DNA from: Spirochaetia bacterium
Lineage (GTDB): Bacteria; Spirochaetota; Spirochaetia; Treponematales; Treponemataceae
Assembly (NCBI GenBank): GCA_022768865.1
Contig: JALELH010000027.1
Span: 1-64,000, forward strand
Direction: 5' to 3'
Length of the DNA stretch: 64,000 bases
A program made the position numbers and the translations under genes. Under the pieces are notes generated by a model that was not told the DNA's origin, did no database searches, and saw only the letters and a program-made list of their open reading frames with translations. This document shows positions 1-64,000 of the stretch, piece after piece (the first letter of the stretch is position 1; each line of letters begins with the position of its first letter).

Positions 1-735
1 GCCTTTCCAAAATGTGAGACAGTGTCTCACAAATTGACCTGGAGCCATTATTTTGAACTCTTAAAATGCGATGACAAAATGGAATTACAGTTCTACTTTC
101 ATGAAGCAGAAAAAGAAGGCTGGAAAGTCAGAGAATTAAAACGTCAGATGAAAAGTTCGCTTTTTCAGCGACTGGCACTCAGTACAGATAAGAAAGGCAT
201 TCTTGCTCTGGCAAATGAAGGTCATCAGATTATTACAGCCCAGGATATAATCAGGGATCCTTATGTTCTTGAATTTACTGGACTTCCACAGAAGAAACGC
301 TATAAAGAAGGAGAGCTTGAAGCTGCACTAAAAGCAAATATGGAAAAATTCCTTTTGGAATTAGGAAGAGGTTTTGCTTTTATTGGTCGTCAATATGTGA
401 TTCCGATTGGTAGCCGCAGGTTCAAGGTTGATCTTGTCTTCTATCACTGTATCTTAAAGTGTTATGTTTTAATTGACTTAAAACGCGAAGAAATAAAGCA
501 TGATGATATTGGTCAGATGAATATGTATTTGAATTATTTTAAAACTGAAATCTGCCAACCAGATGATAATCCTCCAATCGGAATTGTTTTGGGTGCTAAG
601 AAAGATGAACTTTTGATGGAATATGCAACTCAGGGAATTACAAACCAGTTGTTTGCAGCACGTTATCAGCTGTATTTACCAAAGAAGGAAGAGCTACAGG
701 CTCAACTGGATTTGCTGCTTTCAGAGGAGAAATAA
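1..735 (+). CDS. DUF1016 (YhcG-family) PDDEXK nuclease, 5' end outside window
   Basis: The frame is open to the left edge, so the GTG at 22 used by the ORF track is probably internal and the gene starts upstream. The N-terminal residues (LTWSHYFELL, then VRELKRQM) are the end of the DUF1016 N-terminal domain. They are followed by the C-terminal PDDEXK-like nuclease domain (GRRQYVIPIG-like stretch, DLVFYH, VLIDLKRE, then GQMNMYLNYF). The family is usually about 330-370 aa, so roughly a third is missing. YhcG-type proteins are commonly found in defence and restriction islands; a role in DNA restriction or Holliday-junction-like processing is family inference only. The next gene, a McrB-like ATPase, starts about 50 bp downstream, which supports the defence-island reading. 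Confidence 0.8.
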   Translation, partial: AFPKCETVSHKLTWSHYFELLKCDDKMELQFYFHEAEKEGWKVRELKRQMKSSLFQRLALSTDKKGILALANEGHQIITAQDIIRDPYVLEFTGLPQKKRYKEGELEAALKANMEKFLLELGRGFAFIGRQYVIPIGSRRFKVDLVFYHCILKCYVLIDLKREEIKHDDIGQMNMYLNYFKTEICQPDDNPPIGIVLGAKKDELLMEYATQGITNQLFAARYQLYLPKKEELQAQLDLLLSEEK

Positions 736-784
736 TACTAGATGTCTTGAAATTGGGAGAATTGAAAAAGATCCAGAATATGAA

Positions 785-2032
785 ATGAGAAATGACAAAT
801 ATAATAATTTTGATAGTGCAACATTGCATCATTATCTAAATTATTTAAAAATGCTTGGAGAAAATCCAAATATTGATTTTTCTGAAATAGTAGAAGAATC
901 TGATGAAATAATGGAAGTTGATGAAAATCCCGTGAAAGTTATTGATTTTACTTTAGCATCCAGGTTTTTCAATTATAGAAACTATTGCTATTCCCTGCTG
1001 GCAAAACCATTTGTAATTCTTGCTGGTAATTCTGGAACTGGTAAAACTAAAATAGCTACAGATTTGGCAACGTGGTTGGGGAAATTAAATGCAGATGGAG
1101 AAATTTTTAATAAGTTAGTTGTTCCTGTAGGTGCAGATTGGACTGATAATACAAAAATTCTCGGTTTTTATAATCCTATCGAAAAAAAATATGAAAGTTC
1201 TAAGATTTTGGATTTTATTTTATTAGCTGAAGAACATCCTGATATACCGTTTTTTCTTATTTTAGACGAAATGAATCTTTCCCATGTTGAAAGGTATTTT
1301 TCTGATTTCTTGAGTGCTATGGAATCAAAAGAACCTATTATACTTTATGCTCAAAATAATAATTGTAACTGTAATATTCCAGAAACAATTATTCTTCCTG
1401 ACAATTTATTTGTAACTGGAACTGTAAATATTGATGAAACAACATACATGTTTAGCCCAAAGGTTTTGGATCGTGCAAATGTAATTGAGTTTAAGCCAAC
1501 AAAAGAATCAGTTTTAGAATTACTTGATAAACAAATTATTCCAGAACCTGTTATTCCAATTAATGACGGTTCTGCAGAGGCGTTTCAAGTGTTATTTAGT
1601 AAAATAAGAAGTGCAGATATAACTTCATACCCTGATATTAATTTTTCCGAAGTTAAACAAGTTCTAGGTAGTTTTTATGATGAACTTGAGAAATCTGGTT
1701 TCGAATTTGCCTACAGAACAGTGAAAGAAATTACTCATTATGTGATGGCATCCTTTAAATTAAGCGGGGAAGAAGGATTCTATTTAGAAAAAACGTTGGA
1801 TGAACAGATTACTCAGAAAATTCTTCCAAAACTTCATGGAAACAAGAAGCAGATAGGAAGTTTATTAATAGAACTTGAAAAACTTTATGTAAAAAAGGAT
1901 ACAAAAAAAATTAGAAAGGACACAGATATTGAAGTTTCAGGAACAGGTTTTCATACTCTTGAATTAAGCTTTAATAAAATTGGGGAAATGCAAACAAAGC
2001 TTAATAATGCTCAATACGCTAGCTTTATCTAG
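785..2032 (+). CDS. McrB-like AAA+ ATPase of a modification-dependent restriction system
   Basis: The AAA+ core is clear: Walker A GNSGTGKT near residue 78 of the shortened protein and Walker B LILDEMNLSHVERYF, the characteristic McrB-family signature. A sensor-like stretch follows (NLFVTGTVNIDETTYMFSPKVLDRANVIEF). In McrBC-type systems this GTPase/ATPase drives translocation for a partner nuclease, here the DUF2357 gene 11 bp downstream. The ORF track begins at 623 inside the previous gene, but its first 54 codons look like out-of-frame YhcG sequence, so I prefer the ATG at 785. No strong Shine-Dalgarno sequence precedes it. The N-terminal region before Walker A is only about 75 aa, shorter than McrB proteins that carry a DNA-binding domain. 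Specificity may therefore lie in the partner or have been lost. Confidence 0.75.
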   Translation: MRNDKYNNFDSATLHHYLNYLKMLGENPNIDFSEIVEESDEIMEVDENPVKVIDFTLASRFFNYRNYCYSLLAKPFVILAGNSGTGKTKIATDLATWLGKLNADGEIFNKLVVPVGADWTDNTKILGFYNPIEKKYESSKILDFILLAEEHPDIPFFLILDEMNLSHVERYFSDFLSAMESKEPIILYAQNNNCNCNIPETIILPDNLFVTGTVNIDETTYMFSPKVLDRANVIEFKPTKESVLELLDKQIIPEPVIPINDGSAEAFQVLFSKIRSADITSYPDINFSEVKQVLGSFYDELEKSGFEFAYRTVKEITHYVMASFKLSGEEGFYLEKTLDEQITQKILPKLHGNKKQIGSLLIELEKLYVKKDTKKIRKDTDIEVSGTGFHTLELSFNKIGEMQTKLNNAQYASFI

Positions 2033-2043
2033 GTTCTTTATTC

Positions 2044-4490
2044 ATGCAGAATATAGCAGCTGTATCAATAAAAATAGATGATTCTCATAAGGCTATGCTT
2101 TACCCTTCTGGAACTAATCCTTCTATGTGTAAAAGACATGAAAGCATAGATGGATTTGATTTTTTTATTGATGATAATCTTTCTAATAAAATTTATTTTG
2201 AATATAAAGATTCAGAATTAAACATCAGTTCTTTACGCTTAAAAGAAACCATAAGGTATTGCTGTAAGGTTGAAAAACGCTCGGATGAACTGCTTCCGCA
2301 TATTTTTAACGAAGACAACAAACTTGTAAAAATTGAAAAAGAAGATGACAGAATTATTTTCCAGTTTATAAATTATCTTGGAAAATCCAGTATTTATTTT
2401 GGAACAGATAAGACTAAACGTATAGATTTTGAAGTAGTGCCGGATAAAATCAACTACGAAGAAGATTATGTCAAACTTACAGAATCAATAGCTGATGAAT
2501 GTTCTGCATTGCTTTTAGATTATACAAGCCAACTTCCTTAACCTTTCAGCAGGATTCTTCAAAAAATTCAAATATCCTTGAACAGTTTATATTTTTGCGT
2601 ACATTCTGTTTTGCTGATAATCTTGAAAATTTTTTTGCTTCAATAAAAAGAAATCCTGACCGTCTTCTTGTCAGGGAAGAAGAAATGAAACCTTTTGGCA
2701 CTGGTATTCCTTCAAATAAATTCTTTTCTAATCCTTTTGGGCATGGTCGCAGCTGGATGTATACTGACTCTGGTAATTTTTTGCCTGGTGAAATTTCAGT
2801 TGTTCATAAGTATGACAGTTTTGATACTGCTGCTAACAGATTCATAAAGTTTGCATTAAATTTATTTAGAGAAATATGCCAGCAAGTTTTGGATAAGGTT
2901 TCTATAGATAAAAATGGAAAGGAGTATGCATCCGAAACAAAAAGTGTAATACAACAAATAGATTATATTTTAAACGATTCTTTTTTTGATGATATTTATG
3001 AACTTGAAATGATGCCTGTTAATAATCAGGTGCTTGAAAAAAGAGAAGGTTATAGCCAGATATTCAATGCGTTTTCTATGGTTGATTTGGCACTGTCTCT
3101 AGACTGGAAGGGCAAAGATAACATCTATTCTGGAGAAGCAAAGAATACGGCACTTTTATATGAATATTGGCTGTTTTTTGAATTGCGGAAAATTCTTATT
3201 GAACTGGCCGGTAAAGATTGTGGGGAGATTGAAACTTATAACAGGTTTATTAATGATACCAATGGTTTAACAATTTCCTTACAGCAGGGAAATACATCTG
3301 TTCAAACTTATAAATTTGAAAAAGAAAATATTACTGTAAAACTTTACTATAACAGGACATTTTCTCCGTCACAATTCAGCAGCTCAATATATTGGGGGTC
3401 TTATTCACGTCCTTTCAGGCCTGATTATACTCTGGCTGTTTTTCCTTCAAAATATAAGAAAGAGATTGATGCTATAAAATCGGGCGATGTTTCTTATGTT
3501 CATTTTGATGCTAAATATAGAATTCAAGATCTAACTCAGTTTATAAATTCTAACAAGCATCTTGTTACTGATGAAACTATAGATAAACCAGATTTATCTA
3601 TTTCAAAAGAAGAATCCGAAGAATTGATTCAGGAAAAGAATGAAGAAAATGTAAATACATATAAGCGTGGCGACTTACTTAAAATGCATACTTATAATGA
3701 TGCAATTCGTAAAGCGGTTGGCAGCTATGTTCTTTATCCTGGTTCTGATAATAGCACGAAAAGTAATGAACAGTCTTCTGTGTATGATGAAATTTTACCA
3801 GGTGTTGGTGCTTTCGCGATTCGTCCAGGTAATGAAAATTCAGGGCATAAAGCAATAAGAGAATTTGTTCAAAAGATAATTGAATTCAAATCAAAAGAAT
3901 CAAGCCGTCAATACCGAAAAGAATATTTTGAAAATATGGTAATACAATCACCTTCGGAAAAAAGTGAAAATATCCAAATTGATAAGTCTGATGACTATCA
4001 GATGATTGGCTTTATTAGAACTGAATATCTGGATTTTTTGAAGGCTAATAATTTAATCCCAAATACAAAGGAAGATTTAAATAAAAAAAGTGATTGGTTT
4101 ATTTATTTTTACTTTTATGCAATAAAAGGTGGAAAAGTATATACCATTCATAAAGAAACCAGTAAAGCAAAATTTTTGCGTCTTACAGATACAGATATAA
4201 ATAATTGCAAGGATGAATATGGATATAAGTTTCAGCATTTGTTGCCTTGGGAGGCAGAAATAGATTCCTTTGAATTGGTTTCAAAAGAAACATTAAAAGA
4301 AAGGTTAGATTCTTTGTATAAAGAAAAGTCCTTTGAACCAAGGAATGGATTTCATGCAGATTATTATTATCTTGTTAAAGCAAATATAAAATCTTTCTCC
4401 GATCAGGGGTTAACTTCATTTATTGGTTCTGAAAATGATGATATCAGTATTTATTCCCCAAAGATATTTATAAGAATTTTAGATAAGTGA
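2044..4490 (+). pseudogene. DUF2357 restriction nuclease partner, split by a frameshift
   Basis: Two ORFs (2044-2541 and 2499-4490) read as consecutive parts of one protein of about 810 residues. The first ends in ...LLLDYTSQLP-stop; the second, in the frame one base back, continues naturally as PTSLTFQQDSSKNSNILEQF. One base gain or loss between about 2521 and 2541 explains the break. The C-terminal half has a PD-(D/E)XK-like core (RPDYTLAVFP, then VHFDAKYR), as expected for COG1700/DUF2357 nucleases that accompany McrB-like ATPases. The codon context shows no classical XXXYYYZ slippery site, so a mutation or an assembly error is likelier than programmed frameshifting. If the break is real, the restriction system is probably inactive unless the fragments complement each other. 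Confidence 0.7.
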
Positions 4491-4594
4491 ATTCTCGGCA
4501 AAAGTCTTTAATATTGAATAGATGCAAAAGAAAAGAAGCGTAAGATAAACGTAGTTTTAAAAACTTTTAACAACCATAAAGAGGGAATTTTAAA

Positions 4595-4966
4595 ATGAAC
4601 GGCTGGTTTGACGATTTTGATTCACTTTACGAAATGTATGACAATGATGAACCTACATTTACATTAGATAATTATATGTATTGTATTCAGCATTATTGGA
4701 CGGAAGAAAATCCGCGTAATCTTCATATAAGCATTACAGATTTAAACAAAGTTCCAGAAGGCGAAGATATATATGCAAAAGAATTTGAAATTGAAAATAT
4801 CGATTTTGATAACTGTTTTGAATTTATCAATAATTATAAGCTAAAAAACGGTAAAACCATGGCTCAGATGATGTGTGATGCAAATGGCTGGGATTATTCA
4901 ATTCTGCCAGTTTATCCAGACTGGTTGTCAACACTTGGGGAGCTGAAAGCAAAACATAATAATTGA
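4595..4966 (+). CDS. Hypothetical acidic protein, 123 aa
   Basis: Not recognised. The protein is acidic and aromatic-rich (WFDDFDSLYEMYDND near the start) with no signal peptide or membrane segment, so it is probably cytoplasmic. An AAAGAGGGAAT Shine-Dalgarno-like sequence lies just upstream of the ATG. It stands alone between the broken restriction genes and the XRE/ImmA pair, with about 100 bp of A/T-rich sequence upstream showing no other feature. It could be an accessory gene of the island, but nothing in the sequence gives a function. Confidence 0.6.
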   Translation: MNGWFDDFDSLYEMYDNDEPTFTLDNYMYCIQHYWTEENPRNLHISITDLNKVPEGEDIYAKEFEIENIDFDNCFEFINNYKLKNGKTMAQMMCDANGWDYSILPVYPDWLSTLGELKAKHNN

Positions 4967-5033
4967 CCTATTTTAAGCTCAAAAATCAGGCAGACAAAAC
5001 TTTATTTATTTCTTAACTTTTGTATAATTTTAG

Positions 5034-5062
5034 TTGACAAAAATATTTGTTTGTCATATACT
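5034..5062 (+). promoter_or_regulatory. Promoter with internal operator-like inverted repeat for the XRE/ImmA pair
   Basis: TTGACA (5034-5039) and TATACT (5057-5062) are separated by 17 bp. The spacer carries a perfect inverted repeat, TGACAAA (5035-5041) and TTTGTCA (5050-5056), which overlaps the -35 and abuts the -10. This position is typical of an autorepressor site for the downstream HTH protein; that role is inference. Confidence 0.75.
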
Positions 5063-5098
5063 ATAGTTATGGTGGGAACGGGAGAGTTGGAACTAAAT

Positions 5099-5142
5099 CT
5101 TAGCTGGTGAGCTAAGGTTTTGAAACTACAAAAATTTTGTAG
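5099..5142 (+). promoter_or_regulatory. Leader hairpin and palindrome overlapping the ribosome binding site
   Basis: CTTAGCT-GGTG-AGCTAAG (5099-5116) is a perfect 7-bp stem. It is followed by the 17-bp palindrome CTACAAAA-A-TTTTGTAG (5126-5142), whose right end runs into the AGGAG of the XRE gene at 5141-5145. The palindrome could be a second operator or could occlude the ribosome binding site in the mRNA. Confidence 0.6.
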
Positions 5143-5156
5143 GAGTAGTTATTACT

Positions 5157-5483
5157 ATGAGTGAAAAAACCGTAAAAGATTTTTCTAGGAGGGTAAGAGA
5201 GTTAATGGAAAAGAACCGCTATTCACAGAAACAGCTTTGTGACTTATGCGGCGTTACAGAAGCAGCCTTCAGCAAGTACATGACGACAGACAGGCTGCCA
5301 CAGTCGGAAACACTGGCTAATATGGCCAATGCTCTTCATACAACAAGTGATTATCTATTGGGAATAGAAGGCAATTACGATTTTGACAAGCTGAAGGTTG
5401 TCCTTGCTTCTAGCAAAGACGATTTGTCCAGAAATCAGAAGAACGAGCTGCTCAGAATCCTGATGGACGAATATAAAAATTAA
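5157..5483 (+). CDS. XRE-family HTH transcriptional regulator
   Basis: The N-terminal half is a Cro/C1-type helix-turn-helix (residues about 10-65: VRELMEKNRYSQKQLCDLCGV, AFSKYMTTDRLPQSETLANMANAL, TTSDYLLG). A short acidic C-terminal tail follows. The length of 108 aa is normal for the type. An AGGAG sits 11 bp before the ATG. It is followed 8 bp later by an ImmA/IrrE-type protease gene, the usual phage- or ICE-derived regulator pair in which the protease cleaves the repressor to switch the element on. It probably represses its own promoter through the inverted repeats just upstream. No mobile-element structural genes are visible nearby, so it may be a relic. Confidence 0.85.
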   Translation: MSEKTVKDFSRRVRELMEKNRYSQKQLCDLCGVTEAAFSKYMTTDRLPQSETLANMANALHTTSDYLLGIEGNYDFDKLKVVLASSKDDLSRNQKNELLRILMDEYKN

Positions 5484-5491
5484 GGAGAATT

Positions 5492-6032
5492 ATGGATAGA
5501 TCTGAGTTTGTTCTTGCACCATGGCGGTCGCAGGAAATCATTAAAAAGGCAGTGTTTGGCTTAATAGAAGCCGGTGCAATAGAAGAAGATTTTTCTGTTT
5601 CAAAAATGCTGGCAGATAAGGGAATCCGCTTAAAGGCATTTTCTGAATTCAAGAAGGAAAATCTGGAATCTTTACGGAAAATAAGCGTAAGTTTCAGAAA
5701 TGACGGCTTATGCCTGAATTGTCCGGATGATGATAATGACGGACGCTGCCGGATGGTTGCCTATGATGACAATGTCAGGGAAGAAACCCACTGCTTTGTA
5801 ATCCTTCATGAATACGGGCATATAGATTTAGGACATACTCAGCAAAGTGCTGTCGGGGAAGCAGAGGCAATCTGTTATGCAACGGCAGCAATAGTTTTTC
5901 TTATGCTAAGGAAGTTTTTTTGCGGCTTTAATGAGTACCAATGGCTTTGACATAGAAAAGGTTGAAGTTTTTTATAAAATGCTGGAAGACCAGATACAAG
6001 GGGGTGCAGATGAGTTAAAGAAATTATTATAA
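5492..6032 (+). pseudogene. ImmA/IrrE-family metallopeptidase with a frameshift in a T7 run
   Basis: Residues 1-145 read as an ImmA/IrrE zinc metallopeptidase: the motif HEYGHIDLGH (HExxH plus a later H) and the following GEAEAICYATA helix are typical. The annotated ORF stops at 5950 after an unlikely tail (CGFNEYQWL). Removing one T from the seven-T run at about 5915-5921 restores a natural continuation, FAALMSTNGFDIEKVEVFYKMLEDQI..., ending at TAA 6030-6032 and giving about 179 aa. The catalytic site is upstream of the break, so the short form might still be active. Homopolymer sequencing error, mutation, or transcriptional slippage at T7 are all possible. It overlaps no other gene and pairs with the XRE regulator. 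Confidence 0.7.
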
Positions 6033-6035
6033 AAA

Positions 6036-6137
6036 AAGCTCTTTATAAATGCTGGTAACATTTAGCAAGAGCTTCGGTCAGAACTACAATATAGTTCCTA
6101 AAAATTGCGATATAAGATAATAGCATATTGTAGTTCT
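6036..6137. repeat. Two stacked inverted repeats downstream of ImmA
   Basis: First, AAGCTCTT-TA-TAAATG-(7 nt)-CATTTA-GC-AAGAGCTT (6036-6074) forms a long two-part stem. It is preceded by A7 on the plus strand, so it reads as a hairpin plus T7 on the minus strand. Second, AGAACTACAATAT (6080-6092) and ATATTGTAGTTCT (6125-6137) form a perfect 13-bp inverted repeat with a 32-nt interior. The motif AACTACAA also occurs in the XRE leader palindrome at 5124, so both may be recognised by that regulator (inference). Confidence 0.6.
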
Positions 6138-6240
6138 CTTTGTCAAACGAAAAGTTTTGCGTCTTTTTCAGGCCTGGTCATCATAAAGGAAAATAAAAAA
6201 TGACAGAAAACGCAGTTAAGTTTATTGAAAGAGGTAAAAT

Positions 6241-6981
6241 ATGCTTCAAATTAAGACTATTAAAAACCCATTCGTCACAGACGAATCAAAAGACGGCTTC
6301 TATTTTAGATGTAATAATTCCAAGACTATAAGTATGGAAGAACTTGCTGCAGAAATGACAGAATATAATTCTTCTTTTACTGTGGCAGATAACTTTGGTA
6401 TCTTAAAGGTTTTGGAAACCGTCATCGTAAAAAATCTTGCAAAGGGCAACTGTGTAGAATTGCCTTTTGGAATCCTGAAGGTTAGTGCAAACGGAACCTG
6501 TGCAACCCTGGAAGAATCCTTTTCTTTGGGAAGCGGAAATCATACACTGACTTATATCTTCAATCCTAACTTAAGGACAAAGCAGGAAATCAATGCAAAG
6601 ATTGAATACAAGCAGCTGAATCCTGATTCCACAATGGAAGGCAAGATTTACCGCCTTAATTCAAAACTTGCAGATGCTAGCGAAAGCAGTATCCTTCAGT
6701 TTGCTCCAGGTTCTACTTTAAGAATCCACGGACGCTCGCTGTCCTTTGACTTTGCCGATGATAAACAGGGTGTATTCCTTGAAAGCGAAAGCGGCATTGT
6801 AAAAGTTACCAGCTACGAACGCCATGGAACAAATATTATAGAAGCCAAAATTCCGGAAGGAACACAGGCAGGTTTCTATGATGTTTATGTGGTTACAAAA
6901 CCAAACAATGTTACTTACTTTAATGTCATAACCCCGCTTCAGATTCAGGTTGTTTCTTCTTCTTCAGGTCAGTCTGACTAG
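6241..6981 (+). CDS. HU-like DNA-binding protein with C-terminal Ig-like (DUF4469-type) domain
   Basis: Residues about 30-125 resemble the divergent HU/IHF-like fold (MEELAAEMTEYNSSFTVADNFGILKVLETVIVKNLAKGNCVELPFGILKV). The C-terminal residues about 155-240 form a beta-rich Ig-like segment (FAPGSTLRIHGRSLSFDFADDKQGVF, then FYDVYVV) of the DUF4469 type. Such proteins occur in spirochaetes and Bacteroidetes and are presumed nucleoid-associated. A GAAAGAGG sequence 6 bp before the ATG supports the start. It appears monocistronic, ending at the terminator at 7014-7048. The function is family inference; no DNA target can be seen. Confidence 0.65.
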   Translation: MLQIKTIKNPFVTDESKDGFYFRCNNSKTISMEELAAEMTEYNSSFTVADNFGILKVLETVIVKNLAKGNCVELPFGILKVSANGTCATLEESFSLGSGNHTLTYIFNPNLRTKQEINAKIEYKQLNPDSTMEGKIYRLNSKLADASESSILQFAPGSTLRIHGRSLSFDFADDKQGVFLESESGIVKVTSYERHGTNIIEAKIPEGTQAGFYDVYVVTKPNNVTYFNVITPLQIQVVSSSSGQSD

Positions 6982-7013
6982 GTTTATGGTTAAATAAGTT
7001 TAATTCTTGTTGT

Positions 7014-7048
7014 CGTCCCGGACTTTACAGGTTCGGGACGTTTTTTTT
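7014..7048 (+). terminator. Intrinsic terminator after the HU-like gene
   Basis: CGTCCCG (7014-7020), a 13-nt loop and CGGGACG (7034-7040) are followed by eight T residues. Confidence 0.85.
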
Positions 7049-7136
7049 ACTGGCAGTAAGAAATTGCTTGCTTTCATCTCGCTGGTTTTCTACTGTCTGC
7101 CTGCGGCGGCTATAAATAATCCTGTTCAACTTCTTT

Positions 7137-7511
7137 TCAATTTGCTACGGCATCAACTTCTTCTTTTTCTGACTGGCCTTCGATGTAGATGATTATTCCG
7201 TTGGGAAGGCATGCGGCCCACTGGTTTGCTTCTGAAATTTTTCCTGCTTCTACGCAGACTTTGTTGCTGCATGGGGAATCTTCAAACCAGGCTTTGCCGT
7301 CAGAAACGGTTATATGGGATTTTCCGATTAAGCCTTCAAATTCAAGATGAAGTTCTTTTTCAAGAGAGTAGGCGTATTTTTTTTCTTTTATCTGAACTAT
7401 TAAAGTTTTTTTTGCTGTCCTGGAACCGAATACTTTTGCAAAGGAAAAGAAAACAATTGCGGCAAAAATAAAGAAAATCAAAAAGTCAAAAAGTCTGAGC
7501 CGGAACTTCAT
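7137..7511 (-). CDS. NusG domain II-containing small membrane-anchored protein
   Basis: The 124-aa protein has an N-terminal membrane segment (residues about 9-27, DFLIFFIFAAIVFFSFAKVFG). A NusG-II (PF07009-like) beta domain follows, with the typical pattern GKSHITVSDGKAWFEDSPCSNKVCVEAGKI and AACLPNGIIIYI. Two conserved cysteines (CSNKVC) and the CLPN segment fit the family, which is common in Firmicutes and spirochaetes and has no firmly assigned role. The N-terminal anchor implies the domain sits outside the cytoplasmic membrane. It is divergent from the hypothetical gene at 7558, leaving only 46 bp for both promoters. Confidence 0.8.
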   Translation of the reverse strand: MKFRLRLFDFLIFFIFAAIVFFSFAKVFGSRTAKKTLIVQIKEKKYAYSLEKELHLEFEGLIGKSHITVSDGKAWFEDSPCSNKVCVEAGKISEANQWAACLPNGIIIYIEGQSEKEEVDAVAN

Positions 7512-7557
7512 TTTGTAATTCTAGCAAACTTTGCAATTTTTCACTACAATAGGGCTC

Positions 7558-8364
7558 ATGAATGAAATTGAGTTTTTAGCTGAAGAAATTTTTAAACGCT
7601 ACGGAACAATAAAAAGAGCAAGGGGTCCCTTCCTTTATACAGAAAAAAGAAAAAGGCTTACAGACCTTTATCAGGAAGGCGGACGTGCAATTTTAGGCTG
7701 GGGCGGTTCAAGTGCCTTTACCATGCTGAAAAATGCCTTAGACCGTGGCGCAACAGGCAGCTACAGAACTGATTTTACATACAGGCTGGAAAAAGCCGTA
7801 AACGAACTTTTCATTGGATGCAGAAGAAAAGTTTTTGTCTTTGCTAAAAAAGAAGATGCACTTTTTGCAGGCCTTAAAGTCAATGCAGAAAGCACAAGTG
7901 TCTATCATCCCTGGTATCAGACGGAAGTTGACTGGACGTCCGTAGAAAGCATTGTAATTGAACCGCCACTTCCATGGACCCAGAATATTTTTCTGCTTGC
8001 CGTAAAGGAAACAGAAGAAAACCTTGGCAAAATTGCTGATTCATTAAAAAGGCAGATACGCCTTGCTTCTCCTATGGAAGCAGCCGTTACCCGTTCCATC
8101 TATAATCTGATTTCTGCCATTCAGACCAGGCAGGAAAAAGACTGGTTTATTTACGACAATATCATAAATAAATACTGGGAAAGAAAAGGCCCATATCTTT
8201 TCCCTAAAATTGCCATGGATAAATACAGGGACTTTTTGCTGCACTGCCTTGACCTGGGAATTGTAATAAGCCCGAGCTATGAAAACCCGAGCATTGTTCC
8301 CTTTGGTGCAGATAAGGGTGTTTTTTCTGTCCTTAAGAATAATCCTTTTCCTTCCGAAAATTAA
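7558..8364 (+). CDS. Hypothetical spirochaete protein, 268 aa
   Basis: The ORF track starts at 7531, but ATG 7558 (MNEIEFLAEEIFKRYG) gives a natural N-terminus and leaves the minus-strand NusG-II promoter free. I do not recognise the family. The protein is soluble-looking, has no signal peptide, and has a glycine-rich stretch GGRAILGWGGSSAF near residue 40 and a proline-rich centre (IEPPLPWTQN). It heads a run of three plus-strand genes with short gaps (8389 and 8728 follow), probably one transcript with two small membrane proteins. A PLP-enzyme-like or phosphate-binding role for the glycine stretch would be a guess. Confidence 0.6.
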   Translation: MNEIEFLAEEIFKRYGTIKRARGPFLYTEKRKRLTDLYQEGGRAILGWGGSSAFTMLKNALDRGATGSYRTDFTYRLEKAVNELFIGCRRKVFVFAKKEDALFAGLKVNAESTSVYHPWYQTEVDWTSVESIVIEPPLPWTQNIFLLAVKETEENLGKIADSLKRQIRLASPMEAAVTRSIYNLISAIQTRQEKDWFIYDNIINKYWERKGPYLFPKIAMDKYRDFLLHCLDLGIVISPSYENPSIVPFGADKGVFSVLKNNPFPSEN

Positions 8365-8388
8365 GTAATACTTTTTCGGAGATTTTAA

Positions 8389-8691
8389 ATGCCGCAGAGC
8401 GAACTTATTTTATATGTAATTAAACTTGTCCTTGGGGGCCTTGCTGCCTTCAGTGCAATTCTTCTGTGGAACAGAACCGGTGAAGCTGCATGGATGTGCA
8501 TTATTGCTGCCATCATCATAAATTACGGCGGAACGGTTTATGATTTATTAGTGCAAATGGGAATCCTTTCTGTAGATAAACTTAAGCTTGGTTCCCTTCC
8601 TTTAACGTCTTTGATTTTTACAGTCCTTCCGCCATTGTTCTTTACACTTGGCTTTGGCATCATGATAGCAAGAATCAATTCCGGTAAATAA
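8389..8691 (+). CDS. Small membrane protein, 100 aa, three predicted TM segments
   Basis: Hydrophobic stretches at about residues 7-26, 34-52 and 72-94 predict three membrane helices. There is no signal cleavage site and no recognised domain. The ATG lies 24 bp after the preceding stop with a CGGAGA ribosome binding site. The gene after it also encodes a small membrane protein, so the two may work together. Function unknown. Confidence 0.65.
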   Translation: MPQSELILYVIKLVLGGLAAFSAILLWNRTGEAAWMCIIAAIIINYGGTVYDLLVQMGILSVDKLKLGSLPLTSLIFTVLPPLFFTLGFGIMIARINSGK

Positions 8692-8727
8692 GTTTTAATT
8701 TAGTTGCTGTATTTTGGAGGAAATAAA

Positions 8728-9126
8728 ATGGGAAAAAACGAAACTAAAAGTTTTATTGTATCTGTGATTCTTACGATTGCCGTAGGATGTATGCTTGCCG
8801 TAAGCGGCATTTACGCATTGCAGGGAAAATCGGCAGACATGGCAGTCAAGGGATTAAGGTCAATTTTTGACGGCAATGCAGAAAACATCGTGGTCATTGT
8901 CTTTGGCGTTATTGAACTTGTTGCAGGTGTTTTTGTTGTGCTTAAATGCTTTGTCGGCAATCTGCCTTTCAGCAAAGTTCTTTCTTTGATTGTTATAATT
9001 GTCTGGCTTGCTGTAATTATTCTTTCAGATATTTTAGGCGGAATCGGAAAACCAGATTTCCTGGCCTGGCTTCTTCATCTTTCAAAAGACCTGATTATTT
9101 TCTGTGCTATTTTAATAACAAATTAG
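8728..9126 (+). CDS. Small membrane protein, 132 aa
   Basis: I use ATG 8728 (MGKNETKSFIVSV) rather than 8704 because TTTTGGAGG sits just upstream. Predicted helices lie at about residues 8-30, 50-75, 80-100 and 105-128; no motif is recognised. The last codons and the stop fall inside the first copy of a tandem repeat that fills the downstream intergenic region. The C-terminus (LLHLSKDLIIFCAILITN) may therefore have been shaped by that repeat. Confidence 0.65.
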   Translation: MGKNETKSFIVSVILTIAVGCMLAVSGIYALQGKSADMAVKGLRSIFDGNAENIVVIVFGVIELVAGVFVVLKCFVGNLPFSKVLSLIVIIVWLAVIILSDILGGIGKPDFLAWLLHLSKDLIIFCAILITN

Positions 9127-9303
9127 CCTATACACCAATTGCAGACGCAATTGGTGAGACGAAAGTTACAAAATACATCGGCTTCTAAAGAGCATTTGCT
9201 TTCGTCCTAATTACAAATTAGCGTATACAAGAATTGCGAATGCAATTCTTGCGGCGAAAGTTACGAAATATATCGGCCTCTAAAGGACATTTACTTTCGC
9301 CGT
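9118..9303. repeat. Tandem pair of 95-bp hairpin repeats (family 2)
   Basis: Two copies start with ACAAATTAGC(C/G)TATACA, at about 9118 and 9213, with a 95-bp period. Each holds a small hairpin (CAATTGC-agac-GCAATTG in copy A, CAAGAATTGC-like arms in copy B). A second, longer hairpin follows with arms (G)GCGAAAGT and ACTTTCGCC-type ends. A third, inverted copy lies at 42794-42871. The copies have diverged, so this is an old repeat rather than a recent duplication. The rest of the 9127-9465 gap holds the family 1 element at 9354. Confidence 0.75.
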
Positions 9304-9353
9304 GGATCTGTTGCAGGTAACGAATAATTTGAATTATAAAAAATTTAACTGAA

Positions 9354-9452
9354 CATAAACGCCGTAGGCAGGTTCAGGCATGAAAAAAAATCTGCACAAA
9401 CGAAGTGCGGAAGCCTTTTTTTCAGGACTGGTTCTGCCGAGAGGCGTTTATG
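9354..9452. repeat. Nested-palindrome intergenic element, copy 1 (family 1)
   Basis: A 99-bp element bounded by CATAAACGCC and GGCGTTTATG. The interior contains AAAAAAAATCTGCAC-(loop)-GTGCGGAAGCCTTTTTTT, which can terminate transcription on both strands. It ends 13 bp from the stop of the minus-strand PHP gene. Other copies: 11923-12019, 19884-19981 and a disrupted one at 42771-42955. Confidence 0.8.
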
Positions 9453-9465
9453 TTTTTTATAAAGA

Positions 9466-10326
9466 CTACAATTCAAATTTTCTGCCGCTTAGCTTTGGCT
9501 TAAGTTCTTCGTAGTAGTATTTGTCTTCTATTGTGCTTTTGCCTGCCGTGTGGCCGATTTTTCTGTCTGCACGGACTTTTTCTCCGTGAAAGTCACTTCC
9601 TGCCGTAACAATCATTCCAAGTTTATGTGCCAGTTCTTCCAGACGGTATGCCTCTGCAACGCGGATTCCAGGGTGCCATGCTTCCAGGCCTTCAACACCT
9701 GTGCCTTGTATTTCTATGATTTTGTCTTCAAGTTTTCCCCATGAAATATACATGGAAAGGGGATGTGCCTGAACAGGAATGCCGCCGGAAGATTTTATTG
9801 CCTTTACGGCAAGTTCCAGATCAAGGCCGGTGCGGTCCACATAACAGGGCCTGCCTTTTGCAAAATATCTGTCAAAGGCCTGCTGCCGTAATTTTATGAT
9901 TCCTTTTTCTATCATTAATGAAGCAAAGTGTGGCCTGCCTATGGTTTTTGTTCCTGCTTTTTCTACAACTTCTTCATAGGTAATGTTTATTCCCTGTTCC
10001 TGAAGTTTTTCTGCCATTTTGCGGTTGCGGTTGTCACGTTCCTGCCTTAAAAATTCTATGGTGCTTTTAAGTTCTTCAGAAGCAGTCTGCAGTCCAATGC
10101 CAAGCAGATGAAATTCCCCCGTAGGCCACTGAACAGAAAGTTCAATTCCAGGAATAAATTCAATTCCGCATTTTTCTGCCGTTTCCTGAGCTTCCAGAAT
10201 TCCGTCTACTGTATCGTGATCTGTAAGGGCGATTGCCTTTATTTTTTTTTCTGCAGCATAGGTTATCAGCTGTTCTGGTGTATAGCATCCGTCAGAAGCA
10301 GTTGAATGGGTGTGTAAATCTATCAT
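9466..10326 (-). CDS. PHP-domain phosphoesterase (TrpH/YciV-like)
   Basis: The 286-aa protein begins with the PHP metal motif DLHTHSTASDG and continues with IALTDHDT, GIELS, the later AHP (QAHPL) and TAGSDFHG. These are the metal-binding motifs of the TrpH/YciV subfamily. Members hydrolyse 3',5'-nucleoside bisphosphates or trim RNA 5' ends; which applies here is not visible. The full family length is present. The gene is monocistronic, with the hairpin element at 9354-9452 just past its stop acting as a likely terminator. It diverges from the cNMP regulator at 10469. Confidence 0.85.
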   Translation of the reverse strand: MIDLHTHSTASDGCYTPEQLITYAAEKKIKAIALTDHDTVDGILEAQETAEKCGIEFIPGIELSVQWPTGEFHLLGIGLQTASEELKSTIEFLRQERDNRNRKMAEKLQEQGINITYEEVVEKAGTKTIGRPHFASLMIEKGIIKLRQQAFDRYFAKGRPCYVDRTGLDLELAVKAIKSSGGIPVQAHPLSMYISWGKLEDKIIEIQGTGVEGLEAWHPGIRVAEAYRLEELAHKLGMIVTAGSDFHGEKVRADRKIGHTAGKSTIEDKYYYEELKPKLSGRKFEL

Positions 10327-10468
10327 TTTTTAATTTGTAATTTTCCCGTAAATTTTCTTTAATTATAGCATATTTTTAATTCTTATGATAGAATATGTAA
10401 TCGGGTAATGCCATAATAATGGTATCGTTGGAAGAGGAATTATAGTTTTACAAGGGGATTTGGAAAAC

Positions 10469-11752
10469 ATGCCAAAGACAATTCAATTTACACAGGGGTC
10501 TATCATTTTCTTTGAAGGTGCCAAGGACTCCAACATATATATTCTTCAGTCAGGTTCTGTTGCTTTAAAATCACGCGACCTTGAAACCGGCGTTATTGTT
10601 TCAGAACAGGTTAGAATCGGTGAATTTTTTGGCGTGAAATCTGCCCTTGCCCACATGCCTAGCCTTGTTACGGCTTCTGTTCTTGTTAATTCAGTTGTTG
10701 TAGCAATGTCTGTTTTAGAATTTGAAAAGCTGTTCAGCTCAAAGCAGGCTATTACGGAAAAGATGCTCCGCGTTTTTTCAAAGTCTCTTCGTGATATTCA
10801 TAGAAAAACAGAATCATTTTTAAAGAGCGGTTTTGTTGCAGTTTCTCCGGAAGTGGGAATGCTTAGCGTTGCACAGGCTTTTTACAACGATGAACACTAT
10901 AAAACCTGTATGGATGTACTTACAAGGATCTCCCAGATTAATCCGAATCCTTCAAACAAAGTAGATATTGAAAAGCTTTATAAAGAAGCAAAAATGATGG
11001 AAGGCAGCAGCAGGCCAAAAAGACCGTCATTTGCAGCAGAAAGCAGTGCAGGTGAATCTACGGGTCTTGCCGTAAATCAGTTTTCTTTGCCGGCTTTTGA
11101 CCGCTTTACAAAAAAGTATTCCCGCGGTGATGTTATTATTTCTGAATTTGAACCTGGCGAAACTTTCTATCTTATTAAATATGGTGAAGTTCAGATTTGT
11201 AAATGTATAAACAATCAGAACAAGAGCCTTGATATTTTGACAAGCGGCCACTTCTTCGGAGAAATGGCAATTCTTGACAACAGCCAGCGCAGTGCTTCCT
11301 GCATTGCCCGCACTGATGTTGCCTGCCTTGAATTCAACAAGGCAAACTTTAAGGCACTTGTTTTGAGCAATCCTCAGATTGTAATGAATCTTCTTAAGAT
11401 TTTTACAAAGCGCATTTACGACCAGTACAGGCAGTTTAAGATTATCCTTATTAAGGAACTTCCGGTGCGCGTGTGCGATGTTTTCCTTATGTATGATGAG
11501 CTTCAGGGCACTGCAACAAGTATAGATGACAGTGTTCAGAAACGTAAGTTTGACATTACGGTAAATGATATTGCTTCATGGGCTGCAATTTCCCAGCAGC
11601 AGGCTCAGACAGAACTTTCTGATCTTGTTGAAAGGGGAAAGATTGAAGTTTTTGACAGTTATATTAACATCAAAAATATTCATGATATGCGCCGTATTGT
11701 AGATAATTACTACATGAAGATTGAGGCATTTGCAAAAGCTCAGCAAGGATGA
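10469..11752 (+). CDS. Crp-like regulator with two cyclic-nucleotide-binding domains
   Basis: Two cNMP-binding folds lie in tandem, at about residues 1-120 and 205-320, followed by a C-terminal winged-HTH-like segment (ITVNDIASWAAISQQQAQTELSDLVERGKIEV). The second domain keeps the phosphate-binding cassette FFGEMAILDNSQRSAS. The first is degenerate (FFGVKSALAHMPSLVTAS) and lacks the key E and R, so it probably no longer binds nucleotide. I choose ATG 10469 because AAGGGG lies 11 bp upstream; the TTG at 10460 is too close to it. The 427-aa two-domain form is known from spirochaetes. The target genes are unknown; the tRNA gene begins 16 bp downstream. Confidence 0.8.
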   Translation: MPKTIQFTQGSIIFFEGAKDSNIYILQSGSVALKSRDLETGVIVSEQVRIGEFFGVKSALAHMPSLVTASVLVNSVVVAMSVLEFEKLFSSKQAITEKMLRVFSKSLRDIHRKTESFLKSGFVAVSPEVGMLSVAQAFYNDEHYKTCMDVLTRISQINPNPSNKVDIEKLYKEAKMMEGSSRPKRPSFAAESSAGESTGLAVNQFSLPAFDRFTKKYSRGDVIISEFEPGETFYLIKYGEVQICKCINNQNKSLDILTSGHFFGEMAILDNSQRSASCIARTDVACLEFNKANFKALVLSNPQIVMNLLKIFTKRIYDQYRQFKIILIKELPVRVCDVFLMYDELQGTATSIDDSVQKRKFDITVNDIASWAAISQQQAQTELSDLVERGKIEVFDSYINIKNIHDMRRIVDNYYMKIEAFAKAQQG

Positions 11753-11768
11753 TATAGTATAACAACTT

Positions 11769-11841
11769 GCCAACTTAGCTCACCTGGTAGAGCAGTTCCC
11801 TCGTAAAGAACAGGTAGACAGTTCGAGTCTGTCAGTTGGCT
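11769..11841 (+). tRNA. tRNA-Thr (anticodon CGT)
   Basis: 73 nt fold as a cloverleaf: acceptor GCCAACT/AGTTGGC, D-stem GCTC/GAGC, anticodon loop CTCGTAA (anticodon CGT, codon ACG), T-stem GACAG/CTGTC with loop TTCGAGT. The last anticodon-stem pair is C31-A39, a mismatch. CCA is not encoded. Confidence 0.9.
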
Positions 11842-11851
11842 TTGTGATTTC

Positions 11852-11882
11852 AGCTTCCATGTAAAAGTGGAAGCTTTTTTTT
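11852..11882 (+). terminator. Terminator after tRNA-Thr
   Basis: AGCTTCCA (11852-11859), an 8-nt loop and TGGAAGCT (11868-11875) are followed by a T run to 11882. Confidence 0.85.
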
Positions 11883-11883
11883 A

Positions 11884-12071
11884 GTCCGAATGTCGGATAA
11901 AAAAATTATGGTTTTTATTCTAATAAACGCCTCTCGGCAGAACCAGGCCTGAAAAAAAGGCTTCCGCACTACGTTTGTGCAGATTTTTTTTCATTCCTGA
12001 ACCTGCCTACGGCGTTTATCTGCATTAAAAATCATTCTGTTTTGAAATATACTGTAACCCGACATTCGGCC
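11884..12071. repeat. Nested-palindrome element, copy 2, with outer inverted repeats (family 1)
   Basis: The core 11923-12019 is bounded by ATAAACGCC and GGCGTTTAT and matches copy 1 in inverted orientation. Outside it, CCGAATGTCGG (11886-11896) and CCGACATTCGG (12059-12069) form a perfect 11-bp inverted repeat, giving a full element of about 188 bp. Copy 3 has a similar outer pair. This fills most of the 11753-12108 gap together with the tRNA and its terminator. Confidence 0.8.
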
Positions 12072-12108
12072 TAAAGATGTATCACATAAATACATGGAAG
12101 CTAAAAAT

Positions 12109-12645
12109 TTACATAGGAGGGTTTTGCTTTGCCCTTGCAAATTTAAAGAATTCCGGGGCCTTGGCGCTTATAATCCAGCCGCCGTTGTAAAAGCCGTTGT
12201 CGTTGGCTGTAGGGTAAACAAAAATTACTTTTGCAGGATTTTCCGTGTTGTAATAGAATTCATTGGATTTCCATTCATGGCTGAATTCTGTAAATGGGTA
12301 TTGCTTTTCTTTGGGCGTGTAAAAAGTAAACTTGTATCTGCCGGGTTTTAAATTGTGCAGGTGCATTGCCATGCCGCCTGTAAGATACCAGGTTTTTTCA
12401 TAGTAATTAATTTTGTCCGGAATAGAAGCCCATTCGTAAGTTGCCCTTGCGCAGGTGTAGGTTACGTCCTTGCCGTCAGCGTCTTCTATTTTAATCCAGC
12501 ATGGAACTTCATTAATTTTTGAAGAATTTTCCGGCCGGTAAATAATCAGTTCCCATGGATTGTGTTTAACTTCAGCGGATTTATTTTGAGCATACAGGCT
12601 TATTGAAAAAAATATGGCTGCAAAAAAAACAAGGGTTTTCTTCAT
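12109..12645 (-). CDS. Secreted hypothetical protein
   Basis: I start at the internal ATG at 12645 because MKKTLVFFAAIFFSISLYAQ is a standard signal peptide, with cleavage probably after ...LYA. The track's extra 17 residues are not signal-like. The mature part is about 158 aa, beta-rich and aromatic (KPGRYKFTFYTPKEKQYPF). It lacks cysteines near the cleavage site, so it is exported rather than lipid-anchored. The family is not recognised. It lies 51 bp downstream of the WYL regulator and could share its transcript. Confidence 0.6.
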   Translation of the reverse strand: MKKTLVFFAAIFFSISLYAQNKSAEVKHNPWELIIYRPENSSKINEVPCWIKIEDADGKDVTYTCARATYEWASIPDKINYYEKTWYLTGGMAMHLHNLKPGRYKFTFYTPKEKQYPFTEFSHEWKSNEFYYNTENPAKVIFVYPTANDNGFYNGGWIISAKAPEFFKFARAKQNPPM

Positions 12646-12696
12646 AAATACATTATAATTGCTGAAGCCGGTCTGAACAATACAGAAAATTTGCAA

Positions 12697-13614
12697 TCAT
12701 ATATTTTTATACATCTTTATAATTTCATTTTTAATTTCTTTGCGTAGGTTTTCCGGCTCAAGGATTTTTATGGAAGAACCGAAACTTAAAATCCAGCTTT
12801 TAATCCAGTACATGTCTGGCACTGTTAATGTTAAGGTTTTATATTCTTCGTCAAAGTCTTCAATTGAATCAACTTTGTATTCATCAAGTATTCTGTGTAT
12901 TTCTGAATTTTTTATCATGACTTTCAGCTGAATAAAGCTGCTGATTTTATCGCCCTTGTAGTTTGAATTTTCCTGCTGTTCATTTTCCGGATAATCTGAT
13001 TCTTCTTTTGTAATTTCAGTTTTTAAAAGTTTCAGATTTTGAATCCTGCTTAGTTTAAAATATCTTGGTGCTTTCTTGTTTTTGCAAAAACCGTAAAGAT
13101 ACCAGGCCTGACCTTTAAAAACTATTTTCCATGGCTCAACTTTTCTTTTGATTATTTTTCCTTCTGCTGAATAATATTCAATGGAAATTTCTTTTCTGTT
13201 CAGAATGGCAGTTTTTAAAATACTGAATGTGTCCTTTATTTTGTTTTGTTCAGGATTCCATGGTGCAAAGTCAACCTTTATCCAGTCTGCATTGGCTTTT
13301 GTAATGGCCTTTAATTTGCTTACTGCAGAATTTGTTCCGCCGCTTAAAACCTGCAGTGCCAGCACGCTGGAAAGAATTTCCTGCTTTTCATTTTCCGTAA
13401 GAACTGCCTTATCTAATGTAAATTCAGGTGACAATTGTATGCCGCCGCCTTTTCCTTTAGTTGCAACAACAGGAACACCTGCCAGATTAAGTGCATCAAG
13501 CCAGCGGTATATTGTCCTTGCAGATACGCCAAAGTGTTCTGCCATTTGAGATGCCGTTACCTGTTTTTTTTCAAGAATGATGTATGTTAATTCAAATAGA
13601 TGTTCCGTCTGCAT
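12697..13614 (-). CDS. YafY-type transcriptional regulator (HTH + WYL domain)
   Basis: The N-terminal HTH (residues about 5-55: LFELTYIILEKKQVTASQMAEHFGVSARTIYRWLDAL) is of the HTH_11 type. A WYL domain follows at about residues 140-215 (VEPWKIVFKGQAWYLYGFCKNKKAPRYFKLSRI), which senses ligands such as nucleotides in known members. A C-terminal extension completes the usual length of about 300 aa. The gene begins 3 bp after the GyrI-like gene ends, so the two form an operon. The GyrI-like protein may bind a ligand or drug in the same response. Confidence 0.85.
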   Translation of the reverse strand: MQTEHLFELTYIILEKKQVTASQMAEHFGVSARTIYRWLDALNLAGVPVVATKGKGGGIQLSPEFTLDKAVLTENEKQEILSSVLALQVLSGGTNSAVSKLKAITKANADWIKVDFAPWNPEQNKIKDTFSILKTAILNRKEISIEYYSAEGKIIKRKVEPWKIVFKGQAWYLYGFCKNKKAPRYFKLSRIQNLKLLKTEITKEESDYPENEQQENSNYKGDKISSFIQLKVMIKNSEIHRILDEYKVDSIEDFDEEYKTLTLTVPDMYWIKSWILSFGSSIKILEPENLRKEIKNEIIKMYKNI

Positions 13615-13617
13615 TTT

Positions 13618-14076
13618 TTATTTTACTGCAATGTATATTATAATTGTGCCGGTGCCGTTTACAGTGTCTTCCTGATATTCTTCATAGTCACCTGTAAAAG
13701 TCCTTTCCAGCGGGATCTGCCATATTTTGCTCCATGCTTCTGCCACTGCTTTCTGAACGTCTCCATGGAATGTAAACTTTGCATAGTTTCCTGCAGGAAC
13801 TGTTCTTGTTTCAAAGCCTGCTTTTATTGCTTCTTCAGTTTTTGCTGAATCTATCTGGCATCCTGTAAGAACCGTGTAGTCTCCGTTTGCCTTGTAGTCG
13901 CAGTATAAGCCGACAGATTTTCCGTTTGTTCTGTTTTCTATTCTTTCTGCCATGCCGTTGTAAAGCTTTGTCCACAATGCGCCGATTTTTGCGCCCATGT
14001 CTTTTGCCGTGTTGTTTGTTACATCCGTAAGTCCTGCAAAAGTTCTTGATTCCATTTTTACAATTTCGTATTCCAT
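13618..14076 (-). CDS. GyrI-like effector-binding protein
   Basis: The 152-aa protein fits the AraC/GyrI-like small-molecule-binding fold: MEYEIVKMESRTFAGL at the start, VLTGCQID in the centre, VPAGNYAKFTFHGDVQKAVAEAWSKIW, then DYEEYQED near the C-terminus. These stand-alone domains bind hydrophobic compounds and can sequester toxins or inhibit gyrase. It is the first gene of a two-gene operon with the WYL regulator. No HTH is fused to it. Confidence 0.8.
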   Translation of the reverse strand: MEYEIVKMESRTFAGLTDVTNNTAKDMGAKIGALWTKLYNGMAERIENRTNGKSVGLYCDYKANGDYTVLTGCQIDSAKTEEAIKAGFETRTVPAGNYAKFTFHGDVQKAVAEAWSKIWQIPLERTFTGDYEEYQEDTVNGTGTIIIYIAVK

Positions 14077-14191
14077 AATTTACTTCTTGGAAATTCCTTT
14101 GAATTATGATTCAATTATAAAACACTTAATATGACAGCAGTATGGCATATTTAAAATAAAATGCAAAAATATTTGGAATATGAGATATTCC

Positions 14192-14707
14192 TCAGTCTTC
14201 TCCGTTTACTTCGCTGATAAGTGCCTGATAAAGAACCATGGCATCTTTGTTGGAACGGCGTAAACTTGATGCAATCTTTTTAGAAATCCTGAACATGGCA
14301 TGGTATCCGAGCAAAGGATTTTTGTCGCAAATTTCCTTAAAGCCTTCTGCATCCAGGCAAAGGGTTTTGCAGTCCGTAAGGGCATAAACAGATGCTGATC
14401 TTGTGTCCTTGTCTATAAGGGCAACTTCACCGAAAAATACATTCTGTTCGGAACATAAATTTACAACGGCAAACTGGTCTGCACTTAAAGTGTTCTTTTT
14501 TATCTGAACAGTTCCTTCGTATAAAATGTGCAGGCAGTCTCCAACATCGCCTTCTTTTATGATTACACTTCCTTTAGGAAAGGACATTGTTTCAAGCTTG
14601 CTGCATACCTGTTCCAGTATAGAAACGTGTTCAGGATTTTCTGGCGAAAAGTCAGAAAAAATTTCCAGGCTGCATAGTTTTTCAATTAATTCTTTATTGC
14701 ATTCCAT
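14192..14707 (-). CDS. Stand-alone cyclic-nucleotide-binding protein next to a K+ channel
   Basis: A single cNMP-binding domain fills the protein (residues about 15-140). It has an intact phosphate-binding cassette (FFGEVALIDKDTRSASV), followed by a helical tail of about 30 aa with no recognisable DNA-binding HTH. It begins 3 bp after the stop of the ion-channel gene 14711-15901, so the two are surely co-transcribed and perhaps translationally coupled. In CNG and HCN channels this domain is fused to the channel; here the pair may be a split cyclic-nucleotide-gated channel. That functional link is inference. Confidence 0.75.
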   Translation of the reverse strand: MECNKELIEKLCSLEIFSDFSPENPEHVSILEQVCSKLETMSFPKGSVIIKEGDVGDCLHILYEGTVQIKKNTLSADQFAVVNLCSEQNVFFGEVALIDKDTRSASVYALTDCKTLCLDAEGFKEICDKNPLLGYHAMFRISKKIASSLRRSNKDAMVLYQALISEVNGED

Positions 14708-14710
14708 AGT

Positions 14711-15901
14711 TTACTTTGAACTTTCTCCATAAATAAAAATTGCTTTAGCTCCTCTTGGAATTATATAATCATCAAAAGGAATAAAATGGGGTAAATTGCT
14801 TTTTAAAGTCTTTACTTTTTTCAGGTTTGTAACGATTTGTTCCATGTTTGGATTTTTCTGGGCTTCGGCAAGTGCTTCGTTTCTGCGGTGATAAAAGTTT
14901 CCCGTGTTTTCCAGAAGTCCTACAAGGATGTTTTTTGTAGAAAGTGATTTTCTGTAGTCGCCGTAAGTTTTTCCTATAAAGTCTTCTTCTATATTTTGAA
15001 TTAAAATTCCAGAGTCAGAATCTTCTTCTATTAGTTTACGAAGAATATGGCTCATGCCTTTGCCACTGGAAGCCTGGAAAAGAATATTCATTTCATAATC
15101 TGTAGACAAAATAATTTCATCGCAATGGGCAAGGGAAAGGTGCTTTTCAAATTTTGAATTCAGTATTTCTGCAACACAGTAAATCTTCGGGTTCAGGTTT
15201 TTAATGGTAATGGCTGCAAGAACAGTTCTTGAATCAATTTCCAGTGTAGAAAAGTTTTCTGAATAGTCTGCAAGAACCAGTGCACGTTCTGTTGTTTTAA
15301 TCTGTGCTTTAAGCAAGGTGGAATCGTCCGTAAAGTCGCCCTTAACCCAGTTCAGGTTTTTAAACTTTTCTACGTTCTTTATTTTTTCAATTTCTGTCTG
15401 GGGTGCGTTGTTTACAAGAACGATTTTATCTATGGAAATTTCAGTATTGGCAGAAATTATTCCTTCAAGAATTCTGTCAAAATCCGGTTTCCAGCCAAGG
15501 ATGATGAAGTGGTTTTTCATGTTCTGCATTTTTAATAATCCTTTATCTTTTTTCTGTTGTCTGTCAAATAAGAATGAAGCAAATTTTCCTGATAGGGCAC
15601 CAAAGATTGCAACGCCTGCAAGAAGCAAAACCATGGCGGCAACGCGTCCTGTAACGGATGCCGGTGCAATGTCTCCGTAGCCTACTGTTGTAATTGTTAC
15701 CAGGGTATACCAGAATGCGTCAAAAAAAGTATTTATCTGAGAATTGGTTGACTGTTCTGCAAGAAAAATAATCAGCATTAAAATAAATAATGCCGTAACC
15801 GTTATAAGGGTTAAAAAAGAAAATGGAGATGAAATCCATTCTTTGAGTCTTTTTTTAATTTTTGATTCTGGTTTTTTATCCGTGTTTTTTTTGTTTTTCA
15901 T
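14711..15901 (-). CDS. Two-TM potassium channel with RCK (TrkA-like) domains
   Basis: Two membrane helices (about residues 27-48 and 85-105) flank a pore loop with the K+ selectivity filter TTVGYGD. A Rossmann-like RCK domain begins at about residue 128 (NHFIILGWKPDFDRILEGI) and is followed by a second RCK-like half. The nucleotide motif is G-W-K-P-D-F rather than GxGxxG, so ligand binding may differ. Length 396 aa matches MthK/Kch-type channels. It sits in the inner membrane and sets K+ permeability; the downstream cNMP-binding protein may gate it. TrkH/TrkA at 20.4-23.3 kb gives the cell separate K+ uptake. Confidence 0.85.
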   Translation of the reverse strand: MKNKKNTDKKPESKIKKRLKEWISSPFSFLTLITVTALFILMLIIFLAEQSTNSQINTFFDAFWYTLVTITTVGYGDIAPASVTGRVAAMVLLLAGVAIFGALSGKFASFLFDRQQKKDKGLLKMQNMKNHFIILGWKPDFDRILEGIISANTEISIDKIVLVNNAPQTEIEKIKNVEKFKNLNWVKGDFTDDSTLLKAQIKTTERALVLADYSENFSTLEIDSRTVLAAITIKNLNPKIYCVAEILNSKFEKHLSLAHCDEIILSTDYEMNILFQASSGKGMSHILRKLIEEDSDSGILIQNIEEDFIGKTYGDYRKSLSTKNILVGLLENTGNFYHRRNEALAEAQKNPNMEQIVTNLKKVKTLKSNLPHFIPFDDYIIPRGAKAIFIYGESSK

Positions 15902-16061
15902 AAAATAATTTTTCCATAGTTTATTATAATAGAATAAAACAAAAATTTAAATTTTTACAGTGAAAAATATCAAAATTCACCCAGAGAATATTAGAATTCA
16001 TACTATGATTTTTTTCATGAGGAATTTATCTTTTGCTTAATAATTCACCAAGGAGATTTTT

Positions 16062-16802
16062 ATGAAAAAGATTAATTTATTTTTAATGCTTTCTGTCTGT
16101 TTTTGTTTTGGTTTATTTTCCTGCAAAAAGAATACAATTGTTTTAGAAAGCGGCGCTAAGTATGAAATGATTGCTGTTCCTGAAAAAAACTTTCTGATTG
16201 GCAAAACTGAAATTACACAGGAAGTGTATGAAGCCGTAATGAAAGAAAACCCTTCATTTAACAAAAAGAAAAATTACCCTGCTGAAAACTTAAGCTTTTA
16301 TGATGCAATAGTTTTTTGCAATAAACTAAGTGAATTGACAGGCAAAAACCCATGCTACAGTATTGACGGTTTAACTGATGTTTCAAAATGGAATTATGTT
16401 CCTCATCAGCATGCCGTAATAAAAGAAGAAATTGTTTTTGATGAAACTGCAGGCGGCTATCATATTCCAACAATGGAAGAATGGGATTTTGCAATTAAAG
16501 GCGGTCAAAACTTTACATACAGCGGAAGCAATGATCTGGATTCTGTTGCATGGACAGATTGCAACGCAGGCGGTTCTTCCCATCAGGTTGCAACACTAAA
16601 GCCAAACGGCTATGGCATTTATGATATGTCCGGAAACGTTCTGGAATGGGTATGGTTTATAAGGGATGATTCTAGCAGATACTGCAGGGGCGGAAGTTTT
16701 TTTGACAGGGGCAGTGCAGGCAAGTGCACTAATAAGGAATTAAAATACGGTTCAACACAGTCTAAAACTGTCGGCATGCGCATTGCGTGTAAAAAAAACT
16801 GA
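16062..16802 (+). CDS. SUMF1/FGE-fold lipoprotein
   Basis: The signal peptide MKKINLFLMLSVCFCFGLFSC ends in the lipobox LFSC, so the protein is lipid-anchored. The rest is a formylglycine-generating-enzyme (SUMF1) fold: GKTEITQEVYEAVM, ENLSFYDAIVFCNKLSE, MEEWDFAIKGG, DMSGNVLEWVW and CRGGSFFD. Treponemes carry many such lipoproteins, most of them not sulfatase activators. A strong AAGGAG lies before the ATG. It is convergent with the AraC-type regulator at 16811, only 8 bp away. A carbohydrate- or ligand-binding surface role is possible but not shown. Confidence 0.8.
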   Translation: MKKINLFLMLSVCFCFGLFSCKKNTIVLESGAKYEMIAVPEKNFLIGKTEITQEVYEAVMKENPSFNKKKNYPAENLSFYDAIVFCNKLSELTGKNPCYSIDGLTDVSKWNYVPHQHAVIKEEIVFDETAGGYHIPTMEEWDFAIKGGQNFTYSGSNDLDSVAWTDCNAGGSSHQVATLKPNGYGIYDMSGNVLEWVWFIRDDSSRYCRGGSFFDRGSAGKCTNKELKYGSTQSKTVGMRIACKKN

Positions 16803-16810
16803 ATAGAAAT

Positions 16811-17647
16811 TTATTGCTGGCTTTGTCTTATTTGCTGCGGTGTCTGGTTAAAGGTTTTTTTGAAATCCCTCATAAAGCCTTTGTAGTCCCGGACACCGTT
16901 TTCTTCCAGAATTACGGAAATTTTTTTATCTGTGTTTCTAAGTTCGCCATAAACGGATGCAATCCTTAAGCTCATTAAATATTTATTTATGGTCATATTT
17001 GTATACTGCTTGAAAATGCGGCACAGATGTTCCTCGCAGACGTTGATGCCGGATGCCACTTCTGCAAGCTGAATGTTCCTGCGGTAATTTTTTTCAAGAT
17101 AGGAAATGACAGGTGAAATTCTTTTTATGCCGTTTTTGTTGTAGTCAAAATTTACGGAAACTTTATTTTCTGTTCTGTATTTTGAAATCAGCATGTAAAA
17201 TAGATTATACATTAATGAAATGAATTTTATACGGCAGCCGGGTTCTTCCTTGCCTAAGACTTTTTTCATTTTTAAAAGTTCCTTGCCAACTGCTTCAGCT
17301 TCTTTGTCTTTAAAAATTGTATTGAATAAATAATTGGGCATGGAAGAATCAATTCCTGTAAATGCACTTAGCGGCACTTGCAGTAAAAGATATTTTACGT
17401 TTCCCTGCAGGCGGGTTGAATGAATTTCTTCTGAATTGATTATGGCAAGCTGACCGCCGGACAAGATATAGCTTTTGCCTTCAACAAATAAATCCATTTT
17501 TCCGTCTATTACGTAAATAAGTTCAATGTGGTTGTGCCAGTGGAAAGGAGAATAAAAGTTAAAGTCTTCTATAAAATCAAAGCGGATGATGAACTGCATT
17601 TCAAACTGCTTTTTATGCAGGATGTCTTCGCACTTGTATTCTTTCAT
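16811..17647 (-). CDS. AraC-family transcriptional regulator (cupin + HTH)
   Basis: The N-terminal residues about 20-130 resemble a sugar-sensing cupin (PFHWHNHIELIYVIDGKMDLFVEGKSY, ...AIINSEEIHS). The C-terminal 100 residues are the two-HTH AraC domain (IQLAEVASGINVCEEHLCRIFKQYTNMTINKYLMSLRI, ending in MRDFKKTFNQTPQQIR). Length 278 aa is standard. No sugar genes lie immediately beside it; the neighbours are a SUMF1 lipoprotein and a guanine deaminase, so the target is unclear. Confidence 0.85.
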   Translation of the reverse strand: MKEYKCEDILHKKQFEMQFIIRFDFIEDFNFYSPFHWHNHIELIYVIDGKMDLFVEGKSYILSGGQLAIINSEEIHSTRLQGNVKYLLLQVPLSAFTGIDSSMPNYLFNTIFKDKEAEAVGKELLKMKKVLGKEEPGCRIKFISLMYNLFYMLISKYRTENKVSVNFDYNKNGIKRISPVISYLEKNYRRNIQLAEVASGINVCEEHLCRIFKQYTNMTINKYLMSLRIASVYGELRNTDKKISVILEENGVRDYKGFMRDFKKTFNQTPQQIRQSQQ

Positions 17648-17724
17648 ATTACCCCTTTATAAAAAGTAATTTAGTTGTAATAGATATTATTGTGTTATAA
17701 TTTGATATGAAATGAATAGCCAGC

Positions 17725-18186
17725 CTAATAAATCTTGTGTTCCATATTGGCGTAGTCGTTGAACAGTTTAAGGCATTCATTCCGTTCAAGTTCCTGGCCG
17801 TAGTTGTCTCCTTCCTGGTTCCATTTATTATAGAAGACTTCGTCGCGGAAACCGATTTTGTCCGTGTCCTTTATGCTGCAGCCGTAGTAAACTTTAGAAA
17901 TGTTTGCCCAGAGAATTGCACCCTTGCACATTGGGCATGGAGCGGCAGTTGTGTAAAGTTCTGCACCGGATAAATCATGTGTGTGCGAATTTTTTGATGC
18001 ATCACGGATTGCTTCCATTTCTCCGTGGCAGGTGGCGTCGTGGTTTAGCAAAACCCTGTTGTGTCCGCGGCCGATTATTTTTCCGTCTTTAACGATTACA
18101 CAGCCAAAAGGTCCGCCTTCGTGATTTTTAATTCCGCTGTAAGCTTCAGCAATTGCTTCTTTCATAAAATCTTTATTTTCGTTCAT
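17725..18186 (-). CDS. Guanine deaminase-type nucleoside/base deaminase
   Basis: The cytidine-deaminase fold has zinc motifs CHGEMEAI (HAE-like, with H and the proton-shuttling E) and APCPMCKGAILWA (PCxxC). The C-terminal region (YNKWNQEGDNYGQELERNECLKLFNDYA) is similar to that of bacterial guanine deaminases. The expected reaction is guanine to xanthine plus ammonia in the cytoplasm, supplying nitrogen or purine salvage. The length of 153 aa matches that family. It is transcribed in the same direction as the AraC regulator 77 bp downstream but is probably independent. Confidence 0.8.
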   Translation of the reverse strand: MNENKDFMKEAIAEAYSGIKNHEGGPFGCVIVKDGKIIGRGHNRVLLNHDATCHGEMEAIRDASKNSHTHDLSGAELYTTAAPCPMCKGAILWANISKVYYGCSIKDTDKIGFRDEVFYNKWNQEGDNYGQELERNECLKLFNDYANMEHKIY

Positions 18187-18221
18187 ATTTATAATAATAC
18201 AATAATTTTTTATAAATTAAT

Positions 18222-18238
18222 ATAAACGCCTCTCGGCA
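18222..18238. repeat. Half copy of family 1 element end
   Basis: ATAAACGCCTCTCGGCA matches one end of the family 1 elements, without the rest of the element. Similar remnants lie at 27652-27668 and 41947-41963. Confidence 0.6.
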
Positions 18239-18358
18239 AGTGTAAATTATTCAAGAAATTAAAGTTCAACTTTAATGACAAAATCAAAATAAAATGCTAG
18301 AGTTAGTTTATATTTGCTGGTTTTCAATGGCGAAAATTTTTTAACGGAGGATACACCT

Positions 18359-18460
18359 ATGACTAAACATACCGTCAAACAGGTCAAACGTATTAAACGT
18401 CAGCACCTAGTGCATCTTACGCTAAAAAATTTTAATGGAGCCGGCAAAGGTTTAATTTAA
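18359..18460 (+). CDS. Possible 33-aa basic leader peptide
   Basis: This ORF is too short for the track. ATG 18359 follows TTTAACGGAGG, one of the strongest ribosome binding sites in the window, and encodes MTKHTVKQVKRIKRQHLVHL plus 13 further residues rich in K, R and H. The ribosome-binding-site region (AAAATTTTTTAACG) and the end of the ORF (CGCTAAAAAATTTT) form a near-perfect 14-bp inverted repeat. GGAGCC at about 18438 pairs with GGCTCC at about 18484. This arrangement suggests a leader peptide controlling the HTH gene at 18530, but a small toxin or a stand-alone peptide is possible. Confidence 0.5.
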   Translation: MTKHTVKQVKRIKRQHLVHLTLKNFNGAGKGLI

Positions 18461-18529
18461 TTCCTTTCTATTTATTCAGGTTGGCTCCGGAAGAACCATA
18501 AAAGGTTTAATGACCATAAGGAGAACAAC

Positions 18530-18862
18530 ATGAATAATTCAATTTTAATTTCTGGCTGCAATTCAAATTACATTCCTGACAATGCAAGAACTTTTATGAA
18601 GCCTGTTGTAAATCTTGGCGCAACGGGAACAAATATAAAGAACCTTATGAAGACTTCCGGTTTTTCTGCCAGGGATCTGCAGCTGCTTATGGATTTTCCT
18701 TATATCCAGACAATCTATAACTGGACACGGGGAATCAACCTGCCCACAATAGACAATCTGGTTGTCCTTTCTAAGATTTTTAACTGTTCCATAAATGAAA
18801 TCGTCGTTACCGATATGGTAGAAATTACGCTGAACGGTGCTGCCAGCATAAAGAGTGCATGA
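18530..18862 (+). CDS. HTH (XRE-like) DNA-binding protein
   Basis: Residues about 35-95 form a Cro-type HTH (TNIKNLMKTSGFSARDLQLLMDFPYIQTIYNWTRGINLPTIDNLVVLSKIF). A short N-terminal extension and a small C-terminal beta tail (MVEITLNGAA) flank it. AAGGAG precedes the ATG. It lies just upstream of an antitoxin/toxin pair that has its own consensus promoter, so it is probably a separate regulator, though it might control that pair. No other domain is visible. Confidence 0.7.
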   Translation: MNNSILISGCNSNYIPDNARTFMKPVVNLGATGTNIKNLMKTSGFSARDLQLLMDFPYIQTIYNWTRGINLPTIDNLVVLSKIFNCSINEIVVTDMVEITLNGAASIKSA

Positions 18863-18902
18863 AAACCAGGATGATGTTCCGAGGTTTTTATTTTTTTGCA
18901 AA

Positions 18903-18931
18903 TTGACATGGAAAGAATCTGAATTTATAAT
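18903..18931 (+). promoter_or_regulatory. Consensus promoter for the toxin-antitoxin pair
   Basis: TTGACA (18903-18908), 17-bp spacer, TATAAT (18926-18931): a full match to the sigma70 consensus. It is followed by AGAGGGGG before the antitoxin ATG at 18956. Confidence 0.85.
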
Positions 18932-18955
18932 TTTAGAAACAAGAGGGGGCATTTT

Positions 18956-19204
18956 ATGACAAGTACTTTTCAATTAAAGCCGGGTGAATTCAACATTGAT
19001 TTTTTCAATAAGTTAAAGACCCTGTTTGCCGGTCAGTCTCTTGAAATAACCATAAAGAATCAGGATCAGGATTCAGAAGAATATAATGATGATTTTGCAA
19101 ATGAACTTTTATCAGAAAATGCACAGCTCGCTGCAGGCCTGAAGAATGGCACAGTCAGAACTTATAAAAACATGACAGAGTATGAGGCTGTTAATGGTTT
19201 ATAA
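18956..19204 (+). CDS. Putative antitoxin of a YafQ-type toxin-antitoxin pair
   Basis: The protein is small and acidic (82 aa). It starts with FQLKPGEFNIDFFNKLKTLFAGQSLEITI and has a helical C-terminus (NELLSENAQLAAGLKNGTVRTYKNMTEYEAV) of the kind that wraps RelE-fold toxins. Its stop overlaps the start of the toxin reading frame (ATG 19194), the usual coupling. No ribbon-helix-helix motif is obvious. The identity rests mainly on the adjacent YafQ-like sequence. Confidence 0.65.
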   Translation: MTSTFQLKPGEFNIDFFNKLKTLFAGQSLEITIKNQDQDSEEYNDDFANELLSENAQLAAGLKNGTVRTYKNMTEYEAVNGL

Positions 19205-19461
19205 GCTTGTAACTTCTAAAAGATTCGATAAGGAATATAAGAAGCTGCCGCCTGAATTGAGAACTGAAACAAAATGTTATAGATAAACTTTTAGCAGGGC
19301 AGAAGCTTGAAGCAAAATATAAAGACCATCAGCTAAAAGGAAAACTTAAAGATTTCAGGGACTGCCACGTCCGCCCGGATTTAGTTTTAATTTACAGTAT
19401 AAATAACGAAAACCTTATTTTAAATGCATTCAGAATCAATAGTCATTCTGAAATATTTTAA
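19194..19461 (+). pseudogene. YafQ/RelE-type mRNA interferase toxin, frameshifted
   Basis: ATG 19194 opens MVYKLVTSKRFDKEYKKLPPELR and then stops early. Shifting one frame at about 19262-19272 gives a convincing remainder: ELKQNVIDKLLAGQKLEAKYKDHQL, then GKLKDFRDCHVRPDLVLIYSI, ending NAFRINSHSEIF at TAA 19459-19461. The whole would be about 88 aa, normal for YafQ, including the C-terminal histidine (SHS) used by the family. The toxin is therefore probably inactive while the antitoxin is intact. This is the pattern expected when a toxin has been disarmed; an assembly error is the alternative. Confidence 0.75.
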
Positions 19462-19573
19462 TAATCATACTTTTATTTTCATCGGTATTTGCATAGTAAT
19501 TTTTTTGTTTTTCATGAAAAAATTCGAGGGTCTCGAAATTTTATTAAATGCTTCTTACTTTTGGAACCTGATT

Positions 19574-19777
19574 TTATTCCTGCCCTTCGGAAGTATCATC
19601 ATTTCTTTCCATAAACATTTCGGCATCTTCGTGGCCGTATTTCTTTTCCCAGCTGCTGAAGGTGCCTGGTGTTTTTAAACCTGAAGTATTTTCCGTCTGC
19701 TTATTTTTTGATTTTGGAATTTTAATTGGGTTTGAATATTGTTTTCTCATTTTTGCATAATATTCGCTGTCGTCCAT
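19574..19777 (-). CDS. Small hydrophilic hypothetical protein, 67 aa
   Basis: A GAGGT ribosome binding site lies 8-9 bp before the start on the minus strand, which favours a real gene. The protein is highly charged and low in hydrophobic residues (MDDSEYYAKMRKQYSNPIKI, ...SWEKKYGHEDAEMFMERND), so it is probably soluble and may be disordered. No family is recognised. It is convergent with the dead toxin gene and divergent from the ArsC-like gene. Confidence 0.5.
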   Translation of the reverse strand: MDDSEYYAKMRKQYSNPIKIPKSKNKQTENTSGLKTPGTFSSWEKKYGHEDAEMFMERNDDTSEGQE

Positions 19778-19839
19778 ATTTTTACCTCAGATTCTAATTT
19801 TACCACAAAAATGATATTATCGTAACAAGATAAACTATT

Positions 19840-20031
19840 AGGAAAATGTCGGGTAATGAAAAGTATTATCGGTTTTGTAAAAAACAAAATGCCTCTCGGC
19901 AGAACCAGCCCTGAAAAAAAGGCTTCCGCACTACGTTTGTGCAGATTTTTTTTCAGTTCTGAACCTGCCTACGGCGTTTGTCTTTAATAAAAAATTATTT
20001 TACTAATTGTTTTAAAACTCGACATTTACCT
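19840..20031. repeat. Nested-palindrome element, copy 3 (family 1)
   Basis: The core 19884-19981 (ACAAAATGCC...GGCGTTTGT) aligns closely with copy 2, sharing the CTCTCGGCAGAACCAG and CTTCCGCACTACGTTTGTGC stretches. The outer arms AGGAAAATGTCGGG (19840-19853) and CTCGACATTTACCT (20018-20031) match as inverted repeats at 12 of 14 positions, so the full element is about 192 bp. Confidence 0.8.
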
Positions 20032-20062
20032 CATATTTAAATACGCTAGATAGGAAACAAAT

Positions 20063-20422
20063 ATGGCAATACAGATTTTTGGAACAGCTAAATCTTTTGA
20101 TGTAAAAAAGGCAGAAAGATATTTTGCAGAACGCAGGATTCCGGTTCAGAAAATTGACCTGAAAGAAAAAGGCATTTCTAAAGGTGAACTTGAAAGCGTA
20201 ATTTCCTGCATTGCAAAAAAGACAGGCAGCAGGGCAGACGCCATTGAACTTCTTGCAGACAAGAAAAACAAGGACTATGCAAGTTTTGCCTATCTTGATG
20301 ACAGTGAAAAAGAAAACAAGCTTTTAGAAAATCCATTGCTCCTGGTTCAGCCTGTAGTCCGCAACGGAAAAGATGCAGCAACTGTCGGCTACGAACCTGA
20401 CACCTGGAAAACCTGGAATTAA
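20063..20422 (+). CDS. ArsC/Spx-fold protein lacking the active-site cysteine
   Basis: The 119-aa thioredoxin-like fold of the ArsC/Spx/MgsR family is recognisable: IQIFGTAKSFDVKKAERYFAERRIPVQKIDLKEKGIS at the start, KDYASFAYLDD in the centre, and ENPLLLVQPVVRNGKDAATVGYEPDTWKTW at the end. Where ArsC and Spx have a Cys (about residue 10-13), this protein reads GTAKSFD with no Cys. Arsenate reduction or redox sensing through that cysteine is thus unlikely. It is convergent with trkH with a 1-bp gap. The role is unknown. Confidence 0.75.
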   Translation: MAIQIFGTAKSFDVKKAERYFAERRIPVQKIDLKEKGISKGELESVISCIAKKTGSRADAIELLADKKNKDYASFAYLDDSEKENKLLENPLLLVQPVVRNGKDAATVGYEPDTWKTWN

Positions 20423-20423
20423 T

Positions 20424-21884
20424 TTATTTTTTCCAGAAAGAAGGAGCAAGAAAAATAATAAGGGTAAACAATTCCAGACGGCCTGCAATCATGGTAAAGC
20501 AGTAAAGCCATTTTACAGGGGATGCAATCCAGCCATAGTTGCAAGCAGGTCCAAGTAAATTAAATCCAGGCCCAATGTTTCCAATCATTGATGCAGAACC
20601 TGTAAAGGAAGTTAAAATGTCCATTCCAAAAATAGAGCCGAAGAAAGTCGTAAATATTAAAAGAAAAAAATAAAGGCAGAAAAAAGCCGTTACAGACGGA
20701 ATGATTTCTTTTCTTGCTGCCTGCTGATTTAAGCGTAAGGAAAAAATTCCATGGGGATGAATAAGCTTCTGAACTTCTATTTTTAAAATCTTGTAGAAAA
20801 TTATCCAGCGCACAACTTTAATTCCGCCTGCAGTAGAACCTGAAGAACCGCCGATAAAAAACAGCGCAAAAATAACTGCCTGGCTTGCCGGCGACCATAA
20901 AGTAAAATCGCAGGTGGCAAAACCCGTTGTGCTTAAAATCGTCGCAACCTGAAAAGAAGTGTATCTTAAGGTTTTAAATAAACTTCCATACTGTCCGTAT
21001 TCAAAAATTGTAAGCAGCAGAATTGCTACCGCATTAATTCCAAAATAGCCCTTTAATTCAGAATTGTTTTTTAATTCAGAAAACTGGCGTGCAAATACAT
21101 AAAAGTAAAGTGAAAAATTTATTCCTGAAAGAAACATAAATGTAAAGCAGATTACATCTATGGCTGCGCTGTTGTAGGCTGCAATGCTTGCGTTTCTTGT
21201 TGAAAATCCCCCTGTGCCTAAAGTAGAAAAAGCGTGGCTTAAGGCATCTATAAAATCCATGCCGGCAATGCGTAAAAGCAAGGTTTCTGCCAGAGTCATT
21301 CCAAGATACATGAACCAGAGGATTTTTGCAGTAGTCGTAATGCGCGGTGTAAACTTTCCTTTTTCTGGTCCTGTAGTTTCTGCCTTTATTAGCTGGAATC
21401 CGCCGATGCCAAGAATCGGTAAAAGGGCAACGGTCAATGCAACGATTCCCATTCCGCCAAGCCAGTGAGTTAGGCAGCGCCACATGTTTATGCTGCGCGG
21501 AAGATTTTCTATTTCAGAAAGAATTGTTGCTCCTGTTGTTGTAAAGCCTGAAACGCTTTCAAAAACTGCATCTGTTATGGAAGGAATTGCTCCGCTTGCG
21601 TAAAAGGGAATTGCTCCAAAAAGGCAGGCACCAATCCATGCAACGGCAACTACTACAAAACTTGCGCGCACTGAAAGTTTTGCTTTTTGTTTGTGCTTAA
21701 TTCCTAAAAATAAAAGTCCTATAAAAAAGCTTATTCCCATTGGAATTAAAAAAGAGGGCAATACGGAATATTCGTGGCAATACAAAGCCGTTAAAACCGG
21801 AATAAAAAAAGAAAGTCCCACTATGGCAATAATTAAAAACAGGACTTTGAAAACTGTAATTGTTACTGTTGATTTATATTTCAT
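20424..21884 (-). CDS. trkH: Trk potassium uptake membrane subunit TrkH
   Basis: The 486-aa polytopic protein has repeated M1-P-M2 units. The pore-loop pieces are TTGATIL, TLGTGGFSTRN, TTGFATCDF and MIGNIGPGFN, the four TrkH/KtrB-type filter segments. GGSSGSTAGGIKV, the conserved cytoplasm-facing stretch, is also present. It imports K+ across the inner membrane, gated by the TrkA ring. Its start overlaps the stop of trkA by 4 bp, so the two are translationally coupled in the order trkA-trkH. Confidence 0.92.
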   Translation of the reverse strand: MKYKSTVTITVFKVLFLIIAIVGLSFFIPVLTALYCHEYSVLPSFLIPMGISFFIGLLFLGIKHKQKAKLSVRASFVVVAVAWIGACLFGAIPFYASGAIPSITDAVFESVSGFTTTGATILSEIENLPRSINMWRCLTHWLGGMGIVALTVALLPILGIGGFQLIKAETTGPEKGKFTPRITTTAKILWFMYLGMTLAETLLLRIAGMDFIDALSHAFSTLGTGGFSTRNASIAAYNSAAIDVICFTFMFLSGINFSLYFYVFARQFSELKNNSELKGYFGINAVAILLLTIFEYGQYGSLFKTLRYTSFQVATILSTTGFATCDFTLWSPASQAVIFALFFIGGSSGSTAGGIKVVRWIIFYKILKIEVQKLIHPHGIFSLRLNQQAARKEIIPSVTAFFCLYFFLLIFTTFFGSIFGMDILTSFTGSASMIGNIGPGFNLLGPACNYGWIASPVKWLYCFTMIAGRLELFTLIIFLAPSFWKK

Positions 21885-23332
21885 TTGCTGAATTTTTCCA
21901 AGACTTTTTTGTCACCGGTTTTTTCTATAATTACTAAATGATCACCGGCAGATAAAATTGAATTTCCCTGCGGAAGTTCAAAACTTTTGCTTCCCGGTTT
22001 TTTAATTAAAAGAACTAAATACTGGCCAGGATTTGCAATGTCCTTTAGTGCCTTGCCTGCAAATTTGCTGTTAGGCGAAAGATCACATTCAATTATTTCA
22101 AATTCTCCGTTGGAAACTGTATGGATTCCCGTAACGCTTTTACCATGAAGATGACTGATGATTGAATCAACAAGGGTGTCTCGCATTGGAATGGCAACTT
22201 CAATGCCAAGCTTGCGTGCAATGTTTCCGTATTGTGCCTGATTTACAAGAACGATGGACCTTTCAACGCCAAGGGATTCAAGATATGCAGAAATTACCAT
22301 GTTAAGTTCGTGGTTGTGGGTTGCACAGATTAAAAGGTTGCACTTGTCCAGGCGTTCTTCTTCTATAATTGCTCCGTCCGTTATGTCTGCATGAATTACA
22401 TTTGCCGTTGGAAATTTATTTTTTGCGGCTTCGCAAAGTTCATAATCCGTATCAATGATTGTAAAGGACTGAGTTGATTTTTTTGTGCCGCCTAAGATTT
22501 TTGTAAGAAGGGATTTTTTTTCTTTTTCCATAATGCGTTCGGCAACAATTGTTCCGACTCTTCCGATTCCGCAAAGGCAGATTTTCTTGATTACGTCAAT
22601 TTGAATTCCGCACAAATCCACCATGTCCGAAATATTTTCTTTTGCCGTAATTATTCCGATTCTGTCTCCTGCATGAAGAATAGTTTCTCCGCTTGGAAGT
22701 GCGCTGATCATGTTGTCTGATTCAGGATCTTTTGTTTCCTGATATACGACAAGGAATTTTTTGTCCGTAAGGTTGCGTATGTTTTTTAATGCCGTTCCGT
22801 CCAGCTTGCTGTCTTTTTCTACCTGCAGTGCCGTAACTTCGTATTCTCCGTTTTCCCCGAAATCAACAATGTCACTTATGGCACCGTGCTCAACGGCTTT
22901 TACAATTGCTTCTGCTGCTTCAACGTCAGGGTGAACCATGTAGTCAATTCCATAAAGAGGACGGTGGTTTCCTTTAAAAGTATCGGCGTGATGTTTTGCA
23001 ACGTCATTTGTATTTACATAATATGCGTAATTCCTTACGCGGGCAATTTTTAAAATATTGGGATAGACTGTATCAACAAGGGAACATGTAATCATGTTGA
23101 TTTCATCATTGTTTGTAACCGTAACAAGAGCGTCCTGTTTTTCAATTCCGTGCTCTTCAAGATTTTCAAGATTATTTCCGTCAATGGCAAAAGCGTCACA
23201 ATCAAGCTGACTTTTTACGTTTTCAATGGTTTCTTCATTATTGTCGATTATTGTGACTGTATTTTTTTCATTGAGCAGTCTTTTGGCCAGCTGAATGCCC
23301 GTAAAGCCTGCACCGATAATCATAATGTTCAT
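21881..23332 (-). CDS. trkA: Trk system regulatory protein TrkA
   Basis: The 483-aa protein has two RCK-N Rossmann domains. The first starts MNIMIIGAGFTGIQLAKRL (GxGxxG) with NAD(H)-binding acidic TIIDNNEE; the second starts KKICLCGIGRVGTIVAERI near residue 235. Each is followed by a TrkA-C domain (EYEVTALQVEKDSKL and EFEIIECDLSPNSKF). This double arrangement is that of TrkA, which binds NAD/ATP and opens TrkH. It is first in the operon with trkH and diverges from sbcD, leaving about 60 bp for both promoters. Confidence 0.92.
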   Translation of the reverse strand: MNIMIIGAGFTGIQLAKRLLNEKNTVTIIDNNEETIENVKSQLDCDAFAIDGNNLENLEEHGIEKQDALVTVTNNDEINMITCSLVDTVYPNILKIARVRNYAYYVNTNDVAKHHADTFKGNHRPLYGIDYMVHPDVEAAEAIVKAVEHGAISDIVDFGENGEYEVTALQVEKDSKLDGTALKNIRNLTDKKFLVVYQETKDPESDNMISALPSGETILHAGDRIGIITAKENISDMVDLCGIQIDVIKKICLCGIGRVGTIVAERIMEKEKKSLLTKILGGTKKSTQSFTIIDTDYELCEAAKNKFPTANVIHADITDGAIIEEERLDKCNLLICATHNHELNMVISAYLESLGVERSIVLVNQAQYGNIARKLGIEVAIPMRDTLVDSIISHLHGKSVTGIHTVSNGEFEIIECDLSPNSKFAGKALKDIANPGQYLVLLIKKPGSKSFELPQGNSILSAGDHLVIIEKTGDKKVLEKFSK

Positions 23333-23391
23333 TCTGAAATTATATCATTTTTATTTGCGAAAATCATCAAATATTCCTATATTAAAGTATT

Positions 23392-24588
23392 ATGAGATTT
23401 TTACATACTAGCGACTGGCATTTAGGAAAATTATTTTTTAATCATTCCTTAATTGAAGACCAGAAGTTTTTTTTAGACCAGATTATTGCAGAATTAAAAA
23501 AGGCAGCCGATGAAGACTGTCCTTATGATGCACTTATTGTTGCAGGTGACGTTTACGACAAGGCAATTCCGGCACCGGAAGCAGTTCCCTTGTTCAGTGA
23601 TTTTTTGAACAGGCTGCATGAAAATTTTCCGGCACTTCACATGTTTTTTACTTCGGGAAATCATGACAGTGCATCACGTTTAAGTTTTGCTTCCGATTTG
23701 CTTCACAGCCAGAATATTCACATAGTGACTGATGCCAATGATTGTGACAAAGGCGTTTTAATCGGCAATGAAAAAAATGACGATGCAGCAATTGTCTATC
23801 AGATTCCTTTTTTGCAGATTGGTTCTTTAACAGATGAAGACGGCAATGTTTTGCGCCATCAGGAAGAACTTGTAAAGGAAGCCTGCTGCAGGATTAAAAA
23901 AGCACACGACAAGTTTAAAACAAAAGTTCCTTCCATTATTAGTGCTCATATTTTTGCAACAAATTGCAGCCTTTCTGGTTCTGAAAGGAATTTTGTTGGA
24001 ACAGCAGAACAGGTTGATGCAGGTAATTTTGCTGATTTTGATTACACGGCTCTCGGGCATATTCATGGAAAGCAGAAAGTTGGTGCGGAAAAAATCTGCT
24101 ATTCAGGTTCACCCCTTGCCTATAATTTTGGCGAAAAGTCAGACAAGGTAATGCTGAGCGTAACTTTGACAAAAGACGGCATTGAAAAAAAAGAAATTCC
24201 TTTTAAGCCGCTCCATTCCGTTACAAGACTGGAAGGTTCCTTTGAAGATTTTCTTGGAGATAAATTTATTGACCATAAAGATGATTACCTTGAATTGATC
24301 TGCACCGATTCTACAGTTCATGAAAATCCCATTGAAACGCTTCGTGGCAAATATCCTTATCTTCTTTCTTTCCGTGTTGCAAGAAATGAAACTGCCGGTC
24401 AAAACATGGCTGTGGCAGAAAGGAAAAAAGCCCTTGAAAATATTGCATCCGGTGATTACGGAAAACTTTTTGATTTGTTTATAACTGACGTTTACAAAAA
24501 TAATTCTGGAAATCAGGAACAAGAAACTTACGGCAAAGAAAAAAAATTATTTTCAGAAATTGCAAAAGAAGCAGAGCAGGGAGAATAA
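23392..24588 (+). CDS. sbcD: Nuclease SbcCD subunit D
   Basis: Calcineurin-like phosphoesterase motifs appear in order: HTSDWHLGK, IVAGDVYDKAIP, TSGNHDSASRL, SAHIFA and YTALGHIHGKQ. These carry the two Mn2+ ligands of Mre11/SbcD. A C-terminal cap and an SbcC-contacting region complete 398 aa. With SbcC it forms an ATP-dependent nuclease that cuts DNA hairpins and processes blocked ends. This is relevant in a genome with many palindromic repeats. sbcC begins 3 bp downstream. Confidence 0.93.
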   Translation: MRFLHTSDWHLGKLFFNHSLIEDQKFFLDQIIAELKKAADEDCPYDALIVAGDVYDKAIPAPEAVPLFSDFLNRLHENFPALHMFFTSGNHDSASRLSFASDLLHSQNIHIVTDANDCDKGVLIGNEKNDDAAIVYQIPFLQIGSLTDEDGNVLRHQEELVKEACCRIKKAHDKFKTKVPSIISAHIFATNCSLSGSERNFVGTAEQVDAGNFADFDYTALGHIHGKQKVGAEKICYSGSPLAYNFGEKSDKVMLSVTLTKDGIEKKEIPFKPLHSVTRLEGSFEDFLGDKFIDHKDDYLELICTDSTVHENPIETLRGKYPYLLSFRVARNETAGQNMAVAERKKALENIASGDYGKLFDLFITDVYKNNSGNQEQETYGKEKKLFSEIAKEAEQGE

Positions 24589-24591
24589 GTT

Positions 24592-27500
24592 ATGAAACCG
24601 CTTTTTATACACATGAAAAACATTGGTCCCTTTGTGGATGAAAAACTTGATTTTACTCAGCTGGAAGAAGTATTTCTTCTTTGCGGCGATACAGGTGCCG
24701 GCAAGACTACAATTTTTGATGCCATGACTTTTGCTTTATATGGAGAATTTCTTGGAGCCAGAAAAGGAAAGGCAAAAGATTTCCGATCTCAGTTTGCTAA
24801 AAGTGATGATGATTCTTTTGTAGAACTTGAATTTTCTTCTGACGGTGAAAAATACCGTGTAGTCAGGACATTGCCGCGCCCTTATATAAACAGAAATAAA
24901 AAGGCAGATGTAAAAGCCTCTGAACTTAGCGTTGAAAAGTTTAACAGGGAATCTGAAAAATATGAATTCATTAATGCAGGCAAAAAGGAACTGGATTCCA
25001 TGCTTGCCCAGATTGTTGGTCTTAATGCGCCTGAATTTTCTAAAATCGTAGTTCTTCCTCAGGGTGAATTTTCTGAATTTCTTCGTGCCAATTCCAATGA
25101 TAAGCAGGAAATTTTAAAGAAACTTTTTCCTGTTGATTTTTATCAGTCCATTGTTGAACTTGTAAAAGAAAAAAATGACGCTTTGCAGCTTAAGATTAAT
25201 TCTGCTCAGGCAGGACTGGATGAACTTCTTAAGGAAAATGATTTTACGGGTGCAGAAGAAAAACTTGATTCTTATAAAAATAAAATCGATGAAAATAAGA
25301 AGAAACAAAATGAACTGAATAAAGAAAAAGATGAACTTAATGCAGGTTTAGCAAAAGTTACGGCTGCAATGGACGATGCACAGGAACTTGAAAATTCCCA
25401 GGCAGAACTTAAGAAGCTTGCAGAAAATAAAAAGTCTATTGAAGAACTTGAAGAAAAACTTAATCTTTCAGATGATGCTGAACTTATTAAACCTTTTATA
25501 GATGTAAGAAATCAGCGTCAGAAAGAATTTGATGCTGATGAAGCCAGATTTAATGAATACACGGAGAAAGCAAAGGAAGCAGAATTAAAATTAAACGAAC
25601 TGAAAGATAAGGAAAATGAAAATACAGAACTTGGCAAGAATATTGAAGAAAATAAAAAGCAGCTGCAAAGTTTAAATGACAAGCTTGATGCTGCAGGAAA
25701 ATATGAAGCACAGGTTAAAGCCCATGCAGGTTTTGAGAAAAAACTTGATGAAGCAAAAGCCGGCCTTGAAAAGCAAAACGAAGAACTTAAAAACCTTCAG
25801 AAAAAAATCCGTCATAATGCTGAAGAAGCTGGACTTTCTGCAGAACTTGAGTCATCAGAAATTCCTGCTCAAATAATTGAAAAGTTTAACAAGGCAATTG
25901 AAGAAAGCCGTGCTGCCGATGAACTTTACAACAAGGTTAACAAGTTTAATGGACTTAAAAAAAATATTTCAGAAGCAGAAGAAAATGTAAAAAACTTTTC
26001 GGCAGAAAAAGCAGAATGCGAAAAGCAGATTGAAAACAATGAAAAACTTCTTGCTGAGTATAAGGCTCAGAAAGAAGAGCAGGCTGCAAAAAATACTGCC
26101 GTAACCTTAGTTCATTTGCTAAAGGATGGATGTCCTTGTCCTGTCTGCGGTTCCATTGAACATCCGAAGCCCGTAAAGGCCGCTAAAGGTTTTCTTGATT
26201 TAGATGAAAAAATTTCTACTGCAGAACGTGCCGTAAAAACAGAAACGGAATTAAAATCCTCCAAGGCAGAAAAAATTGCAGCAGAAAACAAACTTCTGGA
26301 AAAACTGAATGAAGAATTTTCTGAACTTGAAAAAATATGTGCAGGTCTTTCACTTGAAGAGGTCACAAAAAAATCAGATCTGCTTAAAGATGAAATGTAC
26401 AGGATGCAGGATTTAAAGGAAAAGTGCCTGAATCTTGCAAAGAAAATTGAAACGGCAAAAGTAAAGGTTGAAAATCTTAAAGAAGAAAAGGCAAATGCAG
26501 AAAGTAATTTTAATTCTTCTTTAGCAACCTTAAAAGGCTTTGAAGAGCAGATTAAGAAAAATGGCAGCCAAATAAAATCTTCAAAAGAACTTGAAACGGA
26601 AATTGAAAACCTTAATAAAATTCTTGCTGAACAGGAAAAGGCTTTTAGTAAATTTACTAAGGATTTGAACAATGCAATCACTGACTCAGAAGCTTCCAAT
26701 GCCAGGAAGATTGAATCTGAAAATGCACGGTCTGCGGCAAATGAAAAACTAAAGGAATCTGAATCTGTTCTTGCAGAAAAACTTGCTTCTTCAAAATTCA
26801 AGACAGAAAAGGAAGTTCTTGATTCATTTATAGAAAAGGAACAGAAGGCAGAATTTAAAGAAGAAGTTTTAAATTTCCATAATGAAGTTTCACGCCTTGA
26901 AACTGGCATTGAAGTTTTATCAAAAAAAGTTTCAGAAAAATATTCAGTTTTAAAAGAAAAGGCAGAAAATATTCAGAATGAAATAAATTCCGCAGAAGAA
27001 AAAATTTCAGATTCAGCAAAAAATCTGGAAGAACTTCTTGCTGAAAAAAACGGTTTTGAAAAAGACTATTTCAGGTATAAAGAAAAAACTGATGAACTTG
27101 CGAAGTTAGAAAATTCCGGAAAACCTCTTGCCATGCTTTATAAAGACCTTTCCGGTGATAATCCTTCTAAAGTTAAATTTGAAACCTGGTTCCTTGGACT
27201 TTTCTTTGATGACGTTGTTGTTTCTGCAAACAGGCATCTTTTAAGAATTTCCGGTGAACGCTACGAGTTTAAAATGGACACGGAAAAAACCGGCGGAAAT
27301 TCTTATCATGGCCTTGATCTTGTTGTTCATGACTATCAGGTAAACCAGGATCGTGACACGGCAACTTTAAGCGGCGGTGAAACTTTTATGGCATCAATCA
27401 GTCTTGCTCTTGGACTTACGGAAGTTGTTCAGAAAACCAGCAGCCTTGATTCTCTTTTTATTGATGAAGGTTTTGGCTCACTGGATAAGGAAAGCCTAGA

Positions 27501-27642
27501 AATGGCCGTTGGAGTTTTGCAGGACATCGGAACGACAAGAACCGTCGGCGTAATTTCTCACGTAGAAGAAATGCTGGATGCCATTGCCTGCCACGTAAAT
27601 GTCCGGAAAACAAGGCATGGTTCTTATATTGAATATCAATGA
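24592..27642 (+). CDS. sbcC: Nuclease SbcCD subunit C
   Basis: The 1016-aa SMC-like ATPase has Walker A GDTGAGKTTIFDAMTFALYG near residue 33, then long coiled coils rich in E, K and N. A zinc-hook motif CPCPVCGS sits near residue 510. The C-terminal head has signature LSGGETFMASISLALGL and Walker B SLFIDEGFGSLD. It bridges DNA ends and drives SbcD. It is the second gene of sbcDC, with near-overlapping translation. A family 1 repeat remnant follows its stop. Confidence 0.94.
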   Translation: MKPLFIHMKNIGPFVDEKLDFTQLEEVFLLCGDTGAGKTTIFDAMTFALYGEFLGARKGKAKDFRSQFAKSDDDSFVELEFSSDGEKYRVVRTLPRPYINRNKKADVKASELSVEKFNRESEKYEFINAGKKELDSMLAQIVGLNAPEFSKIVVLPQGEFSEFLRANSNDKQEILKKLFPVDFYQSIVELVKEKNDALQLKINSAQAGLDELLKENDFTGAEEKLDSYKNKIDENKKKQNELNKEKDELNAGLAKVTAAMDDAQELENSQAELKKLAENKKSIEELEEKLNLSDDAELIKPFIDVRNQRQKEFDADEARFNEYTEKAKEAELKLNELKDKENENTELGKNIEENKKQLQSLNDKLDAAGKYEAQVKAHAGFEKKLDEAKAGLEKQNEELKNLQKKIRHNAEEAGLSAELESSEIPAQIIEKFNKAIEESRAADELYNKVNKFNGLKKNISEAEENVKNFSAEKAECEKQIENNEKLLAEYKAQKEEQAAKNTAVTLVHLLKDGCPCPVCGSIEHPKPVKAAKGFLDLDEKISTAERAVKTETELKSSKAEKIAAENKLLEKLNEEFSELEKICAGLSLEEVTKKSDLLKDEMYRMQDLKEKCLNLAKKIETAKVKVENLKEEKANAESNFNSSLATLKGFEEQIKKNGSQIKSSKELETEIENLNKILAEQEKAFSKFTKDLNNAITDSEASNARKIESENARSAANEKLKESESVLAEKLASSKFKTEKEVLDSFIEKEQKAEFKEEVLNFHNEVSRLETGIEVLSKKVSEKYSVLKEKAENIQNEINSAEEKISDSAKNLEELLAEKNGFEKDYFRYKEKTDELAKLENSGKPLAMLYKDLSGDNPSKVKFETWFLGLFFDDVVVSANRHLLRISGERYEFKMDTEKTGGNSYHGLDLVVHDYQVNQDRDTATLSGGETFMASISLALGLTEVVQKTSSLDSLFIDEGFGSLDKESLEMAVGVLQDIGTTRTVGVISHVEEMLDAIACHVNVRKTRHGSYIEYQ

Positions 27643-27651
27643 TGAAAATCC

Positions 27652-27668
27652 TGGCGAGAGGCGTTTAT
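27652..27668. repeat. Half copy of family 1 element end
   Basis: TGGCGAGAGGCGTTTAT differs by one base from the TGCCGAGAGGCGTTTAT end of the family 1 elements. The rest of the element is absent. Confidence 0.5.
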
Positions 27669-27820
27669 TTGAAACTTTAATCATCATTTATTTTTAATTG
27701 TAAAATTCGGAACTGAAAAGAAAATCGGCCCTGTTTTGCTTTTCAAAATATTTAAAAAAGTTTAGTATTGCTAAAGTAAAGTCGCAGTCTGCGGCGCAAA
27801 TAATTTTAAGGGGTTATAAT

Positions 27821-29176
27821 ATGGAATACAAAATTACTAACGCTTATTGTAAACGTGTTTGGGATGACATTTCTGCTCGCTATGCAGATCAGGGTCACTT
27901 CCTTCAGGCCGCAGGTCTCGTTCTTCAGACAATTTCACCTGTAGTAGACAAAATGCCGGAACTTGAAAAGACAGCAGTTCTTGAACGCCTTGTTGAACCA
28001 GAAAGAATCATTATGTTCCGCGTTCCTTGGACAGACGACAAGGGTGTGCCACATGTAAACCGTGGTTTCCGTGTTCAGTTTAACAGCGCAATCGGACCTT
28101 ACAAAGGAGGACTCCGTTTCTCTCCAGAAGTTGGTCTTGATGTCCTTAAGTTCCTTGGTTTTGAACAGGTTCTTAAAAATTCACTTACAACACTTCCTAT
28201 GGGCGGTGGAAAAGGTGGTTCAGACTTTGATGCACACGGAAAGTCAGAAGGTGAAGTTATGCGTTTCTGCCAGTCTTTCATGACAGAACTTTACCGCCAT
28301 ATCGGTGCAGATACAGATGTTCCAGCAGGAGACAAGGGTGTTGGCGGACGCGAAGTTGCATGGATGTTTGGTCAGTACAAGAGAATTGCCAACGTATGGA
28401 CTGGTGTTCTTACTGGTAAGGGCCTTGACTTCGGTGGTTCTTTGATTCGTCCTGAAGCTACAGGTTACGGACTTATTTACTTTGCAGAATGTATGCTTGC
28501 AAAGATGGGAACAGATTTCAAGGGAAAGACTTGTCTTGTTTCAGGTAAGGGTAACGTTGCTCAGTATGCCTGTGAAAAGATTAACCAGCTCGGTGGTAAG
28601 GTTATCACAATGTCTGACTCTTCTGGATACATTATTGATGAAGACGGAATTGATGCAGAAAAGCTTGCTTACATTGCAGGTCTTGCAGCTACAAAGGCAC
28701 GCATCAGCGAATATGTTAAAAAATATTCAAAGGCTAAATTCTTTGCCGGTGAAAAGCCATGGGGAGTTAAGGCAGACTATGCATTCCCTTGTGCAACACA
28801 GGATGAAATTTACGAAGAGGATGCAAAGAAACTTGTTGCAAACGGAATCAAGCTTGTAGCAGAAGGTGCAAACATGCCAACTCGTGCAGAAGCTATTGCT
28901 TACCTTCAGGCTAACGGTGTTCGCTTTGCTCCTGGCAAGGCTTCTAATGCCGGTGGTGTTGCAGTTTCTGGTCTTGAAATGTCTCAGAACAGCGAACGCC
29001 TTTCATGGACACGCGAAGAAGTTGATGCAAAACTTAAGAACATCATGACACAGATTCACGACAACGCATGGAATACAGCAAAGGAATATGCAACAGAAGG
29101 CGATTACGTTTCTGGTGCTAACATTTACGGATTCCTTAAAGTTGCACGTGCAATGATGGCACAGGGACTTTGCTAA
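27821..29176 (+). CDS. gdhA: NADP-type glutamate dehydrogenase
   Basis: The 451-aa hexameric-type GDH has the substrate-binding stretch RGFRVQFNSAIGPYKGGLRF and the catalytic lysine motif PMGGGKGGSDFDAHGKS. DTDVPAGDKGVGGREVAWMFG and the Rossmann motif SGKGNVAQYACEKI follow. These features and the length are typical of the biosynthetic NADP(H) enzyme that joins ammonia to 2-oxoglutarate. An AAGGGG ribosome binding site precedes the ATG. The codons are regular and the gene is monocistronic, with a terminator at 29232. Highly expressed GDH fits ammonia assimilation in a gut organism. Confidence 0.94.
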   Translation: MEYKITNAYCKRVWDDISARYADQGHFLQAAGLVLQTISPVVDKMPELEKTAVLERLVEPERIIMFRVPWTDDKGVPHVNRGFRVQFNSAIGPYKGGLRFSPEVGLDVLKFLGFEQVLKNSLTTLPMGGGKGGSDFDAHGKSEGEVMRFCQSFMTELYRHIGADTDVPAGDKGVGGREVAWMFGQYKRIANVWTGVLTGKGLDFGGSLIRPEATGYGLIYFAECMLAKMGTDFKGKTCLVSGKGNVAQYACEKINQLGGKVITMSDSSGYIIDEDGIDAEKLAYIAGLAATKARISEYVKKYSKAKFFAGEKPWGVKADYAFPCATQDEIYEEDAKKLVANGIKLVAEGANMPTRAEAIAYLQANGVRFAPGKASNAGGVAVSGLEMSQNSERLSWTREEVDAKLKNIMTQIHDNAWNTAKEYATEGDYVSGANIYGFLKVARAMMAQGLC

Positions 29177-29231
29177 TAAAAATCCCGGCACCATAAAATT
29201 TAAAAATAATTTATAAAATCAGGATAAAATG

Positions 29232-29269
29232 AACGGCAGTTAAGCAAAAACTTAGCTGCCGTTTTTTTT
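29232..29269 (+). terminator. Terminator after gdhA
   Basis: AACGGCAGTTAAG (29232-29244) and CTTAGCTGCCGTT (29250-29262) form a 13-bp stem with one wobble pair, followed by a T run to 29269. The T run overlaps the end of the convergent eda gene. Confidence 0.85.
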
Positions 29270-29846
29270 ATTTCAGCATCCAGCTGCCGCCAACGCAGAA
29301 AACATTTTCAAGTTCCAGATAGTTTTTGTAATTGCTTTCAGAAATTCCGCCTGTTGGCATGAACTTAACCTGAGGGAAAGGCCCCGAAAGTGCCTTGAGC
29401 ATTTTTATTCCGCCTAAGGCTTCTGCAGGGAAGAATTTAAGAAAATTAAGTCCATAGGAAAGGGCAAGTTCAATATCGGATGGGGTTGCAACTCCGGGAA
29501 AAACAGGAATTTCATTTTTAAGGCACCATTCAACTGTAGAAGGATTAAATCCCGGGGAAACAATAAAGGCAACACCGGAATCCTTTGCCATGGATGCAAG
29601 TTCCGGGTTTATGACGGTTCCCGCTCCAATTAAAAGTTCAGAAAACTTTATCCTTAGTTCCTTTATTGCATCTGCAATCATTTTATAGCCGGTTTTGCCT
29701 TCTGTGGTGCGGAATGTAACTTCCAGTGCACCCATTCCTTTTTTCTGGGCAAGTTCCGCTGTAGAAAGGGCGGATTCAATATTTTTAACCGTTAAAACCG
29801 GAATTATTCCCGCTGCTGAAAATTTTTCTGCAATTTCTTCAAACAT
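29268..29846 (-). CDS. eda: KDPG/KHG aldolase
   Basis: The 192-aa class I aldolase has the active-site Glu in GALEVTFRT, the substrate-binding IGAGTV, FIVSPGFNP, the Schiff-base lysine in LNFLKFFPAEALGG and PTGGIS near the end. It cleaves 2-keto-3-deoxy-6-phosphogluconate to pyruvate and glyceraldehyde-3-phosphate. It stands alone, convergent with gdhA and divergent from the LacI regulator. No other Entner-Doudoroff or uronate genes are in the window. Its promoter region shares about 100 bp with the LacI side. Confidence 0.9.
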   Translation of the reverse strand: MFEEIAEKFSAAGIIPVLTVKNIESALSTAELAQKKGMGALEVTFRTTEGKTGYKMIADAIKELRIKFSELLIGAGTVINPELASMAKDSGVAFIVSPGFNPSTVEWCLKNEIPVFPGVATPSDIELALSYGLNFLKFFPAEALGGIKMLKALSGPFPQVKFMPTGGISESNYKNYLELENVFCVGGSWMLK

Positions 29847-29948
29847 ATATGTATTTTAGTTTAGAATTTATTTTTTTACTACTGAAAATGTTAAATTGGA
29901 AACGTTATGAAAATTGTATTAAATATTTAAAAAATATAAAAAAAAAGT

Positions 29949-29989
29949 TTGACAGACAGAATCAACACGTGTATACTTTATCGTGTTGA
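29949..29989 (+). promoter_or_regulatory. LacI-gene promoter with operator
   Basis: TTGACA (29949-29954), 17-bp spacer, TATACT (29972-29977). TCAACACG (29962-29969) and CGTGTTGA (29982-29989) form a perfect inverted repeat spanning the -10. The left part also reads as a full operator-like site, TCAACACGTGTATA. The same half-sites fuse into GTCAACGCGTGTTGAC at 34816. Confidence 0.8.
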
Positions 29990-30055
29990 GCAAACGATTT
30001 TCCTTGTTTTTGTTCTACAGTTGAATTAAACTTTATAGCAGTTGGGAAGTTAGGA

Positions 30056-31060
30056 ATGGAAAAAATGACGTCGGCAGTTACAATTGCAGATATAGCAGAA
30101 AAACTTGGGGTTTCCAAGTCTACTGTTTCCCGTGCAATTAATTGCAAAGGACGCATTGGTGCAGAGACACGCCGTAAAATTCTGGAAATGGCCGAATCCT
30201 GCAACTATATTCCAAATCCAATGGCAAAAGGCCTTGTTTTACGGCGGACTTTTAACATTGGCGTTGTAATTCCCCGTGACGCAGACAAAGGCGATATTCC
30301 TTTTTTTCAGAATTGCCTTGTAGGTATTTCTGAAGCGGTTTACAGGCTTGATTATGATGTTGTTCTTGTTGTTCAGGGGGCTGATGACATAACGCCTTTA
30401 AGACGGCTTGTTACAAACAGAAAAGTTGACGGTGTAATTCTTACCCGCCTTGAAGAAGATGATCAGGCTGTAAAGTTCCTTAAGAAGGAAGGAATTCCCT
30501 TTCTGGTTTTTGGAACTTCTGACGATGAAGAACTTTACCAGATTGACAGTGACCAGGTTTCCGGCTGCTTTGAAATGACAAAGTTCATGATAAGCAAAGG
30601 TTGCAGCAGGGTTGCTGTTTTAGGGGGAAATAAAAACTACCGTGTAAACGGTTTCAGGCTTAAGGGATTTAATGACGCCTGTGCTGCAAGCGGCATTTCC
30701 CTTAATGGTTGTCCGGTTTACTGGGGAATGGATGACCAGAAAAACATAGACGAAACGTTGCCGGAAATCATGAAGGATAATCCGCAATGCCTTGTCTGCA
30801 TGGATGATGCAATATGCGTTTATGTCCTTAAATGGCTTAAGCAGAATGAGTATGAAATTCCTGCTGACATTCAGGTTATTTCATTCTATGACAACCCGGT
30901 GCTGGAGAATAATACTCCGCCTGTTACTGCACTGAATGTAAACGTTTCCAGTTTTACTGGTGTTGCAGGTAAAGTATTGACGGGACTTATAGAAGGCAAG
31001 GCGGTTTCTAAAAAAACTTCTGTCGGCTATGAGCTTAAAATAAGGGAATCATTCCGTTAA
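30056..31060 (+). CDS. LacI-family transcriptional repressor
   Basis: The N-terminal HTH is typical: VTIADIAEKLGVSKSTVSRAIN, with hinge NYIPNPMAKGLVLRRT. The periplasmic-binding-like effector domain follows (residues about 65-334). Two candidate operators support a local regulon: one at its own promoter (29962-29989) and one at the GH35 beta-galactosidase promoter (34816-34831). The downstream binding-protein gene begins 86 bp after its stop. The inducer is probably a galactoside or its breakdown product; this is inference from the neighbouring enzyme. Confidence 0.9.
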   Translation: MEKMTSAVTIADIAEKLGVSKSTVSRAINCKGRIGAETRRKILEMAESCNYIPNPMAKGLVLRRTFNIGVVIPRDADKGDIPFFQNCLVGISEAVYRLDYDVVLVVQGADDITPLRRLVTNRKVDGVILTRLEEDDQAVKFLKKEGIPFLVFGTSDDEELYQIDSDQVSGCFEMTKFMISKGCSRVAVLGGNKNYRVNGFRLKGFNDACAASGISLNGCPVYWGMDDQKNIDETLPEIMKDNPQCLVCMDDAICVYVLKWLKQNEYEIPADIQVISFYDNPVLENNTPPVTALNVNVSSFTGVAGKVLTGLIEGKAVSKKTSVGYELKIRESFR

Positions 31061-31146
31061 TTCGGTTTGAATATATCAGTAAAATTTTCAGAACTTAAAA
31101 TTAAAAGTTTTTTGATTCTGATTCTTCATTATCTAGGAGGATTTAT

Positions 31147-32358
31147 ATGAAGAAAATTGTATTTGCAGCTACTGCATTTGCTGCTGCTGCACTTGCTTTG
31201 ACAGGTTGTTCAAAGAAAGAAGGTGCTTCTGCTAAAAAGTCAGAAGAAAAGGTTGTTCTCACAGTTTGGGAATCTCTTCAGGGACCAGATGAATTCATCA
31301 AGCAGGCTGGAGAAGCTTACACAAAGGCTAATCCAAATGTAGAAATCAAGTTCGTAAACGTAGAACTTGGTGATGCAGCAGGACAGATTGCCCTTGACGG
31401 ACCAGCAGGAGTAGGACCTGATATTTTTGCAGCACCACATGACAAGCTCGGTGAACTTGTAAACGGCGGTCATATTCTTCCAACTGTAGATGCTGATGCA
31501 GTTAAGTCTTCAGTTCTTGGTGCTTGTTCACAGGCCCTTACTTATGAAGGAAAAATGTATGGATACCCTGTTTCTGCAGAAACATACGCTCTTTTCTACA
31601 ACAAGGATCTTATTTCAGAATCTGATGTTCCAAAAACATGGGAAGACCTTATTGCATGGACAAAGACATTCAATGCTAACAACAGCGGAAAACGCGGATT
31701 TGTAATGGATGTTGGTAACGGATACTACACAATTCTCTTTACAACAGCTGGTGGAAACCGCCTTTTTGGACCAACTGGAACAGATTCAACATCTTCTTAC
31801 CTCAATACACCAAATTCTGTTAAGGGTATGCAGCTTTTCCAGTCACTTAAGGAAGCACTTAATGTTCCTGCTTCTGACCTTGATACAGGTAACTGTGATG
31901 CAGCATTCCAGGGTGGAAATGCAGCTATGCACATTACTGGACCATGGAACATCAAGAACTTCAAGGATGCAGGTCTTAACTTTGGTGTAGCACCACTTCC
32001 TGCTCTTCCTGGAGATTCAGTTCCATCTTCTTCATTCTCTGGAACACGTGCTATGTTCGTTTCTGCATATTCAAATCATCCTGCAGAAGCAGCTGACTTT
32101 GCTAAGTTCCTTATTTCTACTTCAATGCAGCAGCTCCGCTTTGACCTGACAGGTGCTATGCCTTCAATTGATACACCAGTTTCAAGCCCATACATCAGCG
32201 GCTTCCTCAAGCAGCTTGACTACGCATTCCCAATGCCATCAATTCCTGAAATGGCAAAGTTCTGGGAAACAATGGGTAACACATCAAAGAACATCTGGGA
32301 CGGTGCAGACGCTAAGGCTGAACTTGATGCTTGTGATGCAGCAATCATCGGAAAATAA
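31147..32358 (+). CDS. Sugar ABC transporter substrate-binding lipoprotein (MalE-type)
   Basis: The signal peptide ends in the lipobox LTGC (cleavage before C19 or so), placing the protein on the outer face of the inner membrane. The mature protein is an SBP_bac_1/MalE-type binder: VVLTVWESLQGPDEFIKQAGEAY, GPDIFAAPHDKLGELV, YGYPVSAETYALFYNKDL, GNAAMHITGPWNI and ADFAKFLIS. AGGAGG precedes the ATG. It is followed by a large double hairpin and then malF/malG-like permease genes. With GH35 downstream, the likely cargo is a galacto-oligosaccharide, though maltodextrin cannot be excluded. Confidence 0.9.
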   Translation: MKKIVFAATAFAAAALALTGCSKKEGASAKKSEEKVVLTVWESLQGPDEFIKQAGEAYTKANPNVEIKFVNVELGDAAGQIALDGPAGVGPDIFAAPHDKLGELVNGGHILPTVDADAVKSSVLGACSQALTYEGKMYGYPVSAETYALFYNKDLISESDVPKTWEDLIAWTKTFNANNSGKRGFVMDVGNGYYTILFTTAGGNRLFGPTGTDSTSSYLNTPNSVKGMQLFQSLKEALNVPASDLDTGNCDAAFQGGNAAMHITGPWNIKNFKDAGLNFGVAPLPALPGDSVPSSSFSGTRAMFVSAYSNHPAEAADFAKFLISTSMQQLRFDLTGAMPSIDTPVSSPYISGFLKQLDYAFPMPSIPEMAKFWETMGNTSKNIWDGADAKAELDACDAAIIGK

Positions 32359-32386
32359 GTTTTCCAAAATAAACTGAAATAGTTTG

Positions 32387-32460
32387 TGCAGGTAAGCAAT
32401 TGCTTGCCTGCATTTTCGGAAATTTAAGGTTTACAAAATGCCTTAAGTTTCCGAAAATGC
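32387..32460 (+). promoter_or_regulatory. Tandem long hairpins between binding-protein and permease genes
   Basis: TGCAGGTAAGCAATTGCTTGCCTGCA (32387-32412, quoted here as one palindrome in two halves TGCAGGTAAGCAA/TTGCTTGCCTGCA) is followed at once by a 20-bp stem. That stem is GCATTTTCGGAAATTTAAGG (32410-32429) against CCTTAAGTTTCCGAAAATGC (32441-32460), with one G-U pair and an 11-nt loop. There is no T run, so it is more likely an mRNA-stabilising or processing element that keeps the binding protein in excess. Confidence 0.7.
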
Positions 32461-32541
32461 ATAGTAGACTATTGTGCATCTGGAGTAATTTTATCAGATT
32501 ATAAAAATCCCATTGTTAATAAACTTTTTGCGAGGTGTCTT

Positions 32542-33864
32542 ATGCGGATAGAATCCGACGGAAGTTCAGCAAAGAAGGTAAAGTTGACAGCCTGTGGTTT
32601 TATGGGCCTGTCTCACATTCTTTACCTCAAGCAGTATTTGAAAGGTGGACTTTTTGCAGCAGTAGAAGTTCTTTTCCTTTGTTATTTGCCAACAGTATGT
32701 AAAAAGGTTTACGACCTTATTACCCTTGGTGATCCACAGCCGGATGTTCCCCTTAAGTTACGCAGCAATTCCATGTTTATGCTTATTGACGGAATCCTTA
32801 TGCTTTCAATAGTTGCTGTTTTTGCAATCCTTTACTGGATTTCCGTAAAAAGTGCTGAACGCGGCTACAGGGAATATACAAGAACAAAGAGATTTGTTAC
32901 CCAGAAAACTTCAATGACAGAAATCGGAAGCAATGCATTCCCTATTTCAGGACTTGCACCTTGTGTCCTAATGCTTCTTGTTTTTGTTGTTGTTCCTTTG
33001 CTTTTCAGCGTTTGTGTTGCATTTACAAACTATTCTGCACCAGAACATATTACACCAAAAAATACTGTAGACTGGGTTGGTTTTGATAACTTTAAGGATT
33101 TGCTTTTAGGCGGAACTACATGGTCAAAGGGTTTTGCACGCATTGCAGTGTGGACTTTAGTATGGGCAGTTGCTTCAACATTTACATGCTACTTCTGCGG
33201 ACTTCTTGTTGCAGTTCACCTTACAGAAAGCGGCGTTCGTTTTTCTTCTGTTTTCAGGTTCATCTTTATTTTGCCTTATGCCGTTCCTTCTGTTATTACA
33301 ATGATTTTGTGGAAGCACATGCTTAACGGAACATTCGGTATCGTAAACAGAACACTTCAGGCTTTGGGAATTTTAAGGCTTGACCAGACAATTCCATGGC
33401 TTGGTAACGCTAACCTTGCACAGCTTATGTGTGTCGTAATCAATCTGTGGGCCGGTTTCGGTTACTTTATGATGCTTTCTATGGGAACAATGACGGCAAT
33501 TTCAAAAGACATGTATGAAGCTGCAAAAATTGACGGTGCTTCAAGCTTCCAGACTTTAAAGAGCATTACACTTCCTCTTGTTCTTTACCAGACAATGCCT
33601 TTAATCATCATGAGCTTTACACACAACATTAACAACTTCGGAATCATCTTCTTCCTTACAGGCGGAAACCCTGTTGTAAAGGACAGCACGACAACAATGG
33701 CCGGTGGAACAGATATTCTTGTTACATGGATTTACAAGCTTACAATCACTTTGCAGAAATACAATTATGCTTCAGTTATTGCTGTTTTAATCTTTGTTGT
33801 TCTTGCTCCGTTTGCAATCTATCAGTTCAGAAATACAAAAGCTTTCAAGGAAGGTGAAGTATGA
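32542..33864 (+). CDS. Sugar ABC transporter permease (MalF-type)
   Basis: The 440-aa protein starts with a cytoplasmic segment and extra helices (MGLSHILYLKQYLKGGLFAAVEVLFLCYL). The permease core has the EAA loop MYEAAKIDGASSFQTLKSITLPLV, which docks on the transport ATPase. Length and the extended N-terminus match MalF-type subunits of the CUT1 family. It overlaps the next gene (MalG-type) by 4 bp (ATGA). No ATPase gene is present in the locus, so a shared MsmK/MalK-type ATPase elsewhere is implied. Confidence 0.88.
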   Translation: MRIESDGSSAKKVKLTACGFMGLSHILYLKQYLKGGLFAAVEVLFLCYLPTVCKKVYDLITLGDPQPDVPLKLRSNSMFMLIDGILMLSIVAVFAILYWISVKSAERGYREYTRTKRFVTQKTSMTEIGSNAFPISGLAPCVLMLLVFVVVPLLFSVCVAFTNYSAPEHITPKNTVDWVGFDNFKDLLLGGTTWSKGFARIAVWTLVWAVASTFTCYFCGLLVAVHLTESGVRFSSVFRFIFILPYAVPSVITMILWKHMLNGTFGIVNRTLQALGILRLDQTIPWLGNANLAQLMCVVINLWAGFGYFMMLSMGTMTAISKDMYEAAKIDGASSFQTLKSITLPLVLYQTMPLIIMSFTHNINNFGIIFFLTGGNPVVKDSTTTMAGGTDILVTWIYKLTITLQKYNYASVIAVLIFVVLAPFAIYQFRNTKAFKEGEV

Positions 33865-34760
33865 GTTCTACTAAATTAAATAATTCATTCCGCACAATTA
33901 ATTTAACATTTTCTTACATTTTATTTATTGTAATTTCCCTTATTGTTTTTTATCCTCTTGTCTATGTTGTTTCAGCTGCTTTTGCTCCCGGAAACAGCAT
34001 TGCAAACCTGAGTATCATTCCTTTTGGAGACGGTCATGAAGTCCGCCTTTCAAGTGAACTGACGGTAAAAGCCGGAAACGGATTTACACTGGACCACTTT
34101 AAGTATCTTTTTACAAAAACAGATTACTGGATGTGGTTTAAAAATACATTTTTTGTTGCATTGTGGACTACAGCTTTTACTGTTGTCATTTCTGCATTAA
34201 GTGCCTACGTTTTTTCACGCTTTAAGTTTGCATTCAAGCAGTCACTTTTAATGAGCCTTCTTATCCTTCAGATTTTCCCTTCATTTGTCGGAATGATTGC
34301 CATTTACGTAATCCTTATGCGTATCGGCGGACTTGATACACTCTGGGGTCTTGTCCTTATTTATGTTTCAGGAAACATTCCGTATAACACATGGATGGTA
34401 AAAAGCTACATGGATACAGTCAGCAAGAATCTTGATGAAGCTGCACGCATAGACGGAGCAAGCCATTTAAGGACTTTCGGAACAATCATCCTTCCTGTAA
34501 CAAGGCCTATCATTACGTTCCTTGCTGTTTCAAGCTTTACAGGCCCGTGGATGGACTTCATCTTCCCTAAGATGATTTTAAGAAGCCCTAACAAGCAGAC
34601 ACTTGCTCTTGGATTATTCTCTTTTGTTACTGACAAAAAGAATGAATTTACAAACTTTGCGGCAGGTGCTTTAGTTGTTGCCATTCCGTTTGTTATCTTC
34701 TTCCTCTTCAGCCAGAAAGCCATGATGATGAGCATGAGCACGGCTGCAGTTAAGGAATAA
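33861..34760 (+). CDS. Sugar ABC transporter permease (MalG-type)
   Basis: The 299-aa protein has about six predicted helices and the EAA-type loop LDEAARIDGASHLRTFGTIILPVTRP. The C-terminal segment (AMMMSMSTAAVKE) contains the short tail typical of MalG subunits. It is translationally coupled to the MalF-type gene through a 4-bp overlap. A hairpin with a short T run follows at 34777-34808, separating it from the GH35 gene, which has its own operator-controlled promoter. Confidence 0.88.
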   Translation: MSSTKLNNSFRTINLTFSYILFIVISLIVFYPLVYVVSAAFAPGNSIANLSIIPFGDGHEVRLSSELTVKAGNGFTLDHFKYLFTKTDYWMWFKNTFFVALWTTAFTVVISALSAYVFSRFKFAFKQSLLMSLLILQIFPSFVGMIAIYVILMRIGGLDTLWGLVLIYVSGNIPYNTWMVKSYMDTVSKNLDEAARIDGASHLRTFGTIILPVTRPIITFLAVSSFTGPWMDFIFPKMILRSPNKQTLALGLFSFVTDKKNEFTNFAAGALVVAIPFVIFFLFSQKAMMMSMSTAAVKE

Positions 34761-34776
34761 AATTACTGATAATGAT

Positions 34777-34808
34777 AAAGTGTGCAAACAGTTGCGCACT
34801 TTGTTTTT
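34777..34808 (+). terminator. Terminator after the permease genes
   Basis: AAAGTGTGC (34777-34785) and GCGCACTTT (34794-34802) pair with one wobble; GTTTTT follows. Confidence 0.7.
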
Positions 34809-34815
34809 ATCCAAG

Positions 34816-34854
34816 GTCAACGCGTGTTGACTTCTGCTAATTATCAGTTAGAAT
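34816..34854 (+). promoter_or_regulatory. GH35 promoter overlapped by LacI-type operator
   Basis: GTCAACGCGTGTTGAC (34816-34831) is a 16-bp palindrome with one mismatched pair. Its right end contains the -35 TTGACT (34827-34832), followed after 16 bp by TAGAAT (34849-34854). It shares half-sites with the operator in front of the LacI gene. Confidence 0.75.
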
Positions 34855-34874
34855 TGATGGCAGAAGAAGAGGCT

Positions 34875-34906
34875 TGCTGAAAGTTATTTATCGGTAATTT
34901 TCAGCA
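34875..34906 (+). promoter_or_regulatory. Leader hairpin upstream of GH35
   Basis: TGCTGAAAGTTA and TAATTTTCAGCA form a 12-bp stem with an 8-nt loop in the roughly 130-nt 5' leader of the GH35 mRNA. No T run follows; the function is unknown. Confidence 0.5.
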
Positions 34907-34994
34907 CTTGCAGTTTAACAGGCGTTGCACTTATAAACTGTAATACCGCCACCTTGGCTTGCCGTTTATACAGTGTTTTTTTACAGGAGTTCCT

Positions 34995-37163
34995 ATGACA
35001 GTTTATTCATACGACAACAAAAGCTTATTTAAAGACGGAAAAAGATGGTTCCCTATAATGGGAGAAATTCACTATTCCCGCTATCCTGACTGCGACTGGA
35101 AAGAAGCACTTCTAAAAATGAAGGAAGGCGGAGTAGACATTGTTTCTTCTTACGTTATCTGGATTCACCATGAAGAAATAGAAAATCAGTTTGACTGGAC
35201 GGGCTGGAGAAATTTACGCAAGTTTGTAGAAACAATAAAGGAATGCGGCCTAACAATGATTCTGCGTATCGGACCATGGGTTCATGCAGAAGTTCGTCAT
35301 GGCGGATTCCCTGACTGGCTTCTGGCTAAATGCCCTGATGCACGCAGCACAAACGGTGACAAATATTTTGCAGAAGTTGAAAAATGGTATAAGGCTGTTT
35401 ACGAACAGGTTAAGGGGCTTTTTGTAAAGGATGGCGGACCGATTATCGGTGTTCAGATTGAAAATGAATATGGACATTGCGGTGGTCTTTCCGGTGCAGA
35501 AGGTGAACTTCACATGAAAAAGCTTGAAGCAATGGCAAGGGCAATGGGCTTTGATGCTCCTTTATATACAGCTACAGGCTGGGGTGGAGCAGTTACGGCC
35601 GGAATGCTTCCTGTAATGGGCGGCTATTGTGAAGCTCCATGGGACCCGCGCATAACAGAAATTGAACCTAGCGGAAATTACGTTTTTACACACGAAAGAA
35701 ACGATCATGCCATTGGATGTGACTTTGGTATAGGAGAAACAATTACCTTTGACATGACAAAATATCCTTATCTTACTGCTGAACTTGGCGGTGGTCTTCA
35801 GGTTACACTTAAGCGCAGGCCTGTTGCTCAGCCAAAGGATATAGGCGGAATGAGTGTTGCCAAGATGGGCAGCGGATGTAATCTTCTTGGTTACTACATG
35901 TATCATGGCGGTCAGAATCCTGAAGGCAAGCTTACGACACTTGAAGAAAACATTGCCACAGGTTCCCTTAACGACATGAGCATTAAAAACTACGACTTCC
36001 GTGCACCTTTAGGTCAGTATGGAATGCCAAACGGCACATACAACGAAATTAAACTTTATGCCATGTTTGTTCATGACTTTGGCGAAAAATTTGCTTCAAC
36101 AGAAACTTATCTTCCTGAAAGCAATCCTCTGACTGCATCAAATTTAAAAGACCTTAGGACAAGCTGGAGAAGCTATGACTGCAAGTGCGGAAAAAAACGC
36201 GGCTGGGTATTTGTAAGCGACTTCCAGCGCCGCAACAAAATGGCAGACCACAAAAATGTAGTCGTAGAAAACAAAGAATACAATGTTAAGTTCCCGGCAC
36301 TTGATGTTTTAGACGGAGATTTCTTTTTTGTTCCATTCAACATGAAGTGCGGTCAGAATGAACTTGAAACTTCTTTGTGCACGCCTCTTTGCCGTCTGGA
36401 CAATGAACGTCCTGCCTATGTTTTCTACAGCAATGCAAGGCCTGCAGGAAAAACTTTTGTTTCAGAAAGCAATGTTTGTTCTGCAGAGAAGGCAGACAAA
36501 GCATATTACCAGTTTGCCGGAAACGCAGCTGATACTGAAGACATTGTAACTTTGACAAGGGAAGATGCAGAAAAGGCACATAAGGTTTGTGCCGGCGGAA
36601 AGCAGTATGTCCTTATTACAGACAATGTTATGTACCAGGAAAATGAAGGCGGCAAAACTGTTCTTAACTTCCAGACAGACGGGGAAGCAGAATTTAAGGT
36701 TTTCCCTGCTTTGGGAAAAGTTCCTGAGGGCTTTGAAAGAAAGGAAGATAGCAACGGTTTTGCTCACTATGTAAAAGCCGGAATCAAAAAAGATGCACCT
36801 GCAGTTTCATTTGAAAAAATCAGTGACAACGAAAAGACTGCAGCTTACAAAATCAGGGTTGCTTCTTTTGAAAACCTTGAAGATGCCTTCATTGACATTG
36901 CATACACGGCAAACTGTGCACGCCTTTACGAAAACGGAAAATTAATCGACGATGCAATCTACGCAGGAGACGATTATCCGTGGTCCATCGGCTTAAAACG
37001 CTATGGCAAGGGCGCACACGAATTTATTCTTGAACTAGATTCACTTGAAAAGGGCGCAAAAGTCTTTATTGAAAAATGGCCTGACTTTGGCAGCAGTTCC
37101 TCCCTTAAGGCTGTCAGGGAAATTAAGGCAAAAGCTTTTGTAAACAGCAAAGTGATTTTGTAG
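34995..37163 (+). CDS. GH35 beta-galactosidase
   Basis: I start at ATG 34995 because AGGAG lies at 34985-34989. The N-terminal (beta/alpha)8 domain has the GH35 hallmarks MGEIHYSRYP and ILRIGPWVHAEVRHGGFPDWL. The acid/base Glu is in GVQIENEYGH (about residue 155) and the nucleophile Glu in YLTAELGGG (about 268). Beta-rich domains follow, to 722 aa. There is no signal peptide, so it acts in the cytoplasm on imported galactosides. The neighbouring importer and LacI operator support one catabolic unit. It ends at a terminator at 37197. Confidence 0.88.
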   Translation: MTVYSYDNKSLFKDGKRWFPIMGEIHYSRYPDCDWKEALLKMKEGGVDIVSSYVIWIHHEEIENQFDWTGWRNLRKFVETIKECGLTMILRIGPWVHAEVRHGGFPDWLLAKCPDARSTNGDKYFAEVEKWYKAVYEQVKGLFVKDGGPIIGVQIENEYGHCGGLSGAEGELHMKKLEAMARAMGFDAPLYTATGWGGAVTAGMLPVMGGYCEAPWDPRITEIEPSGNYVFTHERNDHAIGCDFGIGETITFDMTKYPYLTAELGGGLQVTLKRRPVAQPKDIGGMSVAKMGSGCNLLGYYMYHGGQNPEGKLTTLEENIATGSLNDMSIKNYDFRAPLGQYGMPNGTYNEIKLYAMFVHDFGEKFASTETYLPESNPLTASNLKDLRTSWRSYDCKCGKKRGWVFVSDFQRRNKMADHKNVVVENKEYNVKFPALDVLDGDFFFVPFNMKCGQNELETSLCTPLCRLDNERPAYVFYSNARPAGKTFVSESNVCSAEKADKAYYQFAGNAADTEDIVTLTREDAEKAHKVCAGGKQYVLITDNVMYQENEGGKTVLNFQTDGEAEFKVFPALGKVPEGFERKEDSNGFAHYVKAGIKKDAPAVSFEKISDNEKTAAYKIRVASFENLEDAFIDIAYTANCARLYENGKLIDDAIYAGDDYPWSIGLKRYGKGAHEFILELDSLEKGAKVFIEKWPDFGSSSSLKAVREIKAKAFVNSKVIL

Positions 37164-37196
37164 CATAGGGGAATTTAGAATTCTCTTTCTAACCTT

Positions 37197-37227
37197 GGGC
37201 TGTCTGAAAAATCAGGCAGCCCTTTTT
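37197..37227 (+). terminator. Terminator after GH35
   Basis: GGGCTGTCTGA and TCAGGCAGCCC form an 11-bp stem with one wobble or mismatch and a short A loop, followed by TTTTT. Confidence 0.85.
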
Positions 37228-37298
37228 ATTTGCTTTTTAACTTTATATTTAGTATATTGGAATTAGGTTAATCTAAACTAACATATATTGAGGTCTCT

Positions 37299-39809
37299 AT
37301 GCAAAAGTTTAACGTTACCGGTATGTCATGTGCTGCATGTTCTGCAAGGGTAGAAAAGGCAGTTTCAAAAGTTGAAGGCGTGCAAAAATGTTCCGTAAAC
37401 CTCCTTGCTGAAACCATGTCAGTAGAAGGAACGGCAGCAGATGATAAAATAATTTCTGCCGTAGTCAATGCAGGCTATGGCGCTTCCGTTCAGAATGAAG
37501 AAGAACTTTATTCCGCCAAAAACAAGGACACGGAAAAACAGGAAATAAACAGAATCGGCAGGCGCCTTGTTTCATCTGCCGTAATTTTAATCCTGCTCAT
37601 GTATATCACCATGGGCTACGGAATGTTTGGTTTTCCAATGCCTTCATTCTTAGCAAATAATTCTTTTGTGCTTTACCTTTTGCAGCCTGTTCTTGCAGGA
37701 GCAGTTTTAATAATCAACAGAAAGTTTTTTATAAACGGAACTAAAGCAATAGTTTCCCTTGCACCTAATATGGATTCCCTTGTGGCACTTGGTTCAGGCG
37801 TTTCATATATATATTCAATGTATGTTTTGGTTTCCATGTTCATTCATAAAGCAGGCGGAAGCTCTGTTCATGGTGAACATCTTTATTTTGAAAGTGCAGC
37901 CATGGTTGTAACCCTTATAACCTTAGGCAAATATCTGGAAGCAATTTCTAAAGGCAAGACAACGAGTGCCGTAAAGTCACTTATGAAGCTTGTGCCTGAC
38001 TTTGCAAATGTTATTCGTGATGGCAATGAAGTAAAGGTAAAGACTTCTGACCTTGTAAAAGGCGATGTAATTGTTTTGCGTTCCGGCAATCAGATTCCTG
38101 CAGACGGAATACTGATAGAAGGAAACATTTCTGCTGATGAATCTTCACTAACCGGTGAAAGCATGCCTGTAGAAAAAGGAACAGGCAGCAAAGTTTTTGC
38201 ATCAACCCTATGCGTAAACGGCTTTGCTAAAATCCGTGCAGAAAAAACAGGCCAGGACACAGGCTTTGCAAAAATAATCCGCCTTGTAACGGAAGCTTCT
38301 TCCTTAAAGGCACCTGTTCAGCGCATTGCAGACAAGGTTGCAGGCGTATTTGTTCCTGCCGTAATTTTAATTGCCCTTTTGACTTTTGCCGTCTGGTTTG
38401 CATTAGGCCGCGATTTGTTTTTTGCACTGAACAGGGCAGTAAGCGTTTTAGTCATAAGCTGCCCTTGTGCTTTAGGGCTTGCAACTCCTGTGGCCATAAT
38501 GGCAGGCTGCGGTGTAGGTGCTAAAAGCGGAATACTGTTTAAAACATCAGCTGCCCTTGAAAATGCAGGCCGCATAAAATTAATTGCTTTCGACAAAACT
38601 GGAACATTGACAAAGGGCGTTCCGGAAGTTACGGATGTTCTTGCTTCAGAAAATATTTCAGAAGATGAACTTTTAATCCTTGCTGCTTCCGTAGAAAGTT
38701 TAAGCAGCCATCCTCTGGCAAAGGCAATTGCAGGAAAGGCAAAAGATAAAAAACTTTATGCTGCAGAAGACTTTAAGAATGTCCAGGGCGGGGGAGTCAG
38801 TGCAATTGTAAAAGGTCAGAAAATATTTGGAGGCAATGCCGCTTTCATAGGTTCCTGCTGCAAAGAAAAAATTGATGAAGAAAAACTTAAAGCCCTTGCC
38901 CGGCAGGGAAAAACTCCCGTTATCTTTGCAACGGAAGAAAAGGTTCTCGGCATTTTGGCACTGGCGGATTCCTTAAAGGAAGATGCTGTTTATGCAATAA
39001 AGGAATTTGCAAAACTTGGAATAGACTCTGCCATGATAACGGGAGACAACCAGGTTACAGCCGGGGCCATAGCTTCAAGGCTTGGCATAAAAAAAATATT
39101 TGCAGAAGCAAAGCCTGATGAAAAGTCAGCAATAATTGCCAGGTTAAAGAAAGAATACGGCAGGGTTGCCATGACCGGAGACGGAGTAAACGATGCAGTA
39201 GCTCTTTCAGGTGCAGACATAGGAATAGCCATTGGTGCAGGAACAGACGTTGCCATAGATTCTGCAGATTTAGTCCTTGTAAACAGCCGGGTAATGGATG
39301 CCTATAATGCCGTTGCATTGAGCAGAAAAACACTGGCAATAATTCATCAGAACCTTTTCTGGGCATTTATTTACAACATACTGCTTATTCCCCTTGCTGC
39401 AGGCTGCCTGTATCCTGTTTTAGGCTGGACCCTTAACCCAATGATTGCCGCAGCCTGCATGAGCATTTCAAGTTTCAGCGTCGTAACCAATGCCTTAAGG
39501 CTTAATTTTTTTAAGGTGAAGAAAATCAATAAAGCGGAAGGAATGGCCGATAAAAATACCGTTAAAATCAGTGTAAAAACTGAAACCACCATGCAGGAGG
39601 AAAACACCATGGAAAAGACATTTAACGTAGAAGGAATGATGTGCACTCATTGTGAAGCACACGTAAAGGAAGCTCTGGAAAAAGTTCCGGGCGTAACGGA
39701 AGCAGTGGCAGACCATAATGCAAAAAAAGCAACGGTTAAGCTTTCTGCACCTGTAGATGATTCTCTGCTTAAGGCTGCCATTGAAGGTGCCGGCTACAAA
39801 GTTGTATAA
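37299..39809 (+). CDS. copA: Copper-exporting P-type ATPase with C-terminal CopZ-like domain
   Basis: An N-terminal heavy-metal domain (GMSCAACSARV) is followed by P1B-ATPase helices. Then come the actuator TGES (SSLTGESMPVEKG), the membrane metal site CPCALGLATP, phosphorylation motif DKTGTLTKG, SSHPLAKAI and GDGVNDAVALS. Unusually, after the last helix and a linker of about 45 aa there is a second metal-binding domain (EGMMCTHCEAHV) at the C-terminus. That domain has an internal AGGAGG and ATG, so it may also be made as a free chaperone. The length of 836 aa exceeds standard CopA. It is monocistronic and Cu(I) export is expected. Confidence 0.92.
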   Translation: MQKFNVTGMSCAACSARVEKAVSKVEGVQKCSVNLLAETMSVEGTAADDKIISAVVNAGYGASVQNEEELYSAKNKDTEKQEINRIGRRLVSSAVILILLMYITMGYGMFGFPMPSFLANNSFVLYLLQPVLAGAVLIINRKFFINGTKAIVSLAPNMDSLVALGSGVSYIYSMYVLVSMFIHKAGGSSVHGEHLYFESAAMVVTLITLGKYLEAISKGKTTSAVKSLMKLVPDFANVIRDGNEVKVKTSDLVKGDVIVLRSGNQIPADGILIEGNISADESSLTGESMPVEKGTGSKVFASTLCVNGFAKIRAEKTGQDTGFAKIIRLVTEASSLKAPVQRIADKVAGVFVPAVILIALLTFAVWFALGRDLFFALNRAVSVLVISCPCALGLATPVAIMAGCGVGAKSGILFKTSAALENAGRIKLIAFDKTGTLTKGVPEVTDVLASENISEDELLILAASVESLSSHPLAKAIAGKAKDKKLYAAEDFKNVQGGGVSAIVKGQKIFGGNAAFIGSCCKEKIDEEKLKALARQGKTPVIFATEEKVLGILALADSLKEDAVYAIKEFAKLGIDSAMITGDNQVTAGAIASRLGIKKIFAEAKPDEKSAIIARLKKEYGRVAMTGDGVNDAVALSGADIGIAIGAGTDVAIDSADLVLVNSRVMDAYNAVALSRKTLAIIHQNLFWAFIYNILLIPLAAGCLYPVLGWTLNPMIAAACMSISSFSVVTNALRLNFFKVKKINKAEGMADKNTVKISVKTETTMQEENTMEKTFNVEGMMCTHCEAHVKEALEKVPGVTEAVADHNAKKATVKLSAPVDDSLLKAAIEGAGYKVV
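39609..39809 (+). CDS. Putative internally initiated CopZ-like copper chaperone
   Basis: Inside copA and in the same frame, AGGAGG (39595-39600) lies 8 bp before ATG 39609. The 66-residue product starts MEKTFNVEGMMCTHCEAHVKEAL, a complete ferredoxin-like heavy-metal-associated domain of CopZ length. The preceding linker is low in structure. The simplest history is a copA-copZ operon whose stop codon was lost, leaving the old ribosome binding site working. Whether both products are made is inference. Confidence 0.5.
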   Translation: MEKTFNVEGMMCTHCEAHVKEALEKVPGVTEAVADHNAKKATVKLSAPVDDSLLKAAIEGAGYKVV

Positions 39810-39838
39810 AACTTCACTGGCATGGTGCATGAAGCATT

Positions 39839-40020
39839 CTCGTGAGAGTGTATCATTCAACCTCACGAGGGTGTAAAGTATACCCTTACGAGAGTGTATC
39901 ATGCACCCTCACGAGGGTGTAAGGTACACCCTTACAGGAGTGTAATATACACCCTATTAGGGTGTAACATTCACCCTTATAAGAGTGTATCGTTCATTCT
40001 GCTAGGCTGAATCATTCATT
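39839..40020. repeat. Array of eight 22-23 bp palindromic tandem repeats
   Basis: Eight units follow one another without spacers, starting at 39839, 39862, 39885, 39908, 39931, 39954, 39976 and 39999. A typical unit is CTCACGAGGGTGTAAGGTACACC, read here as CTCACGAGG plus the palindrome GGTGTA-agg-TACACC. Unit 6 and unit 8 are 22 bp; divergence increases toward the right. A further degraded unit may precede at about 39817. The rest of the 39810-40330 gap, 40021-40200, shows nothing recognisable; the promoter lies at 40209. Confidence 0.85.
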
Positions 40021-40208
40021 ATAATTCATTTATATCAAAGTTCACCTTTGTGCCGAATTACCGCGCTTTTTCTGTAATCATCTTTATATCTTCTTTGCTT
40101 ACTTCTGTTTCTTTTTCTTAAAACTAAGAATTTATTTATAGGTTTACATTCGATCTAATATAAAAATCTATCATTTTGTTTGTAAATTCATAATAACAGG
40201 ATATTTTC

Positions 40209-40258
40209 TTGACAATTGGACATAGTGGTATTATATTCAATATGGCAACCGGTTGCCA
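40209..40258 (+). promoter_or_regulatory. Promoter with perfect LacI-type operator
   Basis: TTGACA (40209-40214), 17-bp spacer, TATATT (40232-40237), then TGGCAACCGGTTGCCA (40243-40258), a perfect 16-bp palindrome with the central CG typical of LacI/GalR operators. It sits at the expected transcription start, so it should repress the isomerase gene. Its half-site differs from that at 29962 and 34816. Confidence 0.8.
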
Positions 40259-40330
40259 AAAATTAATCGGAATTCTTAGGATCTGTTCAGGGGAACAGAA
40301 AAACATATCCACTTAAGGAGCAAACACACT

Positions 40331-41836
40331 ATGGCAAAGTTTGAAAACATTCCTGACGTAAAACTCGGTATCATCGCAGTAAGCCGCGACTGTTTCGTAA
40401 TTTCTCTTTCAGAAAAAAGAAGGGCAGCAATCGTTAAGGCTTTTGCAGGCAAAGGTGAACTCTACGAAGCAAAAACTACAGTAGAGAATGAAAAAGACAT
40501 GCTCAAGGCTGTTGATGAAGTAAAGAACGCTGGCTGTAACGCTCTTGTTGTATTCCTTGGAAACTTCGGACCAGAAACACCTGAAACACAGATTGCACAG
40601 AAGTTTGACGGACCTTGCATGTTCGTTGCTGCTGCAGAAGAAACTCAGAACGACCTAATTAACGGACGCGGTGATGCATATTGCGGCATGCTCAACTGCT
40701 CTTATAACCTTAACCTTCGCCACATTCCTGGAATTATTCCTGAATATCCTGTAGGCACAGCTGATGACATCGTAAAGATGATTGAAGAGTTCATTCCTGT
40801 TGCACGCGCAATCATCGGTCTTGCTAGCCTTAAAATCATTACATTCGGACCACGCCCTCAGGACTTCTTTGCCTGTAACGCACCTATTAAGGGACTTTAC
40901 GACATCGGCGTTGAAATTCAGGAAAACTCTGAACTTGACCTTCTTGTTGCTTACCGCGCACACAAAGACGACCCTCGCATTCCAAATGTTGTTAAGGAAA
41001 TGGAAGAAGAACTTGGCAAGGGCGGAAACAACTTCCCTGATTTGCTTCCACGCATGGCACAGTTTGAAATCACACTCCTTGACTGGATTGAAGCAAACAA
41101 GGGCTGCAAAAAGTATGCTGTTCTTGCAGACAAGTGCTGGCCTGCATTCCCTAAGGAATTCGGCTTTGAACCTTGCTATGTAAACAGCCGCCTTGCTTCC
41201 CGCGGTATTCCTGTTGCATGTGAAGTTGATATTTTCGGTGCACTTTCTGAATATATCGGAACATGTATTTCCGGTGCTCCTGTTACACTTCTTGACATCA
41301 ACAACTCTGTTCCACAGGATATGTATAACGAAAGCATTAAGGGCAAGTTCTCTTATCCTTATGTCCTCAACGACACATTCATGGCATTCCACTGCGGAAA
41401 CACACCGTTCTGCTGCATGAACAAGTCCTGCAACCCTGGCGTTAAGTTCCAGCTTATCCAGAACCGTCTTCTTGAAAACGGCGGAACACCTGACTTTACA
41501 CGCGGAACCCTCGAAGGAGACATTATGCCGGGTCCAATCACATTCTTCAGATTGCAGACAACTCCTGATACAAAGCTTCAGGCATACATTGCTCAGGGAG
41601 AAATCCTTCCTGTTGCAACACGCTCTTTCGGCGGTATCGGTGTATTTGCAATTCCTGAAATGGGAAGATTCTACCGCCACGTTCTTATCCAGAAGAACTA
41701 CCCGCACCACGGTGCCGTTGCTTTCGGACACTTCGGAAAGGCATTGTTTACACTTTTCAAGTATCTTAAGATTGCAGATGTTGCATACAACCAGCCAAAG
41801 GGTGTATTATATCCATCAGAAAATCCGTTTAATTAA
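40331..41836 (+). CDS. L-fucose/L-arabinose isomerase-family protein
   Basis: The 501-aa protein belongs to the fucose isomerase-like fold. The N-terminal Rossmann part is KLGIIAVSRDCFVISLSEKR, NALVVFLGNFGPETPE and AAAEETQNDL; the C-terminal catalytic part includes MAFHCGNTPFCC, DIMPGPITFFRLQTTPD and HHGAVAFGHFGKAL. Family members interconvert aldose and ketose sugars with Mn2+. No canonical AraA is visible, while araD and an araB-like kinase lie nearby, so it may act as the L-arabinose isomerase. L-fucose or another pentose is possible. A strong promoter/operator precedes it. Confidence 0.75.
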   Translation: MAKFENIPDVKLGIIAVSRDCFVISLSEKRRAAIVKAFAGKGELYEAKTTVENEKDMLKAVDEVKNAGCNALVVFLGNFGPETPETQIAQKFDGPCMFVAAAEETQNDLINGRGDAYCGMLNCSYNLNLRHIPGIIPEYPVGTADDIVKMIEEFIPVARAIIGLASLKIITFGPRPQDFFACNAPIKGLYDIGVEIQENSELDLLVAYRAHKDDPRIPNVVKEMEEELGKGGNNFPDLLPRMAQFEITLLDWIEANKGCKKYAVLADKCWPAFPKEFGFEPCYVNSRLASRGIPVACEVDIFGALSEYIGTCISGAPVTLLDINNSVPQDMYNESIKGKFSYPYVLNDTFMAFHCGNTPFCCMNKSCNPGVKFQLIQNRLLENGGTPDFTRGTLEGDIMPGPITFFRLQTTPDTKLQAYIAQGEILPVATRSFGGIGVFAIPEMGRFYRHVLIQKNYPHHGAVAFGHFGKALFTLFKYLKIADVAYNQPKGVLYPSENPFN

Positions 41837-41900
41837 TATAAGGTGTTTTTAACGCTTTACGTTATTTAAATTGATTTATTCTTAATTTTTTCAACCTTTT

Positions 41901-41939
41901 AACCCCGTCTGTTTGCATAAGCAGTCGGGGTTTCCTTTT
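41901..41939 (+). terminator. Terminator after the isomerase gene
   Basis: AACCCCGTCTG (41901-41911) pairs with CAGTCGGGGTT (41922-41932), leaving one T-T mismatch, followed by TCCTTTT. Confidence 0.75.
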
Positions 41940-41946
41940 CTTCTGA

Positions 41947-41963
41947 TGCCGAGAGGCGTCTAT
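41947..41963. repeat. Half copy of family 1 element end
   Basis: TGCCGAGAGGCGTCTAT matches the end of the family 1 elements except for one base. Confidence 0.5.
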
Positions 41964-41999
41964 TTTGGAATAATTAATTTTTGTGCTATAATTTAATTC

Positions 42000-42755
42000 A
42001 TGAAAATAATAACCTGGAACGTAAACGGCATACGTGCCGTAGAAAAAAAAGATTTCTGTAAATGGCTTTCTGAATGCGGTGCAGACGTTGTTTGCATTCA
42101 GGAAACAAAGGCAAAGCCTGAACAGCTGAGTGAAAATTTAATTTCTCCTGAAGGATATAAATCCTATTGGGCAAGTGCAGTAAAACCCGGATATTCCGGC
42201 ACAGCAATATATTCCAGAACGGAACCTGATAAAGTAGAAGTTTTAGGCGACGAACGTTTTGACAGCGAAGGACGTGTCCTAATTGCTTATTTTGGAAAGC
42301 TTGCCGTAATCAGTGCATACTTTCCCAACAGCCAGGACAAGGGTGCAAGGCTTGACTATAAACTTGCTTTCTGTGATGTCATGCTTAAAAAACTTGACGT
42401 ACTTGTGGCAGACGGTTTTGATATTGTGCTGTGCGGAGACTACAATATTGCACATAAAGCCATAGACCTGGCAAACCCGAAGACCAACGAAGGCAATGCT
42501 GGATTCCTCCCGGAAGAAAGAGCCTGGATGGATAAGTTTACAACAAGCGGCTATGTGGACACCTTCCGCCATTTCCACCAGGAACCTGCCATGTATTCCT
42601 GGTGGAGTTACCGCTTCCATGCCAGGGAAAAGAACGTAGGGTGGCGCATTGACTATGCCAATGTAAATGAACGCCTGCTGCCTAAAGTTAAATCCTGCAT
42701 AATCAACAGTGACGTTTTTGGCAGCGACCACTGCCCTGTCACAATTGAACTATAA
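42000..42755 (+). CDS. xth: Exodeoxyribonuclease III
   Basis: The 251-aa member of the exonuclease/endonuclease/phosphatase fold has NVNGIRA, the metal Glu in VVCIQETKAKPEQL, YSGTAIYSR, CGDYNIAHKAIDLANPK, WRIDYANVNERL and SDHCPVTIEL. These are the catalytic residues of AP endonuclease/exonuclease III. The enzyme incises abasic sites in base excision repair. It stands alone between a terminator and the composite repeat at 42771 and is not functionally tied to the surrounding sugar genes. Confidence 0.92.
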   Translation: MKIITWNVNGIRAVEKKDFCKWLSECGADVVCIQETKAKPEQLSENLISPEGYKSYWASAVKPGYSGTAIYSRTEPDKVEVLGDERFDSEGRVLIAYFGKLAVISAYFPNSQDKGARLDYKLAFCDVMLKKLDVLVADGFDIVLCGDYNIAHKAIDLANPKTNEGNAGFLPEERAWMDKFTTSGYVDTFRHFHQEPAMYSWWSYRFHAREKNVGWRIDYANVNERLLPKVKSCIINSDVFGSDHCPVTIEL

Positions 42756-42770
42756 TTTGCTTTATAAAAA

Positions 42771-42955
42771 ATAGACGCCTCTCGGCAGAACCTCGGCGAA
42801 AGTAAATGCTCTTTAGAAGCCGAAACCTGCAGTTACTTTCGCCTCAAGAATTGCATCCGCAATTCTTGTAAAAGGTGTTTAGCAATCAAAAGGACTTTAA
42901 CGCACGACCTTTGTGCAGATTTTTTTTCATGCCTGAACCTGCCTACGGCATCTAG
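42771..42955. repeat. Composite element: family 1 interrupted by family 2
   Basis: Family 1 ends are present (ATAGACGCCTCTCGGCAGAACC at the left, split here as ATAGACGCC and CTCTCGGCAGAACC; CTTTGTGCAGATTTTTTTTC and CCTGAACCTGCC at the right). Between them sits a full inverted copy of family 2 (about 42794-42871; GGCGAAAGTAAATGC, CAAGAATTGCATCCGCAATT). It fills the gap between the convergent xth and araD genes. Confidence 0.7.
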
Positions 42956-43005
42956 TTGCAATAAAAATTATATTTCAATTATTCTGAAGCCCGGCATTTT
43001 GCCTA

Positions 43006-43722
43006 TTATTTCTGACCATAGTAGGCATTAGGGCCGTGCTTGCGCATGTAGTGCTTTTCTATAATGTAATCCGGCAACGTCTTCTGTGCAGGGTTTATCT
43101 GAAGCGTATTCATTGCCATGTGGCTTACTTCTTCTAAGACTGCTGCATTGTAAACGGACTTGTCTGCCGTAGCACCCCATGCAAAAGGTCCGTGGCCTCC
43201 CACTAAAACCATGTTTACTTCGTTAGGGTTAAGCTTTAAAGAACGGAAGTGGCTTACAATAAGGTTTCCTGTTTCCTTTTCGTAATCATTCTGAACGGCT
43301 TCCTTGCTTAAGTATGGCGTGCAAGGAACTTCTGTCTGGATGTGGTCTGCGTGTGTTGTTCCGAATAGAGGAACCGGTTTTACAGCCTGAGCCCAGCTTA
43401 CGGCATAGGTTGAATGTGTATGGATTATTCCGCCTATTTTTGCACCGTCCTTTACTGCAAATTCCTTGTATAAAACTGCGTGGGTAGGGGTGTCGCTGGA
43501 CGGCCTTAACTTTCCTTCTACTACATTTCCTTCAATGTCTACGATGACCATGCTTTCAGGCGTAAGGTCCGGGTAAGGAACTCCAGACGGTTTAATTGCA
43601 AAAACTCCTGCGTCTTTGTCAAAGGCACTTACGTTCCCCCATGTATAAAGTGCAAGGTGCTGTGCCGGTATCTGCATGTTTGCTTCGTAAGCTTCTCTCT
43701 GTAATTCTGTGTATTTAGACAT
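43006..43722 (-). CDS. araD: L-ribulose-5-phosphate 4-epimerase
   Basis: The 238-aa class II aldolase-fold protein has metal ligands in GGIIHTHSTYAVSWA, GTTHADHIQTEVPCTPYL and VGGHGPFAWGA. These match AraD, which converts L-ribulose-5-phosphate to D-xylulose-5-phosphate. The N-terminal stretch LALYTWGNVSAFDKDAGVFAIKPSGVPY is also typical. It is the second gene of a two-gene operon with the kinase, 13 bp apart. Together with the isomerase at 40331 it completes an arabinose-type pathway. Confidence 0.9.
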   Translation of the reverse strand: MSKYTELQREAYEANMQIPAQHLALYTWGNVSAFDKDAGVFAIKPSGVPYPDLTPESMVIVDIEGNVVEGKLRPSSDTPTHAVLYKEFAVKDGAKIGGIIHTHSTYAVSWAQAVKPVPLFGTTHADHIQTEVPCTPYLSKEAVQNDYEKETGNLIVSHFRSLKLNPNEVNMVLVGGHGPFAWGATADKSVYNAAVLEEVSHMAMNTLQINPAQKTLPDYIIEKHYMRKHGPNAYYGQK

Positions 43723-43735
43723 TTTTTTACCCCTG

Positions 43736-45334
43736 TTACTTAATGTTTTCTACTGCCGTGCGTTCTGCCTTTAAAGAAACCTTGTAGCCTTCAAGCCATT
43801 TGTCAAAGCCTGCCGTATCTTCTGCATCCGGCTTTATGGTTTTCTTCTGTGCACTTGCAAAGACTTCTGTTTCAAGCCAGTCTCCAAGGTTCTTGCCTTT
43901 TGTGTCTGCTGCATAGGAAGCAAGAAGTGCCATTCCCCATGGACCGCCTTCGCCTGCCGTTGCCATGGCACTTATAGGCGTGTGCATTGCAGCTGCCATG
44001 GTTTCTAGTCCTACTCCTTCTGTTTTAAAGAAGCCGCCGTGGCCCGTCATGGAATCTATCTTTACGTTTTCTGCAAAAAGCACATCCATGCCAAGCCTTA
44101 AAGTTGCTACGGCAGAATAAATCTGGCTTTTCATAAAGTTTGCCAGGTTAAACTTTGCATCCTGACTTCTTATAACCATAGGGCGTCCTTCACTGAAGTC
44201 CGTTACTCCTTCTCCGGAAATATAGTTTACCGTGTAAACGCCGCCGCAGTCCTTGTCTCCTTTGGCAGCAGAGCCAAGAATAGTGTCGTAAAGTTTGCCA
44301 GTGTTAAAGTCAGCACCAAGAAGTTTTGCTGCTTCTGCAAAAAGTTCAACCCATTTGTTGTATTCTGCAGTACAGGTGTTTACGTGAACCATTGCCGTAG
44401 GCTTTCCGTCTGGTGTTGTAACAATGTCTATTACGCCAGGGTAAGCCTTTGAAAGTGCCTTTTCCAGAACGACCATGGCAAACACTGAAGTGCCTGCAGA
44501 AATGTTTCCTGTTCTTGGAGCTACGGCATTTGTGGCAACCATGCCTGTGCCTGCATCACCTTCCGGCGGTGCACAAAGGATTCCGTCTTTAAGGTCTCCT
44601 GCCGGGTCAAGCCATAATGCACCTTCCTTTGTAAGGCGGCCTGCGTCTGTGCCTGCAGGAATTGCCTGTGGCAAAAGGCTTAAAATGTCTTTTGCAATGC
44701 CTTTTTCTGCTGAAAGCTTATTGAACTTTTCTACCATGGCCTTGTCGTAGTTTCCGGTTTCAGCGTCAATAGGGAACATGCCGCTTGCATCCCCTGTGCC
44801 CAAAACCTTTTTGCCCGTAAGCATAAAATGTGCGTAGCCTGCAAGGGTTGTTAAGAATGCAACCTGCGGTACATGTGGTTCTTTATTTAAAATTGCCTGA
44901 TAGTAGTGGGAAATGCTCCATCGTTCCGGGCATGGATAGTTGAAAAGTTCCGTAAGTTCTTTAGAAGCCTTTCCTGTAATTGTATTTCTCCATGTCCTGA
45001 AAGGAACTAAAAGTTTATTGTCTTTGTCAAAGGCAAGGTAGCCGTGCATCATGGCACTTATGCCAAGGGCTTTCAGCTTGCAAAGCTTTACGCCGTATTT
45101 TTCCTGCACGTCTTTTTTAAGTTCAGCAAAGGCAGTAACAATTCCGTTGTGAACTTCTTCCAGGCTGTAAGTCCATATTCCGTCTGCAAGGGAATTTTCC
45201 CAGGTGAATCCGCCCTGAGCAACGGGATTATTCTGTGAATCTATAAGGACTGCCTTTATTCTTGTAGAACCGAATTCAATTCCAAGGGCAGCCATACCAT
45301 TTTCAATTTCTCCGGCAACTGTTTCTTTAGTCAT
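43736..45334 (-). CDS. FGGY-family ribulokinase-like carbohydrate kinase
   Basis: The 532-aa FGGY kinase has the N-terminal ATPase-fold motif GIEFGSTRIKAVLID, the substrate region DGIWTYSLEEV and SAMMHGYLAFD, and the second-domain GNISAGTSVFAMVVL and GHGGFFKTEGVG. It is immediately upstream of araD, so L-ribulokinase (AraB) is the likely role, although its sequence looks closer to the general FGGY group than to classical AraB. The start region shows a normal ribosome binding site. It diverges from the importer operon with about 230 bp of shared control region. Confidence 0.8.
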   Translation of the reverse strand: MTKETVAGEIENGMAALGIEFGSTRIKAVLIDSQNNPVAQGGFTWENSLADGIWTYSLEEVHNGIVTAFAELKKDVQEKYGVKLCKLKALGISAMMHGYLAFDKDNKLLVPFRTWRNTITGKASKELTELFNYPCPERWSISHYYQAILNKEPHVPQVAFLTTLAGYAHFMLTGKKVLGTGDASGMFPIDAETGNYDKAMVEKFNKLSAEKGIAKDILSLLPQAIPAGTDAGRLTKEGALWLDPAGDLKDGILCAPPEGDAGTGMVATNAVAPRTGNISAGTSVFAMVVLEKALSKAYPGVIDIVTTPDGKPTAMVHVNTCTAEYNKWVELFAEAAKLLGADFNTGKLYDTILGSAAKGDKDCGGVYTVNYISGEGVTDFSEGRPMVIRSQDAKFNLANFMKSQIYSAVATLRLGMDVLFAENVKIDSMTGHGGFFKTEGVGLETMAAAMHTPISAMATAGEGGPWGMALLASYAADTKGKNLGDWLETEVFASAQKKTIKPDAEDTAGFDKWLEGYKVSLKAERTAVENIK

Positions 45335-45410
45335 AATTTTACCTCTGATTTTATAGTAATCGACATTGCAAAAAAAACAAGTGTTGATTTTGCATGAAAA
45401 GGGTCTAAAA

Positions 45411-45446
45411 CTATCATTAAATATGAATTTTCTAACATAATGATAG
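45411..45446. promoter_or_regulatory. Inverted repeat in the araBD/importer divergent region
   Basis: CTATCATTA (45411-45419) and TAATGATAG (45438-45446) form a perfect 9-bp inverted repeat between the divergent kinase and binding-protein genes. The position suits a regulator site acting on both directions. Confidence 0.5.
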
Positions 45447-45563
45447 GATTAGGCTGAAATCGGGAACAAAAAAACTATTCCTTTATGAAAAAATCCGGAT
45501 GATAATAAAATCACAAAGGATGCAGAGGACGTCCTTAATTCAAAGTTTTTTAGAGGTGAACTT

Positions 45564-46493
45564 ATGAAAAAGATTTTAGTTTTTGCTGCTGCAATGGCTA
45601 TGGCAGTTCTTCCAACTTTTGCTGCTAAGTTGATTAAAGTTGGTATCATCAACAACGACCCGAACGAATCAGGATATCGTACAGCCAATGTAAACGATAT
45701 GAAAAACACATTTACAAAAAAGAAGGGCTACAAGGCAACTTTCTTCTACAGCCTTAAAAACGACGAGCAGATTGCTGCTGCACGCAAGATGGTTCAGGAC
45801 GAAGTAGACTATCTTCTTATTTCTGCCGCAGGAACATCTGGATGGACATCAGTTCTTAAAGATGCACAGGACAACGGCGTTAAGGTTATTCTTTTTGACC
45901 GCACCATCGATGCAGACGAAAGCCTTTACGAAGCTTCAATTATTTCCGACATGGCTCAGGAAGGAAAGACAGCAGTAGACTGGCTTGCAAAGCAGAACCT
46001 TAAGGAATACAACATCATCCACATTCAGGGTGTAATGGGTTCTTCTGCTCAGATCGGACGCTCTGGTGCCCTTGATGCAAAGGCAAAGGCAGAATCAAAC
46101 TGGAACATTGTTGCACAGCAGACAGCAGAATGGAATGCAGAAAATGCACAGCAGATTGTTCAGTCTGTAATTGACTCTGGCAAAAAGTTCAACGTAATCT
46201 ATGCAGAAAACGACGATATGGCAAAGGGTGCTGCAGCTGCTCTTGATAAGGCAGGCATCTCTCACGGTGTAGGCAAAGACGTAATCATCATGGGCTTTGA
46301 CTGCAACAAGTGGGCTCTTGAAGAACTTCTTGCCAAGAGATGGAACTACGACGGCCAGTGCAACCCATTCCAGGCTTCTTACATCGACGACATCATTAAA
46401 AACGGTGCAAAGCAGAAGACAGTAATCATGTCAGAAAAAGGATTTGATGCTGCAACAATCACAAAGGCAGACGTTGCTAAATACGGTATCTGA
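45564..46493 (+). CDS. Periplasmic sugar-binding protein (YtfQ-type)
   Basis: The signal peptide MKKILVFAAAMAMAVLPTFAA is followed by a periplasmic-binding-protein type I fold: KVGIINNDPNESGYRTANVNDM, FFYSLKNDEQIAAARKM, LLISAAGTSGW, ILFDRTID and VIYAENDDMAKGAA. The resemblance is to YtfQ, the galactofuranose binder. With arabinose genes next door, L-arabinofuranose or another pentose furanose is a plausible ligand. The protein lacks a lipobox. A terminator-like hairpin at 46566-46601 separates it from the ATPase and would let it be made in excess. Confidence 0.85.
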   Translation: MKKILVFAAAMAMAVLPTFAAKLIKVGIINNDPNESGYRTANVNDMKNTFTKKKGYKATFFYSLKNDEQIAAARKMVQDEVDYLLISAAGTSGWTSVLKDAQDNGVKVILFDRTIDADESLYEASIISDMAQEGKTAVDWLAKQNLKEYNIIHIQGVMGSSAQIGRSGALDAKAKAESNWNIVAQQTAEWNAENAQQIVQSVIDSGKKFNVIYAENDDMAKGAAAALDKAGISHGVGKDVIIMGFDCNKWALEELLAKRWNYDGQCNPFQASYIDDIIKNGAKQKTVIMSEKGFDAATITKADVAKYGI

Positions 46494-46565
46494 TAAAAAT
46501 CATAAAAGGATTCTTCCGTAAAAATTACTTAATGCTTTATTGGAGAATCCAATACCTTAAACACA

Positions 46566-46601
46566 GGGAGCGGATATCTTAAAATCTGCTCCCTTTTTTT
46601 T
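46566..46601 (+). terminator. Terminator or attenuator between binding protein and ATPase
   Basis: GGGAGCGGAT (46566-46575) and ATCTGCTCCC (46584-46593) pair with one G-U, followed by eight T. Partial read-through is expected because the importer ATPase follows with only a short leader. Confidence 0.85.
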
Positions 46602-46639
46602 GCTGAAAAGTCAGATGCTATTTTGTTTGGAGGAATACC

Positions 46640-48151
46640 ATGCAGGATAAATCAGTTCTTGAAATGCGTGGAATACACAAAAGATTTCCAGGTGTTTATG
46701 CATTACAAAATATTGATTTTACTTTACGTGAAGGCGAAATCCATGCCCTTATGGGAGAAAACGGCGCCGGTAAATCAACATTGATAAAAGTTTTGACTGG
46801 CGTTTATCAGAAAGATGAAGGCCAGGTATTTGTAAAAGGAATAGGAGCCGTAAACATACGCTCCCCGCAGGATGCCCAGAACGCAGGCATTTCTACAGTT
46901 TATCAGGAAATTACCCTTTGCAATAACCTTACTGTTGCAGAGAATATGTATATAGGAAGAACAAAAGGCCCTTTCACCAGCTGGAAGAAGATGAATGAAG
47001 GTGCCGCAAAAATCTTAAAGGAACTTGACATTCCGTGCGAAGCAGAACAGCAGCTTTCCAGCTGTTCCATTGCAGTGCAGCAGATGGTTGCCATTGCCCG
47101 TGCCGTTGATATGGATTGTAAGATCCTTATCCTTGACGAACCGACATCTTCCCTTGACGATCAGGAAGTTCAGAAACTGTTCCGCCTGATGCGCGACCTT
47201 AGGGCCAAGGGCGTAGGCATAATTTTCGTTACCCACTTCCTTGAACAGGTTTACGAAATATGCGACAGGATTACGGTTCTGCGAGACGGCCAGCTTGTAG
47301 GCGAATATGAAATCCGCGAACTTCCGCGCCTTGAACTTGTTTCTAAAATGCTCGGCAAGTCTATTGAAAACCTTGATCATTCATCAAAGTCTGCAGACGC
47401 TCCCGTATTTTCTTCTGATGATGTGCCGGTTTACGAAGCAGAAAACCTTTCAAGCACTGGCGGCGTAAAGCCTTTTGACTTTAAGATTCATAAAGGAGAA
47501 GTTAACGGCTTTACGGGACTTCTTGGTTCAGGACGTTCAGAAAGCGTGCGTGCCATATTTGGTGCAGATAAAGTTCTTGGCGGCAAGGTTAAGGTTAATG
47601 GAAAGGAAGTAAACATTACAAAACCTATTCATGCCATGAAGAACGGAATCAGCTATCTGCCGGAAGACAGAAAGCGGGACGGCATCATCGGAGACCTGTC
47701 TGTGCGCGAAAACCTTATTCTTGCGCTCCAGGTTATGAAGGGATTCTTTAAGCCTTTCAGCCGTGCAGAACAGAAAAAGTTTGCAGATGAATACATCAAG
47801 CTTCTTGAAATTAAAACGGCATCTGCAGAAACTCCTATTAAATCTTTGTCCGGCGGAAACCAGCAGAAAGTTCTTCTTGCACGTGCATTGCTTTCTAACC
47901 CGCAGTATCTGATTCTTGACGAACCGACACGCGGAATAGACATCGGCACAAAAACAGAAATACAGGAACTTGTATTAAAGCTTGCAAAGGGAGGCAAGAG
48001 CGTAACATTCATTTCTTCTGAAATAGATGAAATGATAAGAACATGTTCCCGCCTTGTGGTAATGCGAGACCTTAAGCAGGTTGGCGAACTTTCAGGCAAG
48101 GACCTTAATCAGACAAAGATTATGGAAACAATTGCAGGAGGAGATAAATAA
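46640..48151 (+). CDS. Sugar ABC transporter ATPase with two nucleotide-binding domains (YtfR-type)
   Basis: The 503-aa CUT2-type ATPase has domain 1 Walker A GENGAGKSTLIKVLTG and Walker B KILILDEPTSSL. Domain 2 has a degenerate P-loop (GLLGSGRSESVRAIFG), signature SLSGGNQQKVLLARAL and Walker B YLILDEPTRGIDIGTK. The arrangement and length match YtfR/RbsA/AraG. A GGAGGAAT ribosome binding site precedes the ATG. It overlaps the next permease by 1 bp. It energises import of the sugar bound by the 45564 protein. Confidence 0.9.
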   Translation: MQDKSVLEMRGIHKRFPGVYALQNIDFTLREGEIHALMGENGAGKSTLIKVLTGVYQKDEGQVFVKGIGAVNIRSPQDAQNAGISTVYQEITLCNNLTVAENMYIGRTKGPFTSWKKMNEGAAKILKELDIPCEAEQQLSSCSIAVQQMVAIARAVDMDCKILILDEPTSSLDDQEVQKLFRLMRDLRAKGVGIIFVTHFLEQVYEICDRITVLRDGQLVGEYEIRELPRLELVSKMLGKSIENLDHSSKSADAPVFSSDDVPVYEAENLSSTGGVKPFDFKIHKGEVNGFTGLLGSGRSESVRAIFGADKVLGGKVKVNGKEVNITKPIHAMKNGISYLPEDRKRDGIIGDLSVRENLILALQVMKGFFKPFSRAEQKKFADEYIKLLEIKTASAETPIKSLSGGNQQKVLLARALLSNPQYLILDEPTRGIDIGTKTEIQELVLKLAKGGKSVTFISSEIDEMIRTCSRLVVMRDLKQVGELSGKDLNQTKIMETIAGGDK

Positions 48152-49245
48152 TGACATTGAAGAAAATAACTGACCTCCTACTGGGTCTTGTAAAGAAACA
48201 GATTTTCATTCCATTTGCAGCACTGCTGATTTTAATTATATTTAACCTTGCTGCAGATCCGTCATTCTTTAAAATTACGCTGGGTCAGAACAGTGAAGGC
48301 TTTCCTGTCCTTTCAGGATACCTGATTACCATTCTTGACAACGCATCGGAACTTGCCATTCTAGCCATAGGTATGACCCTTGTTACTGCTGCTTCAGGCG
48401 GTCAGGATATTTCCGTTGGCGCAGGCATTGCCATTGCAGGTTCAGTTATCCTGCGCGTGCTTTGCGGAACAGAAGCAAGGCCGGAAGAACTTCAGGCTCC
48501 GATCTATGTTGCTTTCTTAGTGGGCTGTATTGTAAGCATGGCTTTCGGCGGCTTTAACGGAATGCTTGTTTCTTATTTTAAGATTCAGCCTATGGTTGCC
48601 ACACTGATTCTGTTTACTGCAGGCCGTTCCATTGCTGCATGGATAAACGACAATGCACTTCCTATTGTTACGGAACCTGTGTTCGGTTACTTTGGAAACT
48701 TTATTCCGGGCATTCCTGTTCCGACACCTGTGTTTATTGCCATAATATGTATTGCAATAATCATGGTTGTACTTAAGTTTACAAACCTTGGCCTTTATAC
48801 ACAGGCAGTTGGAATCAACAGCAGTTCTTCAAGGCTAAACGGACTTGACCCTCAGTTTATAAAATTCATTACCTATGTAATCATGGGCCTTTGTGTTGCC
48901 GTTGCAGGCTTTATAAAGGTATGCCGCATTTCTTCCATTAACTATTCCGTTATTGCAAAGGATATAGAAATGGATGCTATCCTTGCTGTTGCCCTTGGCG
49001 GCAATGCTTTAAGCGGCGGCAAGTTTAACATGTGGGCTTCTATCCTTGGTGCCTATGTAATTCAGTTCCTTACAACTACGCTCTTTAAGTTTAACGTTGC
49101 ATCAACTGCACTCCCTGCTTACAAGGCTGTTGTAGTTATTATTCTTGTCATCATCAGTGCTCCTGTTTTCCGTGAAAAGATGTCCCGCCTTGCAAAACAG
49201 GTTTCAGGCTTTAAGAAACAGGCAGCAGTGAAGGGAGGCCGGTAA
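48151..49245 (+). CDS. Sugar ABC transporter permease (YtfT-type)
   Basis: The 364-aa BPD_transp_2 permease has about eight to ten hydrophobic helices. It has the conserved DISVGAGIAIAGSVI segment in the first half and the ALGGNALSGGKFNMWASILGA loop that contacts the ATPase. The AGGAGG inside the end of the ATPase gene serves as ribosome binding site. A second, different permease gene follows directly, so the membrane part is a heterodimer as in the YtfQRT-YjfF importer. Confidence 0.88.
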   Translation: MTLKKITDLLLGLVKKQIFIPFAALLILIIFNLAADPSFFKITLGQNSEGFPVLSGYLITILDNASELAILAIGMTLVTAASGGQDISVGAGIAIAGSVILRVLCGTEARPEELQAPIYVAFLVGCIVSMAFGGFNGMLVSYFKIQPMVATLILFTAGRSIAAWINDNALPIVTEPVFGYFGNFIPGIPVPTPVFIAIICIAIIMVVLKFTNLGLYTQAVGINSSSSRLNGLDPQFIKFITYVIMGLCVAVAGFIKVCRISSINYSVIAKDIEMDAILAVALGGNALSGGKFNMWASILGAYVIQFLTTTLFKFNVASTALPAYKAVVVIILVIISAPVFREKMSRLAKQVSGFKKQAAVKGGR

Positions 49246-50295
49246 ATGAATTTCCTAAACAAAAAAAATCGCCCTGAAACTGTCCTTGCAAAGAAAAGGC
49301 CCCTTTCAGATACAAACCTTCTTCTTGTAATTACAATTGCAGTTTTTGCTGCCATGTATCTTCTTGCAGTTATTTTCCTTGGTTCCGGTTTCAGAAAACC
49401 CCAGACTTTCTTTAACCTGCTTAACGAAAATGCATCGCTTATTGTCCTTTCCTGTGCCTTAAGCCTTGTAATGATAACAGGCGGAATTGATATTTCCGTT
49501 GGAACGGTTACTGCTTTAGTCTGTATGTGCTGTGCCGTTCACCTGGACATGAAAGGCGGAAGCATAACCGGTGCCGTAATCTATGCACTTATGATTGGCG
49601 TGGGCTTTGGACTTGTTCAGGGATTTTTAGTTGCCTTCCTTGACATTCAGCCTTTTATAGTTTCCCTGGCAGGAATGTTCTTTGCAAAGGGAATGACCAC
49701 AATAGTAAACGCTACGCAGTTTAACGTTGAACATGAAGGCTTTGTAAAGCTTATTGAAACAAGGATTTATGTTCCGGGCTGCGGTTCCGTAAACAAGGTG
49801 GGCAAATATATTCCTGCCTATGTTGAACCGGGCGTTCTTGTTGCAATCTTAGTTGTAATTGTCCTTTTCCTTGTCTTAAGGTGGACTAAGCTTGGACGCA
49901 ACTTCTATGCAGTAGGCGGCAACCAGCAGAGTGCAAACATGCTTGGAATCAATGTGCCTTTAACGAAATTCCTTGCACACTTTATATGTTCTGTCCTTGC
50001 AGCAATCGGAGGTTTTGTTTACTTTATGCACGTTGGTTCCGCTTCCCCAAGCCATGCCAGCGGCTACGAAATGAATGCCATTGCTTCTTCCATCATCGGC
50101 GGAACCATGCTTACGGGTGGTGTAGGCAACATTGCAGGAACTTTCTTTGGTGTCCTTTCACTTGCCACAATTAAAAACATTGTTGCATCCCTTGGCCTTG
50201 ATGACGCATGGTGGACAAACATTACGGTAGCCTTCATGATTTGTCTTTTCCTCCTTATTCAGAGTATTGTTCTTTCCAGAAAGAATTCCAAATAG
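49246..50295 (+). CDS. Sugar ABC transporter permease (YjfF-type)
   Basis: The 349-aa permease starts on the base after the previous stop. It has the family segments MITGGIDISVGTVTALVCM, YAVGGNQQSANMLGINV and SSIIGGTMLTGGVGNIAGTFFG. Two different permeases of this type in one operon is the diagnostic layout of the galactofuranose-type YtfQ/R/T/YjfF importer. A hairpin at 50340-50369 may end the operon before the AraC-type regulator. Confidence 0.88.
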   Translation: MNFLNKKNRPETVLAKKRPLSDTNLLLVITIAVFAAMYLLAVIFLGSGFRKPQTFFNLLNENASLIVLSCALSLVMITGGIDISVGTVTALVCMCCAVHLDMKGGSITGAVIYALMIGVGFGLVQGFLVAFLDIQPFIVSLAGMFFAKGMTTIVNATQFNVEHEGFVKLIETRIYVPGCGSVNKVGKYIPAYVEPGVLVAILVVIVLFLVLRWTKLGRNFYAVGGNQQSANMLGINVPLTKFLAHFICSVLAAIGGFVYFMHVGSASPSHASGYEMNAIASSIIGGTMLTGGVGNIAGTFFGVLSLATIKNIVASLGLDDAWWTNITVAFMICLFLLIQSIVLSRKNSK

Positions 50296-50339
50296 CTGAA
50301 TAAAGATAAAATCATTGAGATAAATAAAAAAATGTTGAT

Positions 50340-50376
50340 ATGGTTGCGCTGATTTTTCAGTGCAGCCATTTGTTTT
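50340..50376 (+). terminator. Probable terminator after the importer operon
   Basis: ATGGTTGCGCTGA (50340-50352) pairs with TCAGTGCAGCCAT (50357-50369) with a few wobble or mismatched positions and a T loop. TTTGTTTTG follows. Confidence 0.6.
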
Positions 50377-50413
50377 GTTTTGAAAAACATCAGGTTTAGT
50401 TTATAATAATAGA

Positions 50414-51199
50414 ATGAAAATTCACTTTGCCGGTGCATTTTATAAAAGAGCAGAAGAATCCTCGTTTAAGATAAAGTTTGTTGACGGAACAAAAGAGTGC
50501 GTCCTTCTGCATTTCTATAATCCCATGGTTATTACCTTAAACGGCGAACAGATTGAAACACAGGCAAATGCATGCATACTTTACAGTCCAGAGACACCGC
50601 AGATTTACTGGTGCAAGAATAATGAATTTGAAAACGACTATATAAAGTTTCTTCCGGAAGATATGTCTTTCTTTAATGACTTTCAGATTCCCTTTAATGA
50701 AATCTTCTATGTAACGGACGCAGACATCATAAAGCGTGAAATGATAGACATTACCTATTTCCTTACTGAACGCTTTGAAAACCACGACCACGAACTTTTA
50801 GACCGCCTGTGCAAGGTAATGTCTAACCTTCAGGTAAACAGGCTTTTCCCGTCTACCAAGAATAAGAGGGAAAGCGACACAAGGTTCCGCCTGACGCAGC
50901 TTAGAAAGGAAGTTTCCCATAACCCTGAAAAGTGGACGGTGGACTTAATGGCAGACAGCTTTTTCCTTACGCGCTCTCATTTTTCCGTGCTGTATAAAAA
51001 GACCTTCGGCGTAACGCCGCAGTCAGACATTCACTTCTTTATAAACGAAAAGGCTTTAAAGCTTTTGACTACAACAGAACTTACTGTGCAGGATATTTCC
51101 CGCCAGTGCGGCTACAACGAATGTGAAAACTTTATCCGTGCATTCAAGAAGATGAACGGCACGTCTCCGCACCAGTTCCGTAAGCAAAAAAGCGAATAG
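50414..51199 (+). CDS. AraC-family regulator of the pentose locus
   Basis: The 261-aa protein has an N-terminal cupin-like part (VLLHFYNPMVITLNGEQIETQANACILYSPETPQIYWC). The C-terminal AraC HTH pair is WTVDLMADSFFLTRSHFSVLYKKTFGVTPQSDIHFF and TTTELTVQDISRQCGYNECENFIRAFKKMNGTSPHQF. It is the last gene of the locus, downstream of the importer. By position it should control the arabinose-type genes, probably as an activator. No ribosome binding site is obvious before its ATG. Confidence 0.85.
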   Translation: MKIHFAGAFYKRAEESSFKIKFVDGTKECVLLHFYNPMVITLNGEQIETQANACILYSPETPQIYWCKNNEFENDYIKFLPEDMSFFNDFQIPFNEIFYVTDADIIKREMIDITYFLTERFENHDHELLDRLCKVMSNLQVNRLFPSTKNKRESDTRFRLTQLRKEVSHNPEKWTVDLMADSFFLTRSHFSVLYKKTFGVTPQSDIHFFINEKALKLLTTTELTVQDISRQCGYNECENFIRAFKKMNGTSPHQFRKQKSE

Positions 51200-51235
51200 T
51201 TTAATTCCTTTACTTTTTAATTACTTGTTTAAAAC

Positions 51236-51267
51236 AAAAAAAGACTGTCACAAGGACAGCCTTTTTT
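51236..51267. terminator. Bidirectional terminator between the AraC regulator and flaB
   Basis: A-tract, CTGTC-acaag-GACAG-type stem, then a T run: AAAAAAGACTGTC against GACAGCCTTTTTT. It can stop both the plus-strand regulator and the minus-strand flagellin transcript. Confidence 0.8.
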
Positions 51268-51301
51268 ATTATGGCAGGGAATGTTCCCCGCCGACTTAAG
51301 C

Positions 51302-52162
51302 CTACTGGAGGAGTGAAAGAACGCTCTGTGAAGACTGATTTGCCTGTGCGAGCATTGCTGTTCCAGCCTGTGTAAGAACCTGGTTCTTTGTGAAGTCAAC
51401 CATTTCCTTAGCCATGTCTGTATCGCGGATGCGTGATTCAGAAGCCTGGAGGTTTTCTGCACCGATGTCAAGACCTGTAACTGTCTTTTCAAGGCGGTTC
51501 TGGTAAGCACCGAGGTCTGCACGCTGCTTGTTGATTCTCTTAAGAGCTTCATCAAGAGTTCCGATTGCGCGGTTTGCTTCATCAGGGCTTTCAAGAGACA
51601 TGATTTCTTCTGTACCAACACTGCGGAGTCCGAGAGCTGAAGCAGACATTGTTCCGATGAATACCTGTGTTCTCTGATCCATGTTTGCACCAACGTGGAG
51701 CCACATAGAAGCTGTTACGTTGTTTTCACCTGTTGGGCGTGCAAAGCGGCCTGTGAGCATGTTCATACCGTTGAACTGTGCGCAAGATGCAATGCGGTCA
51801 ACTTCTGCGATGAGGGAAGAAACTTCAACCTGAATCTGCATGCGGTCTTCGTCTGTGTAGATACCGTTAGAAGACTGAACTGCAAGTTCGCGGATGCGCT
51901 GAACGATATCTGTTGTTTCCTGGAGGTAACCTTCTGTTGTCTGAATGAAAGAAATACCGTTCTTTGCATTTGTAGAAGCCTGATTCAATCCGCGGATCTG
52001 TGAACGCATTTTTTCAGATACTGCAAGACCTGAAGCGTCATCACCAGCACGGTTGATCTTCATGCCAGAAGAAAGCTTTTCCATGTTCTTCTGATTGTTA
52101 AGTTCAGTGATTCCTTCTGAACGCTGTGCAAACATTGCACTCATGTTGTGATTGATAACCAT
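51302..52162 (-). CDS. flaB: Flagellin core protein FlaB
   Basis: The 286-aa flagellin has the spirochaete FlaB pattern: [20 protein letters not shown], the conserved N-terminal [28 protein letters not shown], a short centre and the C-terminal [38 protein letters not shown]. The hypervariable D2/D3 region is absent, as expected for periplasmic flagella. It assembles into the core of the periplasmic filament. AGGAG precedes the start, and a sigma28-like promoter and 5' hairpin lie upstream. It is the clearest taxonomic marker in the window. Confidence 0.95.
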
Positions 52163-52251
52163 AATTTATCTCCTATGATCAAGGTACTATAGTTGCAAGC
52201 AAATGTTGATGTTTGCTTCCCCTACTTTGGGTCTACCACCCTATACAATAA

Positions 52252-52278
52252 TTCTCGGAGATTGGGGTTTTAACTTTA
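52252..52278 (-). promoter_or_regulatory. Sigma28-like promoter of flaB
   Basis: On the minus strand, TAAA (52278-52275), 15 bp, then TCCGAGAA (52259-52252) match the TAAA-N15-GCCGATAA sigma28 pattern at 6 of 8 positions in the -10. A 5'-leader hairpin AGCAAA/TTTGCT lies at 52198-52217. Confidence 0.6.
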
Positions 52279-52313
52279 GTAAAAACCACAGGAAAATTGA
52301 ATTTTTTTATGGC

Positions 52314-52541
52314 TTATTGATTATGTTTTGCAAAGGCTACTTCCATGTGTTTTTTTTCTTTTACACATTCAAGAAGATAGTAATTTATTATGTTCTGATA
52401 AGGCATGCCAGTTTCTTCAGACATTTTCTTAAAATAATCGATTACCTGCTCGTCAAGGCGGATTGTAATCTGCTGTTTAAGTTTTCCGGCATAAGGATTT
52501 TTTACTGCATTAGAAAAATCGTATTCTTCCCGCATTTTCAT
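52314..52541 (-). CDS. BrnA/CopG-like antitoxin, apparently orphan
   Basis: The ORF track starts at 52607, but the family-like sequence starts at MKMREEYDFSNAVKNPYAGKL. That, followed by QQITIRLDEQVIDYFKKMSEETGMPYQNIINYYL, is the BrnA-type ribbon-helix-helix. In BrnT-BrnA pairs the toxin gene lies just upstream. Here only a 23-bp repeat array is found upstream, so the antitoxin is orphan or acts with a distant toxin. No strong ribosome binding site is visible before the start. Confidence 0.6.
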   Translation of the reverse strand: MKMREEYDFSNAVKNPYAGKLKQQITIRLDEQVIDYFKKMSEETGMPYQNIINYYLLECVKEKKHMEVAFAKHNQ

Positions 52542-52656
52542 AATTATATAATAATTATTGTTTGCCTGGTTTGTCAAATAATACGATATGGGTAAGGAAT
52601 GTAACAAAATCAGTTGCAGCCTGTTTTCCCTGGCAGCGTCAGCCTTGTGGAGTTCA

Positions 52657-52840
52657 CCGGTATATTACAACATACCAGACCGGTATATTACAATATACCA
52701 GACCGGTATATTATAATATACCGATTCGGTATGTTACAGTATACCAAACCGGTATACTACCATATACCACATCGGTATACGACCGTATTCCATATCGGTA
52801 TACGACCATATACCAAATCGGTATACGACCATATACCGAT
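52657..52840. repeat. Array of exactly eight 23-bp palindromic tandem repeats
   Basis: Eight 23-bp units with no spacers start at 52657 and end at 52840. Each has the form (C/T)CGGTAT-n8-ATACC-n3, for example CCGGTATATTACAACATACC plus AGA, with inverted arms GGTAT and ATACC. Units 1-3 are most alike and units 6-8 form a second subgroup (TCGGTATACGACC). Period and design match the array at 39839 though the sequence differs. The rest of the 52542-53063 gap shows nothing except the direct repeat at 52954. Confidence 0.9.
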
Positions 52841-52953
52841 TGTGTCATAATGCAGTGCAATGCGACGGCAGGCCTAAGGTTTGTGTGGGGAATACTAGGT
52901 AATTTTGGAGGATTCTGGCTGTGTTGTTGAATGGAGGAATAAAATAGTACCAG

Positions 52954-53060
52954 GACAGTAGTTTTCCCTTATTTACTTAACGCCCCTGGAGCATTCCGTG
53001 CAGCCGGTGACTATTACGTGCTTTTTGCCGTCTGTTTTGTTGAAAAGGCGTGCTATAAAG
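52954..53060. repeat. Left copy of a 107-bp direct repeat flanking a two-gene module
   Basis: Matches 54051-54157 with 104 of 107 identical bases, at an offset of 1097 bp. Read on the minus strand it encodes the last codons of the zinc-ribbon gene at 54070 (DGKKHVIVTGCTECSRGVK-stop), detached from that gene. Two of the three differences are silent in that frame. Confidence 0.9.
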
Positions 53061-53063
53061 TTT

Positions 53064-53573
53064 TCACAATGGAAGAATAATATTATTTTCTTTGCATACC
53101 TGGTTTAGTGTTTTTATTTGTTTTGCAGATAAAGTTTTATAAACTTCATTCAGCCTGGTTTTATGTTCTGCTGATTTTTCAATATGATAAAGAAGTTCTT
53201 TTACTGCTTCTATGTCTTTAGCTTTTTTCTCAGGCGGTTCACGAACGGGATTTGTCAGAATCTTTTGAATTACATAAACGGCAGGTTCTGGTATGGTAAT
53301 TGCATATGATTCGCCATCTGTTCCGGTAACGATTACTTCACGGACAAAGTTGGAAAAAATATTTATAACCCTTAATCCTTCTGATGTTATTCCTAACGGC
53401 TTTATTTTCATTCTTCCTTCCGTTCCAGAACCTAAAACTCTTGTCAGGAATTCAAGTTCAAGAAGGTCTTCTTTGTAAAAGCGTGAAATGCCATCCACTT
53501 CATCGTATACATAGCCTATGTCTTTGAAAGCCCTGATAGTCTGCCAGAATGCTTCTTCCTGTTCTTTTCTCAT
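53064..53573 (-). CDS. Nucleotidyltransferase-like protein lacking the catalytic half
   Basis: The 169-aa protein resembles the central and C-terminal part of GSU2403-type nucleotidyltransferase-fold proteins: YDEVDGISRFYKEDLLELEFL, IKPLGITSEGLRVINIF, VTIPEP-like ITIPEPAVYVIQKIL and EKKAKDIEAVKELL. The usual N-terminal G-S/D-x-D catalytic motif is not present. Its start overlaps the preceding gene by 4 bp (ATGA), so the pair is translationally coupled. Its stop lies 3 bp from the left 107-bp repeat. A toxin- or defence-like role is suggested by the pair layout; the assignment is tentative. Confidence 0.55.
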   Translation of the reverse strand: MRKEQEEAFWQTIRAFKDIGYVYDEVDGISRFYKEDLLELEFLTRVLGSGTEGRMKIKPLGITSEGLRVINIFSNFVREVIVTGTDGESYAITIPEPAVYVIQKILTNPVREPPEKKAKDIEAVKELLYHIEKSAEHKTRLNEVYKTLSAKQIKTLNQVCKENNIILPL

Positions 53574-53878
53574 TTCAGTGCCTTTAGTAATTCTTTTTGT
53601 TCCTGCAGGAGTTTTTTCAGAAGCTGTTTATATTCCTTTTGCCTGTTCAGCTGAGACTGTAATTCATCTGTATTGAATTCTTCTGCTTTTCCTAAGAATT
53701 TAGAGATAACTTTCTTGCCTTCACGATAATTTAAATACAAATATTCCTGACTTCCTATTTTACGCTTAAAAATAGAGCCTTTGGGCAGAGTTTCAAGTTC
53801 CGTTTTGTAGCGGGATATCAGGCGGCCGTTTCTTTCCAGTTCATCCTGAAATACTGCTTTTACTACGTCAGATTTCAT
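53570..53878 (-). CDS. Small partner protein of the two-gene module
   Basis: The 102-aa protein is basic and helical (MKSDVVKAVFQDELERNGRL, then a beta-like KGSIFKRKIGSQEYLYLNYREGKKVISKFLGK). It ends in a predicted coiled coil (LNRQKEYKQLLKKLLQEQKELLKAL). No family is recognised with confidence. It is first in an operon with the nucleotidyltransferase-like gene and is preceded by a perfect 12-bp operator-like inverted repeat. This is the arrangement expected of an autoregulated antitoxin or regulator. Confidence 0.6.
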   Translation of the reverse strand: MKSDVVKAVFQDELERNGRLISRYKTELETLPKGSIFKRKIGSQEYLYLNYREGKKVISKFLGKAEEFNTDELQSQLNRQKEYKQLLKKLLQEQKELLKALK

Positions 53879-53885
53879 AAATTCT

Positions 53886-53930
53886 TCTTACACTACATAT
53901 TGACAGAATATTAATATTTGTAGTGTAAGA
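53886..53930 (-). promoter_or_regulatory. Operator-like inverted repeat before the two-gene module
   Basis: TCTTACACTACA (53886-53897) and TGTAGTGTAAGA (53919-53930) are perfect 12-bp inverted arms 21 bp apart. They lie directly upstream of the first gene of the module, on the promoter side. Confidence 0.7.
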
Positions 53931-54050
53931 TATTTTATATCACATTATTTGTTAATTCAAGGTTTTTCTGTAATTGCAATGCATGCTTAGGTGCCGGAAA
54001 GATTCTTATGCAAGCCGGAACATTACATAGGGGCTTATCAGTCCTATATA

Positions 54051-54157
54051 GACAGTAGTTTTCCCTTATTTACTTAACGCCTCTGGAGCATTCCGTGCAG
54101 CCGGTGACTATTACGTGCTTTTTGCCGTCTGTTTTGTTAAAAAGGCGTGCTATAAGG
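54051..54157. repeat. Right copy of the 107-bp direct repeat, inside the zinc-ribbon gene end
   Basis: It covers the last codons and stop of the minus-strand gene 54070-54492 plus 19 bp beyond. It matches 52954-53060 except at three positions. Confidence 0.9.
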
Positions 54158-54492
54158 TGTCCGTCTTTAAGGGGAACATTTTTATGGCATACAGGGCATA
54201 TTCTTTTTAGGCCCGGTTCCGGCTTAGGGTAGCAGTGGGGGCAGCCGTTTATGGTGCAGAGCTGGTCCGGCACATTCATGGGCCTGTAAACACGGCTTAT
54301 CAGGTCTTCCCCCGGCAAAAGCATGGTGTTGCATAAAGGGCAGGAAACTAAGAGACCTTTTTTTGCGGCATCCTTTCTTTTCTGTTCCATCTTTCTGCGT
54401 TCTGCCTGGGTTTTGTTAGCCTGAAAGTTTATATAGAAGTTGAGCAGCCAGATTATAAAAAGCAGCACGATTGCGGCAATAATGTAAAACAT
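54070..54492 (-). CDS. Membrane-anchored zinc-ribbon protein, 140 aa
   Basis: An N-terminal helix (residues about 2-20, IIAAIVLLFIIWLLNFYI) and a short basic coiled region precede several Cys pairs: VSCPLCNTML, GCPHC, RICPVCHKNV and GCTEC. These probably bind one or two zinc ions on the cytoplasmic side. The family is not recognised. Its 3' 88 bp plus the following 19 bp are duplicated at 52954-53060. This means the gene's end was copied or replaced when the neighbouring two-gene module arrived. Confidence 0.7.
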   Translation of the reverse strand: MFYIIAAIVLLFIIWLLNFYINFQANKTQAERRKMEQKRKDAAKKGLLVSCPLCNTMLLPGEDLISRVYRPMNVPDQLCTINGCPHCYPKPEPGLKRICPVCHKNVPLKDGHLIARLFNKTDGKKHVIVTGCTECSRGVK

Positions 54493-54594
54493 GGGTAGAT
54501 TATAAAATGCAGAAGATTTTTATGCAAACCGCATCCTAAAATTGCAATTTTTTCATAGAGGTAATATAATATTCTTTAATCGGAGTACTGAAAT

Positions 54595-55563
54595 ATGACA
54601 AAAGTATCTGAAATAAAAAAACAGAAATCTCCTGTTAAAGAATCACAGCAGCGCGGAACTGTCCTTTTCCCGCTTCAGTATAACTACTGCAATACGGCAA
54701 ATCCTTTCTATGACTTGTGGCTTCACTGGCATACTGAATTTGAACTTATTCATATAGTTTCAGGCAGTTACTGCATGTTCATAAATGATCACGAAGTTAC
54801 TTTAAACGAAGGCGATCTTTGCATAGTGCCTGGCAAGGTTGTGCACGGGGATGCTCCTGAAAAAGGACAGGCAAAATATGAATCTGCTGTTTTTGATATT
54901 GAACTTATGCGCCTGCACGGGTTCAGTCCGGATTCCTTTATTTCAGAAATCGTAAACGGAACCATTTCCATAGACAACGTTTACAGGCAGAATGAACATA
55001 AAGAGCTTTCTAGAGCAGCCCTTGCTTTTTTTGAAACCATCCGGGATCAGAAGGAAGGCTGGGAAAGCATTTCTACGGGATACCTGATTATCCTTTTTGG
55101 GCTGATAAAAAGATACGCTCTTTATTCAGAGAAGAAAATTCTTCCTGCAAAAAAACATATCCGCAACGAAAAGCTTCAGTTTGTTTTTGAATTGATAAAG
55201 AACAACTACATGAAGAACATTACCCTTGAAGAACTTGCAGATGCTGCAGGGTTCAGCCCTAAGTATTTTTGCAGGGTGTTCAGGGAAATGACAAACAGGG
55301 CTCCCGTTGAATACCTTAACTGGTTCCGCATAAACCGTTCCTGCGCCATGATACGCGAAACTGACGAAAAGCTTCAGACCATAGCGTCTAAGTGCGGCTT
55401 TAATGACTTCAGTTATTTTATAAAGATATTCCACCGCTATAAGAATATGACTCCTTTAAAATACAGGAACTGTAAGGATTCCAATAATGCAGATGTGAAT
55501 ATTGATTCTGACAGCGAATACGAAGCCCTCTTTAAAAATGAAGGCGGAAAGGAAAATGAATAA
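54595..55563 (+). CDS. AraC-family transcriptional regulator
   Basis: The 322-aa protein has an N-terminal cupin (YDLWLHWHTEFELIHIVSGSYCMFINDHEVTLNEGDLCIVPGKVVHGD). The C-terminal double HTH is ITLEELADAAGFSPKYFCRVFREMTNRAPVEYLNWFRI, then LQTIASKCGFNDFSYFIKIFHRYKNMTPLKYR. Its last codons overlap the start of coaBC by 8 bp, so translation is coupled even though the functions differ. No sugar genes are adjacent and the target is unknown. Confidence 0.85.
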   Translation: MTKVSEIKKQKSPVKESQQRGTVLFPLQYNYCNTANPFYDLWLHWHTEFELIHIVSGSYCMFINDHEVTLNEGDLCIVPGKVVHGDAPEKGQAKYESAVFDIELMRLHGFSPDSFISEIVNGTISIDNVYRQNEHKELSRAALAFFETIRDQKEGWESISTGYLIILFGLIKRYALYSEKKILPAKKHIRNEKLQFVFELIKNNYMKNITLEELADAAGFSPKYFCRVFREMTNRAPVEYLNWFRINRSCAMIRETDEKLQTIASKCGFNDFSYFIKIFHRYKNMTPLKYRNCKDSNNADVNIDSDSEYEALFKNEGGKENE

Positions 55564-56764
55564 AGTACTTGAAAATAAAACTGTTCTTGTCGGTGTTTCA
55601 GGAAGCATTGCGGCATATAAAAGTGCGTCTTTAGTAAGCATGCTTGTTAAGTCCGGTGCAGATGTTCATGTGCTCATGACGGAAAATGCATGTAATTTTA
55701 TAAATGAAATTACCTTTGAAACCCTTACGGGCAATAAATGCTTAACAGACACTTTTGACCGCAACTTTCAGTTTAAGGCAACTCATGTTTCCCTGGCGCA
55801 GAAGGCGGATATTTTTATGGTGGCTCCTGCTACTGCCAATGTAATTGCTAAGATTGCCGGTGGCATTGCAGACGACATGCTTACAACGACTTTTCTTGCG
55901 GCAAGGTGCAAAAAGATTATTTCCCCTGCCATGAATACGGCCATGTATGAAAACCCCGTTACCCGGGATAACATTAAAAAATGCCGCAGCTACGGAATTG
56001 ATGTTGTTGAACCTGCCAGCGGTTATCTTGCCTGCGGAGACACAGGTAAAGGCAAAATGCCGGAGCCGGAAGTTCTTTATGAATGCATATTAAATGAAAT
56101 ACAGTTTGAAAAAGACCTTGCAGGCAAAAAGGTTCTTGTAACGGCAGGCCCTACAATGGAATCCATTGACCCTGTGCGTTTTATTACAAACCATTCCAGC
56201 GGAAAGATGGGCTATGCCATTGCCAGAGTTGCACGCCGCCGCGGTGCAGAAGTTACTCTTGTTTCAGGGCCTGTAAACCTTGCTGCTCCACTTGGGGTAA
56301 AGGTTATTAATGTTAAGTCTGCGGCGGAAATGTTTAATGCCGTAAAGGAAAACTTTACCGGTGCAGATATTGTAATTAAAGCCGCTGCCGTTGCTGACTA
56401 TAAGCCTAAGGACTTCAGCAATGAAAAAATAAAAAAGCACGACGATGAACTTTCCATTGAACTTGAACGCACTCAGGACATTCTTGCCTGGCTTGGTGCA
56501 AACAAAAGGCCAGGGCAGATCTTATGCGGCTTTTCCATGGAAACACAGAACATGAAGGAAAACAGCCGTGCCAAACTTGTAAAGAAAAACCTTGACCTTA
56601 TCTGTGCAAACAATCTTAAGACAGAAGGTGCAGGCTTTGGCATTGATACCAACGTGGTTACAATAATTTCAAGGGATAAGGAAATTGAACTGCCTCTTCT
56701 TTCTAAAGAAGAAGTTGCCTCACGCATTCTGGATTTCATACTTAAAATAAGAAATAATATTTAA
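55556..56764 (+). CDS. coaBC: Bifunctional phosphopantothenoylcysteine decarboxylase/phosphopantothenate-cysteine ligase
   Basis: I use ATG 55556 (MNKVLENKTVLVGVSGSIAAYKSASLV) with GGAAAGGA upstream; the track start at 55502 is inside the AraC gene. The CoaC half has the flavin-binding segment, the PAMNTAMYENP motif and the active-site Cys region SGYLACGDTGKGKMPEP. The CoaB half starts at KKVLVTAGPTMESIDPVRFITNHSSGKMGYAIA and includes the IKAAAVADYKP motif. The length of 402 aa is normal. It makes 4'-phosphopantetheine, a step in coenzyme A synthesis. Confidence 0.93.
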   Translation: MNKVLENKTVLVGVSGSIAAYKSASLVSMLVKSGADVHVLMTENACNFINEITFETLTGNKCLTDTFDRNFQFKATHVSLAQKADIFMVAPATANVIAKIAGGIADDMLTTTFLAARCKKIISPAMNTAMYENPVTRDNIKKCRSYGIDVVEPASGYLACGDTGKGKMPEPEVLYECILNEIQFEKDLAGKKVLVTAGPTMESIDPVRFITNHSSGKMGYAIARVARRRGAEVTLVSGPVNLAAPLGVKVINVKSAAEMFNAVKENFTGADIVIKAAAVADYKPKDFSNEKIKKHDDELSIELERTQDILAWLGANKRPGQILCGFSMETQNMKENSRAKLVKKNLDLICANNLKTEGAGFGIDTNVVTIISRDKEIELPLLSKEEVASRILDFILKIRNNI

Positions 56765-56776
56765 ACGGAGGAAGAT

Positions 56777-57631
56777 ATGGAAGAAAAAGTTATTGATTCT
56801 GTTTCGGATGTTGCAGAACAGACAAAATCATTGCTTCATATTGATGAATTAAAAGCCTATTTAACTTGGGGTAATCTGATTAAGGTTGCCGTAGCAGTTT
56901 TTTCTATCCTTATATTTTATATTATTTACAGAATCATAAAGAATATTGTAAAAAAGCAGACTGAGCATAAACTGCAGAAGCATACATTCATGCTTGTAAA
57001 TAAACTGATAAGCTATGTTTTTTACATCCTTATAGGAATGTATGTTTTAAGCCTGATGGGAATCAATTTAAGTGCAATATGGGGAGCTGCAGGCGTTGCA
57101 GGTCTTGCCATTGGTTTTGCAGCCCAGACAAGCGTAAGCAATTTAATAAGCGGCGTTTTTGTTTTAAGCGAAAAGTCCATGAAGGTAGGGGACTTTATTC
57201 AGGTTGGCGACATTTGCGGTATTGTAGACAGCGTAGGGCTTTTAAGCGTGCGTGTTCATACTCCGGACAATCAGATGGTGCGCATTCCAAACAGTTCCGT
57301 AATTAACAGCAACCTTATTAATTACAATTATTTTAATATGCGCCGTTTTGTTTTTGACATGCCCATCAGTTACGATTCTGATGTGGAAAAAGCCCTTGAA
57401 GTTGCAAAAACAATTCCTTCAAAGTGCCCAAGTGTAGTTTCAAATCCTGAACCTGCAGTTTTTTATGACGGCTTTGGCGATGCCATTAATTTAAAGATTG
57501 CCGTATGGTTTAATTCTGCCGATTTTATAAAAGTCAAGAATGAAATGTATGCTGCCATTGTCAATACCTGCCGTGAACAGAATATTGAAATTCCTTACAC
57601 CCATTATGATATTAATATTTTAAATAAATAA
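56777..57631 (+). CDS. mscS: Small-conductance mechanosensitive channel MscS
   Basis: The 284-aa protein has an N-terminal helix region (LIKVAVAVFSILIFYIIYRI), a second helix (LISYVFYILIGMYVLSLMG) and the pore helix AIWGAAGVAGLAIGFAAQTSVSNLISG, the MscS signature. The beta domain (GDFIQVGDICGIVDSVGLLSVRV) and C-terminal part complete the family length. It releases solutes on hypo-osmotic shock. An AAACGGAGGAAG ribosome binding site lies 12 bp after coaBC, probably in one transcript. K+ transport genes elsewhere in the window fit osmotic control. Confidence 0.9.
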   Translation: MEEKVIDSVSDVAEQTKSLLHIDELKAYLTWGNLIKVAVAVFSILIFYIIYRIIKNIVKKQTEHKLQKHTFMLVNKLISYVFYILIGMYVLSLMGINLSAIWGAAGVAGLAIGFAAQTSVSNLISGVFVLSEKSMKVGDFIQVGDICGIVDSVGLLSVRVHTPDNQMVRIPNSSVINSNLINYNYFNMRRFVFDMPISYDSDVEKALEVAKTIPSKCPSVVSNPEPAVFYDGFGDAINLKIAVWFNSADFIKVKNEMYAAIVNTCREQNIEIPYTHYDINILNK

Positions 57632-57679
57632 AGAAATTTATCAGAAAAACTGCAGAAAAGTGCACTTTTTTGTTTTTTT

Positions 57680-57726
57680 ACGGTTATAAGATAAGTATGA
57701 AGAATTTATTTTATAACCGTTTTTTT
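57680..57726 (+). terminator. Terminator-like hairpin spanning the lipoprotein start codon
   Basis: ACGGTTATAA (57680-57689) and TTATAACCGT (57711-57720) are a perfect 10-bp stem. The 21-nt loop contains the ATG at 57697, and TTTTTT follows. It can end the coaBC-mscS transcript while also hiding the start of the next gene. Confidence 0.65.
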
Positions 57727-58218
57727 ATTTTAAGCCTTGTATGCCTGCTGGGGACATTCTGCCTTTTTTGCAATACGGCATGCAGTTTGTTTGAGGATTC
57801 TGAAGAAGTTGAATTTACCCTGCCTGAAAATGCAGAATGGAAGGTTTGTACTTCCTGTGGCAGCGAATTTGTTACGGAAGGCAGGTCTTTTTCTGTCAGG
57901 TTTACAAAAAATGAGCCTGCTGCCCTTGTTGCTTACCGTATGAATTCCTTTGAAACAGCCGGAGCTATTTATCCCTTTAACGCTAGACTTACGGTGCAAA
58001 ATGCTTTTGCTGCACAGGTTTTGTATTCCCTTGCCATGTCTCCTTCTAAGACTTCATGCAAGGAAAAAAGGTATTATCTTTCAACCTTTAACTGGAAGCA
58101 CTTTGAAAAAGAATGTGCATTGCTTGGTGAAGATGTATGGAAAGTAAATAAGGAAGATGTTATGAAAAAGATTGCAGACGGAACGTTCAAAAAAACAGAC
58201 CTTAAGATAGAAAAATAA
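57697..58218 (+). CDS. Putative lipoprotein, 173 aa
   Basis: I use ATG 57697. The leader MKNLFYNRFFILSLVCLLGTFCLF is hydrophobic and is followed by CNTACS, which could serve as a lipobox although it is not a standard one. The mature part is unrecognised, with a CTSCGS motif near residue 47 and charged, helical C-terminal sequence (EDVMKKIADGTFKKTDLKI). Its start lies within the hairpin at 57680-57720, so its expression may be structurally controlled. The next gene also encodes a lipoprotein, 24 bp downstream. Confidence 0.6.
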   Translation: MKNLFYNRFFILSLVCLLGTFCLFCNTACSLFEDSEEVEFTLPENAEWKVCTSCGSEFVTEGRSFSVRFTKNEPAALVAYRMNSFETAGAIYPFNARLTVQNAFAAQVLYSLAMSPSKTSCKEKRYYLSTFNWKHFEKECALLGEDVWKVNKEDVMKKIADGTFKKTDLKIEK

Positions 58219-58242
58219 AAGATAAAACAGTAAACTTAAGGA

Positions 58243-59394
58243 ATGAAAAAATTACTTCTTGTTTCTGCTGTCTTTTGTTCTTTTTTTATTTCATGCAATA
58301 AAAACAAAGTTTCAGAGACTGATGCTTCCATAGAATTTAAAACAGTAAAAAGCCATACATGGTATGTTTTTACGGAAACGGGCTTTGAAAAAACAGACCT
58401 TCCGCAAAATGCTAAAAATGTTATGGAAAAGCCATGGACAGAAGCCGTCCGCATTTCCAGTGCAGGAAGCCTTGTCTCTTCTGACGAAGGTTCCGCTAAA
58501 GCACCATACGATGCCTATGCCATTGTAAATAAAAGGGGGCTGCTTGCCTTTAATGATGCAAAAATTGATTTTTATAAGGATGAATCTATTTTTGCAAAGG
58601 ATACGGCAGACGGCCTTGTTTATTCCGGCGGCATGCCTGTTTTTTACCTTTTCAGAAGCACGTTTTTTAATGAAGACCTGGAAGCAAAAAATGCACTGCA
58701 CGAAGCACGCCCTTTTTTAGTAGAATTTAATCCTGCTGCTAAAGTTTTTTATCCTCTTGTTTCCTATCAGAACCTTAAGCTTGATAATAATCATCAGATT
58801 TCAGGCTTTTTCTGGAACGGTGACACGTGGGCCTGTGCTACGAAAAAAATGAACGGGTCAGGGGTGGAATTTTCTTTCTTTGACTGGCAGCCTCTTGTTC
58901 CCCTTGCAGACCTGAACCCTGCCATGGGTGAAGAAACTTTTGTCTTTAATTCCATTACAGAAGACGACTATAAGAAAAAGAATATGCCTAAGCTTATGGA
59001 CAGTGCACCGGAAGAATTAAAAAAACTTATTTCTTCTATTCCGCAGGAATATTCCTTTTATGTTTCCTGGCGTGATTTTTCCGGAACTTCACCCGTAAGC
59101 TACTGCCAGATGGGTACGTCGGATTTTATGCTTAATGCACGTGGCAGTGTAAGTGCTGAAAGTTCCCTAAGCGTCCTTGTGTTTTCTGATGGAACAACTT
59201 ACATAAAGAAGCTTAACGAAGACAATGTAAGCACTGCCTTCAGGCTTCCGCTGCTTCCTTCCGGTTTTTCTTACGGAGAAGAAACAGTTTCTGGAAACAC
59301 CCTTTATGTGGCATGGGAAGAAAATTCATTCTTTAAGACGCTGCGTTCCGGCTTTATTGCCGTAGATTTGAATTCTATTCTGCAGGCTAATTAG
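58243..59394 (+). CDS. Putative lipoprotein, 383 aa
   Basis: The leader MKKLLLVSAVFCSFFISC has the lipobox FISC. The mature part is unrecognised and beta-rich, with repeated aromatic strands (TWYVFTETGFEKTDL, TWACATKKM, FYVSWRDFSGTSPVSY, TLYVAWEENSFF) that suggest a propeller-like or beta-sandwich fold. It is probably expressed with the lipoprotein upstream. Its stop overlaps the convergent peptide-binding protein gene by 4 bp. No function can be assigned. Confidence 0.65.
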   Translation: MKKLLLVSAVFCSFFISCNKNKVSETDASIEFKTVKSHTWYVFTETGFEKTDLPQNAKNVMEKPWTEAVRISSAGSLVSSDEGSAKAPYDAYAIVNKRGLLAFNDAKIDFYKDESIFAKDTADGLVYSGGMPVFYLFRSTFFNEDLEAKNALHEARPFLVEFNPAAKVFYPLVSYQNLKLDNNHQISGFFWNGDTWACATKKMNGSGVEFSFFDWQPLVPLADLNPAMGEETFVFNSITEDDYKKKNMPKLMDSAPEELKKLISSIPQEYSFYVSWRDFSGTSPVSYCQMGTSDFMLNARGSVSAESSLSVLVFSDGTTYIKKLNEDNVSTAFRLPLLPSGFSYGEETVSGNTLYVAWEENSFFKTLRSGFIAVDLNSILQAN

Positions 59395-60947
59395 TTTAGT
59401 TTTACAAGGTTTGGAATTCTTTTTACGGGTGCTTCCTGTAAATATAAATATTTAAGCGGGTGAATATCAAGGGCATTTCCTTTCCAGCCGCCGATTACAG
59501 AAAGGTCTATTATATGTGCGCACACAGGGTGAGATACAGGTATTACCATGGCGTCATCAAGCAGTATCTGTTCTGCCTGTGCCATAAGCTTATACTGCTC
59601 TTCAATGGTGTCCTGCCTTAAGGCATCAAGCAAAAGCTGGTCGTATTTTTCATTTTTCCACAGGGAATTATTTAAAGATGAGCCTCCGCGGAAAAGTTCA
59701 AGGAAAGCAAGGGGGTCTGCAAAATCCCCGATCCATGAATAGTAAAAAAGGTCTGCGTTCCATTCCGGAATAGATGTGTTGTACAGTTCTGCTGTTGTGC
59801 TTTCAGTTGTCAGTTCAACGCCTAAAGGTTCCCATGCTTTTGATAAGATGTCTGTCCATTCCTTTAAATACTGATCCCCGGAAATAACGGCAAATACTAT
59901 TTTAAGTTTCTCATCTTCTTTTATGCCATATTTCTTTCTGGCGTCTTTCATCATTTCTACGGCATCCAGATTGTCCCAGTCTGCAAGGCCCGTAACTTTA
60001 GGGTAGCCTGGCAATGGATTTACAAGTGTTTCTGCCTGAATGCTGAACTTTTTTCTAAGTTCGTCATAGGGAATGGCTTCCAGCAGTGCATTGCGGAATT
60101 CACTTTTTTTCCATACTTCATTCTGCATTTTAAAGAACATGTATACAGTGCCGAATTCTGCATTCATCTGAAGGTTTGCTTTATTTATGATTTTTGAAAA
60201 GTCTGCATTGCCGCAAATCCAGTCAAGTTCACCATTGTTATACTTAAAGGAATTTTCCTGATAGTCATCGCCGATTAAAAATTTTATGCCGGGAATTTTT
60301 ACATTCTGTGCATCCCAGTATTCAGTATTTTTCTTAAGTTCAATTTCTGATGGTGACTGGTTTTCAAGAAAGAAGGGACCGCTGTAAACGTTTTTTTCTT
60401 CCGGCACAATACTGAAAGAATGATGGCATAGAATCTTTGCAAGATGGCTCATTGGTTCCTTTAAGCGTATGACTAAAGTGTAATCATCCCTGACGTCAAT
60501 CCTTACATCTTCTGCCTTTCCTTTGCCGAGCCGGAATTCCTGTGCACCTGAAATATTGTCGATTAGGGAAGCAAAGGGTGCGCCTTTAGTTCCTAAAAGC
60601 CGTATAAAAGAATTCCTGACATCCTGTGCCTTGATTTCTTTTCCGTTGCTGAACTTTGCACCATTGCGGAGCGTAAGTGTCCAGCGTTTTTTATCCCTTG
60701 ATATTTTGTAGGATTTACACAGTGCAGGAAGCGGTGCAAGGGTTACAGGTTCATAAGAAAATAGTCCTTCATATAAGCCCGTAAAAAGCTGTGCTTCTGA
60801 TGTGTAGCTTGCTGTAAATGGATTCATGTTATAAACATGATTTGAAACTGAAATGTTTATTGTTCTTTGCTCTGCAGGTTCCTGAGCAAAAAAAATAGTG
60901 GCATTTAATAAACCAAGTGCCACTATAAAAAATATTTTTTTCTTCAA
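59391..60947 (-). CDS. Oligopeptide ABC transporter substrate-binding protein
   Basis: The 518-aa SBP_bac_5 protein has the signal peptide MKKKIFFIVALGLLNATIFFAQ. The family segments are NISVSNHVYNMNPFTASYTSEAQLFTGLYEGLFSYEP, WTLTLRNGAKFSNGKEIKAQDVRNSF and DLFYYSWIGDFADPLAFLELF. It binds peptides in the periplasm for an Opp-type importer. The permease and ATPase genes are not in the window, so it is an unlinked receptor. It lacks a lipobox cysteine. The gene lies 23 bp after an unknown gene on the same strand and may be in an operon with it. Confidence 0.9.
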   Translation of the reverse strand: MKKKIFFIVALGLLNATIFFAQEPAEQRTINISVSNHVYNMNPFTASYTSEAQLFTGLYEGLFSYEPVTLAPLPALCKSYKISRDKKRWTLTLRNGAKFSNGKEIKAQDVRNSFIRLLGTKGAPFASLIDNISGAQEFRLGKGKAEDVRIDVRDDYTLVIRLKEPMSHLAKILCHHSFSIVPEEKNVYSGPFFLENQSPSEIELKKNTEYWDAQNVKIPGIKFLIGDDYQENSFKYNNGELDWICGNADFSKIINKANLQMNAEFGTVYMFFKMQNEVWKKSEFRNALLEAIPYDELRKKFSIQAETLVNPLPGYPKVTGLADWDNLDAVEMMKDARKKYGIKEDEKLKIVFAVISGDQYLKEWTDILSKAWEPLGVELTTESTTAELYNTSIPEWNADLFYYSWIGDFADPLAFLELFRGGSSLNNSLWKNEKYDQLLLDALRQDTIEEQYKLMAQAEQILLDDAMVIPVSHPVCAHIIDLSVIGGWKGNALDIHPLKYLYLQEAPVKRIPNLVKLN

Positions 60948-60970
60948 TTCTATTCTCCGTCCGGAACTTT

Positions 60971-62377
60971 TTATATTCCAAGCTTTTTCATCTGTTCTGC
61001 TTCTTCTGTGTATGCAACGTAGTCTGTTCTCTGCTGGTTTGCCTTAACAAGAATATTTTTTATCGTTGTAAGTTCCATGCTGCAGCCCTTTATTTTTGAA
61101 CGGTTGAGCGGTGCAACGTTGTTTTTAAAATAGTCATCAAGGCCGATTATAAGGGCAAACAGATGGTTGTTTTCCGTCATCTGCTTATTAAGGTATTCAA
61201 GAATAGATTCGTCCTTCTGCTGGTTGATTTTATTGTATCCCGGCGTATCCTTTGTTGCAAAGGCAGAATATATTTTTATTCTTTTAAGCAGGCCGGAAGA
61301 AAAATCATTGTAGAAGATTAATTCTTTTCTTTTTGTGTCTGACTTTTTGTCTGTTAAAGTAACTTCATATTCTACAGGCGGTTCATCAAGACCGAATATT
61401 GCCCTTATAAGTTTCAGGAATTTCTGCTTGAATGACTTTTTGCCGCTCTGCATTATTGCATGGTTTGCCATGATTTTTTCGTAAATTACTTTATAGGAAT
61501 CATAAGTTGTTCCTACAAGGCGCAGTGCTTCCATTAAAATTGTGTGGGTATCAATTTTCTGAACTTTTGCTTCTGCTGATTCTTCCTTAACCTGAAGTTT
61601 GGCAAGTAATGCCTGCTGAAGTTCTTCTTTGTTTGGAGCCGTTTCTTCTGCAGCAACTTCCATAATAAGTTCATTGATTAATGGACGCTTCTGCATGCAG
61701 CTTGTAAAAAGCCTTCTTATTTCAGTTACCATTCCCTGAGTAGAAGCGTATGCCTTTCCTTTATCAAAGGAAGAATTTTCCAGGATATTTTTTCTTATTT
61801 CAAGCTTGTAGCGTTCTTTCTGGAATTCTGCAAGACCTTTTAACACATCCGTAATTTCTGTTATGGCATTTTGTGTCTTAACAGTATTGTCTTTAATCAT
61901 GCTAAGGGTAAGCTGATCTGCATTGTTTTTTAATTCATTGATTACAGTTGCAAGCGCCCTTGTGTTTGATCTTGTCGAATTAAGTGAAAGATTATTCCAT
62001 GAAAATGCGTTATTAAGTTCCAGCATTTTTTTGATTACATCAATGGAAAGCATTTCAACGGAAAAACGCATGTAGTTGCAGACGTAGTCTATTACACTTT
62101 CATAGTCACTTAAACGCAGTCCAAGTACCTGCGGGCGTTCGTTGTCGTTGAAAGGAGTTGTATCCGGAGTCTGAATTGATGTAACTTTATTTTCTTTTTT
62201 ATATGGATCCGGTTCAATCAGTCCGCGCCTTACAAGAGCTTCAAAAATATTCCGGACGCAAGAAAGGTGGAGCCTGTAGTCATCCTGAATTTTAGGCAGT
62301 CTGGTGCAGTTATACCATTGCTCACGGTCAGCCCCGGCCATTATGATTTTTGTATTGAATGATTCGTTTTCTGCCAT
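60971..62377 (-). CDS. Hypothetical cytoplasmic protein, 468 aa
   Basis: Not recognised. No signal peptide or membrane segment is visible. The middle (residues about 120-260) is strongly helical and rich in N, K, E and L (LATVINELKNNADQLTLSMIKDNTVKTQNAITEITDVLKGL), consistent with a coiled coil or helical bundle. The C-terminal part (GYNKINQQKDESILEYLNKQM and IKGCSMELTTIKNILVKANQQRTDYVAYTEEAEQMKKLGI) has no known motif. It is first in a possible operon with the peptide-binding protein. It may be a spirochaete-specific protein. Confidence 0.6.
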   Translation of the reverse strand: MAENESFNTKIIMAGADREQWYNCTRLPKIQDDYRLHLSCVRNIFEALVRRGLIEPDPYKKENKVTSIQTPDTTPFNDNERPQVLGLRLSDYESVIDYVCNYMRFSVEMLSIDVIKKMLELNNAFSWNNLSLNSTRSNTRALATVINELKNNADQLTLSMIKDNTVKTQNAITEITDVLKGLAEFQKERYKLEIRKNILENSSFDKGKAYASTQGMVTEIRRLFTSCMQKRPLINELIMEVAAEETAPNKEELQQALLAKLQVKEESAEAKVQKIDTHTILMEALRLVGTTYDSYKVIYEKIMANHAIMQSGKKSFKQKFLKLIRAIFGLDEPPVEYEVTLTDKKSDTKRKELIFYNDFSSGLLKRIKIYSAFATKDTPGYNKINQQKDESILEYLNKQMTENNHLFALIIGLDDYFKNNVAPLNRSKIKGCSMELTTIKNILVKANQQRTDYVAYTEEAEQMKKLGI

Positions 62378-62515
62378 AATCTACCTGTAAAAAAATAAAG
62401 TAATCTTGCAGAAACCATCTGAAATCCTTGGTTTCTGCAAGGTCAAATCTACTATTACCATTCAAATATCGGCAATAATTATAACAGAACTTAGAAATTT
62501 CTTTTAAGTATGTTT

Positions 62516-64000
<1,485 letters not shown>

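Follow-up and report, generated by a model that had tools for sequence, protein, structure and literature searches.

It has long been poorly understood by what route small chromosomal toxin-antitoxin modules that lack a transposase arrive at new sites, and the locus analyzed here raises this question directly: in a rumen Treponema, a pair of genes lies just 3' of another gene and is followed by a second, detached copy of that gene's end. Insertion of a gene pair in this manner would be a rarely described kind of mobility, known mainly from restriction-modification genes. We studied the locus in its window, i.e., the whole 64 kb stretch of DNA that was analyzed, and in other genomes of the genus, the data being metagenome assemblies with one genome per species. 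In our preferred reading, which we hold to be fairly probable, an operator and two genes, M1 and M2 (about 1 kb), form a transposase-less, mobile, toxin-antitoxin-like module that inserted with a long target duplication directly 3' of the stop codon of a zinc-ribbon gene. The unit and its edges can be specified, as can several sites of insertion, one empty site and a second, unrelated toxin-antitoxin family with the same behavior; a mechanism proposed from restriction-modification genes would thus be extended to another addiction-type class and made testable.

The gene pair and its flanking repeats

BLAST and ungapped extension yielded a direct repeat at positions 52954-53058 and 54051-54155, with 103 of 105 bases identical and a spacing of 1097 bp. 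A sequence-only reading of this DNA had reported 104 matches in 107 bases at this spacing; the repeat was real, but the third mismatch belonged to a ragged edge (ungapped and BLAST ends at 52954-53058/61 and 54051-54155/58) outside the 105-bp core. The two mismatches of the core (52985 C / 54082 T and 53042 G / 54139 A) were both synonymous in the zinc-ribbon frame (codon 137 AGA/AGG, codon 118 TTT/TTC). The host or target gene (54070-54492, minus strand) encodes a zinc-ribbon membrane protein of 140 aa and is conserved in 178 of 196 genomes of the genus. Its final 86 bp together with 19 bp downstream make up the attached copy (54051-54155, minus strand), and the detached copy (52954-53058, minus strand) starts 5 bp past the stop codon of M2; the earlier assignment of the right copy to the end of gene 54070-54492 and of the left one to the same end, detached, agreed with these coordinates. 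Within the 64 kb window, this was the only pair of such length at most 5 kb apart, and searching the rest of the genome revealed no second copy of the repeat or of the M1-M2 module. The SNP differences between the copies and their unlike flanks argue against an assembly echo.

Only two ORFs (53570-53878 and 53064-53573) and an operator-like inverted repeat (53886-53930) lie between the copies, as had been proposed, and no integrase is carried by the module, also in line with the first reading. Starting from the attached gene end, a spacer without family resemblance (53931-54050, minus strand) leads to the putative operator (53886-53930, minus strand), an inverted repeat of the form TTACACTACAAAT..n..ATATGTAGTGTAAG, also written TTACACTACAAA..TTTGTAGTGTAA, which is found upstream of M1 in 13 of 13 module copies, sometimes in tandem, 6-9 bp ahead of M1, and forms the left edge of the shared unit. 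M1 (53570-53878, minus strand) encodes 102 aa and M2 (53064-53573, minus strand) a 169-aa nucleotidyltransferase of the NTP_transf_8 family. The two ORFs overlap by ATGA, and operator, M1 and M2 are all read in the direction of the zinc-ribbon gene.

The M1 ORF was open in every copy except those cut by contig ends. Its product has a predicted helix / three-stranded sheet / helix fold (pLDDT 92), for which a structure search returned no match among solved folds, and it matched no known antitoxin family; M1 is a probable regulator or antitoxin. A 618-aa ATPase-like protein (locus L150, 4262-6118) with an M1-like N-terminal stretch (LPQGYIVAKVINGKKYFYQQWKENGK) occurs in about a dozen genomes of the genus.

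The structure search with M2 gave weak nucleotidyltransferase matches only, at low model confidence. In the window, M2 aligned with the C-terminal half of the Pfam NTP_transf_8 profile only (94-205 of 218), whereas in other genomes the protein has about 227-230 aa and its match starts at position 5 or 7 and extends up to 213. According to the alignment, the window copy has lost about 57 codons in frame, including the catalytic motif GSW...TRDVDFF; the nucleotidyltransferase motif GS...DxD, deleted here, is intact in six other copies. The window M2 is thus probably dead after the loss of its catalytic segment. Other M2 copies were disrupted independently, by a frameshift (L068), a deletion plus a frameshift (L069), a stop (L073) or deletions (L074 and L145).

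Taken as a pair, M1 and M2 look like a toxin-antitoxin or other addiction module. They share with MenAT, AbiE and MNT-HEPN (PMC10435456, PMC3985639) a two-gene operon including a nucleotidyltransferase, a palindromic operator, a patchy distribution and frequent loss of the nucleotidyltransferase. They differ from these systems in that M2 belongs to Pfam NTP_transf_8 and is neither MenT nor AbiEii, that M1 falls outside known antitoxin families, and that the catalytic motif is missing from the window copy.

Module sites in the genus

Searching all 200 genomes of the genus with an M1 profile, we recovered the module in 14 of them, at unlinked sites, plus M1 or M2 fragments in three more (G050, G111 and G099); a single-sequence contig search had recovered only three module loci. 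An order-level search detected nothing comparable to M1-M2 outside the genus, and plasmid, phage and viral-contig collections contained no M2 relatives. We therefore rejected a phage or plasmid vehicle, the family having been found in this genus only when the order was searched. The module lies 3' of the zinc-ribbon gene in the window, 3' of a GNAT gene (L067), adjoining aspS (L068), 3' of an aldolase-like gene (L071), upstream of aspS (L073), 3' of a hipA-like gene (L074), and at other sites; in G135, an aspS end lies 3' of the module. Among the readable module loci, one site was common to two genomes only (G035 and G075). The suggestion that the module would be found at other gene ends was thus borne out elsewhere in the genus, including at the end of the GNAT gene.

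Site-specific flanking repeats of 30-105 bp were present at 6 of the 13 readable module copies: 105 bp in the window, 30 bp at the GNAT gene end (L067), 44 bp (L071), 49 bp (L073), 54 bp (L074), and, as the sixth, a diverged aspS end at L068 (SQLDDSHINCYDEEKE-stop), in frame from M2 and seen at the protein level. When flank repeats were scored by local alignment, five of 13 sites were far above shuffled controls, and these five DNA-scored sites compare with 15 of 3000 random 1-kb windows (p = 9e-9). The repeat sequence was unlike at every module site, and at 4 of the 6 repeat-bearing sites the start of the downstream repeat was no more than a few bases away from the end of M2. The remaining 7 of 13 copies have no repeat, which implies either decay of the repeat or another route. 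An empty site was recovered for the GNAT gene: in G157, at about 90% identity, a single GNAT end is directly followed by the flank that in G064 (L067) follows the detached end. At the level of sequence, this difference is the hallmark of insertion with target duplication. Seven cases (YafQ loci, described below, included) were clearly linked to a gene, and in each of them the module was read in the direction of the gene upstream of it.

Neither an integrase nor an att-like sequence was common to the module sites, where the repeats are unrelated to one another, and the unit itself comprises no integrase, transposase or attC. These results bear on three known types of element. Gene 3' ends are classic attachment sites for integrative elements, and the module could be the remnant of a larger element attached at a gene end that lost everything except its addiction module. 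As in tyrosine-recombinase islands and phages at such ends, the gene regains its end and a further copy lies beyond the insert, and aspS insertions with replacement ends do occur in scattered lineages of the genus. Unlike these elements, the module has no integrase and no shared att core and adjoins a different gene at each site; this minimal unit, which stops at the end of M2, recurs at many unrelated sites with unrelated repeats, and this, together with the absence of M2 relatives from the phage, plasmid and viral-contig collections, makes such an origin very unlikely in our view.

Integrons often carry toxin-antitoxin cassettes, and integron integrases scored above the curated cut-off in 7 of 24 genomes of the same genus (G001, G002, G005, G007, G016, G019 and G022). 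The module resembles a cassette in its small, often toxin-antitoxin, cargo between repeated sites. However, it has no attC, its repeats consist of host gene ends or local DNA, with another sequence at each site, this assembly contains no integron integrase above the cut-off, and the integron sites of G001 form one homogeneous family unlike any module repeat. The last comparison largely refutes a cassette inserted outside an integron, an explanation that we consider barely credible. Unlike insertion sequences or composite transposons, the locus has no transposase ORF between its repeats, and the duplications span 30-105 bp.

Duplicated gene ends in relatives and around other inserts

In the two nearest relatives, G031 and G027, the module is absent between the zinc-ribbon and flagellin genes. 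This absence and the occurrence of the module at other sites uphold the initial view that it is mobile. The comparison with an empty site proposed at that stage gave a mixed picture: these two genomes lack the module and the zinc-ribbon gene end is single in about 27 relatives that are more distant, but G031 and G027 carry their own duplication of that end, of about 31 bp, around a two-hairpin insert of about 50 bp. The sequence-only reading had counted a repeat copy without the module in an unrelated context as evidence against itself, and what we observed comes close to this, the same gene end being duplicated without the module, there around the two-hairpin insert. The zinc-ribbon gene end thus appears to have been already prone to duplication.

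This observation is the main argument for a further explanation, in which an older, independent duplication of the gene end was followed by replacement of the DNA between the two ends by the module. Both relatives have the duplicated end with a different insert, as it would predict; on the other hand, their repeat is about 31 bp long versus 105 bp in the window, the inserts share no sequence, and a module repeat is also found at the GNAT gene, where the nearest relatives are single-ended. We judge this order of events to be quite unlikely.

The relatives also allowed us to polarize the two core differences of the window repeat: each copy, attached and detached, carried the derived state at one of them. 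Both copies thus seem to trace back to local sequence, neither end looking imported, and the idea that the module had arrived here with a diverged replacement 3' end found no support. The two silent changes would fit drift or recombination equally well.

About 670 bp of extra DNA between the detached end and the flagellin gene (52286-52953, no strand assigned) are also missing in the relatives. They include a solitary BrnA/CopG-type antitoxin ORF (52314-52607, minus strand), without an obvious toxin partner and missing from the closest relatives, and, between this ORF and the detached gene end, about eight near-palindromes of about 23 bp (GGTATATTACAATATACC type; 52656-52840). Rfam searches assigned no family to the window insert and returned for the palindrome array only microRNA matches below gathering scores.

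A second case was found in the same genome, where a RelB-YafQ pair is flanked by lepB on one side and by a 103-bp duplicate of that gene's end on the other. Of the other YafQ loci of the genus, 23 were readable, and 4 of these had flanking repeats (p = 9e-6); at one of them (L285), the 68-bp repeat comprises the last 30 bp of the gene and 38 bp downstream. We no longer took silent differences to prove that two alleles had been functional and regard them as suggestive, since those at lepB are also explained by a change in the working copy, relatives carrying AGA like the detached copy. The window itself contains a degenerate YafQ toxin remnant with one internal stop (19225-19458), for which no flanking repeat was detected.

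In a crude scan of this genome, close downstream duplicates were found for 3 of 396 gene ends and for no gene start. A general excess of gene-end duplication across Treponema was rejected, as none was convincing in 387 ORFs from other genomes of the genus, the control gene calls being simple open reading frames. Gene-end matches at L085 and L153 were judged to be chance or repeats, and the one at L159 adjoins a Schlafen-like gene.

Of 58 genomes sampled for aspS, at least 7 had a duplicated 3' end of this gene, G055 having four copies of it. Between the copies lies a conserved non-coding hairpin mini-element (loci L194, L195, L196, L197, L198, L199 and L177), which is also dispersed, with 63 copies in 21 of 59 genomes of the genus, as determined with the pattern GAGTCAAGGCNNTNAGCGA..GCCTTGACC; the reversed control pattern gave no copies. 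Apparently compensating changes occur beside the stem of the intergenic mini-element, and no Rfam family was found for it. We read 30 of these loci (L212-L241) and rejected the mini-element as a general carrier of gene ends, flanking duplications being present only at aspS and perhaps in G045 (L233).

Four genomes (G002, G022, G014 and G007) have a detached end similar to the aspS end that is usual among relatives, the nearest relative G020 in the case of G022; when ends were ordered by similarity to the detached end of the same genome, the attached, working end came only 9th to 33rd of 37. It is thus well supported by these comparisons that, at aspS, the attached end looks foreign and the detached end native. 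An element bringing a replacement end, as first imagined for the window, accordingly has a counterpart at aspS, but no foreign end was detectable in the window. Gene ends in this genus prove to be duplicated repeatedly and, at aspS, apparently replaced, with an altered C-terminus of an essential enzyme.

Routes of insertion

Four observations at the sequence level were shown to support insertion of a mobile module with target duplication: the unit occurs at unlinked sites, its repeats are variable and site-specific, an empty site exists elsewhere, and an unrelated toxin-antitoxin pair has the same layout. At the zinc-ribbon gene, insertion would have duplicated the terminal 86 bp of the gene with the 19 bp that follow, leaving the gene with an intact end and a second end beyond the module. 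We favor a duplication arising in break- or replication-linked insertion, possibly by a template switch to the module and a return 30-105 bp behind the point of departure. Once present, the repeats could allow precise loss, exchange or homogenization of the RecA type. The nucleotidyltransferase of the window would have lost its active site later.

Alternatively, the module could have entered as in the Campbell model, by one homologous crossover between the resident gene end and a circle, excised from a relative, that carried the module with a zinc-ribbon end. This scenario yields exactly the order gene, module, detached end; the inserted units at aspS do bring a foreign gene end, and the differences between the copies are mostly silent, as expected from two working genes. 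It nevertheless requires a donor that carries the module at that very gene, and among the 200 species no other was found to have the module at the zinc-ribbon or GNAT gene. Besides, the window differences are split one per copy with no foreign end visible, and arrival at a new gene is left unexplained. We consider this route unlikely for the window, although single-crossover entry of a circle explains the foreign aspS ends, as break- or replication-linked insertion explains the variable lengths and the new targets.

The fixed orientation and the reuse of some gene ends are poorly explained by either route and leave room for a targeted process. Specifically, the repeated choice of the zinc-ribbon and aspS ends and the constant orientation point to targeting and away from breaks at random. 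One could speculate, with low confidence, that Treponema has a trans-acting machinery that places modules and hairpin mini-elements right after stop codons, in gene orientation, duplicating the last 30-105 bp and reusing the same ends. If this were true, toxin-antitoxin modules would have a mobility distinct from transposition, site-specific integration and integron capture.

The closest precedent for insertion of a module with long target duplication is provided by restriction-modification genes of Helicobacter (Nobusato et al., 2000; Furuta et al., 2010), according to passages in PMC3874152, PMC3031569 and PMC1643837. As these passages describe them, the Helicobacter cases share with ours a selfish two-gene unit without transposase, variable repeats of up to about 100 bp and presence/absence polymorphism. 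They differ from the present ones in the cargo, which here consists of M1 with an NTP_transf_8 nucleotidyltransferase or of RelB-YafQ, in the host, here Treponema, and in the targets, several of which are here 3' ends of genes, the module being read in the same direction as the gene. The literature searched, with partial coverage, contained no published case of long target duplication with toxin-antitoxin modules.

Two other loci of the genus have genes between direct repeats of about 38-39 bp, possibly reflecting the same insertion style: a DUF4143-like ATPase gene (L097, repeats at 3018-3055 and 4696-4733) and a broken Schlafen-like gene (L159, repeats at about 14970-15009 and 16310-16350).
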